Source: Pseudomonadota bacterium
GTDB lineage: Bacteria > Desulfobacterota > Desulfarculia > Desulfarculales > Desulfarculaceae
Reading direction: 5' to 3'
Assembly: GCA_018819925.1 (NCBI GenBank)
Contig: JAHJPG010000129.1
Location: 1-46,643 of the forward strand
DNA length: 46,643 bases
Shown here piece after piece: positions 1 to 46,643 of the stretch; the stretch's first letter is position 1, and the number at the start of each line of letters is the position of its first letter. Below the pieces are notes generated by a model. The model was given only the letters and a program-made list of their open reading frames with translations. It ran no database searches and had not been told where the DNA came from. Both the position numbers and the translations under genes were made by a program.

Positions 1-77
1 GCTGTGGACACTCGCGAGAAAACTTTATCAATGCACAGAAACGCTTCTCGGACGACTGACTTTTCGCCATCGTTAAA

Positions 78-578
78 CTGCGCTTCAGCGGCCTGCACAG
101 CAACGGTTTTTCCCTGGTGCGCAAGATCGTCTTCGAGGAGCTGGGCCTGTCGGTGAGCGACACGGCCGAGGGCCTGAGTGGCACCGTGGGCCAGACCCTC
201 ATCACTCCCACCCGCATTTACGTTAAGCCGGTTTTGGCGGTGCGCGACAAATTCGACCTCTTGGCCGCGGCCCACATCACCGGCGGCGGCCTTTTGGAAA
301 ACCTGCCCCGGGTGCTGCCTGCGGGCTGCCGGGCGGTGATCGACCAGGGCTCCTGGCCGGTGCCTCCGGTGTTCGACTGGCTGCAAAAGGCGGGCAAACT
401 CAGCCAACGGGAGATGAGCCGCACCTTCAACTGGGGCCTGGGCATGGCCCTGGTGGTGCCTGCCGAACAGGCCGCCGGGGTGGTGGCCCTGCTCCAGGAA
501 CAGGGCGAGCAGGCCTTCGTGGTGGGGCGCATCGAAGCCCGCCAGGGCGAGGAGCCTTTGGTGGAGGTGCGGGCTTGA
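78..578 (+). pseudogene. purM: Phosphoribosylformylglycinamidine cyclo-ligase, 3' half only (cut at window edge)
   Basis: C-terminal half of AIR synthetase, which closes the imidazole ring in purine synthesis. The SGLHSNGFSLVRK motif, the later AAHITGGGLLENLPR motif and the TFNWGLGMALVV strand are all readable, and the C-terminus looks complete. The open frame runs back only to a TGA at 57-59. Bases 1 to about 77 do not give the expected upstream PurM residues in any frame and look compositionally different, so the gene is broken here. The family is normally about 345 residues and only about 167 are present. A contig-edge assembly artefact is the likeliest cause; real truncation is possible. 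The DUF523 gene overlaps its stop codon. Confidence 0.85.
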
Positions 579-1036
579 TTTTGGTTTCCGCATGCCTTTT
601 GGGCCAACGGGTGCGCTACGACGGCCGCCACTGCCTGCGCGAGGATGTGCGCGAGCTGCTGGCCGGCGAGCCGGTGCTGGCCCTGTGCCCCGAAGTGCTG
701 GGCGGCCTGGGCACGCCCCGGCCCCCGGCCCGCTTCGTGGGGGCCTGTTTTGGCCGGGAGGGCCTGGACCTTCTTGGCGGCCAGGCCCGTCTGGTGGACG
801 ACACCGGCCGCGACGTGAGCCGGGCCTTTGCCCGGGGAGCCCGGGTGGTGGCCGGGCTTTGCCGGCAAAACGGGGTGCGTCTGGCGTTTTTAAAGGACCG
901 TTCGCCCTCCTGCGGCTGGGACCCCCAGGGGGTGAACCCCCAGGGCGGGCCGGGCCAGGGGGTGCTGGCCGCCCTGCTGCAACAGATGGGCGTCACGGTG
1001 CGCGAGGTGCGCTCCAGCGCCCGGGGCCAGGTGTAG
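575..1036 (+). CDS. DUF523 family protein (YbbK-like)
   Basis: Small cysteine-rich protein of 153 residues, the usual length for DUF523. The N-terminal SACLLGQRVRYDG motif, the LCPEVLGGLGTPRPP segment and the KDRSPSCG motif near residues 108-115 are diagnostic. The conserved cysteines suggest metal or cofactor binding, but no reaction is established. The TTG start at 575 overlaps the purM stop codon (TTGA), which argues for translational coupling and for this start over later ones. Confidence 0.82.
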   Translation: MILVSACLLGQRVRYDGRHCLREDVRELLAGEPVLALCPEVLGGLGTPRPPARFVGACFGREGLDLLGGQARLVDDTGRDVSRAFARGARVVAGLCRQNGVRLAFLKDRSPSCGWDPQGVNPQGGPGQGVLAALLQQMGVTVREVRSSARGQV

Positions 1037-1039
1037 GCC

Positions 1040-1603
1040 ATGTCCCAAACCCAAGAGCCCAACGCGGTCCAACACGCCCAGGCCATCTATAGCCTCTCGG
1101 TCCAGATCGCCGCCCTGTTGGGCGAGGCACTGCGCCGGGACTTCACCTTCAGCGGCACGGCCCTGGGGCACGGCGAGATCACCGACCAGGCCCTGGACGG
1201 CCAGATGCAATACGGCCTTCTGGCATGCGCCCTGGACAAGATTCAGATCAACCAGGCCACCTCCCCCGGCTATTGGGCACGGCTGCACCAGGAGCTGAAC
1301 AAGCTCATCTCCCGTGAGGCCCACACCTCGGCGGATGAGATTTTGCGGCCCCTGGCCTCGGTGATAAGCGACCGGGAGATGGCCGAGCTTTCCGAGGCGG
1401 CCTATCGCCCCCTGGCGCCCTATGAGGACGCCAGCCTGGCCCGCTTGCAGGAAGGGCTGGCCGGGACCCCCTTCGAGGTGCTGGCCGCCCGGGTGGTCAA
1501 GAGTTTCTACGCCAAAGGCGACCAATCGGCCGTGGCCGACCGGGTGATAAACCTGGCCCTGGAGGGCTCGCGCACCCTGTTTATCAAGGGCGGCCTGGCC
1601 TAG
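1040..1603 (+). CDS. Hypothetical protein, 187 aa
   Basis: I do not recognise this protein. It starts 3 bases after the DUF523 stop, in the same operon. The sequence is soluble, probably mostly helical and rich in Ala, Leu and Glu, with no signal peptide or membrane segment. Residues 37-49 (SGTALGHGEITDQ) form a glycine-rich patch. Codon use matches the neighbours and the only competing frames are GC-driven shadows, so it is probably a real gene. No function is proposed. Confidence 0.65.
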   Translation: MSQTQEPNAVQHAQAIYSLSVQIAALLGEALRRDFTFSGTALGHGEITDQALDGQMQYGLLACALDKIQINQATSPGYWARLHQELNKLISREAHTSADEILRPLASVISDREMAELSEAAYRPLAPYEDASLARLQEGLAGTPFEVLAARVVKSFYAKGDQSAVADRVINLALEGSRTLFIKGGLA

Positions 1604-1614
1604 ATGGTGCTCTG

Positions 1615-2043
1615 ATGCCCGTGGCCGCGGTGGATTTCTACCATGGCGCAGCCCTGAGCTTGCTCATCGGGCACCCGGCCTTTGAGACGATCAAGCCGCT
1701 GGGCAAGGGACGCTACCTGGTCAACGGCGGCATCCGGGTGTGGCTGAAGTTCAGCAAGGAGAAATCTCCCTGGCATTTCAGCTTCAGCCCCGAAGAAGTT
1801 GCCGCCCTTGGCGAGGACCTGAAAGCCGGCGGCAAGGTTTTCCTGTGCCTGGTGTGCCGCCGGGATTCCATATGCGCGTTGGACGCCAGGGAGATTGCCC
1901 AGGCGTTCAAGCTGCGCTGGGACACGGAGCAGTCCCTGACCGTGACCAGGGTGCCGGGGCGCAAGTCGTATGTTGAAGGACCGGGCAGTGAGGTGGACGG
2001 CCTGATTTTGGCCAGTGCCTTCCCGGACAAGCTCTTCGCGTGA
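1615..2043 (+). CDS. Hypothetical protein, 142 aa
   Basis: Unrecognised soluble protein that begins 11 bases after the previous gene and is read in the same direction. It has alternating strands and helices, including a WHFSFSPEEVAALGEDLKAG segment and a cysteine pair in FLCLVCRRD, and no signal peptide. The ATG at 1615 lies in TCTGATGCC with only weak Shine-Dalgarno complementarity, so translation may be coupled to the upstream gene. It ends 44 bases before ispG. No function is proposed. Confidence 0.6.
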   Translation: MPVAAVDFYHGAALSLLIGHPAFETIKPLGKGRYLVNGGIRVWLKFSKEKSPWHFSFSPEEVAALGEDLKAGGKVFLCLVCRRDSICALDAREIAQAFKLRWDTEQSLTVTRVPGRKSYVEGPGSEVDGLILASAFPDKLFA

Positions 2044-2087
2044 GATGATCGGATGAAAAGCGGCTCTAACCTAGACACGGATGCCCA

Positions 2088-3185
2088 ATGACGCACACCC
2101 GCGATAAAACCCGCCGCATCATGGTGGGCTCGGTGCCGGTGGGCGCAGGCGCGCCGGTGGCGGTGCAGTCCATGACCAACACCGACACCCGCGACCCGGC
2201 GGCCACCCTGGCTCAGATAACAGCCCTGGCCGAGGCGGGCTGCGAGCTGGTGCGCTGCGCGGTGCCCGACCTGGCGGCGGCGGCCGCCTTTGGGCCCATC
2301 ACCCAGGCCAGCCCCCTGCCGGTGATCGCGGACGTGCACTTCGACCCCGCCCTGGCCGTGGCCGCCCTGGAGAACGGCGCCGCCGGCCTGCGCATCAATC
2401 CGGGCAACATCGGCGGCCCGGCGGCGGTCAAGCGGGTGGTGGACGCGGCCAAGGCGGCGGGCGCTCCCATCAGGGTGGGGGCCAACAGCGGCTCGCTGCC
2501 CAAGGACATCCTGGAGCGCTGCGGCGGACCCACGCCCCAGGCCCTGGTGGAGGCGGCCCTGGGCCACGTGCGCCTTCTGGAAGAGCTGGGCTTCGGCCAG
2601 ATCAAGGTGAGCCTCAAATCCTCCAGCGTGCTCGACACCATCGAGGCCTGCCGCCTTTGGGCCCAGCGCTCGGACTACCCCCAGCATCTGGGAGTCACCG
2701 AGGCGGGGGGGCTGTTGGCCGGGGCCATCAAGAGCGCGGTGGGCATCGGGGCTCTGCTCATGGAAGGCATCGGCGACACCTTCCGGGTGAGCCTAACCGC
2801 CGACCCGGTGCGCGAGGTGGAGGCGGCCTGGCACATCCTCAGGGCCTGCGGCCTGCGCCGGCGGGGGGTGGAGATAATCTCCTGCCCCACCTGCGGCCGC
2901 ACCGAGATAGACTTGATAGGCCTGTTGGAGCGGGCCGAGCCGGAGTTGGCCAAGATCAGCGCCCCGCTCACCGTGGCCATCATGGGCTGCGTGGTCAACG
3001 GCCCCGGCGAGGCCAAACACGCCCAGGTGGGCCTGGCCGGCGGGCGCGGCCAGGGGGTCATCTTCGCCCACGGCGAGATCATCAAGAAGGTCCCCGAGGC
3101 ACAACTTTTGGAAGAGTTCATGAAGGCGGTGCGCCAAGCGGACCAGGATTACGCACAAACCAACCCAGAGCAAAGCGAGCGTTAG
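2088..3185 (+). CDS. ispG: 4-hydroxy-3-methylbut-2-en-1-yl diphosphate synthase (IspG/GcpE)
   Basis: Iron-sulfur enzyme of the MEP isoprenoid pathway that converts MEcPP to HMBPP. The protein is 365 residues, the compact bacterial form. It has an N-terminal TIM barrel ([13 protein letters not shown] near residue 25; [23 protein letters not shown]) and a C-terminal [4Fe-4S] domain. The cluster ligands are visible as [10 protein letters not shown] and [11 protein letters not shown]. The ATG at 2088 follows a 44-base gap. The proS gene starts 4 bases after the stop, so the two are probably co-transcribed. Confidence 0.96.
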
Positions 3186-3189
3186 ACAA

Positions 3190-4902
3190 ATGAGGTTCTC
3201 TCAGGCATTCATCCCCACCCTCAAGGAGACCCCGGCCGAGGCCGAGGTGGTTAGCCATCAGCTAATGTTGCGCGCGGGCATGATCCGCAAGCTGGCCTCG
3301 GGCGTCTATACCTGGCTGCCCCTGGGCCTGCGCGCCCTGCGCAAGGTGGAGCGCATCATCCGCGAGGAGATGGACGCGGCCGGGGCCCGGGAGCTTCTGA
3401 TGCCCGGGGTGCAGCCCGCCGAGCTGTGGCAGGAGTCTGGCCGCTGGGAGCACTACGGCCGGGAGTTGCTGCGCTTCAAGGACCGCCACGACCACGATTA
3501 CTGCCTGGCCCCCACCCACGAGGAGGTCATCACCGACCTGGTGCGCCGCGAGGTGCGCTCCTACCGGGACATGCCGCTGAACCTCTACCAGTTCCAGACC
3601 AAGTTCCGCGACGAGATCCGCCCCCGCTTCGGGGTGATGCGCTCGCGGGAGTTCATCATGAAGGACGGCTATTCCTTTGACCCCGACGAAGAAAGCTCGG
3701 CGGCCAGCTACAAGCTGATGCACCAGGCCTACAGCGCGGTGTTCACCCGCCTGGGCCTGGAGTTCGCGGTGGTGGAGGCGGACAGCGGAGCCATCGGAGG
3801 CTCCTTCAGCCACGAGTTCATGGTCCTGGCCGACACCGGCGAGGACGCCATAGCCTCCTGCCAATGCGGCTGGGCGGCCAACTTCGAAAAGGCCGAGGTG
3901 GCCCCGCCCAAGGGCGAGCCGCCCGCAGCCGTCTCCGAGATCGCCCAAGTGGACACCCCCGGGGCCCACACCGTGGAGGAGGTGGCCAAGTTCCTGGGCG
4001 TCAGCCCGGCCCAGGTGGCCAAGACCCTGGTCTACCTGGCCGACGGCAAGCCGGTGGCGGCCATGGTGCGCGGCGACCGCCAGCTAAACGAGGTCAAGCT
4101 CAAGAACCTGCTGGACGTGGCCGAGCTGGAGCTGGCCCCGGCCTCGGTGATCCTGGAAGTAAGCGGCGGTCCGGTGGGCTTCACCGGGCCGGTGGGCCTG
4201 AACATACCCCTCTACGCCGACCAGGAGCTTTACTTTGCCGAGGCCCTGGTGACCGGAGCCAACCAGGCCGACGCCCATCTCACCGGGATGCACATGGCCC
4301 GTGACGCGCAGCAGGCCAAACAGGCCGACCTCCGGGTCATCGAGCCGGGCGACCCCTGCCCCCGGTGCGGCGCGGATCCCGTCTTTGCCCGGGGCATCGA
4401 GGTGGGGCACATCTTCCGCCTAGGCACCAAGTACAGCCAGGCCATGGGCGCCAACTACCTTGACGCCGAAGGACAGAGCCGCCCCCTGATCATGGGCTGC
4501 TACGGCATCGGGGTGACCCGTATCGTGGCCTCGGCCATCGAGCAGGGCCACGACCAATCGGGCATCATCTTCCCCCTGGCCATCGCCCCCTATTCGGTGA
4601 CTATCTTGCCAATGGCCGCCGACGGCGAGGTAATGGAAGCCGCCCAGAAGCTCTACGGCCAGTTGCGCGCCGCCGGGATCGACGTGCTCATGGACGACCG
4701 CGACCTCAGGCCCGGAGTGAAGTTCAAGGACGCGGACCTCATCGGCATTCCCCTCAGGGTGGTGGTGGGCGCCAAGGGCCTTAAGGAAGGGGCCGTTGAG
4801 CTCAAGCACCGCCAAAGCGGGGACTTTGACATGATCCCCGTGGAACAGGCGGCAAACCGTCTGGCCGAGATGGTGCGCCAAGGGGGCGGGCAGCCCCTGT
4901 AG
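3190..4902 (+). CDS. proS: Prolyl-tRNA synthetase
   Basis: Class II aminoacyl-tRNA synthetase that charges tRNA-Pro. At 570 residues it is the bacterial long form, with the INS/YbaK-like editing domain (about residues 230-385) inserted between motifs 2 and 3. The N-terminal [20 protein letters not shown] segment, motif 2 ([19 protein letters not shown]) and motif 3 ([18 protein letters not shown]) are present, followed by the anticodon-binding domain. A CxC/CxxC-like metal site is suggested near residues 393-396 (CPRC). It lies immediately downstream of ispG. Confidence 0.96.
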
Positions 4903-4932
4903 GCCGGCCGGGCCGAGCCCCTTGGCATCCTT

Positions 4933-4958
4933 GCCCGGCCCCCAGTCCGGGGCCGGGC
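4933..4958 (+). terminator. GC-rich hairpin after proS
   Basis: A perfect 10-bp stem (GCCCGGCCCC at 4933-4942, GGGGCCGGGC at 4949-4958) with a 6-nt loop lies 30 bases after proS. No T-run follows, so it is not a classical intrinsic terminator; it may pause polymerase or protect the mRNA end. The remaining 98 bases before relA are more AT-rich (TTTTATAAG near 5011-5019) and may hold its promoter, but no convincing -35 was found. Confidence 0.4.
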
Positions 4959-5057
4959 GGGATTAGCGCCTGAAAGTGGCGCTTGACCATCGGGCTTTTA
5001 AGCGCAAGAGTTTTATAAGTGGCAACCGATTAAAACCCAACCTAGAGGCCTGGCGCC

Positions 5058-7211
5058 GTGGCCCTGCAACGCATCAACGAAATAATCGACGCGGTCCGGG
5101 AGTATCATCCCGGGGCCGACGTGGGAGCCATCCAGAAGGCCTATGTGTTTTCGGCCAAGGCGCACAAGGGACAGGTGCGCCGTTCGGGAGCCCCCTACCT
5201 GAGCCACCCCCTGGCCGTGGCCGCGCTTTTGGCCGAGATGCACACCGACGTGGCCAGCATCTGCGCGGCCCTGCTGCACGACGCGGTGGAGGACACCGAC
5301 ACCACCGTGGCCGACATTGCCGCTCTACTGGGTCCGGAGGTAGCCTCCCTGGTGGACGGAGTGACCAAGATCACCCAGATCAGCGCCACCACCAAGACCG
5401 CCCAGCAGGCCGAGAACATGCGCAAGATGATCCTGGCCATGGCCAACGACATCCGGGTGCTCTTGATCAAGTTGGCCGACCGCCTGCACAACATGCGCAC
5501 CCTGGGCTACATGCCCCCGGCCAAGCAACGCTCCATAGCCCAGGAGACCCGCGACATTTACGCCCCCATGGCCCACCGCCTGGGCATCCGCCGCTGGCAG
5601 GCCGAACTGGAGGATTGGACCCTCTATTTCCTGGAGCCCAACATCTACCAGCGCATCAAGGATGGAGTGGCCACCCGCCAGGGAGAGCGGGAGCGTTTCA
5701 TCGCCGAGGTGAAGCAGGTGCTCCAGGAAAAAGTGGCCGAGGAGGGCATCACCTGCACCGTGGACGGCCGTCCCAAGCACTACTACAGCATCTACCGCAA
5801 GATGCAGCGCCGGGGCGTGGACATCGACCAGCTTTACGACATCATCGCCTTTAGGGTGGTGGTGCAAACTCTCAGGGACTGCTACGAAGCCTTGGGGGTG
5901 ATGCACAACGTGTGGAAGCCCATCCCCGGCCGCTTCCGCGACTACATCGGCATGCCCAAGCCCAACATGTACCAGTCCCTGCACACCTCGGTGGTGGGTC
6001 CCATGGGACAGCGCATGGAGATACAGATTCGCACCGAGGAGATGCACCGCGTGGCCGAGGAGGGCATCGCCGCCCACTGGCGCTACAAGGAGCAAGGGGC
6101 GGGTGACGAGGCCGAGCAGGGCCGCTCCGCCTGGCTGCGCCGGCTCATGGAGTGGCAGCGTGAACTGGAAGACCCCACCGAGTTCATGCAGTCGCTGAAG
6201 ATGAACCTCTACCCCGGCGAGATATTCGTATTCACCCCGGGGGGCGAGGTTAAAGCCCTGCCCCGGGGGGCCACGCCGGTGGATTTCGCCTACTCCATCC
6301 ACACCGAGGTGGGCCACCAGTGCGTGGGGGCCCGGGTCAACGGCCGCATGGTCCCCCTCAAGAGCGAGCTTAAGACCGGCGACCAGGTGGAGATCATCAC
6401 CCAGGCCAACCACAAGCCCAGCAAGGACTGGCTTAATTACGTGGTCAGCGGCCGGGCCCGAGCCAAGATTCGCTCCTTTATCCGCGAGTCGGAGCGCGCC
6501 CGCTCGGTGAGCCTGGGCAGCGAAATTTTGGACAAGGAGCTGCGCAAGCACAAGCTCACCCTGGCCGCGGTGCTCAAGGACGGCAAGCTCGCCACGGTGA
6601 TGGAAGAGCTTTCCTACAAGGATCCGGAGCTTCTGCTGGCCTCGGTGGCCTACGGCAAGGTGTCCCCCCGCCACATCGTGAACAAGATATTGCCCCGTCC
6701 GGCGGAAGACGCTCTGGAAAAACCAGGTCTGATCGAGCGCTCCCTAAAGCGCTTGCGGCGCCGGCCCGCTCCGGAGGGTATCAAGGTAAAGGGCCTGGAC
6801 GACATCCTGGTGCGTTTCGCCAAGTGCTGCAACCCGCTGCCCGGCGACGAGGTGTCCGGCTACATCACCCGGGGACGTGGAGTCACCATCCACCGGGCCG
6901 ACTGCCTGCATGTGCGCGGTATGGACCCGGAACGCCTGGTGGAGGTGGAATGGGACCTGGCCAAGGAAGAAGTGCGCCCGGTGCGCATCCAGGTAATCAG
7001 CTCGGACCGGGCCGGCATCCTGGCCGATCTGGCCGGGGTGATGAAAAAGCACGAAATCAACATCATGGAGGCGGAGGTGAAGACCACGGAGGACCTGACG
7101 GGCATCGCCACCTTCGTGATCCAGGTCCACGACGCCAAGCAGCTTAACCGGGTGCTCAAGGACATCGCCAAGCTGCGCGACATCCTGTCGGTGCGCCGCA
7201 TGGATCACTAG
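5058..7211 (+). CDS. Bifunctional RelA/SpoT-family (p)ppGpp synthetase/hydrolase
   Basis: Long RSH enzyme of 717 residues that sets the stringent-response alarmone level. Domains in order: HD hydrolase domain with intact His-Asp (H74-D75 in LLHDAVEDTD), synthetase domain (YYSIYRKM; GRFRDYIGMPKPNMYQSLHTS; EIQIRTEEMHRVAEEG), TGS domain (IFVFTPGGEVKALPRGATPVDFAYSIH), a zinc-finger-like segment with FAKCCNPLPGDEV, and a C-terminal ACT domain (QVISSDRAGILADLAG). The HD residues suggest hydrolysis is retained, so this could be the single Rel of the organism; a second RSH elsewhere cannot be excluded. The start is GTG at 5058, preceded by AGAGG. Confidence 0.95.
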   Translation: MALQRINEIIDAVREYHPGADVGAIQKAYVFSAKAHKGQVRRSGAPYLSHPLAVAALLAEMHTDVASICAALLHDAVEDTDTTVADIAALLGPEVASLVDGVTKITQISATTKTAQQAENMRKMILAMANDIRVLLIKLADRLHNMRTLGYMPPAKQRSIAQETRDIYAPMAHRLGIRRWQAELEDWTLYFLEPNIYQRIKDGVATRQGERERFIAEVKQVLQEKVAEEGITCTVDGRPKHYYSIYRKMQRRGVDIDQLYDIIAFRVVVQTLRDCYEALGVMHNVWKPIPGRFRDYIGMPKPNMYQSLHTSVVGPMGQRMEIQIRTEEMHRVAEEGIAAHWRYKEQGAGDEAEQGRSAWLRRLMEWQRELEDPTEFMQSLKMNLYPGEIFVFTPGGEVKALPRGATPVDFAYSIHTEVGHQCVGARVNGRMVPLKSELKTGDQVEIITQANHKPSKDWLNYVVSGRARAKIRSFIRESERARSVSLGSEILDKELRKHKLTLAAVLKDGKLATVMEELSYKDPELLLASVAYGKVSPRHIVNKILPRPAEDALEKPGLIERSLKRLRRRPAPEGIKVKGLDDILVRFAKCCNPLPGDEVSGYITRGRGVTIHRADCLHVRGMDPERLVEVEWDLAKEEVRPVRIQVISSDRAGILADLAGVMKKHEINIMEAEVKTTEDLTGIATFVIQVHDAKQLNRVLKDIAKLRDILSVRRMDH

Positions 7212-7250
7212 CATCTGGCCCACCGGGGCCGGCCAAGCGGTCAAAAGATA

Positions 7251-7276
7251 GCGGAGGGCGCGGGTGCGCCCTCCGC
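7251..7276. terminator. Bidirectional terminator between relA/spoT and rpmB
   Basis: Perfect 11-bp stem (GCGGAGGGCGC at 7251-7261, GCGCCCTCCGC at 7266-7276) with a GGGT tetraloop. It is followed by ATAATTTT on the plus strand and by TATCTTTTGA on the minus strand, so it can end both converging genes. Confidence 0.85.
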
Positions 7277-7297
7277 ATAATTTTGGGAGAAGCTTTT

Positions 7298-7489
7298 TTA
7301 GGTGGGCTTGTTGATCAAGCCCGAACGCAAGCAACGGGTGCAAACCCTCACCCTGCGCACCTGGCCGTTTACCACGGTGCGCACGCGCTGCAAGTTGGGA
7401 TTGAAACGCCGCTTGGTTTTCCTATGGGCGTGGCTGACGTTGTTGCCAACCTGGGGCTTCTTACCGCAATATTCGCAAACCTGGCTCAT
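7298..7489 (-). CDS. rpmB: 50S ribosomal protein L28
   Basis: Ribosomal protein L28, 63 residues. It has the [21 protein letters not shown]-terminus, the RRFNPNLQ core and the C-terminal CTRCLRSG. Two CxxC pairs (residues 5 and 8; 50 and 53) indicate the zinc-ribbon (C+) form. The open frame extends further upstream, but the ATG at 7489 gives the family's usual start and sits after GGGAGGAAACAAGCC on the minus strand. It is divergent from infA and convergent with the RSH gene. Confidence 0.95.
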
Positions 7490-7552
7490 GGCTTGTTTCC
7501 TCCCAAAGCCGCTGGCCGCGCCGAAAGTGGGCCGGCCCTGTGCTGGAGCCGA

Positions 7553-7581
7553 AATATACACACCACCCGTGGGGTTGACAA
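7553..7581 (-). promoter_or_regulatory. Sigma-70-type promoter for rpmB
   Basis: On the minus strand, TTGTCA (7581-7576) and TATATT (7558-7553) are separated by 17 bp, each one base from consensus. The predicted leader to the rpmB ATG is about 55 nt. Confidence 0.65.
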
Positions 7582-7613
7582 GTGTTTTTGTGCCACGGGC
7601 CGGCCGGGTGGCC

Positions 7614-7642
7614 TTGACGGAGCCCCCTGCCCATGGCATAGT
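7614..7642 (+). promoter_or_regulatory. Candidate sigma-70 promoter for infA
   Basis: TTGACG (7614-7619) and CATAGT (7637-7642) are separated by 17 bp, upstream of infA and divergent from the rpmB promoter. The -10 is weaker than the -35. Confidence 0.45.
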
Positions 7643-7730
7643 TGACCCGCCGCGTAACCTCTGGAAACTTCTGAGCGGCCGGGCACGGAGCCCGGGCGGC
7701 GCAACATTAATCCCAGACCGAGGAGGCAGC

Positions 7731-7949
7731 TTGAGCCGCGACGATCTTATCCACCTTGAGGGTCAGGTGACCCGCACCCTGGGAGGGGGGCAGATGGAGG
7801 TGGTCACCGAACAAGGGCATACCCTGCGCGCCGTATTGAGCGGCAGGATGAAGCGATTCAAGATCAAAGTTCTGGTGGGAGACAAGGTGCGCGTCAGCGT
7901 GTCGCCCTACGACCTAACCCACGGACTCATCACCTACCGGCTTAAGTAG
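7731..7949 (+). CDS. infA: Translation initiation factor IF-1
   Basis: Small OB-fold factor that binds the ribosomal A site during initiation. The readable frame gives 72 residues, the family's standard length, with [20 protein letters not shown] and the terminal [15 protein letters not shown]. The open frame extends far upstream without homology. The TTG at 7731 is chosen because AGGAGG lies 4 bases upstream and it gives the canonical N-terminus. An acidic [10 protein letters not shown] replaces the usual EDAIEVEGKV. A genome may carry more than one infA, and a second copy elsewhere is possible. Confidence 0.92.
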
Positions 7950-7980
7950 AACCGCCCGATTTGGGCCGGGCCGCCGTCCG

Positions 7981-9084
7981 TCAGTCTTGGGCCTGGGAAG
8001 CGGCCAGCCCCACCAAGGGCTCCATGACTACCCTGCGCACCAGGGTACGGGCCTCGGCGCCCTGGTAGCCGGCCAATATCTCTTGCAGATCTCGCGCCGC
8101 CCCCCTGGCCTTTCGCCAGCCGGTCAGACGTGCCTGCTCTATGATATCCCAGTCGCCTTGGGCCATGAAACCTTGCACCGCGGGGATGATCTCCGGAAAA
8201 AGCAGGCGCAGAAAACCGGCTTGCCACACCGGATAAAGGCCCAGGGCTCCCAAGCTCTGGTGGGCGGCTATCTGGGCCAGGCGCCCCTGGGGCCCGCAGT
8301 CGGCCATGAGGTCCTTGACCCCGCGCACGAAGTGCTCCACGTCGCTGCCCGGATGCTGGGCGGCCGCCAGGGCCAAGAGTTCCTGGGCCGGGGCCGCGTC
8401 GCGGGCCTCGCCCAACTCGTGCCACAGCACCGCTTGCATCTCCCCTTCCAGCACCGGCGCCAACTGCTCCCAGGAAGGCCGCGTGGTCACCTGCCGGTAA
8501 TCCCGGCCATAGGCCTCCAGGGCGAAACGCTTGAAGGCGGTCTGGCTGGGGCGGGGGTCGGCCAAGAGATCCCATAGCAGGTATGGAAAAGGGCCGCGGC
8601 GCAGAAATATGTCGCCACCTTGGCGCAGACCGGGCAAAAACAGGATGTCGCTGGTCAACTCCTGGCCCAGCCGATGCACCCAAAGCCCATCCTGACGCCA
8701 GGCCTTTTCCTCATGGGCCAGGAAGAAAACCGGCGCGCCTCCCCCCACCCGGCCGGCTCCGTAGAGCAGGCCGTGGGACGCCAGGATCTGGTTGATTTGC
8801 TCAACCGCGAAGGGATCGAAGCTCTCGCCATTAAGGACGAGGGGCTGCGGTTGCTTTTCCAGCACCTCATCCCAAAGCTGCTCCCGTTGGCTGACCCATT
8901 CCAGAACCTGGCTGGTCTCCTGCTCTTGCCAGGGAGGCAGACCCCGCTCCCACTTGTAAAGGTTCCTCAGGCGCAGCAGGAGGCCGCAAAGGCTGAAACG
9001 GCCCGCCACCGAGGCATCGGCTATGGCGCAGTTGGCTTGCACCTGGGGGGCCAACTCGGCCAGCAGCCCGGAGGCCTCCCGCAT
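7981..9084 (-). CDS. Conserved hypothetical protein, 367 aa
   Basis: I do not recognise a named domain. The protein is soluble, helical and rich in Trp, Leu and Gln, with no signal peptide or membrane segment. Notable segments are LLLRLRNLYKWERGLPPW near residue 40 and GESFDPFAVEQINQIL near residue 90. The open frame continues antisense through the upstream gene, but the real start is the ATG at 9084, one base after the stop of the gamma-carbonic-anhydrase gene. The pair is therefore probably translationally coupled. I have an uncertain memory of similar uncharacterised deltaproteobacterial proteins. Confidence 0.7.
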   Translation of the reverse strand: MREASGLLAELAPQVQANCAIADASVAGRFSLCGLLLRLRNLYKWERGLPPWQEQETSQVLEWVSQREQLWDEVLEKQPQPLVLNGESFDPFAVEQINQILASHGLLYGAGRVGGGAPVFFLAHEEKAWRQDGLWVHRLGQELTSDILFLPGLRQGGDIFLRRGPFPYLLWDLLADPRPSQTAFKRFALEAYGRDYRQVTTRPSWEQLAPVLEGEMQAVLWHELGEARDAAPAQELLALAAAQHPGSDVEHFVRGVKDLMADCGPQGRLAQIAAHQSLGALGLYPVWQAGFLRLLFPEIIPAVQGFMAQGDWDIIEQARLTGWRKARGAARDLQEILAGYQGAEARTLVRRVVMEPLVGLAASQAQD

Positions 9085-9085
9085 C

Positions 9086-9625
9086 CTAGAATTCCCGGTC
9101 CGGCCCCAGGGAGGCCAACATCCCCTTGTGCATGTCCATGGCCGTGAGGTAGCGCCCCATGATGGCCAGGGTGGTCTGGCGCTGCTCGGGGGTGACCGGG
9201 CGGACCGCCTTGGCGGGTATGCCGGCCACCATGGTGTTGGCTGGCACCTCCATGCCCGGCGGCACCACCGACCCGGCGGCCACGATGGCCCCCTCCCCCA
9301 CCCGGGCCCGGTCCAGGACCACCGCTCCCATGCCGATGAGGACCTGGTCCTCCACGGTGCAGGAATGCAGCACCACCCGGTGCCCCACCACCACCTCGCT
9401 GCCCACCAGGGTTCCTTGACCCGTGTGGGACACATGGATGATGGTCCCGTCTTGCAGGTTGCTTTTGGCGCCCACCCGGATCCAGTTGATGTCGCCGCGC
9501 AGCACGCAGCCGTACCACACACTGACTTCCGGACCCAACTCCACGTCGCCCAGGACCACCGCGCCCGGCGCCACGAATGCGCTGCGGTCAATTTGAGGCG
9601 TCTTACCGTTGATTGATTCGATCAT
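9086..9625 (-). CDS. Gamma-carbonic anhydrase family protein
   Basis: Left-handed beta-helix protein of 179 residues made of hexapeptide repeats, like YrdA/PaaY. Repeats run from about residue 15 (FVAPGAVVLGDVELGPEVSVWYG) to 135. Three histidines in IIHVSHTG and VVVGHRVVLHSC match the zinc-ligand pattern of the family, so metal binding is plausible. Carbonic anhydrase activity is not assured, because many YrdA-like members have none demonstrated. It is the first gene of a two-gene minus-strand operon and divergent from the M23 peptidase. Confidence 0.88.
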   Translation of the reverse strand: MIESINGKTPQIDRSAFVAPGAVVLGDVELGPEVSVWYGCVLRGDINWIRVGAKSNLQDGTIIHVSHTGQGTLVGSEVVVGHRVVLHSCTVEDQVLIGMGAVVLDRARVGEGAIVAAGSVVPPGMEVPANTMVAGIPAKAVRPVTPEQRQTTLAIMGRYLTAMDMHKGMLASLGPDREF

Positions 9626-9683
9626 AGGGCAATATTACGGCGATGTACGCGGCCCGGCAAGCCACTTCCTGGAGGTTGCCTTC

Positions 9684-9712
9684 TTGACAGCCCCGCGGCC
9701 CTGGCCTACCCT
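9684..9712 (+). promoter_or_regulatory. Candidate promoter for the M23 peptidase operon
   Basis: Perfect TTGACA (9684-9689) followed after 17 bp by TACCCT (9707-9712). The -10 is poor, so this is tentative. It lies in the divergent gap between the gamma-carbonic-anhydrase-like gene and the peptidase. Confidence 0.35.
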
Positions 9713-9759
9713 TTTCGCACGGACACCCCACACCGATCGAGGCAAGGGAGCGAAACCAC

Positions 9760-11130
9760 ATGACCCGCGGAAAAAGCCGCCTTTGGCTGGTAATTCTGGT
9801 CCTGATCCTGGTGCTGCTGGGAGCCGGGGCCTTTTATGTCTGGCCCCACCTGGAGGGCACTCCGCCCCAGATAGCCCTGGAGAAGCCGGTCAGCCATCTG
9901 GGCAAGAGCAATACGGTCTTTCTTAGGGTAAGCGACCAGGGCCGCGGCCTGGCCTGGGTGCGGGTGACCCTGGTGCAGCAGGAGCGCAAGGGCGTTGTTC
10001 TGAATCAAGCGTTTGACGCCCCCGGCGCGCCCCTGGCATCGCTCAAGCTGGCGGTCAATCCCCTGGAGATGGGCATGCACCAGGGAAAAGCCACCCTGGT
10101 GGTGGAGGCGGCGGACCGCTCCTGGCGCAACTGGATGAAGGGCAACGTCTACCTCAAGGAATTTCCGGTGGAGGTGGACACCACCCCGCCGCGCATCAGC
10201 TCCCTCAACCAAATCATACGCTTGAACCGGGGCGGCACCGGCCTGGCCGTATACACGGTCAACGAGGCCCAGGCAAGCCACGGGGTGCGGGTGGGCGACA
10301 AGGTTTTCATGGGTTGGGCCCCCTGGCCCCAGCAGCCGGGCACCAAGCTTTGCTATTTCGCCTACGGCGACAGCCAGCCCAGGGGAGTGAACATCGACCT
10401 GTGGGCCGAGGACATTGCCGGCAATCAGGCCCAAATGCCCTTGAACGTAAAGGTGCGCTGGAAAAACTTCAAGACCGACATCATCAATCTCAATGAACGG
10501 TTCATGAACATCGTGGCCGCCCGTTTCGCCGACCAGATCCCCACGGACCGGCAAACGCCCCTGGCCAAGTTCCTGTGGATCAACCAGGACCTGCGTCAGC
10601 ACGACAACGCCAAGATCGCCTTGGCGGCCATGCCCAGCCAGCCCTACCAGCTATGGCAAAAGACCCTGGAGCGCCCCCTGGGCGCGCCCAAGGCCGCTTT
10701 TGGCGACCGGCGGGAATATATATTCAACAAGGAAGTGGTCAGCCGCAGCGTGCACCTGGGCCAAGACCTGGCCCACACCGAGCGCAGCCCGGTCAAGGCG
10801 GCGGCCAATGGCATCGTGCGCTACGCCGCCGATCTGGGCATCTACGGCAACTGCGTGATCCTGAGCCACGGCCAGGGGCTGGCCAGCCTCTACGGCCATC
10901 TTTCCGAGCTGCGAGTCAAGGTTGGCGACGAAGTATCGCGCAACCAGGAGATCGGACTGTCGGGCATGACCGGACTGGCCCTGGGCGACCACCTTCACTT
11001 CTCGGTTTTGGTGGGCGGGGTGTTCGTCAACCCCACCGAGTGGTGGGACCCCCACTGGGTGCAAGACAACGTGCTGCTGCGCTTCAGCGAGGCCGGGCTG
11101 CCCCAGCCCCTGCCGTTGGCTAAACAATAA
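9760..11130 (+). CDS. Membrane-anchored M23 (LytM/NlpD-type) peptidase
   Basis: Predicted cell-wall endopeptidase of 456 residues. An N-terminal hydrophobic helix (about residues 9-28) anchors it. An Ig/cadherin-like region (DTTPPRISSL; DIAGNQAQMPLNV) follows. The C-terminal M23 domain carries the zinc motifs HLGQDLA near residue 331 and GDHLHFSV near residue 410, both complete, so catalysis is plausible. Such proteins cut peptidoglycan cross-links at division or elongation. The next gene, a lipoprotein, starts 4 bases later. Confidence 0.9.
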   Translation: MTRGKSRLWLVILVLILVLLGAGAFYVWPHLEGTPPQIALEKPVSHLGKSNTVFLRVSDQGRGLAWVRVTLVQQERKGVVLNQAFDAPGAPLASLKLAVNPLEMGMHQGKATLVVEAADRSWRNWMKGNVYLKEFPVEVDTTPPRISSLNQIIRLNRGGTGLAVYTVNEAQASHGVRVGDKVFMGWAPWPQQPGTKLCYFAYGDSQPRGVNIDLWAEDIAGNQAQMPLNVKVRWKNFKTDIINLNERFMNIVAARFADQIPTDRQTPLAKFLWINQDLRQHDNAKIALAAMPSQPYQLWQKTLERPLGAPKAAFGDRREYIFNKEVVSRSVHLGQDLAHTERSPVKAAANGIVRYAADLGIYGNCVILSHGQGLASLYGHLSELRVKVGDEVSRNQEIGLSGMTGLALGDHLHFSVLVGGVFVNPTEWWDPHWVQDNVLLRFSEAGLPQPLPLAKQ

Positions 11131-11134
11131 TCCC

Positions 11135-12316
11135 TTGGGTCCGGCGCACCCCCACCGGCTTTGGCTCGGCCTGCTTTTGGCGGCCCTGGGCTTGGCCGCG
11201 GGCTGCGCCGGCATGAGCCCCGCCCCCTCCCCCCGGCCCCTGGCCCCGGGAGACTATCTGGCTCCCCCCGACCTCGCCCCACTGAGCCGGGAGGAGTTGG
11301 ACCGCCGCCTGGCCGGGGCCCGAGTGGTGCTGGTGGGTGAACGCCACGATCACCCCGGGCACCACGCCATCCAGTTGGAAGTGCTCAAACGCCTGGCGGC
11401 CCAGGGTCCGGTGGTGGTGGGCGTGGAGTGGCTGGCCCAGGACGCCCAGCCCGCCTGCGACGCCCTGTCCGCCGGCAAGATCACCCTGGATCAGTTCCGC
11501 GCCCAAGTGCAATGGGACCAAACCTGGAGTTATCCCTGGGCCATGTTCGCCCCCATATTCGCCGAGGTGCGGGCCCGGGGACACCTGCTGGTGGCCCTCA
11601 ACGCGCCTTTGGACGTGGTGCGCCAGGTGGCCCAGGGCGGCCTGAAGTCCCTTACCCCGGCCCAGAGGGCGGCCATCGCCCCGGCCCTGGATTTGGACGA
11701 TCCCGCCTATCGCCGGAAGGTTTCCCGCCAATTCGCCTTCCATGGAGCCAAGGACCCCCAGGCCCAGGAAAACTTTTTCGCGGCCCAGGTGGTGCGCGAC
11801 GAAACCATGGCCCATAACCTGGCCCGGCGTATTGTCCCCTGGCCCGACGGCGGCAAGCGGGGCCTGGTCCTGGCCGGATCGGGACACCTGGCCGGCGACA
11901 TGGGCCTGCCCCCGCGCATCGCCCGCCGCCTGCCCGGGTACAAGCCGCTAACGGTTCTACCGGTGAGCCCGGCCGCGGCCCAAGCCATGGCCTCGGGAAT
12001 GGGATACGGCCCCGCCGGCCTGCTGGCCGTGTCCAGCCCCGCCCCGCCGCCTCCGCCGCGCCTGGTGCTGCTGCTCAAGATGGAAAACGGCGGCCTAGTG
12101 GTCAAGCGCCTCATTCCCGGCAGTCCGGCCCAAAAGGCGGGGGTGTTACCCGGCGATCTTCTCTTGGCGGTTGACGGCAAGCCCCTCGCCTCGCCCAAGG
12201 GAATTCACGATGCCATAAAGGCGGCCCCCCACGCCCCCCACACCTACCGGTTGGAACGCGCGGGCAAGCGTTTGGAGTTGACCATCACCCTGCCCCGCCC
12301 GGGGTCCGGCCCTTAG
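11135..12316 (+). CDS. ChaN-like (DUF399) lipoprotein with C-terminal PDZ domain
   Basis: 393 residues. The N-terminus (LGLLLAALGLAAGCAG) is a lipoprotein signal with a Cys lipobox near residue 24. A ChaN/DUF399 domain follows: RVVLVGERHDHPGHHAIQLEVL near residue 66, VGVEWLAQDAQ, then VLAGSGHLAGDMGLP. ChaN of Campylobacter is a haem-binding, iron-regulated lipoprotein. Residues 310-385 form a PDZ domain (LIPGSPAQKAGVLPGDLLLAVDGKPL), which could tether it to another envelope protein. The TTG start at 11135 has no clear Shine-Dalgarno site, so coupling to the M23 gene is likely. Substrate and partner are unknown. Confidence 0.85.
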   Translation: MGPAHPHRLWLGLLLAALGLAAGCAGMSPAPSPRPLAPGDYLAPPDLAPLSREELDRRLAGARVVLVGERHDHPGHHAIQLEVLKRLAAQGPVVVGVEWLAQDAQPACDALSAGKITLDQFRAQVQWDQTWSYPWAMFAPIFAEVRARGHLLVALNAPLDVVRQVAQGGLKSLTPAQRAAIAPALDLDDPAYRRKVSRQFAFHGAKDPQAQENFFAAQVVRDETMAHNLARRIVPWPDGGKRGLVLAGSGHLAGDMGLPPRIARRLPGYKPLTVLPVSPAAAQAMASGMGYGPAGLLAVSSPAPPPPPRLVLLLKMENGGLVVKRLIPGSPAQKAGVLPGDLLLAVDGKPLASPKGIHDAIKAAPHAPHTYRLERAGKRLELTITLPRPGSGP

Positions 12317-12366
12317 CCGGAATGGATTCACGTTATCTAACCCCGTTTTAACTCTGACTTTTACCG

Positions 12367-12395
12367 TTGCGCCCCGTCTTTGGTTTTGTTATAGA
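12367..12395 (+). promoter_or_regulatory. Sigma-70-type promoter of the chemosensory operon
   Basis: TTGCGC (12367-12372) and TATAGA (12390-12395) with a 17-bp spacer, and an extended -10 TG at 12387-12388. It lies in the only sizeable gap before the ten-gene operon, in an AT-rich patch. The predicted leader is about 75 nt. Confidence 0.6.
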
Positions 12396-12475
12396 TAGTG
12401 CATTGAGTTTAACGCCTGACGTCCAAGGGGCCTGCTTTTTTAGTTGGGCCCATACCCTGGAAGCTAGGAGAGGCA

Positions 12476-12787
12476 ATGGAACTGAAAGTCGTTGCCCTTG
12501 AGGACCGCGCTCGCATTGAGATCGCAGGCAACATAGACGAACGGGGCGCTGAAGAGATGAAAAGGCGTTTTTTGGATCTGGACCTGTCTTCGATCAAGGA
12601 AGTGACCCTGGACTTCGGCGGAGTCACCTTCATCGGTAGTTCCGGCATAGGCAAGCTGCTGCTGCTCTACAAAAACCTGGCCACTCACGGCGGCGCGGTG
12701 CGCATAGACAATATGCCCAAGGACATCTACACTATGTTCAAAGTGGTCAAACTGGATAAAATATTCCAGATATCCTCGGCCACTTGA
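12476..12787 (+). CDS. STAS-domain anti-sigma-factor antagonist (SpoIIAA/RsbV type)
   Basis: Single STAS domain of 103 residues. The key segment VTLDFGGVTFIGSSGIGKLLLLYKNL (written here only as landmarks: GSSG near residues 58-61) keeps the serine that HATPase kinases phosphorylate and PP2C phosphatases dephosphorylate in partner-switching systems. It is first in the operon, whose last two genes encode exactly such a phosphatase and HATPase. It is therefore the probable output switch. Its binding target is unknown. The ATG at 12476 follows GGAGAGGCA. Confidence 0.9.
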   Translation: MELKVVALEDRARIEIAGNIDERGAEEMKRRFLDLDLSSIKEVTLDFGGVTFIGSSGIGKLLLLYKNLATHGGAVRIDNMPKDIYTMFKVVKLDKIFQISSAT

Positions 12788-12800
12788 ATGGGGTGCCCCC

Positions 12801-13094
12801 TTGCTGGACTACCAGCTCTCTCCCAATGAGCTTGCCTTGAGCGGCCAACTCAAGGTGCAATACTTGGACACATTAAAAGAAGCCCTACTGAAAGCCGCCC
12901 AACAGGGAGGCTTGGCGTGCTTGAACCTTTCTCAGGTGCGGGAAGTCGATACCGCCGGCCTGCAACTATTGTTGGCCTGGCTGCGCCAACCACGCCCCCA
13001 ATTCATCCCACGCCTGACCGATGTCCCGGAGGTCGTGGCGCGGGCTCTGCGCCTGGGCGGCTTGCAGAGTCATTTTGCCCCGTTCATGGAGTAA
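12801..13094 (+). CDS. Second STAS-domain protein, MlaB-like, no phospho-serine
   Basis: 97-residue STAS protein starting with TTG 13 bases after the first STAS gene. The loop reads VDTAGLQLLLAW, so the serine position of SpoIIAA-type proteins (D-S-S-G) is alanine (D-T-A-G), as in MlaB-like STAS domains. Phosphorylation control at that site is therefore unlikely. It may act as a scaffold or compete constitutively for the same partner as the first STAS protein. Its place just before cheY suggests a role in the chemosensory complex. Confidence 0.82.
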   Translation: MLDYQLSPNELALSGQLKVQYLDTLKEALLKAAQQGGLACLNLSQVREVDTAGLQLLLAWLRQPRPQFIPRLTDVPEVVARALRLGGLQSHFAPFME

Positions 13095-13100
13095 ACCGGC

Positions 13101-13508
13101 ATGACCTCCCCTGCTCACCCAACCAACCGCCTTATCCTCTTGGTGGATGATTCGGCCACTTTGCGAATGTCGGTGCGGAGCATCCTGGAGGAGGCTGGCT
13201 ATGAATTGGTGGAGGCCAGCGACGGAGTGGAGGGCCTGGAGGTGCTTAGGGCCCTCGGCCGCCAGGGGCGGAACCCCGCCATGATCATAAGCGACGTGAA
13301 CATGCCCCGCCTCGACGGCATTTCCTTTATCAAGGAAATCAAGAACACCCCCCACAAGTTCCTGCCCATCCTGGTGTTGACCACCGAGGGCCAACCCCAA
13401 AGCAAGTTGGAAGGCAAGCGGGCCGGAGCCTCGGGCTGGCTGGTCAAGCCCTTTCAGCCGGAGACTTTGCTGGCGGTGGTCAAGAAATTCACCCGCTCCC
13501 TGAACTGA
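13101..13508 (+). CDS. cheY: CheY-like single-domain response regulator
   Basis: 135-residue receiver domain. The acidic pair is VDDSAT (D16-D17), the phospho-acceptor is D65 in IISDVNMPRLDG, and the switch Thr and Lys lie in LVLTTEG and LVKPF. There is no output domain, so it acts by binding a partner or as a phosphate sink for CheA. It starts 6 bases after the second STAS gene. Whether it reaches a flagellar motor cannot be told, since no flagellar gene is in the window. Confidence 0.92.
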   Translation: MTSPAHPTNRLILLVDDSATLRMSVRSILEEAGYELVEASDGVEGLEVLRALGRQGRNPAMIISDVNMPRLDGISFIKEIKNTPHKFLPILVLTTEGQPQSKLEGKRAGASGWLVKPFQPETLLAVVKKFTRSLN

Positions 13509-13514
13509 GTAGGG

Positions 13515-15542
13515 GTGGTGGACCAAAAACTGCTAGAAATCTTCGCCGAGGAAGCCGGGGAACTCATGGAGGCCCTGGAGGCGGGACTGTTATCCCTGGA
13601 AGGCGGGGCCGGCCAAGACCTGATCAACGGCGTGTTCCGCGCGGCCCATACCATGAAGGGCAACGCGGGCATCGTGGGCTTTGAAGACGTGGTGGAGCTT
13701 ACCCACCTCATGGAAAGCCTGCTGGATCAGATGCGTCAGGGACTACGCCAACCGGACGTCCAAAGCGTGAGCCTGTTGCTCAAGGCCACGGATGCCCTGA
13801 GGGAAATGGTGGGCGCCCGCGTGGCCGGGCAAGAGGCGTCCCAGGCTCCCGGCGAAATCATGCAACCGCTCAACGCCCTGCTGCGGCCTGATTCCCAGGA
13901 GGAGACGGCGGCGCCCAGCCCGGCCACCCCCAACCTCTCCCATCGCCCCTCGCCCCCGGCCAACGCCCGGCGGCGGCTGCACCTGAGCATCAGGCTGCAA
14001 CCGGACCTGTTGGGCACCGGCACCGATCCCTTGCGGCTCTTGCGGGAACTTGAGGAATTGGGCGACATCGAGCGGGTGATCTGCCATGTCGAGGACCTGC
14101 CTCCCATGGAGCAAATGGACCCCTTCACCCTATATCTGTGGTGGGAAGTTTGGATGGCCACCCCCCATCCCCAGGCCACCATCGACAACGTTTTCATGTT
14201 TGTGCGCGACGAGGGGCATATTTTCAGCGAGGAGGCTCAGGGCCCGCCCCCCAACGATAACGCGGCCCTGTCCCTGCTGCCCCGGACCCGGCACGACCCG
14301 CCTTCGCCGGTCCCGGCGCCAGGCGAGCAGACGCCGGCGCCCAAGGCGGCTGCCCCGCGAACCGCCCCCCTGGCCACGCCCACCATCCGGGTGGACACGG
14401 ACAAGCTGGATAAGCTGGTGAACCTGGTGGGCGAGTTGGTCATCGGGGTGGCCCGGGTTTCCGAGAGCGCGAGCCCCGAGGCCGGCCCCGAACTGCGCGA
14501 GGCCATGGAGTCCCTGGGCCACGCGAGCCGCGAATTGCAGCAGCAGGTGATGCGGGTGCGCATGGTGCCCGTGGGGGGCACATTCAATCGCTTCCGGCGG
14601 GTGGTGCGGGACCTGGCCGCCGAGTTGGGCAAGCAGATTCGCCTGAATCTAAGCGGCCTGGACACCGAGTTGGACAAGAACGTGGCAGAGCAAATAGCCG
14701 ATCCCCTGAGCCACTTGGTGCGCAACGCGGCGGTCCACGGCCTGGAGACGCCGGCCGTGCGCCGCCAAGCGGGCAAACCGGCCGAGGGGGTTATCTGGCT
14801 GCGAGCCTACCAGCAGCAAGGGCGCATTTTCATCGAGGTGGCCGACGACGGCCGGGGCATCGATCCCGAACGGGTGTTGGCCAGAGCGGCGTCCTTGGGA
14901 CTGACCCCACCCGAAGACGCCTCCAACTCGGCGGATATCTACAAGCTTCTGTTCCACCCGGGCTTTTCCACCGCCGATAAAGTCACCGAGCTTTCCGGCC
15001 GGGGGGTGGGCTTGGACGTGGTGCGGGAAAACATCGAATCCCTGCGGGGGGCGGTGGAGGTGGAGTCGCACCCGGGCCAGGGCAGCACCTTTCGCATCAA
15101 GCTGCCCCTGACCCTAGCCATCATCGACGGCATGAACGTGATGGTGGCCGGCGAGGTGTTCGTGCTTCCTCTGTTGTCCATCGTGGAGTCGCTGCGCCCT
15201 GTCCCCGGAGACCTGAAAACCGTGGAGGGCAAGGGCGAGTTGATCAGGTTCCGGGGCAATTACCTGCCCCTGGTGCGTCTGGCCCGCCTTTTTCGCCTGA
15301 CCGGCGGAGTGGAAGACCCCTGCCAGGGCCTAGTCATGGTCATAGAAAGCCTTGGCAAACGCTTCGGCCTTCTGGTGGACGACATCCTGGGCGAGCGCCA
15401 GGCGGTGATCAAATCCCTGGAGCAGAACTACCAGAAGGTGCCCGGAGTGAACGGGGCCACCATTTTGGGAGACGGCCGGGTGAGCCTGATTTTGGACATC
15501 CTGGGCCTGGAGCGCATGGCTCTGGGCACGGACCAGGAGTAA
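13515..15542 (+). CDS. cheA: Chemotaxis-type histidine kinase CheA
   Basis: 675-residue CheA. The P1/Hpt domain has the phospho-acceptor H45 in FRAAHTMKGNAG. A P2-like domain follows (LHLSIRLQPDLLG to about residue 235), then a proline-rich linker, the P3 dimerisation helices (DKLDKLVNLVGELV), and P4 with an N-box (HLVRNAAVHGLE near residue 400), DDGRGID and GRGVGLDVV. The P5/CheW-like domain is C-terminal (GEVFVLPLLSIVESL). All catalytic motifs are intact. There is no fused receiver. It starts with GTG at 13515 (13518 is an equally possible GTG), 6 bases after cheY. Confidence 0.95.
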   Translation: MVDQKLLEIFAEEAGELMEALEAGLLSLEGGAGQDLINGVFRAAHTMKGNAGIVGFEDVVELTHLMESLLDQMRQGLRQPDVQSVSLLLKATDALREMVGARVAGQEASQAPGEIMQPLNALLRPDSQEETAAPSPATPNLSHRPSPPANARRRLHLSIRLQPDLLGTGTDPLRLLRELEELGDIERVICHVEDLPPMEQMDPFTLYLWWEVWMATPHPQATIDNVFMFVRDEGHIFSEEAQGPPPNDNAALSLLPRTRHDPPSPVPAPGEQTPAPKAAAPRTAPLATPTIRVDTDKLDKLVNLVGELVIGVARVSESASPEAGPELREAMESLGHASRELQQQVMRVRMVPVGGTFNRFRRVVRDLAAELGKQIRLNLSGLDTELDKNVAEQIADPLSHLVRNAAVHGLETPAVRRQAGKPAEGVIWLRAYQQQGRIFIEVADDGRGIDPERVLARAASLGLTPPEDASNSADIYKLLFHPGFSTADKVTELSGRGVGLDVVRENIESLRGAVEVESHPGQGSTFRIKLPLTLAIIDGMNVMVAGEVFVLPLLSIVESLRPVPGDLKTVEGKGELIRFRGNYLPLVRLARLFRLTGGVEDPCQGLVMVIESLGKRFGLLVDDILGERQAVIKSLEQNYQKVPGVNGATILGDGRVSLILDILGLERMALGTDQE

Positions 15543-15548
15543 GCGGCC

Positions 15549-16847
15549 GTGGCGCGCCGTGAGATATTAACCCCTCTGGCAGCCGAAGCTCCGGCTCTTT
15601 TGCGGGCGGTGGAGGAAGGGCTGCTGGCCCTGGAGCGCGGCGAGTCCGCCCCGGAAGCGGCCCAAAGCGTTTTCAGGTCATTGCACGCCGCCTGGGCCGG
15701 CGCCGCGGTAGCCGGTTTGGAAAACCTTGAACGCCTGGCCGGCCGCATGGAATTAACCCTAAGGCTCCTGGTCCATGGCCGTCTGTCTCCGCGCCAGCAT
15801 ATCATCGACGCCTTGTTGCAGGCGGCGGATCTTTTGGCGGCCATGCTCACCCGCCTGCAGGAAGCGGAAAAAGTTGAGGCGGGCGGTTGCCTGCGGGCGC
15901 TGGACGCGGCCCTGGGGGCCGAGTTGCCCCCGGAGTTGATTGACCGCCTGACCCCGGCCCCACTGCCCGGCCACCCGGCCTGGCTGGTCGCCCCCTGGCT
16001 GCTGGAAAGGGTCTTGGCGCAAGACCAAGGCCTGTTCATGGTCATTCTTTCCAAGGAGGCCCAAGACAGCGGGGAGTCCCTTTACGCTCACCTGGGGGAG
16101 TTGCTCACCCTGGGGGAATTGTTGGCCTGCGCCCCCGGGCCCCGGCAATCCCTGGAGTTGCTCTACGCATCGCCCCTGGAGCAGGATTTGCTAGGCGAGG
16201 CCCTGTCCCTACCCAGGGAGTTTTTGCGTCCCTTGCCGCCGTCTGATTTGAATGACTCCGGCGAGGAGCGGCCAACCCTGAAAGAGAAGCCCGCCCACCC
16301 GGGCCCGGCCCAGGCACCCTCTCCCCAGGGGTTTTCCACGCCTGTCGCCACCGCCTCGCATTTCCAGGCGCCGGCGTCATCTCCGGCCCCGGCTGTTGAC
16401 CTGGAACGGCGGGTAAACTACCTCGTCTTCCACCTGGGCGGGGAGATGTACGGCGTGGAGGTGTCCCTGGTACACGAAATAATCAACCTGCCGCCCGTCA
16501 CCCCCCTGCCCTTGTCCCCGGAGTTCGTTCTGGGTGTGGTGAACCTGCGGGGCGCGGTGGCTCCGGTGTTTGATCTGCGCCTGAGGCTGGGGCTGACCCC
16601 GGGAGGGGGCCGGGGCGAACCGGTGGCGGTGGTGGTGCGCCTGGATGGCAAACTGCAAGGGGTGGTGGTGGACACGGTGGATGACGTCCTTGATCTGGGC
16701 AGCGAGGATATCCAGGAGCCGCCGGAGATGGCCGGTCCGGTGCGGCGCGAGTGTTTACTGGGTCTGGTTCAGCGAGAGGAAGACTTGATCATTCTGATGG
16801 ACCTGGCCCGGCTGCTGGCCCAGGAGCCGATGGACCATGCCGCCTGA
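15549..16847 (+). CDS. Unusual CheW: degenerate Hpt and P2-like domains fused to CheW
   Basis: 432 residues, far longer than a normal CheW (about 160). The C-terminal third is a clear CheW domain (YLVFHLGGEMYGVEV near residue 295; FVLGVVNLRGAVAPVFDLR). The N-terminus lines up with the Hpt domain of the CheA next door: VFRSLHAAWAGAAVAG against VFRAAHTMKGNAGIVG. It keeps the histidine (H46) but loses the lysine and glycine that follow it. The middle (LFMVILSKEAQDSGESLY near residue 170) resembles the P2-like domain of CheA. The protein thus looks like a CheA copy that lost the P3/P4 kinase core. The start is GTG at 15549. It overlaps cheR by 11 bases. Confidence 0.85.
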   Translation: MARREILTPLAAEAPALLRAVEEGLLALERGESAPEAAQSVFRSLHAAWAGAAVAGLENLERLAGRMELTLRLLVHGRLSPRQHIIDALLQAADLLAAMLTRLQEAEKVEAGGCLRALDAALGAELPPELIDRLTPAPLPGHPAWLVAPWLLERVLAQDQGLFMVILSKEAQDSGESLYAHLGELLTLGELLACAPGPRQSLELLYASPLEQDLLGEALSLPREFLRPLPPSDLNDSGEERPTLKEKPAHPGPAQAPSPQGFSTPVATASHFQAPASSPAPAVDLERRVNYLVFHLGGEMYGVEVSLVHEIINLPPVTPLPLSPEFVLGVVNLRGAVAPVFDLRLRLGLTPGGGRGEPVAVVVRLDGKLQGVVVDTVDDVLDLGSEDIQEPPEMAGPVRRECLLGLVQREEDLIILMDLARLLAQEPMDHAA

Positions 16848-17727
16848 TCCACCCCGCCGGGAAACCGCCCAAGCGGCTACAAGGCCGTTGGCCGGAATTC
16901 ACCAACTTTCCGACAAGGATTTCGCAACCATCTCCCGCCTGGTGGAGGCACAAACCGGCATTCACCTGAGCCAAAGCAAGAAAGACCTCGTAATCAGCCG
17001 TCTTTCCCGGCGGCTGCGGGCCTTGGGCATGCGGGATTTTTCCCAGTACGCAGACCTGCTCTCATCGGGACGGGCCCCGCAAGAATTGCTGGAGATGACC
17101 AACCAGATCACCACCAACAAGACCGATTTTTTCCGCGAGCCACACCACTTCGAGTTTCTACGCGCCCAGGTGCTGCCCGCCGTGGAGGCCGGGACCCCCG
17201 CGCACGGCCCCAAGAGGCTGCGGGCCTGGTCGGCAGGCTGTTCTTCGGGGGAAGAGGCCTATTCCCTGGGCATGACCCTGTCCGAATATTGGGCGGGACG
17301 GCCCGGATGGGACTGGAAAATTTTGGCCACCGACTTGGATACCAACATGCTGCGCGCGGCCTCTCGTGGTTTGTACCGCCCGGAGCAGGTGGCCAAGGTG
17401 TCACGGAACCTTTTGCTTAAATATTTCCTGCGCCGGCGCCAAGACGGAGGCTACGCCTACGAGGTCAAGCCTTCCCTGCGCCGCATGATCACCTTTGGCA
17501 AGTTCAACCTTATCCATGCCGGCTATCCCCACCGCACCCCCCTGGATTTCGTTTTTTGCCGCAACGTGCTCATCTATTTTGACGGCGCGCAAAAGCAGGC
17601 CATAATCGACAAACTAACCACCTCCTTGCGGCCCGGGGGGTGGCTGTTCCTGGGCCACTCCGAATCCATGCTGGCCACCAACCGCCGCTTGGTGTGCGTG
17701 GGCCCAACCGTATACAGAAGGCCTTAG
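16837..17727 (+). CDS. cheR: Chemoreceptor methyltransferase CheR
   Basis: SAM-dependent glutamate O-methyltransferase of 296 residues. It has an N-terminal helical domain (FATISRLVEAQTGIHLSQSKKDLVISRLSRRLR; short landmarks at residues 30-62) with a basic patch, then the SAM fold with RAWSAGCSSGEEAYSLGM near residue 128 and VFCRNVLIYFD near residue 240. There is no pentapeptide-binding TPR extension. Together with cheB and cheD it implies methylated receptors, yet none is encoded here. The ATG at 16837 overlaps the preceding gene. Confidence 0.94.
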   Translation: MPPDPPRRETAQAATRPLAGIHQLSDKDFATISRLVEAQTGIHLSQSKKDLVISRLSRRLRALGMRDFSQYADLLSSGRAPQELLEMTNQITTNKTDFFREPHHFEFLRAQVLPAVEAGTPAHGPKRLRAWSAGCSSGEEAYSLGMTLSEYWAGRPGWDWKILATDLDTNMLRAASRGLYRPEQVAKVSRNLLLKYFLRRRQDGGYAYEVKPSLRRMITFGKFNLIHAGYPHRTPLDFVFCRNVLIYFDGAQKQAIIDKLTTSLRPGGWLFLGHSESMLATNRRLVCVGPTVYRRP

Positions 17728-17734
17728 AGCAACC

Positions 17735-18355
17735 ATGCTGCGCCAATACTCACCCCTTTTCAAACGCCCCCTTATAACCATTCAGCCGGGGGAGTATTAT
17801 GCTACCCAGGGCGATGAAATGGTGGGCACGGTGCTGGGATCGTGCGTATCGGTTTGCCTGCGGGACACCAAGGCGGGAATCGGAGGGATGAACCATTTCA
17901 TGCTGCCCGGAGGGCGGGGGCGGCCGGGCGACCCCTCCTCGGCCACGGCCCGCTACGGCATGTACGCCATGGAGCTGCTCATTGGCGAGATAATCAAGCT
18001 GGGTGGCGGGCGGGAGCATTTTGAGGCCAAGGTGTTCGGAGGCGGTCACGTGCTGTGCAATTCCCCATCCAGCGGGCACAACGTGCCCCGGGCCAACTTG
18101 GAGTTTGTGCAAGGCTTCCTGAGCCTGGAGGAAATACCTGTCGCGGCCCATGACGTGGGCGGCGACTGCGCACGCAAAATTTACTATCATCCCCTGAGCG
18201 GGCGGGTTTTGCTAAAGCGCCTTCCCGCTCCGGTTCCCGAGGAGGTGTTGGCCCGCGAGCGCGCCCACGGCAGCCAGGCGCGGCAGCGCTCGCTTCGCGA
18301 TGACTTGACCCTGTTCGGCAACAAGGCCCCCGGCGCAAAAGGACCACGGGATTGA
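17735..18355 (+). CDS. cheD: Chemoreceptor glutamine deamidase CheD
   Basis: 206-residue CheD. The catalytic motif GSCVSVCLRD and the histidine in GGMNHFMLPG are both present, and the third conserved Thr/Ser region is likely in the ARYGMYAMELLIGEI segment. CheD deamidates receptor glutamines and in some bacteria is controlled by CheC and CheY; no CheC is seen here. A charged C-terminal tail of about 40 residues exceeds the minimal domain. It ends in TTGA overlapping the cheB start. Confidence 0.93.
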   Translation: MLRQYSPLFKRPLITIQPGEYYATQGDEMVGTVLGSCVSVCLRDTKAGIGGMNHFMLPGGRGRPGDPSSATARYGMYAMELLIGEIIKLGGGREHFEAKVFGGGHVLCNSPSSGHNVPRANLEFVQGFLSLEEIPVAAHDVGGDCARKIYYHPLSGRVLLKRLPAPVPEEVLARERAHGSQARQRSLRDDLTLFGNKAPGAKGPRD

Positions 18356-19440
18356 TCAAAAGAACCAAGGTGCTGATCGTCGATGACTCGGCCGTGATCC
18401 GGGAGTTCCTGCGCTCGGTGTTGAGCGGGGAGCCGGATATGGAGGTGGTGGGAGCGGCGGCTGATCCTTTTTTCGCCCGAGACAAGATATTAAGCCTGCG
18501 TCCGGACGTCATCACCCTGGACATCGAGATGCCCCGAATGGACGGGCTGACCTTTTTGGAAAAGCTCATGACCGCCCACCCCATGCCGGTGGTCATGTTC
18601 AGCAAGGTCACCCAGTCCGGAGCCGAGGCCACCTTGCAGGCCCTTCGCTTGGGAGCGGTGGAGGTCATCGCCAAGCCCACCAGCAACCTTCGAGCCAATC
18701 TGCCCACGCTTAAGCAGGAGATCGTGAGCAAGATACGGGCCGCCGCCCGGGCCAGGGTGGGTCCGCGGACCGAAGCGGCCCAGTCCGTTAAAACCACGCC
18801 GGGCCTCCAAGGCGCCGCCCAGCAACCGGCTCTGCCCTGGCGCCCGGCCCGTGACATGGTGGTGGTGATGGGCGCCTCCACCGGGGGCACCGTGGCCCTG
18901 GAAAAGCTGCTCTGCGCCCTGCCCTCAGACAGCCCTCCCCTGGTGGTGGTGCAGCACCTGCCGGCCCAGTTCACCCAGCCCTTTGCCCAGCGCCTGGACA
19001 ACAGCGCGGCCATCGAGGTTAGCCAGGCCGAGGATTTCATGCCCTTGACGCCGGGCAAGGCCCTGGTGGCCCCGGGCGACCGTCATGTTTTCCTGGAGAG
19101 CAACCAACGCGGCTACTACCTAAGGGTCAAGGACGGCCCCCTGGTCAACCACCACAAGCCATCGGTGGACGTGTTGTTCCGCTCCGCCGCGGGCAGCGCC
19201 CCGGGGCGGGCCCTGGGAGTGATAATGACCGGCATGGGCAGCGACGGAGCCCAAGGGGCCCTTGAGATGCGCAGGCAAGGCTGCTGTGTGTTGGCCCAGG
19301 ACGAGGCAAGCTCCGTGATCTACGGCATGGCCCGGGCGGCGGTGGAGCTGGGAGCGGTGGACCGCATATTGCCCCTGGAGGAGATCGGGCCCAGCATTTG
19401 CCGCCTCTGGGAAGGGGCCCAACGAAGGGAAGCGCCATGA
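18352..19440 (+). CDS. cheB: Chemotaxis response regulator methylesterase/deamidase CheB
   Basis: 362 residues. The receiver domain has D11, D12 and phospho-acceptor D57 in TLDIEMPRMDG. The C-terminal methylesterase domain has the nucleophile in MGASTGGTVAL near residue 175, the histidine in VVVQHLPAQF, and the aspartate in TGMGSDGAQGA. All catalytic residues are in place. The TTG start at 18352 overlaps the cheD stop by 4 bases; no other good start exists before the receiver begins. Confidence 0.95.
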   Translation: MIKRTKVLIVDDSAVIREFLRSVLSGEPDMEVVGAAADPFFARDKILSLRPDVITLDIEMPRMDGLTFLEKLMTAHPMPVVMFSKVTQSGAEATLQALRLGAVEVIAKPTSNLRANLPTLKQEIVSKIRAAARARVGPRTEAAQSVKTTPGLQGAAQQPALPWRPARDMVVVMGASTGGTVALEKLLCALPSDSPPLVVVQHLPAQFTQPFAQRLDNSAAIEVSQAEDFMPLTPGKALVAPGDRHVFLESNQRGYYLRVKDGPLVNHHKPSVDVLFRSAAGSAPGRALGVIMTGMGSDGAQGALEMRRQGCCVLAQDEASSVIYGMARAAVELGAVDRILPLEEIGPSICRLWEGAQRREAP

Positions 19441-20615
19441 GCCACCACTGGAATCAAGGCCATTGGGACCCGCCGGCGACCATCCTGGTGGTGGATGATT
19501 CTGGCTTGAACCGCAAGCTGCTGACCGCCAGCCTGGCCCGCGAAGACTACCGTTTTCTGGAGGCGTCCCACGGCCGGGAGGCCACGGAAATACTTGGCCG
19601 TCACCCCGAGGTTGACCTGATTCTGTTGGACTTGATGATGCCGGTGATGGATGGCTTCGCCTTCCTGATCTGGCGCATGGACAATCCCGAGGCACGCGGG
19701 GTCCCGGTCATCGTCAACAGCTCCCTGGATGACAGGGAGTCCCTGACCAAGGCCCTGGCAATGGATTGCTACGACTATTTCATTAAGCCCCTTTCCTCAG
19801 CGGACCTTGACCTGGTGCTGCCGCTCAAGATCCGCAACGCGGTGCACAGCAAGCGTTTGATGGCCGACCTGCGGGCCAAGAACCAAATAATGGCCGGCGA
19901 ATTGGAGTTGGCAGCCCGTTATCAGCAGTTCCTGCTGCCCAAAGACGCCCAACTGCCGGGACTGCAAGCCGCTTGGCTTTTCAGGCCCTGCCGTGGGGTG
20001 GGCGGGGACTACTTCGATTTTTTCGAGTTGCCCGGCGGAGACCTGGGCCTGGTGGTGGCCGACGTCTCCGGCCACGGAGTGGCCTCGGCCATGACCGCCA
20101 GCATCCTCAAGGCCCTGGTGCCTCGGTACCTGGGAGCCCATGAATCCCCGGCCGCGGTTTTGGAGATGCTCAACGAAGACCTTTTACGCCTCACCCCGGC
20201 CGACGCTTTCGTCACCTGCTTTTTGGGCCGGTATGATCCCCGGGAGCGGCTCCTGCGCTGGAGCCTGGCCGGCCATCCTTCGCCTTTGCTGCAAGACCCG
20301 GACGGAAGCATAAGCCACCTGGAACAGTCCAGCCCCTTCTTGGGGGTATTTTCAAACGACCAGCCCCTGTTACAATATTTAGACAAAGAGTTGCGGCTGG
20401 CCGGCGGCCAACGCCTGGTCATACACACCGACGGTTTATTGGAGGTCCCCGACCCCCAGGGAAAACCCATGGGGCCGGGGCGCTTGAAACAACTGCTCGA
20501 ACAGCACCGCGCGTTGACGGCAGGCCAGTTGGCAGAGCAATTGGCGCATGAGCTGGACCAATGCGACGGAGATCATCTTCCCGATGACGTTGCTTTGATC
20601 ATCTTGGATTTTTGA
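19437..20615 (+). CDS. Receiver-PP2C (RsbU/SpoIIE-type) phosphatase
   Basis: 392 residues. The N-terminal receiver has D20, D21 and phospho-acceptor D65 in ILLDLMMPVMDG. A coiled-coil linker (about 135-165) leads to a PPM/SpoIIE phosphatase with metal aspartates in GVGGDYFDFF, VVADVSGHGVASAM and LPDDVALIILDF. Such enzymes dephosphorylate STAS antagonists. Residue layout resembles HsbR/CrsR-type regulators, but those carry the HATPase on the same chain, whereas here it is the next gene. The ATG at 19437 overlaps the cheB stop (ATGA). Confidence 0.92.
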   Translation: MSHHWNQGHWDPPATILVVDDSGLNRKLLTASLAREDYRFLEASHGREATEILGRHPEVDLILLDLMMPVMDGFAFLIWRMDNPEARGVPVIVNSSLDDRESLTKALAMDCYDYFIKPLSSADLDLVLPLKIRNAVHSKRLMADLRAKNQIMAGELELAARYQQFLLPKDAQLPGLQAAWLFRPCRGVGGDYFDFFELPGGDLGLVVADVSGHGVASAMTASILKALVPRYLGAHESPAAVLEMLNEDLLRLTPADAFVTCFLGRYDPRERLLRWSLAGHPSPLLQDPDGSISHLEQSSPFLGVFSNDQPLLQYLDKELRLAGGQRLVIHTDGLLEVPDPQGKPMGPGRLKQLLEQHRALTAGQLAEQLAHELDQCDGDHLPDDVALIILDF

Positions 20616-21481
20616 TGACCTTCGAACGCCACCCCAAATCCCCTCTATTGTCTGCGGACAATTACCACGTTTTGGTGGTGGATGATGAATCCATGATTAC
20701 TGAGCTGTTGGTGCGGCTCCTGTCTGAAAAGGGCTACGAGGTATCCAGCGCCACCGACGGCAGTGAGGCCCTGGATTTCTTACGGGGCCGCGCCTGCGAC
20801 CTAGTTATCAGCGATGTGCGCATGCCCCGCCTGGACGGTCTGCAACTGCTCAAAGCGCTAAAGGACTTGAATCCCCGCCTGCCGGTGATCATGATCAGCG
20901 GCTACGACGACACCACCACGGTGGTTTCAGCCCTCAAGGCGGGGGCGGAAAACTTTTTGGCCAAGCCTCTGGATCTGGACGAGTTGGACCAGGTGGTGGC
21001 CAAGACTTTGAGCATGGCCAGTATTCGCCCCAGAAGCTGCCCCTTGCCCTCGGTGCGCCAAACCACCGCCATGGAGGCGCCCAGCCGCCCCGAATGTGTG
21101 CGGGACCTGCTTTATCAGATATCCTTATCGGCGGTGGCGGTGGGGTTCGCCGCGCACGATCTGGAAAACAACCTCAAGCTGGCCCTGTCCGAAGCCATCA
21201 CCAATGCCATGGAACACGGCAACCAGTGGGACGAATCCAGGCCGGTGGAAGTGCAAGTGAGCTTGGATCAGTTCGAGATGCGGGTCACGGTGCGCGACAA
21301 GGGCCGGGGATTCAACCACCGCCGCATGCTAAACCCCACCTCCAGCGAGCACATTTTGAGCGAGCGGGGCCGGGGCATTTTCTTGGCCAACGCCATCTTG
21401 GACGAAGTAATTTACAACCAGGCCGGCAACCAGGTCACCCTGGTGAAGCGCCGCGCCGATACACATGGCAAGCGTAGTTGA
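20615..21481 (+). CDS. Receiver-HATPase (RsbW-like) anti-sigma/switch kinase
   Basis: 288 residues. The receiver (phospho-acceptor D67 in VISDVRMPRLDG) is fused to a HATPase_c_2 domain of the SpoIIAB/RsbW type. The N-box is ALSEAITNAMEHGN near residue 200, with DKGRGF and GRGIFLAN as G-boxes. It is probably a serine kinase for the first STAS protein, an anti-sigma factor, or both, with activity set by receiver phosphorylation. The ATG at 20615 forms TGATG with the preceding stop; a TTG at 20612 is also possible. It is the last gene of the operon apart from an overlapping NUDIX gene. Confidence 0.9.
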   Translation: MTFERHPKSPLLSADNYHVLVVDDESMITELLVRLLSEKGYEVSSATDGSEALDFLRGRACDLVISDVRMPRLDGLQLLKALKDLNPRLPVIMISGYDDTTTVVSALKAGAENFLAKPLDLDELDQVVAKTLSMASIRPRSCPLPSVRQTTAMEAPSRPECVRDLLYQISLSAVAVGFAAHDLENNLKLALSEAITNAMEHGNQWDESRPVEVQVSLDQFEMRVTVRDKGRGFNHRRMLNPTSSEHILSERGRGIFLANAILDEVIYNQAGNQVTLVKRRADTHGKRS

Positions 21482-21998
21482 ACTCATGCCCCTTCCCTTT
21501 ACTCCCCGTTATTGCGCCTGGTGCGGCGGCGCCCTGGTCTCCACGCAAGGCCTGAACCCCAGTGGCCCGCCGTTTTATTGCAGCGCCTGCGGCCTGCCGG
21601 TGTACGAAGATCCCAAGGTAGCCGCCGCAGTGATAGTGCATAGCAGCCAAGGGGTGCTTTTGTTGCGCCGGGCCCAAAAAGACGGCGCCCACGGCAAGTG
21701 GATTTTGCCCGGCGGCCACGTGGACCGCGGCGAGGTGGTCCCTTCCGCGGCCCAACGCGAAGTGGTGGAAGAAACCGGCCTGCTGGTGGAACTTACCAGC
21801 CTGCTGGGGGTCTATTCCTACCAAGGCAATCCCTGGGTGCTGGTGGTCTACACCGCCACCGCCAACGGAGGGCGCCTGTCGGCCGGGCCCGAAGCCCTGG
21901 AGATTCGTGCCTTTGCCCCCGAGGAACTTCCCTGGGATGAACTGGGTTATGAATCCACCGCCCAGGCCTTGAAGGATTACCTGGCTCTAAATCCCTGA
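21465..21998 (+). CDS. NUDIX hydrolase with N-terminal zinc ribbon
   Basis: 177 residues. The N-terminal zinc ribbon (CAWCGG and CSACGL, residues 18-45) resembles NudC-like and related NUDIX proteins. The NUDIX box reads GGHVDRGEVV then REVVEETGLL, so the G-x5-E-x7-REUxEExGU pattern is complete. The substrate is probably a nucleotide derivative but cannot be assigned. The ATG at 21465 overlaps the receiver-HATPase gene by 17 bases; an ATG at 21486 is an alternative. A functional link to the switch system is possible but not shown. Confidence 0.88.
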   Translation: MASVVELMPLPFTPRYCAWCGGALVSTQGLNPSGPPFYCSACGLPVYEDPKVAAAVIVHSSQGVLLLRRAQKDGAHGKWILPGGHVDRGEVVPSAAQREVVEETGLLVELTSLLGVYSYQGNPWVLVVYTATANGGRLSAGPEALEIRAFAPEELPWDELGYESTAQALKDYLALNP

Positions 21999-22077
21999 TG
22001 CCGGCCGCCCTTGCCAAGGCCGCGCGCCACTGGTATTTTCTCCTACCTGTGAACTGCCATTAGGAGATTGTTAGGTT

Positions 22078-23370
22078 ATGCGACTCAATCCAGAAAACAT
22101 CGCCGATCTGAGCGCGGAGCGCCTGGACACCATCATGCGCCGCTCCATGCAGGACATTTCGGAAATTTACGACTCCACCAAGGCCATATTGGACGACATC
22201 CGCCAGCGCGGCGACGCGGTAAACGTGGAGCATTATCTAAAGCTCAAAGGCGACCTGAAAGCCACCGATTTCCTGGTCACCCCGCAGGAGATCGAGGACG
22301 CTTATCGCCAGGTGTCTCAGGAGATTGTCGAGCATTTGAAGGTGGCGGCCAAAAACATCGTCACCTTCCACTCGGCCCAGTTGGATCGGCCCCAATGGCA
22401 GATGGAGGTGATGCCCGGAATCATCGCCGGCCGCAAAAACACTCCCTTGGACTCGGCCGGCTGCTACGTGCCCGGCCGCCGGGCGGCCTACCCCTCCAGC
22501 GTGCTGATGACCATCCTGCCCGCCGTGGTGGCCGGGGTTAAACGGGTGGTGGTGACCACCCCGCCCGACAATGGCCTGGTGGCCAACCCCTACACCCTGG
22601 TGGCCTGCGACATCGCCGGCGTGAAAGAGGTCTACAAGATAGGTGGACCCTGGGCGGTGGGCGCCCTGGCCTACGGCACCGACACCATAACCAAGGTGGC
22701 CAAGATCGTGGGACCGGGCAACAAGTACGTGACCTCCGCCAAGATGCTGGTCTACGGCCAGGTGGACATCGACTCCCCGGCCGGGCCTTCCGAGGCCCTT
22801 ATCCTGGCCGATTCCACCGCCCGCCCCGAATTTTTGGCCCTGGACTTCCTCTCCCAGGTGGAGCACGACCCTGACGCGGCGGCGGTGCTGGTCACCGACG
22901 ACCCCGGCCTGGCCCAGGCGGTTTGCGACGAGATCGCCCGCCTCTACCCCAGCATGCCCCGCACTGAAATCATGGATCAGGCCATGCGCTACTGCGCGGT
23001 GCTGGTGGCCCGGGACATGGAACAAGCCCTGGAGTTCACCAATCAGTACGCCGCCGAGCACCTGGAGATCATCACCGCCGAGCCCTTCCTGACCTTGCAG
23101 AAGGTGCGCCACGCGGGCAGCATCTTCATGGGCCCCTGGGCTCCGGTTCCGGTGGGCGACTACGCCAGCGGCACCAACCACGTCTTGCCCACCGGCCAGG
23201 CGGCGGCCAGCTTCAGCGGCCTGAGCGTGGATGACTTCATCAAGAAGCCCACCTACCAGTACCTGACCAAGGAAGGGCTGGCTTCCCTGGGCGACACCAT
23301 CATCGCCCTGGCCGAGGCCGAGGGCCTGCCCATCCACGCCATGTGCATAAAAAAACGTCTGGAAAGCTAG
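22078..23370 (+). CDS. hisD: Histidinol dehydrogenase
   Basis: NAD-dependent zinc enzyme that carries out the last two steps of histidine synthesis. The 430 residues match the family. Landmarks are [60 protein letters not shown] and [10 protein letters not shown], which include the zinc-binding Gln/His and the catalytic Glu-His pair. AGGAGATTGTTAGGTT precedes the ATG. It stands alone, with no other his gene in the window. Confidence 0.96.
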
Positions 23371-23412
23371 ACGAAGCTTCAATCGGGAACCTACGGGTTC
23401 CGCTGCGAATAG

Positions 23413-23442
23413 AACGCCGCCGGCCGCCAGGCCGGCGGCGTT
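23413..23442. terminator. Strong hairpin terminator after hisD
   Basis: CGCCGCCGGC (23415-23424) pairs with GCCGGCGGCG (23431-23440) around a 6-nt loop, extended by an AA/TT pair on the outside and followed by TTTCATTT. It lies between converging genes and could serve both strands, though the minus-strand side has only a short T-run. Confidence 0.75.
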
Positions 23443-24285
23443 TCATTTGGGCGGCGGGCCGGCCGCCAATGGAGCCGAGGCGGGTGACAAGAGCCAGACG
23501 CCGACCGTGCCCAAGGCTTTTTCATCCCGGGCCGGTGCGCCGGAAACGGCTGCGCTCAGGCGTTTTTGGTCCACGCCCAGGGTGAGCAGGGCCCTGTACA
23601 CGCTCATGGCCCGGGCCATGGCCAGGCCGGCGTTGTCAAGGCCCAGGGCGGCGGTGCGCGCTCCCGGGAGGGTGAAGTCGGCATTGCCCCGCGCCAGCAC
23701 CCGCTCCATATTGGATTGCTCCAGGCGCTGGGCAATGGTTTTGAGCAGTTTTCCACCGTCCGCGTTGATCGTGATGCTGCCGGTGGCAAAAGGTATGCGG
23801 CCCAAGAGCTTTCTGGCGGGTTTGGTAGAAAGGGGCTCCGGCCGGGCGGCGGCCCCATCGGCATGGGCCGGCCCGGTCAACTGCCGGCGCAAGGCCAAAA
23901 GTTCGGCCTGTAGCTCATTCTTTTCCCGACGCAAATCCGCCAGGCTTTTAGCCAGGGCATCGGTCTGTTGGCGAAGTTCAAGGCCCTTGGAATCGAGATC
24001 TCCCTGGACCGTGGGCGGAGTGGGTTCTGAACGCGAAACCGGAGAATCAGCGGCCTGGAAAAGCCACCACCCGGCGGCCAAGGCCAAGGCCAGGCAAACC
24101 GCAGCCAAAAGAGCCTTGGCGGCCCAGCGCTTCCTGTCGGCCCAAAAACGTTTACGGCAATTTTTACAGACATAGGGATAGATGCCACCCAGGCTCAACA
24201 AACGCTCCCGGGCGCCTCGCCTTCTGGACCTCCTCGTTTCGTTGCTTCCGCAAGCCGGGCAAACCCGTGAATTGGGCATGGTCAT
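23443..24285 (-). CDS. Zinc-ribbon, single-TM, coiled-coil protein with OmpA-like C-terminus
   Basis: 280 residues with an unusual order of parts. Residues 9-45 form a zinc ribbon (CPACGS and CKNCRK). A membrane helix follows at about 58-76 (LLAAVCLALALAAGWWLF), then a coiled coil (about 100-137, rich in Leu, Glu, Lys and Arg), then an OmpA-like domain (IPFATGSITINADGGKLLK to the C-terminus). The topology implies a cytoplasmic ribbon and a periplasmic C-terminus that could bind peptidoglycan. The ATG at 24285 has an in-frame alternative two codons later. Function unknown. Confidence 0.75.
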   Translation of the reverse strand: MTMPNSRVCPACGSNETRRSRRRGARERLLSLGGIYPYVCKNCRKRFWADRKRWAAKALLAAVCLALALAAGWWLFQAADSPVSRSEPTPPTVQGDLDSKGLELRQQTDALAKSLADLRREKNELQAELLALRRQLTGPAHADGAAARPEPLSTKPARKLLGRIPFATGSITINADGGKLLKTIAQRLEQSNMERVLARGNADFTLPGARTAALGLDNAGLAMARAMSVYRALLTLGVDQKRLSAAVSGAPARDEKALGTVGVWLLSPASAPLAAGPPPK

Positions 24286-24594
24286 AATCCTTTCGTTAAT
24301 ATTATATGCGGCTTGCGGTAGCTTTTCTCAAATCGGGGAAACGGCCGATTAAACTAGAATTAAATTTTAAACCATAGCCCATGGGGTGTGTTGAAAAAAT
24401 GAGGGCTAATCGTCATCCACGCATCACCTGATCGGATTTGGCCTTGCATGCAAGAATTTTGCCTTTACCCTGCACAGCCCACTATATATACTTGGGGCAC
24501 GGGAAACTGGCTCAAAGGGCTAGATGTGCCGGGGATATAGCCTCCGGGCCCGTGAAGAGCGCCCCCATTAGGGGAGCGGCTAGCGAGGGGGAGC
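24286..24594 (+). promoter_or_regulatory. Intergenic region and structured leader upstream of lptC
   Basis: 309 bases between divergent genes. A candidate promoter is TTGCCT (24459-24464) and TATATA (24483-24488), spacer 18 bp. From about 24495 the putative leader is GC-rich and can fold: GGCAC (24495-24499) can pair with GTGCC (24526-24530) around a CUGGCU/GGCUAG hairpin, and CCCC-ATTA-GGGG (24563-24574) forms another. The half near the OmpA-like gene is AT-rich (about 24295-24375) and may hold its promoter. No known riboswitch could be assigned. Confidence 0.4.
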
Positions 24595-25188
24595 TTGAAG
24601 CGTCTTAGATGGATCATCCTGGCCGTGCTCGCGGCTATCGTGGCCGGAGCCGGGGCGGCCGCCTTGCTGCACCAGCCCGTCAAGCTGCCGGCCATCAAGG
24701 CCGGCGACGCGGCCCCCACCGACAGCGACGGCCGCCCCCGCCTGCGGGGCCTCAACTACACCCATGTGGAAAACGGGGTGCGCAAGTGGAGCCTCAAGGC
24801 CCAAAGGGCCCGCTACGAGGAGGGCTCGGGCAAGGTCTATCTGGACCAGGTGGCCGTGGAGTTCTACCGGGACAAGGGCGGCCCGATCTATCTCGGCGGC
24901 GACCAAGGAGTGTATGACCAGAAGACCCAAACCATCACCCTGAAGGGCCACGTTGACGGTCGCACCGCGGACGGTAACCGGCTGCTCACCGAGGTGATCA
25001 CTTACCGCGAAAAGGACAAGGCCGCCGAGACCGACGCCGAAGTCACCATGCAAGGGGCCCAATACAAGATCGTGGGTCAGGGCATGCTGGTTTTGGTGGA
25101 ACAAAACAAAATGATACTTAAAAGTAAGGTTCGCTCCACCTTCGTGCCCCAGGGCAAGGGCCCGCCGCCCGGGGCCACGGTGGAGTGA
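24595..25188 (+). CDS. lptC: LPS export ABC transporter periplasmic protein LptC
   Basis: 197 residues with an N-terminal membrane anchor (LRWIILAVLAAIVAGAGAAA) and a beta-jellyroll periplasmic domain (LNYTHVENGVRKWSLKAQRARYEE as landmark near residue 50; GQGMLVLVEQNKMILKSKVRS at the end). LptC passes LPS from LptB2FG to LptA. The TTG at 24595 is chosen because GAGGGGGAG precedes it. The operon continues with lptA 38 bases later. lptF and lptG are not in the window. Confidence 0.88.
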   Translation: MKRLRWIILAVLAAIVAGAGAAALLHQPVKLPAIKAGDAAPTDSDGRPRLRGLNYTHVENGVRKWSLKAQRARYEEGSGKVYLDQVAVEFYRDKGGPIYLGGDQGVYDQKTQTITLKGHVDGRTADGNRLLTEVITYREKDKAAETDAEVTMQGAQYKIVGQGMLVLVEQNKMILKSKVRSTFVPQGKGPPPGATVE

Positions 25189-25226
25189 AACAAGATCAAT
25201 TTTTCTAGCTCCAATGGGAGAGGGTT

Positions 25227-25787
25227 ATGAGCCGACTGTCATTTTTTGCCACCATGCTGGTTTTGTGCCTGGGCGCCGCCGGAGCCGCCGGGGCCGCCAC
25301 CATGCCCATGGCCGCCAACGACCAACCCATCCATGTGGTGGCTGACAGCCTGGAGGTCGACAACAAAACCCAGGTGGCCAACTTCGTCGGCAAGGTCAAG
25401 GCGGTGCAGGGTGACGTAAAGATCACCTGCGACAAACTCAGCGTCTATTATGACCAAGAAGGCAAGGACCAGCCCAAGGCCAAGGGCGCGGCCGGCGAGG
25501 GAGTTCTGGACGGCGGCGGCAAGGTGCGCAAGGTGGTGGCCCAGGGCCACGTGAAGGTGGTGCAAAAGGACCGCATCGCCGTGGGGCGCCAGGCCACCTA
25601 CTGGGCCGGGGGCCGCAAGATGCTTCTTGAAGGCCAGGCCACGGTGTGGCGGGGCACAAACCAGATATCCGGCGAAAAGATCACCGTGTTCCTGGACCAG
25701 GACCGGGCCGTGGTCCACGGCAAGCCAGGCAAGCGCGTGTCGGTGACCATCACGCCCAAGAGCCTGGAACAGAAAGAAAAGAAGTAA
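25227..25787 (+). CDS. lptA: LPS transport periplasmic protein LptA
   Basis: 186 residues with a Sec signal peptide (MSRLSFFATMLVLCLGAAGAAGA). The OstA/LptA fold follows: VVADSLEVDNKTQVANFVGKV near residue 38, then KITCDKLSVYYDQ and EGQATVWRGTNQISGEKITVFLDQD. It bridges inner and outer membranes in LPS transport. AGAGGGTT precedes the ATG. A Lys-rich C-terminus ends 5 bases before lptB. Confidence 0.92.
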   Translation: MSRLSFFATMLVLCLGAAGAAGAATMPMAANDQPIHVVADSLEVDNKTQVANFVGKVKAVQGDVKITCDKLSVYYDQEGKDQPKAKGAAGEGVLDGGGKVRKVVAQGHVKVVQKDRIAVGRQATYWAGGRKMLLEGQATVWRGTNQISGEKITVFLDQDRAVVHGKPGKRVSVTITPKSLEQKEKK

Positions 25788-25792
25788 AATCC

Positions 25793-26515
25793 GTGCCTCG
25801 CCTGCGCCTGGAAAACCTGGTTAAGATCTACGGCGGCCGCCGGGTGGTGGACGGCGTGTCCCTGGAGTTGCGCGACCGCGAGATCGTGGGGCTGTTGGGC
25901 CCCAACGGCGCGGGCAAGACCACCTCCTTTTATATGACCGTGGGCCTCATCCGTCCCAACGAGGGTCGGGTGCTCTTGGATCAAAAGGACATCACCGAAC
26001 TGCCCATGTACCAACGCGCCCGCCTGGGCATAAGCTATCTTCCTCAAGAGCCCAGCATCTTCCGCAAGCTCACCGTGGAGGATAACGTGCGGGGCATTTT
26101 GGAAACCCTGGCGATCAGCGAGGCCGAGGAAGAGGCCCGCCTGGAGCGCCTGCTGGGCGACCTGGGGGTGGCCCACCTTCGGCATAACCGGGCTTTCAGC
26201 CTGTCGGGCGGGGAGCGCCGTCGGGTGGAGATAACCCGGCTGTTGGTGACCGAACCCAGCTTCATCCTCTTGGACGAGCCTTTCGCGGGCATCGATCCCT
26301 TGGCCGTGGCGGATTTGCAAAACATCATCCGCCAACTCAAGGACCGGGGCATCGGTATCCTAATAAGCGACCACAACGTACGCGAAACCTTGGGCGTTTG
26401 TGACCGGGCTTACATCGTAAACGCCGGAACTTTGTTGGAGGAAGGCACCCCCGAGGCCATCGCCAACAGCGAGGTGGCCCGCCGCATCTACTTGGGAGAA
26501 CAGTTTAAACTGTAA
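25793..26515 (+). CDS. lptB: LPS export ABC transporter ATP-binding protein LptB
   Basis: 240-residue ABC ATPase. Walker A is GPNGAGKTT, the Q-loop lies in YLPQEPSIFRKLTV, the signature is LSGGERRRVE, Walker B is FILLDEPFAGIDP and the switch is SDHNVRE, all typical of LptB. The open frame reaches back into lptA, but GTG at 25793 gives the family's usual N-terminus (PRLRLENLVKIYGGR) and sits 5 bases after the lptA stop. Confidence 0.96.
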   Translation: MPRLRLENLVKIYGGRRVVDGVSLELRDREIVGLLGPNGAGKTTSFYMTVGLIRPNEGRVLLDQKDITELPMYQRARLGISYLPQEPSIFRKLTVEDNVRGILETLAISEAEEEARLERLLGDLGVAHLRHNRAFSLSGGERRRVEITRLLVTEPSFILLDEPFAGIDPLAVADLQNIIRQLKDRGIGILISDHNVRETLGVCDRAYIVNAGTLLEEGTPEAIANSEVARRIYLGEQFKL

Positions 26516-26521
26516 ACCGCC

Positions 26522-28063
26522 ATGCCCTTGGAGCTCAAACAAAGCCTTAGGCTCAGTCAGCAACTGGTGATGACCCCTCAGTTGCAGCAGGCCATTAAAC
26601 TGCTGCAACTCAACCGCCTGGAGCTGGCCGACACCATCAACCAAGAACTCGAGGAAAACCCCCTGCTGGAGATCTCCGAGGAGACCACCCAGGATGCCGA
26701 GCAGGCGGAGTTGGATGCCGGCGCCGAGCCGGAAAGCGAGGCGGCCCTGCGCTCCGACGACCAGGGCACGGAGGGACAGGGCGAGGACGCCGCGGGGGGC
26801 GAAGAAGCCCCGGAGAGCCCCTCGGAGCGAGAGGTGGAGGTAGACGGCCAGATCAACGAGGACTTCGACTGGGAGAACTACCTGGGCGAGTACTCCTCCG
26901 GCGGCTCGGGTTACGAGAGCATCGTGCGCGAGGACAAGGACGCGCCGGCCTACGAAAACATGATCTCCAGTCCCCCTTCCCTGCGCGACCATCTGCTGGA
27001 GCAACTCAGCTTCACCGAGCTGGGCCCCATCGAGTTGGCCGTGGGCGAGATCATCATCGAGTCCCTGGACGCCGACGGCTACCTGATCATGGGGGCGGAG
27101 GAATTGGCCCGCGTGGCCGGCACCGACACCGAGACCGCCGAGCGCACCCTCAAGAGAATCCAGGGCTTCGACCCAACCGGCGTGGCCGCCCGGGACCTGC
27201 GGGAGTGCCTGCTAATCCAAGCGGCCGAACTATACCCTGACGATGAGTTGGTGCGGCGCATCATCTCCGATCACCTGCCCGACCTGGAGCGCCGCCGTTA
27301 CCAGGCCATCGCCAAAAAACTCAAGGTGGACATGGAAGAGGTGGCCCGGGCCCTGGAGGCCATCCAGACCCTGGACCCCCGGCCCGGCCAAGCCCTGAGC
27401 AGCGAACAGGCCCAGTACATCACGCCGGACATCTACATATACAAGGTGGACGGCGAATTCGTAATCACGCTTAACGAGGACGGCCTGCCCAAGCTGAGGG
27501 TGAACAACTTTTACCGCGAGGCGTTGGCCCTGGGCGGCGACGCCGAGGCCAAGGAGTACGTGCAGGGCAAGCTCAGGAGCGCCCTGTGGCTCATCCGCTC
27601 CATCCACCAGCGTCAGCGCACCATCTACAAGGTCACCGAGTCCATCGTCAAATTCCAGCGGGATTTTTTTGACAAGGGCATCGCCTACCTCAAGCCCTTG
27701 GTGCTTAGGGACGTGGCCGAGGACGTGGGCATGCACGAGTCCACCATCAGCCGGGTGACCACCAGCAAGTACGTGCACACTCCCCAAGGCGTGTTTGAGC
27801 TGAAGTACTTTTTCAACAGCGGCATCAACCGCTTCCAGGGTCAGGCCATGGCCTCGGAGGCGGTCAAGGAACGCATCCGGCGGATGATCGCCGGGGAAGA
27901 CACGGTTAAGCCCCTGTCCGACCAGGCCATCGCGGAGATGCTTGAGAGGGAAGACATCGACATCGCCCGGCGAACAGTGGCAAAATATAGAGAGATGTTG
28001 GGCATACTTCCCTCCTCCCGGCGGCGGCAACCCCTCAAGGCCTTGGGTAAATCCAAGGGGTAA
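26522..28063 (+). CDS. rpoN: RNA polymerase sigma-54 factor
   Basis: 513 residues. Region I is the Gln/Leu-rich N-terminus (LELKQSLRLSQQLVMTPQLQQ), region II is long and acidic (about residues 55-130), the core-binding and HTH regions follow (HESTISRVTTSKYVHTPQG), and the RpoN box is ARRTVAKYREMLGI near the C-terminus, complete. It starts 6 bases after lptB, the conserved arrangement. It is the expected partner of the NtrC-type regulator at 35333 and of the sigma-54 promoter near 36886. Confidence 0.97.
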   Translation: MPLELKQSLRLSQQLVMTPQLQQAIKLLQLNRLELADTINQELEENPLLEISEETTQDAEQAELDAGAEPESEAALRSDDQGTEGQGEDAAGGEEAPESPSEREVEVDGQINEDFDWENYLGEYSSGGSGYESIVREDKDAPAYENMISSPPSLRDHLLEQLSFTELGPIELAVGEIIIESLDADGYLIMGAEELARVAGTDTETAERTLKRIQGFDPTGVAARDLRECLLIQAAELYPDDELVRRIISDHLPDLERRRYQAIAKKLKVDMEEVARALEAIQTLDPRPGQALSSEQAQYITPDIYIYKVDGEFVITLNEDGLPKLRVNNFYREALALGGDAEAKEYVQGKLRSALWLIRSIHQRQRTIYKVTESIVKFQRDFFDKGIAYLKPLVLRDVAEDVGMHESTISRVTTSKYVHTPQGVFELKYFFNSGINRFQGQAMASEAVKERIRRMIAGEDTVKPLSDQAIAEMLEREDIDIARRTVAKYREMLGILPSSRRRQPLKALGKSKG

Positions 28064-28070
28064 AAGGGCG

Positions 28071-28099
28071 TTGACAACTCCTGGGCTGAGGGGTAAGCC
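28071..28099 (+). promoter_or_regulatory. Candidate promoter for hpf
   Basis: Perfect TTGACA (28071-28076) and a weak TAAGCC (28094-28099) with a 17-bp spacer, in the 90-base gap between rpoN and hpf. It could drive hpf-ptsN separately from the lpt-rpoN transcript. Tentative. Confidence 0.35.
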
Positions 28100-28153
28100 A
28101 CATATTCACCAATTTGGCAGCTTAGGATTTTCTTACCAAGGAGAAGGCCAAAT

Positions 28154-28696
28154 ATGCAGATCCAGGTGACCTTCCGTCACGTTGAGGCGTCCGAGGCGGT
28201 GAAGGAATACGCCCGGGACAAGGTCGGTAAGTTGCAAAAGTACCTGGACGGGCCGGTCGAGGCCGCCGTGACCTTGAGTGTGGAGAAACACCGCCACGAG
28301 GCGGACGTGAACCTCATCGCCTCGGGCATGAAGATTCACGGCCGCGAGACCACGGGCGATCTTTACTCGGCCATCGATCTGGTGATGGACAAGCTGGAAA
28401 AGCAGATCCGCCGTTACCGCGACAAGCTCAAGGACGTGGGACGCCGTTCGCGCAAGATCGGCGCGGAGCAAGCTATAAAGGTTGATATCTTCGAGGCCGA
28501 AAGCCTGCCCGAGGAAAACCCCCGCGTGATCATGAGCAAGAGCCTGACCGCCAAGCCCATGGACGCCGACGAGGCGGCCATGCAACTGGATCTTGCTGAA
28601 GACGATTTCCTGGTGTTTATAAACGAGCGCACCAAGGTGCTCAACGTTATCTATCGCCGAGCCGACGGAAACTTCGGCCTCATCGAGCCGCAGTAA
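28154..28696 (+). CDS. hpf: Long-form ribosome hibernation-promoting factor
   Basis: 180 residues: the N-terminal S30AE domain (MQIQVTFRHVEASEAVKEYARDK as landmark; KHRHEADVNLIASG), a linker, and the C-terminal dimerisation domain (LAEDDFLVFINERTKVLNVIYRR) that defines the long form. Long HPF dimerises 70S ribosomes into 100S particles in slow growth. AAGGAGAAGGCCAAAT precedes the ATG. ptsN follows after 18 bases. Confidence 0.94.
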   Translation: MQIQVTFRHVEASEAVKEYARDKVGKLQKYLDGPVEAAVTLSVEKHRHEADVNLIASGMKIHGRETTGDLYSAIDLVMDKLEKQIRRYRDKLKDVGRRSRKIGAEQAIKVDIFEAESLPEENPRVIMSKSLTAKPMDADEAAMQLDLAEDDFLVFINERTKVLNVIYRRADGNFGLIEPQ

Positions 28697-28714
28697 TATA
28701 GAGGGTTCCGCCGG

Positions 28715-29176
28715 ATGAAGCTTACGGACATATTGACTAGTGATCAGGTGGTGGCCGACCTGGGCGGCCGTGGCAAACGCGCGATCATGGAAGAACTCTG
28801 CCGCCCCCTGGTGACCAGCCATCCCCAACTGGAGACTGGCAAACTCATGGAGGTGCTGGTGGAGCGGGAAAAGCTCGGCTCCACGGGCATTGGTGACGGC
28901 ATCGCCATTCCCCACGGCAAAATGGTGGGGCTGGACACGCTGTTGCTCTCCTTCGGGCGTTCCCGGGCCGGGGTGGATTTCGACTCCCTGGACGGCAAAC
29001 CCGCCCATTTGTTTTTCCTGGTGGTGGCCCCGGACAACAGCGCCGGCACCCACCTGAAGGCCTTGGCCCGCATCAGCCGCCTTCTCAAGAGCAACTCGGT
29101 GCGTCAGCAGCTCATGGAAGCGGCCGACGCCCGCGAAATTTACGAAATCATCGAATCGCAGGACGAGGAGTTCTAG
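28715..29176 (+). CDS. ptsN: PTS IIA-Ntr protein (PtsN-like)
   Basis: 153-residue EIIA of the fructose/nitrogen type. The phospho-histidine is H67 in GIGDGIAIPHGKM. In the nitrogen PTS it is phosphorylated by PtsO/NPr and regulates rather than transports. Its place behind rpoN and hpf is the classic context. The next gene, rapZ, is 162 bases away. Confidence 0.93.
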   Translation: MKLTDILTSDQVVADLGGRGKRAIMEELCRPLVTSHPQLETGKLMEVLVEREKLGSTGIGDGIAIPHGKMVGLDTLLLSFGRSRAGVDFDSLDGKPAHLFFLVVAPDNSAGTHLKALARISRLLKSNSVRQQLMEAADAREIYEIIESQDEEF

Positions 29177-29338
29177 CCCTGACAGTCAGGTCTAGCGGCG
29201 GCGCCAAGCCGTCACCAGCACCAACTAGGCCGCCGCCTGTTCAGGCGCCCGGCCTTTGGGGATGCTTGGATCAGGAGCGGACTCACGGCTGACAATCCTG
29301 AAATCGACACCACCGGCCTCGCGCCCGGCGCCCGCTTC

Positions 29339-30190
29339 GTGGTGATTACCGGCCTTTCCGGCACTGGTAAATCCACTGCCCTCAAGGCCTTGGAAGACCT
29401 CGGTTTCTACGCGGTGGACAACTTGCCGGTGGGGCTCTTGCCCGCCTTTGTCAAGCTGCCCCTGCGTCACGTGGGCGAATCCTTCCAGGCCGCCCTGGTC
29501 ATAGATGTGCGAGCCCACGACTTTGTGGAGCGTTTCCCCCCCACCTATCTGCGCCTGGCCAACCAAGGCCATAACCTTGAGCTTTTATACCTGGAAGCCA
29601 GCGACGAAGTGCTCATCCGCCGTTTTTCCCAGACCCGGCGGCAGCACCCCCTTTCGGGCCGGGATGGCTCGCTGCGCGAGGGCCTGGAACGGGAGCGGGC
29701 CCTGCTTCGTCCGGTCAAGGAAATGGCCAACCAGATCATCGACACCAGCCGCTTCACGGTGCATGACCTTCGGCAGGAGGTGTTGAACCTCTACAGTCAA
29801 GGCGGCAAGCCGGCCCGCATGCAGCTGAACCTCATCACTTTTGGCTACAAGTACGGGCTGCCTCAAGAGGCCGACCTGGTCATGGACGTGCGCTTTTTGG
29901 ATAATCCCTACTTTGTGGATGACTTGCGCAACCTTGACGGCCGTGATCTCCGAGTGGTAGATTTTATATTCAAAAAAGAGGGTTCCGGGGAATTTCTTAA
30001 AAAATTCAAGGAGCTGCTGGAGTTTCTCATCCCCGCCTATCAACGGGAGGGGAAAACCCAGTTGACGGTGGCTTTCGGCTGCACCGGCGGGCACCACCGC
30101 TCCGTGGCCGTGGCCGAATGGCTACTCCGGGAGCTCAAGGCTCACGGCGTACGCCTGACCCTTCGCCACCGCGACATTGCCATGGAATAG
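29339..30190 (+). CDS. rapZ: RapZ-like RNase adapter / P-loop nucleotide-binding protein
   Basis: 283 residues. The N-terminal Walker A (GLSGTGKSTAL) is followed by LEDLGFYAVDNLPVGLL, DVRAHDFVERF and the C-terminal FGCTGGHHRSVAVAEWL, all RapZ/YvcJ hallmarks. In E. coli RapZ senses GlcN6P and steers RNase E to the GlmZ sRNA; that role is not assured here. GTG at 29339 is used because no other start codon exists before the first conserved strand. Shine-Dalgarno support is weak. The 162 bases upstream hold a short palindrome (29178-29190) and a GC-rich inverted repeat (around 29195-29235). Confidence 0.9.
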   Translation: MVITGLSGTGKSTALKALEDLGFYAVDNLPVGLLPAFVKLPLRHVGESFQAALVIDVRAHDFVERFPPTYLRLANQGHNLELLYLEASDEVLIRRFSQTRRQHPLSGRDGSLREGLERERALLRPVKEMANQIIDTSRFTVHDLRQEVLNLYSQGGKPARMQLNLITFGYKYGLPQEADLVMDVRFLDNPYFVDDLRNLDGRDLRVVDFIFKKEGSGEFLKKFKELLEFLIPAYQREGKTQLTVAFGCTGGHHRSVAVAEWLLRELKAHGVRLTLRHRDIAME

Positions 30191-30194
30191 GAAT

Positions 30195-30593
30195 TTGATA
30201 GGACTAGTTATAATCACCCACGCCCGTTTGGGCCGGGAGTTGGTTAACGCGGCCGAGTTCATCCTGGGCAAGGTGGAGCAGGTGGCCACGGTTTCGGTGG
30301 ACTCCGACACCGCGGCTGAGAGCCTGCACAGCCGCCTGGAGGCGGCCCTGGCCAAGGTTGATTCGGGCAAAGGCGTCCTGATCCTCACCGACATGTTCGG
30401 CGGTTCCCCCAACAACATCTCTCTGGCTTTTTTGGATGAGGGCCGCCGCGAAGTGGTCACGGGGGTCAACCTGCCCATGCTCATCAAAGCCGCCACCAGC
30501 CGTGAAAACACCAGCCTGGCCCAATTGGCTCATACTGTCTGCGAGGCCGGCCGTGACAGCATTTCCGCCGCCGGCGAGTTGCTCTCTACCTGA
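30195..30593 (+). CDS. PTS mannose-type EIIA domain protein
   Basis: 132-residue EIIA-Man. The phospho-histidine is H9 in LVIITHARLGREL; GVLILTDMFGGSPNN and EVVTGVNLPMLIKA are typical. TTG at 30195 is chosen over the TTG at 30177 because it gives the family's normal start and has AGGAAT just upstream. It starts 4 bases after the rapZ stop. EIIB/C/D transport subunits are absent, so a regulatory role within the nitrogen PTS is likely. Confidence 0.9.
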   Translation: MIGLVIITHARLGRELVNAAEFILGKVEQVATVSVDSDTAAESLHSRLEAALAKVDSGKGVLILTDMFGGSPNNISLAFLDEGRREVVTGVNLPMLIKAATSRENTSLAQLAHTVCEAGRDSISAAGELLST

Positions 30594-31053
30594 GGTATCG
30601 CCACCGCCAGGTCTGCAAGTTGAGATCCGGCCTCTGGCCCAGGAACACCTGGACCAGGTGGCGGCCATTGAACAGGCCTGCTTTAGCAATCCGTGGTCCT
30701 GCGGGCTTTTTCTTGAAGAGCTGCGCATGCCCCTGGCCATGGACCGCGTGGTCCTGGTGGACGGCCAAGTCGCGGCTTACTGTTGCCTGTGGCTGGTGGC
30801 TGGCGAGGCCCAGGTGCAAAACCTTGCGGTTCATCCCGCCTTTCAGCGGCGTGGCATGGGAAAGTTCTTTTTAATCCAGGTATTGTCCCAGGCCCGCGCC
30901 GCCGGGGCCACCCGGGCGAGCCTGGAGGTGCGGGACGGCAATCTTGCCGCTTTATACTTGTACCAATCCTTGGGGTTTTGCCTGGAAGGCCGGCGGCCAC
31001 GCTACTACCAGCCTGAAGGGAAAGACGCCCTCTTGCTGGGGCGAAACCTGTAG
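30553..31053 (+). CDS. rimI: GNAT N-acetyltransferase, RimI-like
   Basis: The GNAT fold is clear: IRPLAQEHLDQVAAIEQACF, NLAVHPAFQRRGMGKFFL (acetyl-CoA-binding RxxGxG) and LEVRDGNLAALYLYQSLGF, the pattern of RimI, which acetylates the N-terminus of ribosomal protein S18. The start is uncertain. GTG at 30553 has GAGG 6 bases upstream and would overlap the EIIA gene by 41 bases, giving 166 residues. A later non-standard start (CTG at 30613) would give a more usual length. Confidence 0.85.
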   Translation: MTAFPPPASCSLPEVSPPPGLQVEIRPLAQEHLDQVAAIEQACFSNPWSCGLFLEELRMPLAMDRVVLVDGQVAAYCCLWLVAGEAQVQNLAVHPAFQRRGMGKFFLIQVLSQARAAGATRASLEVRDGNLAALYLYQSLGFCLEGRRPRYYQPEGKDALLLGRNL

Positions 31054-31083
31054 CACCGATCGGCTCCAGAATTGGGAAAAGCC

Positions 31084-31112
31084 TTGACCCCGCCTCTGGC
31101 TACGTTTAATTT
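31084..31112 (+). promoter_or_regulatory. Candidate sigma-70 promoter upstream of gap
   Basis: TTGACC (31084-31089) and TAATTT (31107-31112) with a 17-bp spacer. The predicted leader is about 170 nt and contains the hairpin CCCGGG-CTTAGT-CCCGGG (31203-31220). The -10 is weak. Confidence 0.4.
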
Positions 31113-31290
31113 AAAGCTATGGAGCGCGGCCCTTTGAAAAGGTTATCGCTTCCTTAGGCCGTTTTTTCTGGGCGGCCACAAGAACCTAGCTGGCTCCTTA
31201 TTCCCGGGCTTAGTCCCGGGGAGTTCGTTGGGGCCCGACTTACACTTAGAGCAACCCAAGCCACGCAAACCCTAAGGAGGTGCTGGGGCT

Positions 31291-32298
31291 ATGGCGGTTA
31301 AAGTCGGCATAAACGGTTTTGGACGCATCGGGCGCTTGGCCACCCGCATTCTGGGCCAGGGACATTCTGATCTGGAGCTGGTGGCGGTGAACGCCCGGGC
31401 GGATACGGCCCAACTGGCACACCTTTTAAAATACGATTCCGTGCATCGCGCTTACGACCGCGAGGTAAGCCACGAGGGCGACGAGCTGATCATCGCCGGC
31501 AAGCGGGTGATGGTAACCCGCCAAGCCAATCCCCAGGAATGCCTCTGGGGGCAGATGGGGGCCGAACTGATCCTGGAAACCACCGGCAAGTTCAAAATGC
31601 GGGCGGAAAACCTGGGACACATCCAGGCAGGAGCCAGCAAGGTGGTCATGGGCGCGCCAGGCAAGGACCCGGACGTGACCATAGTAATGGGGGTCAACGA
31701 CGGCATTTACGATCCGGCCCGGCATCAGGTCGTTTCCAACGCCTCCTGCACCACCAACTGCCTGGCTCCGGTGGCCAAGGTGCTCAACGATTCCTTCGGC
31801 ATCGAGCACGGCCTGATGACCACGACCCATGCCTACACCATGAGCCAGCGCATTCTGGACGGCAGCTCCAAGGACATACGGCGGGCCCGGGCCGCGGCCA
31901 TGAGCATGATACCCACCACCACCGGCGCGGCCAAGGCCGTGTCCGTGGTAATCCCCGAACTGAAGGGCAAACTGGACGGCTTCTCCATCCGGGTTCCCAC
32001 TCCGGACGTGTCCCTGGTGGACCTCACCTGCCGCCTGGGCCGCGACATAAACGCCGAGGAAGTCAATAACGCCTTGCGCGCCGCGGCGGACGGTCCCATG
32101 AAGGGTTACCTCATGGTCACCGACGTGCCCCTGGTGTCGGTGGACTACACCGGTTGCCCCTACTCTTCGGTGGTGGACGCCCCCCTGACTCAGGTCATCG
32201 GAGCGCGCATGGTAAAGGTTTTGTCTTGGTACGACAATGAGATGGGCTATACCTCACGTCTGGTGGACCTGGCGGCCATGGTGGCCTGGAGCATGTAG
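31291..32298 (+). CDS. gap: Type I glyceraldehyde-3-phosphate dehydrogenase
   Basis: 335 residues. The Rossmann start is VGINGFGRIGRLATR; the catalytic cysteine is C153 in SNASCTTNCLAPV. The histidine in TTTHAYT and the SWYDNEMGY C-terminal motif are in place. It catalyses the phosphorylating oxidation of GAP. AAGGAGGTGCTGGGGCT precedes the ATG. It heads a gap-pgk-tpiA-secG cluster. Confidence 0.97.
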   Translation: MAVKVGINGFGRIGRLATRILGQGHSDLELVAVNARADTAQLAHLLKYDSVHRAYDREVSHEGDELIIAGKRVMVTRQANPQECLWGQMGAELILETTGKFKMRAENLGHIQAGASKVVMGAPGKDPDVTIVMGVNDGIYDPARHQVVSNASCTTNCLAPVAKVLNDSFGIEHGLMTTTHAYTMSQRILDGSSKDIRRARAAAMSMIPTTTGAAKAVSVVIPELKGKLDGFSIRVPTPDVSLVDLTCRLGRDINAEEVNNALRAAADGPMKGYLMVTDVPLVSVDYTGCPYSSVVDAPLTQVIGARMVKVLSWYDNEMGYTSRLVDLAAMVAWSM

Positions 32299-32389
32299 AT
32301 TAGCCCCTTTAGTGCTGATTGAAAACAGGCGCGGCGGCAAGCGGAGGGGCTGGTCCGCCGCCACCTGATTGGGGTGGAGGGTTGCAAGC

Positions 32390-33601
32390 GTGAAATACAT
32401 CAATCAATTGGACTTGGCGGGCAAGCGGGTGTTGATCCGGGTGGACTTTAACGTGCCCCTGGACGAAGAAGGCAATATTACCGATGACAACCGCATCCGG
32501 GCCGCCCTACCCACCATCAACTATGCCCTGGACGAGGACGCCAAGGTCATCGTGGCCAGCCATATGGGCCGTCCCAAGGGCAAGCGGATGGAAGAGTTCT
32601 CCATGGCCCCGGTGGCTCGCCGCCTGGGCCGCCTGCTCAAAAAAGAAGTGATCATGGCCCCGGATTGCGTGGGCCCGGAAGTGGATGAACTTATCCGCGC
32701 CATGAAGCCCGGCCAAGTGGTGATGTTGGAAAACCTGCGTTTTCACAAGGGCGAAACCGACAACGACCCGGAGTTCGGCAAGGCCCTGGGCTCTCTGTGC
32801 GACGTCTACGTGGACGACGCCTTTGCCGTGGCCCACCGGGAAAATGCCTCGGTGGTGGCGATAGTTGATTTCGTGCCGGAGAGCGTGGCCGGCTTCACCA
32901 TGAAAAAGGAGTTGGACTACTTCCGTCGGTCCATGATCGACCCGGCCCGTCCCCTGGCAGCGGTGCTGGGCGGGGCAAAGGCCATGACCAAGCTGCCGGC
33001 CCTGGAAAACCTCATGGAGCACGCCGACAAGATCATCATCGGCGGAGCCATGGCCAACACCTTTTTGATGGGTGTGGGCATCGACGTTGGTAAGAGCCTT
33101 TACGAGCCGGAACTGGTGCCCGTGGCCAACGTGCTGCTCAAAAACGCCAAGGCCGCCGGGGTGAAGATGTACATTCCGGTGGACTGCGTGGTGGCCGACC
33201 GCTTTGACCGCAAGGCCGAAACCAAGCTGGTAACCGTGCAGGACGTTCCCAAGGAATGGATGATCATGGACATCGGCCCCGCCACCAGCCTGCTCTACCG
33301 CGAGGCTCTAAGGGACTGCAAGACCATCATCTGGAACGGGCCCATGGGGGCCTTTGAGATGGACGCATTTTCCCGGGGCACCTACAACATGGTCTCCACC
33401 GTAGCCCAGACCTACGCCCTTACCATCATCGGCGGCGGCGACACCGACGTGGCGGTGAGCAACGCCGGAGAAACCGAGAACATCAGCTATATATCCACCG
33501 GTGGTGGGGCTTTCTTGGCCCTTCTGACCGGGGAGGTGCTGCCCGCGGTGGAGGCCTTGGGCGGTTACACCGGCCTGGAAAACGGCGGCCACGCCTACTA
33601 G
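32390..33601 (+). CDS. pgk: Phosphoglycerate kinase
   Basis: 403 residues. Landmarks are [59 protein letters not shown] and the nucleotide-binding IIGGGDT near the end. GTG at 32390 is chosen over upstream in-frame codons because GGAGGG lies 8 bases before it and it gives the standard VKYINQLDL start. A 7-bp inverted repeat (GCGGCGG 32331-32337, CCGCCGC 32355-32361) lies in the gap after gap. Confidence 0.97.
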
Positions 33602-33617
33602 CCCGCGAGGAGAAAAC

Positions 33618-34370
33618 ATGTCCCGCAGACCCATGATCGCCGGAAACTGGAAGCTGAACCTCACTGTGGAAGAGGCGGTGTCCCTGGCGGGAGAGATCGC
33701 CTCGGGCCTCATGCGCGATGATTTGGACGTGTTGGTTATTCCAGGGTTTTTGGCCCTAGAACCGGTGGCGCTTTCGCTTTCCTCCAGCCCGGTCCTGGTA
33801 GGCGGGCAAAACTTGTTCTGGCAGGAGCAAGGCGCCTACACCGGAGAAGTCAGCGGGCCGCAGCTAAAGGCGGCCGGCGCCCGTTATGTGTTGGTGGGCC
33901 ACAGCGAACGGCGGCAATACTTCGGAGAAACCGAAAAGACCTGCCGGCTGCGCCTGGAGGCCGCCCTGAAAGCCGGACTGCGCCCCATACTCTGTGTGGG
34001 CGAGACCCGGGACGAGCGCGAGTCCGGGCAGACCGAAGGCGTTGTGGAAAGCCAGTTGGCCGGAGCCCTGGCCGGTCTGAGCGCCGGGGAGATGGCCGAG
34101 GTCACTATCGCCTACGAACCGGTGTGGGCCATTGGCACCGGCCTGACCGCCTCCGAGGAGCAGGCCAACCAGGCGCACGCATATATACGGGGTTGGATAG
34201 GCTCCCGATTTGACAAACTAGTTGCGAATTCTACCGGAATCCTGTATGGAGGTAGTGTCAAGTCGGCCAACGCGGCCGGCCTTTTACATCAACCCGAAGT
34301 GGATGGGGCCCTGGTGGGCGGCGCGTCTCTGAGCGCCGAAAGTTTCCTGGGCATCATCCAAGCGGCTTAG
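33618..34370 (+). CDS. tpiA: Triosephosphate isomerase
   Basis: 250 residues, TIM barrel. Active-site landmarks: AGNWKLN (Lys), GHSERRQYFGET (His), AYEPVWAIGTG (Glu and loop 6) and YGGSVKSANA. AGGAGAAAAC precedes the ATG, 16 bases after pgk. It completes the triose section of glycolysis/gluconeogenesis with gap and pgk. Confidence 0.97.
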   Translation: MSRRPMIAGNWKLNLTVEEAVSLAGEIASGLMRDDLDVLVIPGFLALEPVALSLSSSPVLVGGQNLFWQEQGAYTGEVSGPQLKAAGARYVLVGHSERRQYFGETEKTCRLRLEAALKAGLRPILCVGETRDERESGQTEGVVESQLAGALAGLSAGEMAEVTIAYEPVWAIGTGLTASEEQANQAHAYIRGWIGSRFDKLVANSTGILYGGSVKSANAAGLLHQPEVDGALVGGASLSAESFLGIIQAA

Positions 34371-34382
34371 AGAAAAAATACC

Positions 34383-34733
34383 ATGACCACGGTTACTCTG
34401 ATCATCCATCTGCTGGCCAGCATCACCCTGGTTCTGGTGGTTCTGTTGCAGACCGGCAAGGGCGCGTCGGTTGGCGCGGCCTTTGGCGGCGCTTCACAGA
34501 CTGTGTTCGGCAGCGCCGGCGCTGCTACTTTCTTGAGCAAATTGACCACGGTGGTGGCCATCGTGTTCATGCTCACCTCTCTGGGCCTGGCCGTTTTCGG
34601 TCACAGCGGCGGGGGACCCTCCTCGGTTATGCAGGGAAGCACGGCGGCCCCGGCGGCCAAGACCGCGCCGGCCCCGGCCAAGCCCGCCCCCCCCGCTCCG
34701 GCCAAAAACGCACCCGCGCCTGCGGCCAACTAG
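34383..34733 (+). CDS. secG: Preprotein translocase subunit SecG
   Basis: 116 residues with two membrane helices (about 5-22 and 52-70), joined by the conserved KGASVGAAFGGASQTVFGS loop. The C-terminus is a long Ala/Pro/Lys tail (about residues 85-116), longer than the E. coli form and typical of many deltaproteobacteria. It follows tpiA as in many genomes. The tRNA gene is 31 bases downstream. Confidence 0.94.
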   Translation: MTTVTLIIHLLASITLVLVVLLQTGKGASVGAAFGGASQTVFGSAGAATFLSKLTTVVAIVFMLTSLGLAVFGHSGGGPSSVMQGSTAAPAAKTAPAPAKPAPPAPAKNAPAPAAN

Positions 34734-34745
34734 GGCCTTTAGCGG

Positions 34746-34751
34746 TATAAT
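34746..34751 (+). promoter_or_regulatory. -10 element upstream of tRNA-Leu
   Basis: Perfect TATAAT, 13 bases before the mature tRNA. No good -35 is seen 16-18 bp upstream, so the tRNA may also be read from the secG transcript. Confidence 0.35.
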
Positions 34752-34764
34752 CATGATCGTCGTT

Positions 34765-34849
34765 GCCGTCGTGGTGGAATAGGTAGACACGCCGTCTTGA
34801 GGGGGCGGTGGGGAGACCCGTGCCGGTTCAAATCCGGCCGACGGCACCA
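34765..34849 (+). tRNA. tRNA-Leu (anticodon GAG)
   Basis: 85-nt class II tRNA with encoded CCA. The acceptor stem is GCCGTCG (34765-34771) paired with CGACGGC (34839-34845), discriminator A at 34846, CCA at 34847-34849. The anticodon stem is CCGTC/GGCGG, loop TTGAGGG, anticodon GAG at 34799-34801. The T arm carries GGTTCAAATCC. A long variable arm (GGGGAGACCC) fits leucine. Confidence 0.93.
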
Positions 34850-34850
34850 C
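34820..34850 (+). repeat. Candidate attachment core at the tRNA-Leu 3' end (left copy)
   Basis: The 31 bases from the T arm to just past CCA match 43563-43593 at 27 of 31 positions (read by eye). tRNA 3' ends are common integrase targets, which suggests an att core. Confidence 0.5.
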
Positions 34851-34861
34851 TTTTAAATAAT

Positions 34862-34897
34862 AAAAACGGGCACTTGCAAACGCAGGTGCCCGTTTTT
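34862..34897 (+). terminator. Intrinsic terminator after tRNA-Leu
   Basis: A 16-bp stem (34862-34877 with 34882-34897, one G-T wobble) with loop AAAC. An A5 tract precedes and a T5 tract ends the stem. Confidence 0.85.
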
Positions 34898-34919
34898 ATG
34901 TTGGCCAGATGTTGGCCAG
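34898..34919 (+). repeat. Tandem 11-bp repeat beside the tRNA terminator
   Basis: ATGTTGGCCAG occurs twice in a row (34898-34908, 34909-34919). A comparable 11-bp tandem pair lies at the same distance from the partial tRNA copy at 43643-43664. It could bind an integrase or mark an old junction. Confidence 0.6.
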
Positions 34920-35088
34920 CTACTCTTCCGCCTCCGGCCCCTCTTCCGCCCCGCTCACGGCCACGTGCGCGCCCCCAGTCTTGGCCTGGGTGGCCACCTG
35001 GGCCGCCGTCTGCATGGCGATAATCTGCTTGATCGCCTCGCTCAACTTGGCCTTTTCCTCGTTGCTCAACTTGTTGGTGCTGATCGCA
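34920..35088 (-). pseudogene. 3' remnant of an unidentified minus-strand gene (left)
   Basis: The minus strand reads about 55 residues of protein-like sequence (STNKLSNEEKAKLSEAIKQ, then AQVATQAKTGG, ending SGAEEGPEAEE) to a TAG at 34922-34920. An upstream in-frame stop closes it, with no convincing start. The tail resembles another minus-strand tail at 43659-43760 (ATQPVHQAQSGGEDGLEAGE). They may be ends of a gene carried by an integrated element. Not identified. Confidence 0.35.
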
Positions 35089-35332
35089 AGGCCCTAAAAT
35101 CAAAACCGCCAGGGCCAGTTCCAGACCTCTGTGCGATTTGCACAGCATCCATGCTGGCGATGTTCATTGGTGCTTTCACCGAGAGATACTCTATATTAGT
35201 TTAGCCTTAAGCTATATCCGGCGATCTCTTTTGGCCAGGCCCTGGACGAAACTCTCATGTGGCGCGTACACTTGGGGGCGTAATGTTGGGGCACTCCCCC
35301 CCTTGGTTGCCAGCCGCACCGCGGAGATCCAT

Positions 35333-36700
35333 ATGACCACAACCAATTGCTTCAGCGGGCCATCCACGCAAGGCCGCATCCTGGTGGTGGACGACGAATT
35401 GACCACCTTGAAGAACCTGCGCCGCATCTTGGAGAAACAGGGGTACCAGGTCTCCACCTACAGCAACCCGGTGCGGGCCCTGGAGCTGCTCAAGCGGGAG
35501 CCCTTCGACGTGTTGCTCAGCGACCTGCGCATGCCCCACCTGGACGGCCTGGAGCTGCTAGACCAGGCCAAACGGGCCGCGCCGGGCCTGGAGGTGATAA
35601 TCATCACCGGCTACGCCAGCCTGGATGGCGCGGTGGAGGCCACCAAGAAGGGAGCCTACCATTTCCTGGCAAAACCCTTCACCCCGGAGCAGGTGCGCCA
35701 AGTGGTGGCCGAGGCCCTGGCATTGAAACAGACCCGGGAAGTCGCCCAGGCCCTGGAGCACCAGGACGGCCCCCTAATCATAGGCCAGAGCCCCCAGATG
35801 CGGCGGGTGGCCGAGGTCATCGCCCAGATCGCCCCCACCGACTGCAACGTCTTGATCATGGGCGAGTCGGGCACCGGCAAGGAGCTGGCCGCCCGCGCCA
35901 TCCACTCCCAGAGTCATTGCGCTACGGGGCCCTTCGTGGCCTTTAACTGCGCGGCCCTCAACGCCGCGCTGATGGAAAATGAGTTGTTCGGCCATGAAAA
36001 AGGGGCCTTCACCGGAGCCGGGCAGACCAAGGCCGGCCTGCTGGAGGCGGCCCAGGGAGGCACCATTTTCCTTGACGAAATAGGCGAGATGCCACAGGCC
36101 ATGCAGGTGAAGCTGTTGCGCGCCCTGCAGGAGCGGGAGGTGCTGCGGGTGGGGGGAACCAAGGCCGTGAGCCTGGAGGTGAGGGTGGTGGCGGCTACCG
36201 CCCGGGACCTCAAAGCCGAAGTGAGCCAGGGCGCCTTTCGCCAGGACCTGTATTACCGCCTCAACGTGGTGAGCCTGGTCCTGCCGCCCCTGGCCGAGCG
36301 CGGCGACGACATTCAACTGCTGGCCTACTACTTCCTGGGAGTCTTCAACCGCCGCATGCACAAACAGATCCGGGGCCTCTCCCCCTCCGCCCTGGAGCTG
36401 CTAACCCGCTATGCCTATCCGGGCAACGTGCGCGAGTTGGCCAACATCATGGAACGATCGGTGGCCCTGTGCGCGCAGGACATGATCACCGAACGCGACC
36501 TGCCCCCGGATCTGGCCACGGTGGAACTGGCCAGTTTTTCCCGCCCGGACGGCGATGCGCCCACTCTGGAGGAACTGGAGCGTCGCTACATAGAGCACAT
36601 TTTGGAACTGACCGGCGGGGTGCGCACCCGGGCGGCGGACATCCTGGGCATCGACCGGGTCAGCCTGTGGCGCAAGATTAAGAAGTACGGGCTGGAATAG
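35333..36700 (+). CDS. NtrC-family sigma-54-dependent response regulator
   Basis: 455 residues. Receiver with D20, D21 and phospho-acceptor D64 in LLSDLRMPHLDG; AAA+ domain with Walker A GESGTGKE near residue 177, the sigma-54 contact loop KGAFTGA near residue 223 and Walker B GTIFLDEIGEM; C-terminal Fis-type HTH (RAADILGIDRVSLWRKIKKYGLE as landmark at the end). All motifs for opening sigma-54 promoters are intact. ATG at 35333 follows GCGGAGATCCAT; the frame is open upstream but not conserved. It is the likely activator of the sigma-54 promoter downstream at 36886. The 235 bases upstream hold small inverted repeats (35130-35144, 35143-35156) and AT-rich sequence. Confidence 0.94.
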   Translation: MTTTNCFSGPSTQGRILVVDDELTTLKNLRRILEKQGYQVSTYSNPVRALELLKREPFDVLLSDLRMPHLDGLELLDQAKRAAPGLEVIIITGYASLDGAVEATKKGAYHFLAKPFTPEQVRQVVAEALALKQTREVAQALEHQDGPLIIGQSPQMRRVAEVIAQIAPTDCNVLIMGESGTGKELAARAIHSQSHCATGPFVAFNCAALNAALMENELFGHEKGAFTGAGQTKAGLLEAAQGGTIFLDEIGEMPQAMQVKLLRALQEREVLRVGGTKAVSLEVRVVAATARDLKAEVSQGAFRQDLYYRLNVVSLVLPPLAERGDDIQLLAYYFLGVFNRRMHKQIRGLSPSALELLTRYAYPGNVRELANIMERSVALCAQDMITERDLPPDLATVELASFSRPDGDAPTLEELERRYIEHILELTGGVRTRAADILGIDRVSLWRKIKKYGLE

Positions 36701-36724
36701 AGCGTTACATTAGCGATACACCGC

Positions 36725-36740
36725 GTTGCGTTTACGCAAC
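36725..36740. promoter_or_regulatory. Palindromic upstream activating site 1 for the sigma-54 promoter
   Basis: GTTGCGTTTACGCAAC is a perfect 7-bp inverted repeat with a 2-bp spacer, about 147 bp before the -24 element. It is followed by AAATCGTTCCCGCCCC, which recurs in altered form after site 2. Binding by the NtrC-type regulator is inferred. Confidence 0.55.
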
Positions 36741-36794
36741 AAATCGTTCCCGCCCCTGAAATGGCCCCAGGGCAGCCGCCTCGCTGGCCGCCGC

Positions 36795-36809
36795 ATTGCA
36801 GATAGCAAC
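36795..36809. promoter_or_regulatory. Upstream activating site 2 (imperfect copy)
   Basis: ATTGCAGATAGCAAC repeats the GTTGC/GCAAC half-sites of site 1, with 5 bp between them, and is followed by AAACCGCTCCCC against AAATCGTTCCC after site 1. The copies lie about 69 bp apart, so the region looks like a duplicated operator. Confidence 0.45.
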
Positions 36810-36885
36810 AAACCGCTCCCCGCGCCCCCGCGCGCCTAAGTTCACAATAACCCATAAAACCAGCCATTTGACCAAGACACCTCGG

Positions 36886-36902
36886 TTGGTACGGCCTTTG
36901 CT
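36886..36902 (+). promoter_or_regulatory. Sigma-54 (-24/-12) promoter
   Basis: TTGGTACGGCCTTTGCT has the invariant GG (36888-36889) and GC (36900-36901) exactly 10 bp apart and matches YTGGCACGNNNNTTGCW closely. It is 32 bases before the usp ATG. Confidence 0.75.
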
Positions 36903-36933
36903 GTTGCCTTAGGGCCAGGAAAGGCGAAGCCCC

Positions 36934-37374
36934 ATGTTCAAACGAGTCTTGGTGGTCATGGAAAACGAGCAGATCAGTTCCCAGGCGGTCTACTACGCCC
37001 GCGAACTGGCCCAGCGCATGGATGCCGAGATTTCTTTCCTGATGCTGGTGGAGATGTCCGCCCTGGATCGCACCTGGCTGGGCAGCAGCCGTAGCGCCAT
37101 CTCTGAGTTGGACGACCGGGTGGGGCGGCAGATGGCCGAGTTGAGCGAACAATTCCTGTGCGCGGGCATCGCCACCAGCGCGGCGCTCAGGGTGGGCGAC
37201 CCCAAGCAGGAGTTGTTCAAGTTTCTGGCCGAGCGCCCTCCTTTCCAGGTGTTGATCTGGGGAAGCCACGAGGAACTGCCCGGCGGTTCGGCGCGGGGCC
37301 ACTGGATGACCAAGGTGGCGGCCTCGCTGGAATGCCCCTTTTGGACCGTAAGCAGCCGGCGGCCCGCCAATTGA
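36934..37374 (+). CDS. UspA-family universal stress protein
   Basis: 146 residues with a Usp alpha/beta fold: FKRVLVVMENEQISSQAVYYARELA at the start, LMLVEMS after strand 2, VGDPKQELFKF and a C-terminal LECPFWTVSS. The ATP-binding G-x2-G-x9-G(S/T) motif is altered (GSHEELPGGSARGHWMTKVA), so it may not bind ATP. AGGAAAGGCGAAGCCCC precedes the ATG. It is the first gene of the predicted sigma-54 operon and is followed by a transporter after 59 bases, a pairing known for Usp domains that modulate transporters. Confidence 0.86.
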   Translation: MFKRVLVVMENEQISSQAVYYARELAQRMDAEISFLMLVEMSALDRTWLGSSRSAISELDDRVGRQMAELSEQFLCAGIATSAALRVGDPKQELFKFLAERPPFQVLIWGSHEELPGGSARGHWMTKVAASLECPFWTVSSRRPAN

Positions 37375-37433
37375 GGGCCACCTTACTCGATGGATTTACA
37401 ACCGCTTTCTCGCACGGCGCAAGGTGAAGTTTC

Positions 37434-39242
37434 ATGCCTCAACTAACTGCTGACATGATCCTGGTCATGGTGATGATCGGGATCGCTGTTTTCCTGTTCA
37501 TCGTGGAATGGTTGCGAGTGGACGTGGTGGCCATCCTGATGATGGTGACCCTGCCCCTGCTGCATTTGGTGACCCCGGCCGAGGCCTTCTCCGGCCTGTC
37601 CAGCAACGCGGTGGTGTCCATCATCGCGGTGATAATCATCGGCGCGGGGTTGGACCGCACAGGCGTCGTCAACCGCCTGGTGGGCCCCATCCTGCGGGTG
37701 GCGGGCAGCAGCCAGTCGCGCATCGTGATCTTTATCTCCCTGACCGTGGCGGGCATCTCCAGCTTCATGCAAAACATCGGAGCGGCCGCCCTGTTTTTGC
37801 CCGCGGTGCAGCGCATCAGCAAGAACCTCAAGATACCCATCAGCAAGCTTCTCATGCCTATCGGTTTTTCGGCCATCCTGGGCGGCACGGTCACCCTGGT
37901 GGGCTCCAGCCCCCTGATCCTGCTCAACGACCTGATGGCACCGTTCAAGCTAAAGCCCTTCGGCCTGTTCGACGTGACCCCGGTGGGGCTGGCTCTGGTG
38001 GCCTCGGGCATCGCCTGCTTCGTGTTTTTCGGCCGTTTCATTCTGCCCGGCGGCAAGGGGGAGGAGCATAGCCCCGCCGCAGAGGAGCGCCAGGAGGAAA
38101 ACCAGGTCATGGACGAGCTGGGGCGCCCCTGGGAACTTACGACCCCCCAGGACTTCACCCATTACCGCGAGCCGGTGACCGTGGATGAACTTCGCCGGCG
38201 CTACCTGGTCAACGTGGTGGCCCTGGTGGAGCCGCCGGACTTCAAAATCTTGGGCCCGGCCCCGGACCAGGAAATCCGCTCCGGGGTGGACATGGTGGTC
38301 TACGGCCAGGAAAAGGACGTGCGCCGCATGGCCCAGGAGGAGGGCATAGCCCTCAAAGAGGGCCTGGAAGTTTTTAAGGGCGAGTTGGCCGAGCACGCCA
38401 GCGGCACGGTGGAAGCGGTGGTGGCCCCCCGCTCCAGCCTGGTGGGCAAGACTTTGAACCAGGTGGATTTGGCCGAGCGTTTCCAGGTGACGCCCTTGGC
38501 GGTGTACCGCCAGGGAATCACCTACCGGGCCGAGTTAGGCCAGCTTCCCCTCAGGGTAGGCGACGCCATCCTGCTGCACGGCACCTGGAAGCGGCTGGAG
38601 CTCTTGCACGGCGAGGGCAGCCTGTTGTTCACCACCCCCCTGGACGCGGAGCAACTCCGGCCGGAAAAGGCTCTGTTCGCCGGCATCTGGCTGGCCGTGG
38701 CCCTGATCATGGTCATCGTGTTCAAGATCCAGCTTTCGGTGTGCCTGATGACCGGCGCCCTGGGCATGATCATCACCCGGGTGCTGACCATAGACGAGGC
38801 CTATCAGGCGGTGGACTGGCGCACCGTGTTTTTGCTGGGCGGACTCATCCCCCTGGGCATCGCCACCGAGAAGACCGGCACCGCCGCGTGGATAGCTCAC
38901 ACGGTGCTAAACGCCATAGGCACGGTGGAGCCCATCGTGCTACTGGCGGTGATCGGGCTGCTGGCCACCGTTTTCACCCTGGTCATCAGCAACGTGGGGG
39001 CCACTGTCCTCCTGGTGCCCCTGGTGGTCAACATGGCCCTGGCCGCCCACACCGACCCGCGCATGGCCGCCCTGGTGGTGGGCCTAGCCACCAGCAATTC
39101 CTTCATCCTGCCCACCCACCAAGTCAACGCGCTCTACATGGGACCAGGCCGCTACCGCAGCGTGGACTTCATGAAGGCGGGCAGCGTGGTGAGCATCGTC
39201 TTTCTGGTGGTGATGACCGCCATGCTCTACCTGTTCTACTAA
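37434..39242 (+). CDS. SLC13/DASS-type transporter with two RCK_C-like domains
   Basis: 602 residues, the length of the family with central RCK domains. N-terminal membrane helices (ILVMVMIGIAVFLFIVEWL; VSIIAVIIIGAGLDRTGVV) include the SFMQNIGAAALFLPAV re-entrant motif; the C-terminal half repeats it (LVISNVGATVLLVPLV). Between them, about 245-405, are two TrkA-C/RCK_C-like segments (EIRSGVDMVVYG; GQLPLRVGDAILLHG). The substrate is probably an anion (sulfate, dicarboxylate or similar), but cannot be fixed. RBS GGTGAAGTTTC is weak; ATG at 37434. Confidence 0.88.
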   Translation: MPQLTADMILVMVMIGIAVFLFIVEWLRVDVVAILMMVTLPLLHLVTPAEAFSGLSSNAVVSIIAVIIIGAGLDRTGVVNRLVGPILRVAGSSQSRIVIFISLTVAGISSFMQNIGAAALFLPAVQRISKNLKIPISKLLMPIGFSAILGGTVTLVGSSPLILLNDLMAPFKLKPFGLFDVTPVGLALVASGIACFVFFGRFILPGGKGEEHSPAAEERQEENQVMDELGRPWELTTPQDFTHYREPVTVDELRRRYLVNVVALVEPPDFKILGPAPDQEIRSGVDMVVYGQEKDVRRMAQEEGIALKEGLEVFKGELAEHASGTVEAVVAPRSSLVGKTLNQVDLAERFQVTPLAVYRQGITYRAELGQLPLRVGDAILLHGTWKRLELLHGEGSLLFTTPLDAEQLRPEKALFAGIWLAVALIMVIVFKIQLSVCLMTGALGMIITRVLTIDEAYQAVDWRTVFLLGGLIPLGIATEKTGTAAWIAHTVLNAIGTVEPIVLLAVIGLLATVFTLVISNVGATVLLVPLVVNMALAAHTDPRMAALVVGLATSNSFILPTHQVNALYMGPGRYRSVDFMKAGSVVSIVFLVVMTAMLYLFY

Positions 39243-39256
39243 AGGAGGTCTTGACC

Positions 39257-40072
39257 TTGGCCATAATCACCATATCCCGCGGCTCCTACAGCAAGGGTCG
39301 TGAAGTGGCTGAAAAGGTGGGCAGCCGCCTGGGATACGCCGTGGTCAGCCGCGACGTGCTTCTGGGGGCCTCGGAGCAGTTTCACATACCCGAGGTCAAG
39401 CTGGTGCGGGCCATCCACGACGCGCCCTCCATCCTGGACCGCTTCAGCCACGGCCGTTACTGCTATTTGGCCTACATCCAGAGCGCCCTGGCCGAGCGGG
39501 CGGTGAACGACAACTTGGTCTATCACGGCCTGGCCGGGCACTTGCTGCTCAAGGGCGTGCCCCACGTGCTCAAGGTGCGTATCATCGCCGATCTGGAGGC
39601 CCGGGTGGCGGCGGAGATGAAGCGCGAGGGCCTCAGCCAGGGCCAAGCCCGCGAACTGCTGCTAAGGGACGACGCCGAACGGCGCAAATGGACCCAGAAT
39701 CTCTACGGCGTGGACCCCTGGGACGCATCACTCTATGACCTGGTGATTCACATCAACCAGCTCACCGTGGACGATGCGGTGGACTTCATTGTCCAGGCCG
39801 CTAGCCGGGAGTGCTTCCAGAGCACCCCCGAATCCCAACAGAAGATGGAGGACCTGGCCCTGGCTTGCCGGGTCAAGGCGGCCCTGGTCAAGGACGACTG
39901 CGTGGACGTGGCGGTGACCAGTCAGTTCGGCAACGTGATGGTCTACACCAAGCAGGGCGACCGTCGGTCCCACCGTTTGGAAGACAGGGTCAAGCCGTTG
40001 GTTAAGCGTATCCCGGGGATCAATCACCTGGAGGTGCGCACCGGCCAGCCCTTCCCGCCGGAGGCTTGTTGA
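39257..40072 (+). CDS. Cytidylate-kinase-like protein with degenerate P-loop (copy 1)
   Basis: 271 residues. It resembles the cytidylate-kinase-like (AAK26-type) family, usual start IITISRxxGSGGREIAE; here it reads IITISRGSYSKGREVAEKVG, so the P-loop glycines are altered and catalysis is doubtful. It continues with LGYAVVSRDVLLGAS, NLVYHGLAGHLLLKGVPHVLKVRI and a DDAERRKW segment. The last 75 residues (CRVKAALVKDDCVDVAVTSQ) look like a BON-type domain. TTG at 39257 is chosen (GGAGG 8 bases upstream); the frame extends antisense-free into the transporter gene but without conservation. Confidence 0.82.
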   Translation: MAIITISRGSYSKGREVAEKVGSRLGYAVVSRDVLLGASEQFHIPEVKLVRAIHDAPSILDRFSHGRYCYLAYIQSALAERAVNDNLVYHGLAGHLLLKGVPHVLKVRIIADLEARVAAEMKREGLSQGQARELLLRDDAERRKWTQNLYGVDPWDASLYDLVIHINQLTVDDAVDFIVQAASRECFQSTPESQQKMEDLALACRVKAALVKDDCVDVAVTSQFGNVMVYTKQGDRRSHRLEDRVKPLVKRIPGINHLEVRTGQPFPPEAC

Positions 40073-40108
40073 ACAGCGGCCCCCGCAGCCGACAGAGAGG
40101 TGAATATC

Positions 40109-40930
40109 ATGCCTGTGATAATCGTGTCAGCCGACGACTTCCAGCAGGGCCGCGAGATCGCCCACCGGGTGGCCGGCGTGTTGGGCTACCGCTTTCTGGG
40201 ACGCGATCTGCTGGCCCGGGTGGCCCAGGAGAAACAAGTGAGCCAGCAGGACCTGGCGCGGGCCCTGGATGAACCGCCCGGGCTTTTGAGCCGGCGCTCC
40301 CGCCGCCAGCGCCTGTTAAGCGAAATTGAGGCGGCCTGCCTGGAGCAATTGCTGGAGGACAACGTGGTGGCTTACGGCCTGGCGGCCCATCTCTACGTGC
40401 GCGGGGTGTCCCACGTCCTGAAGGTGCGCATAATCAACGAGCCGGAGCAGCGGGCCAATATCCTGGCCCAGACCGGCAACATCCCTTTGGAGCGGGCCCG
40501 TAAGCTGGCCCAACGCCAAACCGGGGGTGAGCGCCGCTGGTCCCAGGATGCCTACCAACTGGACCAGACCGACCCCTCGCTCTACGACATGGTTCTCAGC
40601 CTGGGTACCCTGGAGCAGGACAAGGCGGTGGAGATCATCTGCGACATGGTGGGCTACCGCAAGTTCCAGCCCATGACCTATTCCCGCAAGTGCCTGCGGG
40701 ACAAGGCCCTGGCCGCCCAAGTGCGCCTGGCGCTCATGGAGCGCTTCCCGGACATCCGGGTGGAAGCCAACGACGGCACGGTGGTGGCCTATATCCAAAG
40801 CTTGAAAAAGGATCAACGTAAGAAGCAGGAACAGGTGCGGCAGATGGCCGGAGAGCTGCCGGGGGTGCGCCACGTGGAGGTGCATGTCATCCGGGACTAT
40901 TTCGGACAGGCGGCCCAAAGCTCCCGTTGA
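40109..40930 (+). CDS. Cytidylate-kinase-like protein with degenerate P-loop (copy 2)
   Basis: 273 residues and a paralogue of the preceding protein: GREIAHRVAGVLGYRFLGRDLLARVA, NVVAYGLAAHLYVRGVSHVLKVRI and the C-terminal ALAAQVRLALMERFPDIRVEA match it segment by segment. The P-loop is even further from consensus (VIIVSADDFQQGREIAH), so this is probably a pseudo-kinase or binding subunit. ATG at 40109 has GAGAGG 8 bases upstream; GTG at 40100 is an alternative. The two proteins could form a heterodimer. Confidence 0.8.
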   Translation: MPVIIVSADDFQQGREIAHRVAGVLGYRFLGRDLLARVAQEKQVSQQDLARALDEPPGLLSRRSRRQRLLSEIEAACLEQLLEDNVVAYGLAAHLYVRGVSHVLKVRIINEPEQRANILAQTGNIPLERARKLAQRQTGGERRWSQDAYQLDQTDPSLYDMVLSLGTLEQDKAVEIICDMVGYRKFQPMTYSRKCLRDKALAAQVRLALMERFPDIRVEANDGTVVAYIQSLKKDQRKKQEQVRQMAGELPGVRHVEVHVIRDYFGQAAQSSR

Positions 40931-40990
40931 GCGCGGCCGGGTCCTTGACCGGCGAGCCCTTTACCGGGCAATGTCATAGGAGGTGGATTG

Positions 40991-41410
40991 ATGTCTGGAA
41001 ATTTGCAGGTGCTTCTGCTGGACGACGAGCCCATAGTGGGGCGGCGTCTCAAGCCCGCTCTGGCCAAGATCGGCTGCGAGGTGGAGGTCTTTGAAAACCC
41101 CGAGCAGGCGCTTATCCGCCTGGGCCAAAAGGAATTCGACGTGGTGGTCACTGACATCCGCATGGATGAGATCGACGGCATGCAGGTCCTGCAATTCGTG
41201 CGCGAACGCTGGCCCCGCACCAATGTGATCATGATAACCGGCTACGCCATGATGTCCCTGGCCCGAGAGGCCATGGAAAAGGGCGCCTTTGATTTCATAG
41301 CCAAGCCCTTCAAGCCCGACGATTTGCGCAGGGTGATCGCCAAGGCGGCCCGCGCCCTGGGCTCGGAGATCGATTTCGATGCAGCGGAGGTGGAAAAGGC
41401 TAATGGCTGA
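40991..41410 (+). CDS. Single-domain response regulator
   Basis: 139 residues, receiver only: DDEPIVG (D11, D12), phospho-acceptor D55 in VVTDIRMDEIDG, TGYA and KPFKP switch residues intact. AGGAGGTGGATTG precedes the ATG. It overlaps the next gene, a histidine kinase, by 8 bases, so the two are a cognate pair by position. No DNA-binding output, so phosphate may pass on, for example to the NtrC-type regulator. Confidence 0.92.
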   Translation: MSGNLQVLLLDDEPIVGRRLKPALAKIGCEVEVFENPEQALIRLGQKEFDVVVTDIRMDEIDGMQVLQFVRERWPRTNVIMITGYAMMSLAREAMEKGAFDFIAKPFKPDDLRRVIAKAARALGSEIDFDAAEVEKANG

Positions 41411-42989
41411 GGGTCCGCCCCAGGGCGCCGTCCAGCCCACGCCGGAGTTGGACGAACAAGCGGCCGAAGTGGCCGAGGTGCAGGGCCGCCTGGGTCTGGC
41501 CCGCGACGCGGAGCAGGCCCGCCGCGCCCTGCTCAGTCGTCCGCGCTTCAGCCTGCGCACGCAGATATACCTGGGCTCCTTCTTGGCCTTCCTCTTCGCT
41601 CTGGGCATCGCCACCGCCCTTGTGGTTAGCTTCCACCGCATGGAAGGCAAGATACGCTTTCTGGAGATCGTCAACGACTACGTGGTGGAGGTGGAGCAGG
41701 CGCGGCGCTTCGAGAAGAACTTCTTCCTGTACGACACCAACCTGAACGACGCCTTGGACAACGTATTCCGGGCCGAAAACATCCTCAACCGCAACGCCGA
41801 GGAACTGGCCGCCATCATGGGCGATAACTGGCGCACGGCGATGCTGCCCAACCTGCAACGCTATCAGGAACTCTTGGATAAGTTGGGCCGCCAGGGCGCG
41901 CCCAGCCCGTCCCTAAGCAAACAGGAGCGCCTGAGGCTGCAAGGCCTGGTGCGCACCCAGGGGCAGCAGATGGTCTCGGCGGCCCTGGCCCTGCTCAGCA
42001 AGGAAAAAACGGCCCTGGCCAAGGTGATGGTCCGCTCCCGCCAATTGCTTTTCTACTCCATGGGCATTTTGCTTTTGTTCATGGTGGCCAACGCATACTT
42101 GCTGGGCGCCCGCATGCTCAGTTCCATCAACCGCTTCGGTCAGTACGCCCACCGCATCGCCTCGGGCGACTTCACCCCGGTTACCCCCACCCGGAGCTAC
42201 CGCGACGAGTTCACCGAACTGGCCCTGGCCATCAACACCATGATCGAAGAGTTGGAAAAGCGCGAGGCGGTGCTGGTGCAGTCTCACAAAATGCGGGCGG
42301 TGGGCACCCTCACCGCCGGCGTGGCCCACGAACTCAACAACCCCATGAACAACATCACCCTCACCGCCCACATGCTGCAGGAGGATTACGACGAGTTGGG
42401 CGACGATGAGCGGCGGGAGATGGTGGGCGACGTGGTCAAGGAGGCGGAGCGGGCCAAAAAGATCATCAGCAACCTGCTGGACTTCGCCCGGGAGAGCGGC
42501 TCCCAGTTGGAGCCCCTTGACCTGCCCCACCTTTTGCAGGAAACCATCACCCTGGCCGGCAACCAGATCAAGCTGTCAGGCATCAAGATAACCTTTCAGA
42601 CCTCGGGCAACCTGCCCCGGGTGCATGGCGACAGCCAGCAGTTGCGCCAAGTGTTCCTTAACCTCATCCTCAACGCCATCGACGCATCCTCCAAGGGAGG
42701 CCGCATCCAGGTGCTGGTGTTGCCGGCCGACGAGCCAAACTATTTGGCGGTGAAGGTCATCGACTCGGGCAGCGGCATCCCGGCCCATATCCTGCCGTCT
42801 ATCTTTGATCCCTTTTTCACCACCAAGGGCAAGGGCAAGGGCACCGGCCTGGGTCTCAGCGTGTCTCAAGGCATCGTGGCCAAGCACGGCGGCCGCATCA
42901 TGGTCAGCAGCCAGGAAGACAAGGGCGCCACCTTCACCGTGGTCCTGCCGGTGACCACCATCCCCGCCGAACTGGGCGCCAAGGAGTAA
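41403..42989 (+). CDS. Membrane histidine kinase with helical sensor, HAMP and HisKA
   Basis: 528 residues. First membrane helix at about 58-76 ([19 protein letters not shown]), a periplasmic helical-bundle sensor of about 150 residues, second helix near 217-238 ([22 protein letters not shown] as landmark), HAMP ([18 protein letters not shown]), HisKA with H309 in [13 protein letters not shown], and HATPase with N-box [19 protein letters not shown] and [11 protein letters not shown]. All motifs are intact. ATG at 41403 is preferred over 41379 (GGAGGTGG precedes). It closes the signalling operon. Confidence 0.94.
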
Positions 42990-43000
42990 GAAGGCCCTTA

Positions 43001-43029
43001 CGGCCGTGAGGAGGCCGCGGCTTTTGTTT
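43001..43029 (+). terminator. Candidate terminator after the histidine kinase
   Basis: CGGCC (43001-43005) and GGCCG (43013-43017) form a short stem followed by CGGCTTTTGTTT. Modest stem, so uncertain. Confidence 0.45.
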
Positions 43030-43239
43030 CGCGGCAACGGCGGGGAATTGCCGCATTTAGCTGGCTTGTACTGGTCAGTATTGACGAGGGATAAGTCGTG
43101 GACCCAGAAAACCGGTGGCTGTAATCGGTGGCATGGGCCAACAATCGATTGGGAATTCGCCTAATTTTACTCGCTTGATCTTTGGCGATTTGATGCTGTA
43201 GACAGTTATCGGCTCCTCGATGATCTGCGCTTGCACCAG

Positions 43240-43548
43240 ACAACAATAAACACAGGAGAGATTAGCCGCCGCTGGTGTAAAAGGGTTTGCGTCTCGCTGG
43301 GTATCGAGGGGTTGGATATCTACCGTGGCGCCCGGCACTCCTCGGCCTAGGCCTTGGGCGCTCACTTCACCGCCGAAAAGTCGCAGGGCCACGGCGCCAT
43401 GCACTCCACCAACAAGGCCTTCGAGCGATACATGCAGCATCACGGCGAACCCTCGACACAAACCTACGCAGAGTCGCAGGAGCTTAAAGGCAAGAGAGGC
43501 CCGGCAAAAGCCTGCCAACTGTTTGCCAACAGGGTCGCAAGTGACTGA
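43240..43548 (+). pseudogene. Decayed tyrosine-recombinase (integrase) 3' end
   Basis: The plus strand reads a typical integrase C-terminus: RRWCKRVC, then IEGLDIYRGARHSSA (the R-H-S box), an in-frame TAG at 43348-43350, then ALGAHFTAEKS and MHSTNKAFERYMQ, with the catalytic Tyr. It ends in TGA at 43546-43548, 14 bases before the partial tRNA copy. The same frame is readable back to about 43170 but with another stop (TAA) and no clear homology. The N-terminal domains are missing, so this is a dead gene, a footprint of an integrated element. Confidence 0.75.
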
Positions 43549-43562
43549 TATCGTTAAACCTC

Positions 43563-43593
43563 GTGCCGATTCAAATGCGGCCGGCGGCACCGC
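43563..43593 (+). repeat. Degenerate copy of the tRNA-Leu 3' end (candidate right attachment core)
   Basis: Matches 34820-34850 at 27 of 31 positions, including GATTCAAAT of the T loop and the GCGGCACC acceptor end; the CCA is changed to CCG and the T-stem pairing is broken. It cannot be a functional tRNA, since no 5' half precedes it. It follows an integrase remnant, as expected for an integration scar. Confidence 0.65.
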
Positions 43594-43642
43594 TTTTAAG
43601 CAATACAATCGGGCAATTGCAAGTTACAGGCGCCCGATTTCG

Positions 43643-43664
43643 GTTTATCAGAAGTTTATCAGAC
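43643..43664 (+). repeat. Tandem 11-bp repeat beside the partial tRNA copy
   Basis: GTTTATCAGAA then GTTTATCAGAC, 11-bp units, starting 51 bases after the CCG end. The left tRNA has ATGTTGGCCAG twice at the same distance. The bases between resemble a decayed form of the left terminator (CGGGCAATTGC, then GCGCCCGATTT). Confidence 0.55.
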
Positions 43665-43907
43665 GCTTTTAACCTGCTCCCCCGCCTCCAGGCCATCCTC
43701 GCCTCCGCTTTGGGCCTGGTGGACTGGCTGGGTGGCCGTGGCCCGAGCCAAGTCTTCTCCCCCCAGGCGAGCCGCGCCTCCTTTGTCACGGGACCTTTTC
43801 GGTGAACCAGGGCAAGGGCCGTTTATTCAGCCATGTTGATTTATCAGGATTATTAGCCGATAGTAAAAAATCGTATGGGGGAGCCTTAAAATTCACCCGA
43901 GGTTGTC

Positions 43908-45596
43908 ATGACCCGCGCGTTACATGCCCTACTCATAGCCCTGATGTTGGTAGTGGGCCCTGCCTGCGACTGGGACCAGGACTCACGGGCTCTGCATCCC
44001 CCCACCGAGGTCGGCTTGCTGGAGGACCCCGCCGGCCGCATGGACATCGCCCAGGCCGCCTCGCCCCAAACCGCGGTTCGCTACCAAACCAGGCGCGCCA
44101 ACCGGATGTCCCTTGGCTTTTCCCAGTCGGCGCTCTGGGTGCGCATCCCCTTGGATCAGGCCCCGGCAAAGGGCCGATGGGTGCTCGAGGTGAGCGCGCC
44201 CTGGATGGACCGGGTGGACTTCTACCTGCCCGGGCCGGACGGCGGCTGGCATAGGCAATCCACCGGGCTGAAGCAACCATCGCCGGCCAACCGGCAGGGC
44301 GTGTTCTCCCTGACCGCCCCGGCCGACACCCCCCGAAGCGGGTATACCTACCTGCGCCTGCAATCGGTGCTTTCGCTAAACGCCGGCCTACGTATGTGGC
44401 CCGAAACCGGGTTCGAGATCAACACCGTAACCGACACATTCCTATACGGTATTCTCTATGGGGTGATGGGGGCCATGGTTTTAATAAACCTGTTGGTGCT
44501 GCTCACCACCCGCGACCAAGCCTACCTGATGTACGTTCTCTACCTGGTCAGCATCATGGCCCACCAGTTTTGCTTGCAAGGTCAGGTGCTTTTTTTGCCC
44601 ACCGCACTCTGGCATCTGGTGCCGGCCATCAGCCTGGTGGTGTCCTCGTTTGCGCTCTTCTTTGGCGCGGCTTTTTGCCGCGTGTTCCTGAACGTCAAGA
44701 AAAACGCGCCCCTGGGCGATCAACTGCTGCGGGGTTTTCAGGTGGCGTCCGTGGGGCTGCTGGTCTTGGGCCTAACCGGGCAGATTTGGTGGGGGACCTG
44801 GCTGGTTCACAGCCTGGCCATGGTGGGCCCGGTGATCGGGGTATACGCCGGATTCAGCGCCCTGGCTCGGGGGTTCCGGCCGGCGCGCTTCTACTTGGTG
44901 GCCTGGATCGTGCTTTTGTTTGGGACCATGAGTTGGGGAGCCTGGAGCATGGGGGTGGATTTCCTGGTGCCACTGCCCCGGTCGCTGATCACCATTGCCG
45001 CCGCCCTAGAGAGCGTGCTTTTATCCCTGGCCCTGGCCGACCGAATCGGAGTAATGCAACGCGAGCGGCATGTGCTGGCTCAACGCGAACGCCGCTACCG
45101 CCAACTCAGCACCACTGACGAGCTAACCGGGCTGTTCAACTCGCGCTATTTCTGGAGCAAGCTGGCCAGCGAGATCGTGCATTCCCACAAATTGGGCCAG
45201 CCCTTGGGCTTGGTGCTGCTGGATGTGGACGACTTCAAGCGCTTTAACGACACCTACGGCCACACCGAGGGCGACAAGGTGCTGGCCGAGTTGGGCAGGC
45301 TCTTACAGTCGGCGGTGCGCCCGGCAGACTCGCCATGCCGCTATGGCGGCGACGAATTCGCCATTTTGCTGCCCGGGGCCGATGACCAGGCCTCGCGCGA
45401 TGTGTGCCAACGGGTGCGCGATGCCTTGGCGCGGTGCGTGTTCCTGCCCGGCGATGGAGCCCGGGAGGTGGTTAACGCCAGCCTGGGCGCCGCCCAGCTT
45501 CAGCCGGGCGACGATGCCAACTCTCTGGTCAAGCGGGCGGACCAGGCACTATACAAAGCAAAAGCCAGCGGCAAGAATCAAACCGTGGAATTCTAA
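43908..45596 (+). CDS. 7TMR-DISM membrane diguanylate cyclase (GGDEF)
   Basis: 562 residues. An N-terminal signal or anchor (LHALLIALMLVVGPAC, possibly a lipobox) precedes a DISMED2-like periplasmic beta domain (SALWVRIPLDQAP; YTYLRLQS). Seven membrane helices follow (about residues 180-385), then a coiled coil and a GGDEF domain. The catalytic GGDEF is at residues 480-484 and the inhibitory RxxD site (RPAD, 471-474) lies five residues before it, so c-di-GMP synthesis with product inhibition is predicted. No EAL domain. The gene starts after GAGGTTGTC at 43908, downstream of the integration scar. Confidence 0.93.
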   Translation: MTRALHALLIALMLVVGPACDWDQDSRALHPPTEVGLLEDPAGRMDIAQAASPQTAVRYQTRRANRMSLGFSQSALWVRIPLDQAPAKGRWVLEVSAPWMDRVDFYLPGPDGGWHRQSTGLKQPSPANRQGVFSLTAPADTPRSGYTYLRLQSVLSLNAGLRMWPETGFEINTVTDTFLYGILYGVMGAMVLINLLVLLTTRDQAYLMYVLYLVSIMAHQFCLQGQVLFLPTALWHLVPAISLVVSSFALFFGAAFCRVFLNVKKNAPLGDQLLRGFQVASVGLLVLGLTGQIWWGTWLVHSLAMVGPVIGVYAGFSALARGFRPARFYLVAWIVLLFGTMSWGAWSMGVDFLVPLPRSLITIAAALESVLLSLALADRIGVMQRERHVLAQRERRYRQLSTTDELTGLFNSRYFWSKLASEIVHSHKLGQPLGLVLLDVDDFKRFNDTYGHTEGDKVLAELGRLLQSAVRPADSPCRYGGDEFAILLPGADDQASRDVCQRVRDALARCVFLPGDGAREVVNASLGAAQLQPGDDANSLVKRADQALYKAKASGKNQTVEF

Positions 45597-45776
45597 GCAC
45601 AGCGGCGCTTCAAATCCAGCGGCGTGGTCTCGGAAATGCCCCCGGCCGCGCTGATTGCCCACTCCGCCGGCGCGGCCCAACCGTTAGCGGAGGCGGCAAA
45701 ACCCTTCAAGGAGTAGAGTCCGCGCCAACTCCATGATATGTTGTAATAATAATCCAGATCAATCGAAAGCCTGCCC

Positions 45777-46603
45777 ATGCGGTGTTGTTTAACGACTAAA
45801 CATTTCTGGCAGCTAAAGCTTTCCCAGCCGCCCACCAACGACATAATCTTGGTTGGCAACTCACGGGTTTTTCTAGGCCTTTCCCCCGCCATATAGGCAA
45901 GGCATGTAACAACCGAAAAATATTCAATTTCGGCTTCGTTGCCTGTTCATTTGACCGGCGCTACCTGGAGCATGCCGCCAGTTTGCTGGACATGAACGGC
46001 AGCAAGCCGGCATTGGTGCTGGGATTGTGTCCCCACTGCCTAACGAGCTCCAGGTTGGGCAATGGATATAAATATTGGTATTCACAAGGTAATCCTGACC
46101 GAAAAAGCCTGCGCAGGCAGATATTGCTGGACAACTTTTCCGGCAAGGCCTTAATCAAGACCAATGCGCGCAACGTCCTAAACCTGTCCCGGGGCCTTCC
46201 TTTGAACAGCTACCACGCAGACGGTTGGGAGGCGTCCCTGCCGATAAGCAAGCGCCAAAAGAAATACGAAAAAGCGGCCGATAAATTGGCGCGGCGCAAG
46301 CGGGTGGACATGCGCATGGTGGATGAACTGTTGACCACGGTTGCCGATTTCCGCCAAGAGGGCATATCGGTTTACGGTTATCGCCCCCCCAGCAATAGAC
46401 ACATTCGCTACGTGGAGGATCAATTCAGCGGTCTTGATTTCCATGATTTCGCCAGGCGATTCAATGGCGCCGGAGGCTCCTGGCTCAAAGTCAATGAACA
46501 GGCTTATGCCACCTATGACGGCATCCATATGGACTACAGAACCGCTATTCGCTTTTCACGGCATCTTGGTGAAGTTTTACGCAATGAATTTAAATTAAAA
46601 TAA
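45777..46603 (+). pseudogene. SGNH/GDSL-like hydrolase (acyltransferase-associated type), frameshifted
   Basis: Two frames together read one protein. The first (from about ATG 45777) has NDIILVGNSRVFLGLSPAI, the SGNH block I (G-N-S), then a TAG at 45894-45896. The second frame continues directly with GKACNNRKIFNFGF, LVLGLCPHCLT and, at the end, YDGIHMDYRTAIRFSRHL, where the catalytic Asp-x-His is expected. Removing two bases (TA) from CCATATAGGC restores one frame, which points to an AT-repeat slippage or a sequencing error. The true start and a membrane segment are not visible; stops (TAATAATAA near 45744) lie upstream. The region is much less GC-rich than its neighbours, suggesting transfer. 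Confidence 0.65.
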
Positions 46604-46618
46604 GCCATGTTAATCTAT

Positions 46619-46643
46619 TTTATTAATACTTAGTATTAATAAA
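46619..46643. repeat. Perfect AT-rich palindrome at the contig end
   Basis: TTTATTAATACT (46619-46630), one T, then AGTATTAATAAA (46632-46643). It is 25 bases long and ends exactly with the sequence. It could be a terminator for the SGNH-like gene or an assembly break point. Confidence 0.7.

Follow-up and report, generated by a model that had tools for sequence, protein, structure and literature searches.

A Desulfarculaceae F7-class chemosensory operon encoding a partner switch divided between two receiver-bearing proteins

The chemotaxis system of Escherichia coli was assembled from an ancestral F7 chemosensory system. What that ancestor did has been described as still unknown, and the oldest gammaproteobacterial form of the class already carried two anti-sigma antagonists and a serine phosphatase (PMC7184735). 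Stage 1 F7 loci (e.g., those of Vibrio cholerae and Methylomicrobium alcaliphilum) combine the order antagonist-cheY-cheA-cheW-cheR-cheD-cheB with a second antagonist, a serine phosphatase, and a 36H receptor (PMC7184735). In Shewanella oneidensis, the che1 locus of the F7 system encodes two MCPs and the partner switch CrsR-CrsA, which comprises a receiver-governed PP2C phosphatase, an RsbW-like kinase, and a STAS antagonist and has RpoS as its known client (PMC9855816). HsbR-HsbA of Pseudomonas aeruginosa also places the phosphorylation of a STAS antagonist under receiver control; it is fed by the HptB pathway, and its known clients are FlgM, HsbD, and RpoS (PMC6482189). Both HsbR and CrsR consist of a single chain (PMC6482189). 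Receiver (REC)-PP2C phosphatases that are separate from an RsbW-type kinase and act on a STAS antagonist are known in Mycobacterium smegmatis (RsfR) and Bacillus cereus (RsbY), where the signal comes from a histidine kinase and not from CheA (PMC10950880).

The window (i.e., the whole stretch of DNA analyzed, one complete contig of 46,643 nucleotides) carries ten contiguous genes at positions 12476-21481 (Table 1). Pfam searches recovered the genes and domains that a preliminary description of the sequence had listed, in the same order: STAS, STAS, CheY, CheA, Hpt-CheW, CheR, CheD, CheB, REC-PP2C, and REC-HATPase. The spacing is also as tight as claimed there, with gaps of no more than 13 bases or short overlaps: from STAS1 onward, the first four junctions are gaps of 13, 6, 6, and 6 bases, the next is an 11-base overlap, and then come a 7-base gap and the 4-base overlap of CheD and CheB. 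CheB and REC-PP2C overlap by 4 bases, provided that translation of the latter starts at the ATG at 19437, which is a likelier start than the TTG at 19398; the start of REC-HATPase is likely the ATG at 20615. The promoter proposed upstream was borne out in part: the element is conserved in eight congeneric genomes, with and without che genes alike, but scores weakly against the sigma-70 consensus and does not appear in the list from a consensus scan. At the other end, a NUDIX hydrolase gene overlaps the REC-HATPase gene by 17 bases and adjoins it in most relatives, che-less genomes included; the NUDIX gene is therefore probably cotranscribed, and the transcription unit probably runs past 21481.

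Table 1. Features of the operon and its borders (positions in the window)
Feature	Positions	Strand	Match or basis
Putative promoter-like element, TTGCGC-N17-TATAGA	12367..12395	+	Kept in 8 congeneric genomes
STAS1, SpoIIAA/RsbV-like anti-sigma factor antagonist, Ser55	12476..12787	+	PF01740 4.6e-12
STAS2, MlaB-like STAS	12801..13094	+	PF13466 1.4e-12
CheY, single receiver	13101..13508	+	PF00072 1.5e-25
CheA (Hpt, dimerization, HATPase, CheW domains)	13515..15542	+	Pfam
Hpt-CheW	15549..16847	+	CheW 4.1e-31, Hpt 0.0075
CheR methyltransferase	16837..17727	+	Pfam
CheD deamidase	17735..18355	+	Pfam
CheB (receiver-methylesterase)	18352..19440	+	Pfam
REC-PP2C (SpoIIE/RsbU-type) serine phosphatase	19437..20615	+	PF00072 + PF07228 5.6e-45
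REC-HATPase (RsbW/SpoIIAB-type serine kinase/anti-sigma factor)	20612..21481	+	PF00072 + PF13581 4.6e-23
NUDIX hydrolase	21465..21998	+	PF00293 1.1e-22; overlaps REC-HATPase stop

The operon is a deltaproteobacterial F7 chemosensory locus. In a FastTree phylogeny, used here in place of formal F-class models, the CheAs of this operon type are sister (support 88) to a group that unites E. coli CheA with gammaproteobacterial F7-like CheAs, and they stand apart from Wsp-like and other Desulfarculaceae CheAs. The window CheY clusters with the CheYs of gammaproteobacterial F7-like loci in the receiver tree, and the gene order follows the F7 pattern antagonist-cheY-cheA-cheW-(MCP)-cheR-cheD-cheB save for the missing MCP. 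The E. coli receptor Tsr is a 36H receptor, and an orphan receptor of G000, the genome to which the window belongs (contig C22; L053 4764-6923, minus strand), aligns with it without gaps over the signaling domain; this 36H receptor is tied to the operon by co-occurrence only. Its C terminus, FEEF, is conserved in four genomes, the Tsr counterpart being NWETF. The receptor also gave a weak match, below the cut-off, to the CZB zinc-binding domain, the first His ligand of which is apparently lost in G000 and present in G009. With stage 1 F7 loci (PMC7184735), the system shares the che gene series, the second antagonist, the serine phosphatase, the receptor class, and the position of CheA beside gammaproteobacterial F7-like CheAs. 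It differs in that the second antagonist gene lies 5', the operon encodes no receptor, the single CheW bears an Hpt domain, phosphatase and kinase sit on two chains, and no flagellin was detected in the genus. This additional Hpt domain is degenerate in the window's genus (HAAWAGAA, with the Lys/Gly motif lost), whereas flagellated genera retain a canonical HSIKGGAG.

The key residues of the partner-switch proteins are intact. Ser55 of STAS1, the predicted phosphorylation site, matches the first Ser of D-S-S-G in SpoIIAA and is retained in 13/13 aligned orthologues. The full-length REC-PP2C chain resembles the P. aeruginosa response regulator 3eq2, and its PP2C motifs (GGDYFD, DVSGHG, TDG, and DDVAL) are all intact. 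REC-HATPase has RsbW (6m36) as its top PDB match, is also similar to SpoIIAB, and retains the N, G1, and G2 boxes of an RsbW-like GHKL kinase. Each of the three receivers aligned (those of CheY, REC-PP2C, and REC-HATPase) has its Asp and Lys residues intact. The preliminary description was therefore accurate as to the Ser site of STAS1, the PP2C metal residues and HATPase boxes, and the phospho-acceptors of these three receivers.

The division of phosphatase and kinase between two chains, each with its own receiver, is also real. Receiver, PP2C, and HATPase lie on one chain in all five complete switch proteins found in our gammaproteobacterial survey, in one of which the HATPase match falls below the Pfam cut-off. 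The joining of a chemosensory system and a partner switch at the operon level is not new and had already been described for ancestral F7 loci (PMC7184735) and S. oneidensis Che1 (PMC9855816); the variant part is the two-chain form with a receiver on each chain. The switch of the window resembles CrsR-CrsA in its components and in being encoded with an F7 system but differs in that CrsR unites receiver, PP2C, and kinase in a single polypeptide (PMC9855816). The same contrast in chain number holds for HsbR (PMC6482189), and no kinase-borne receiver is described for the RsfR and RsbY systems (PMC10950880). The two-chain switch may work like CrsR-CrsA, yet it stands outside the one-chain CrsR/HsbR family. 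A recent duplication of the two fused receivers, or a simple fission of a CrsR chain, is unsupported: the receiver tree does not place the two as sisters, although its deep forks are unresolved.

Six genera of Desulfarculaceae, represented by nine genomes, have the complete ten-gene order, and operon fragments in five more agree with it up to the contig ends. Conservation of gene order, a check set beforehand, is thus confirmed. In G001, a CheA core identical in sequence to that of the operon occurs at a second place (G001:C1:3011830) in a shorter open frame, which suggests a recent duplication. All 20 family genomes searched contain a REC-HATPase match that spans at least about two thirds of its length; the sole other genome of the order gave a receiver-level match only. 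The two-chain form with che genes was not found outside Desulfarculaceae, either among the best REC-HATPase relatives in 395 sampled genomes of the phylum or among the matches listed from an 84,980-genome collection. We also surveyed 60 loci of the best CheA relatives from 369 gammaproteobacterial genomes. A STAS2-like gene was present in 55 of these loci. At least 17 have a STAS1-like gene, a REC-PP2C protein, or both, a lower bound because the sequence covered reaches only about 10 kb to either side of cheA.

What is new here is a natural dissection of the locus, in a genus without detected flagellin whose members can keep the switch after loss of the sensing genes. Flagellin was detected in none of the eight genomes of the window's genus and in all 13 other genomes searched. 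Four congeners (G000, G007, G008, and G009) carry the full operon and one orphan receptor, the receptors of the others being 55-72% identical to that of G000; four (G004, G005, G006, and G010) lack both. Operon and receptor therefore co-occur in 8/8 genomes, a pattern with about two independent losses behind it. STAS1 and REC-HATPase, with receivers intact, are kept in all eight; in the four che-less genomes they lie in the same place, between the same flanking genes. REC-PP2C is kept at the che-less loci of G004 and G006 and is gone from the other two. The active sites of the switch proteins kept at che-less loci are intact. STAS2 is absent from every che-less locus, and no remnants of CheA or STAS2 were found there. 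Judging from a tree of linked genes, in which the grouping of G004 and G006 has weak support (57), che probably disappeared at least twice within the genus. These losses and the decaying additional Hpt domain could mean that the chemosensory part is becoming dispensable.

This dissection assigns each STAS protein to its module. STAS1 and REC-HATPase form the core and STAS2 is part of the chemosensory set, since the former are kept in every congener and STAS2 is lost with che. The two STAS proteins are thus not equivalent. The phospho-site position of STAS2 is occupied by T, I, L, or M across orthologues; with no conserved Ser/Thr, and with the gene missing wherever che is missing, STAS2 is ruled out as a second switch antagonist. 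It belongs to the F7 set and travels with che. G005, which has no REC-PP2C at the locus, encodes a MASE3-PP2C membrane protein (contig C4; L350 1065-2705) whose PP2C domain shares 43% identity with that of the window REC-PP2C. This protein could be a substitute phosphatase with a different input.

We give about even weight to the reading that this F7-class system keeps the ancestral F7 output, a partner switch, now divided between two proteins, and that CheA also serves the fused receivers. Beyond the anatomy, the conserved order, the co-occurrence of operon and receptor, and the persistence of STAS1 and its kinase, we infer the phosphotransfer steps and a client as follows. The 36H transmembrane receptor, CheA, and Hpt-CheW would form an array tuned by CheR, CheD, and CheB. 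CheA would pass phosphate to CheY and CheB and also to the fused receivers of the PP2C phosphatase and of the RsbW-like kinase, a donor role that is plausible. REC-PP2C and REC-HATPase would then set the phosphorylation of STAS1 Ser55, and the state of STAS1 would decide whether it holds the kinase/anti-sigma factor and so releases a sigma factor or other client. By analogy with CrsR, REC-HATPase may itself bind the sigma factor. With the sigma-70 region 2 model, only RpoD, an RpoD-like group-2 sigma, and an RpoH-like sigma were found as sigma-70 family members in G000; given these and the absence of detected flagellin, FlgM/FliA is an unlikely client in the genus. The retained pathway is probably regulatory and not for swimming, because no flagellin was detected in the genus, and the switch beside the sensing genes probably controls gene expression.

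The main alternative, which we regard as rather unlikely, is that the two modules are neighbors without crosstalk: they would share a promoter, CheA would serve only CheY and CheB, and other histidine kinases would mainly serve the fused receivers. The che-less genomes lend it weight. Receivers of the phosphatase and kinase remain intact and constrained there (dN/dS of 0.10 and 0.09 for the G004-G006 pair, with dS saturated in places), neither CheA nor an MCP was detected in the single-contig genome G004, and REC-HATPase relatives elsewhere in the phylum have no che genes nearby. Upkeep of the receivers is thus independent of the operon, and the operon CheA cannot be the only phosphodonor, because four che-less congeners keep the receivers intact; after che loss, another donor must serve them. 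Such retention, however, shows that other donors exist and not that CheA is no donor, and against this reading stand the order with overlapping genes, conserved over six genera, and the gammaproteobacterial F7-like loci, which often carry a partner switch too. An improbable alternative is that the system is one of flagellar chemotaxis with CheY as its real output, the switch being a secondary passenger and the che genes of the flagellin-less genus remnants on their way out: the other family genera, all with flagellin, have 10-31 MCPs against 0-3 in the window's genus, where che is absent in half of the genomes and the additional Hpt is degenerate, and the operon CheA is the only one detected in G018, but the complete order persists in four flagellin-less genomes with CheA dN/dS below 1 (0.26 and 0.43), one orphan receptor with a conserved CheR tether is kept, and several flagellated relatives own an additional CheA from another clade.

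Returning to the divided switch under CheA, a further possibility, which we hold only tentatively, is that, in these bacteria without flagellin, an F7 array reduced to one receptor serves to govern STAS1. CheA would address the phosphatase and the kinase each through its own receiver, and the F7 ancestor would have controlled a sigma factor or a comparable client, not motility. The single linked receptor, the lack of detected flagellin, and the che-less congeners with a switch separate the modules without experiments and define a small protein set on which the step from CheA to the partner switch is directly approachable. G000 also encodes a second, Wsp-like chemosensory cluster with CheA-REC, CheB, and REC-GGDEF (contig C102; L121 7800-10151). 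A single MCP was detected in this genome; the Wsp-like cluster reaches the contig end, and its own receptors are therefore probably absent from the assembly. The window further encodes RpoN (sigma-54; 26522-28063) and a receiver-containing sigma-54 activator (35138-36700).
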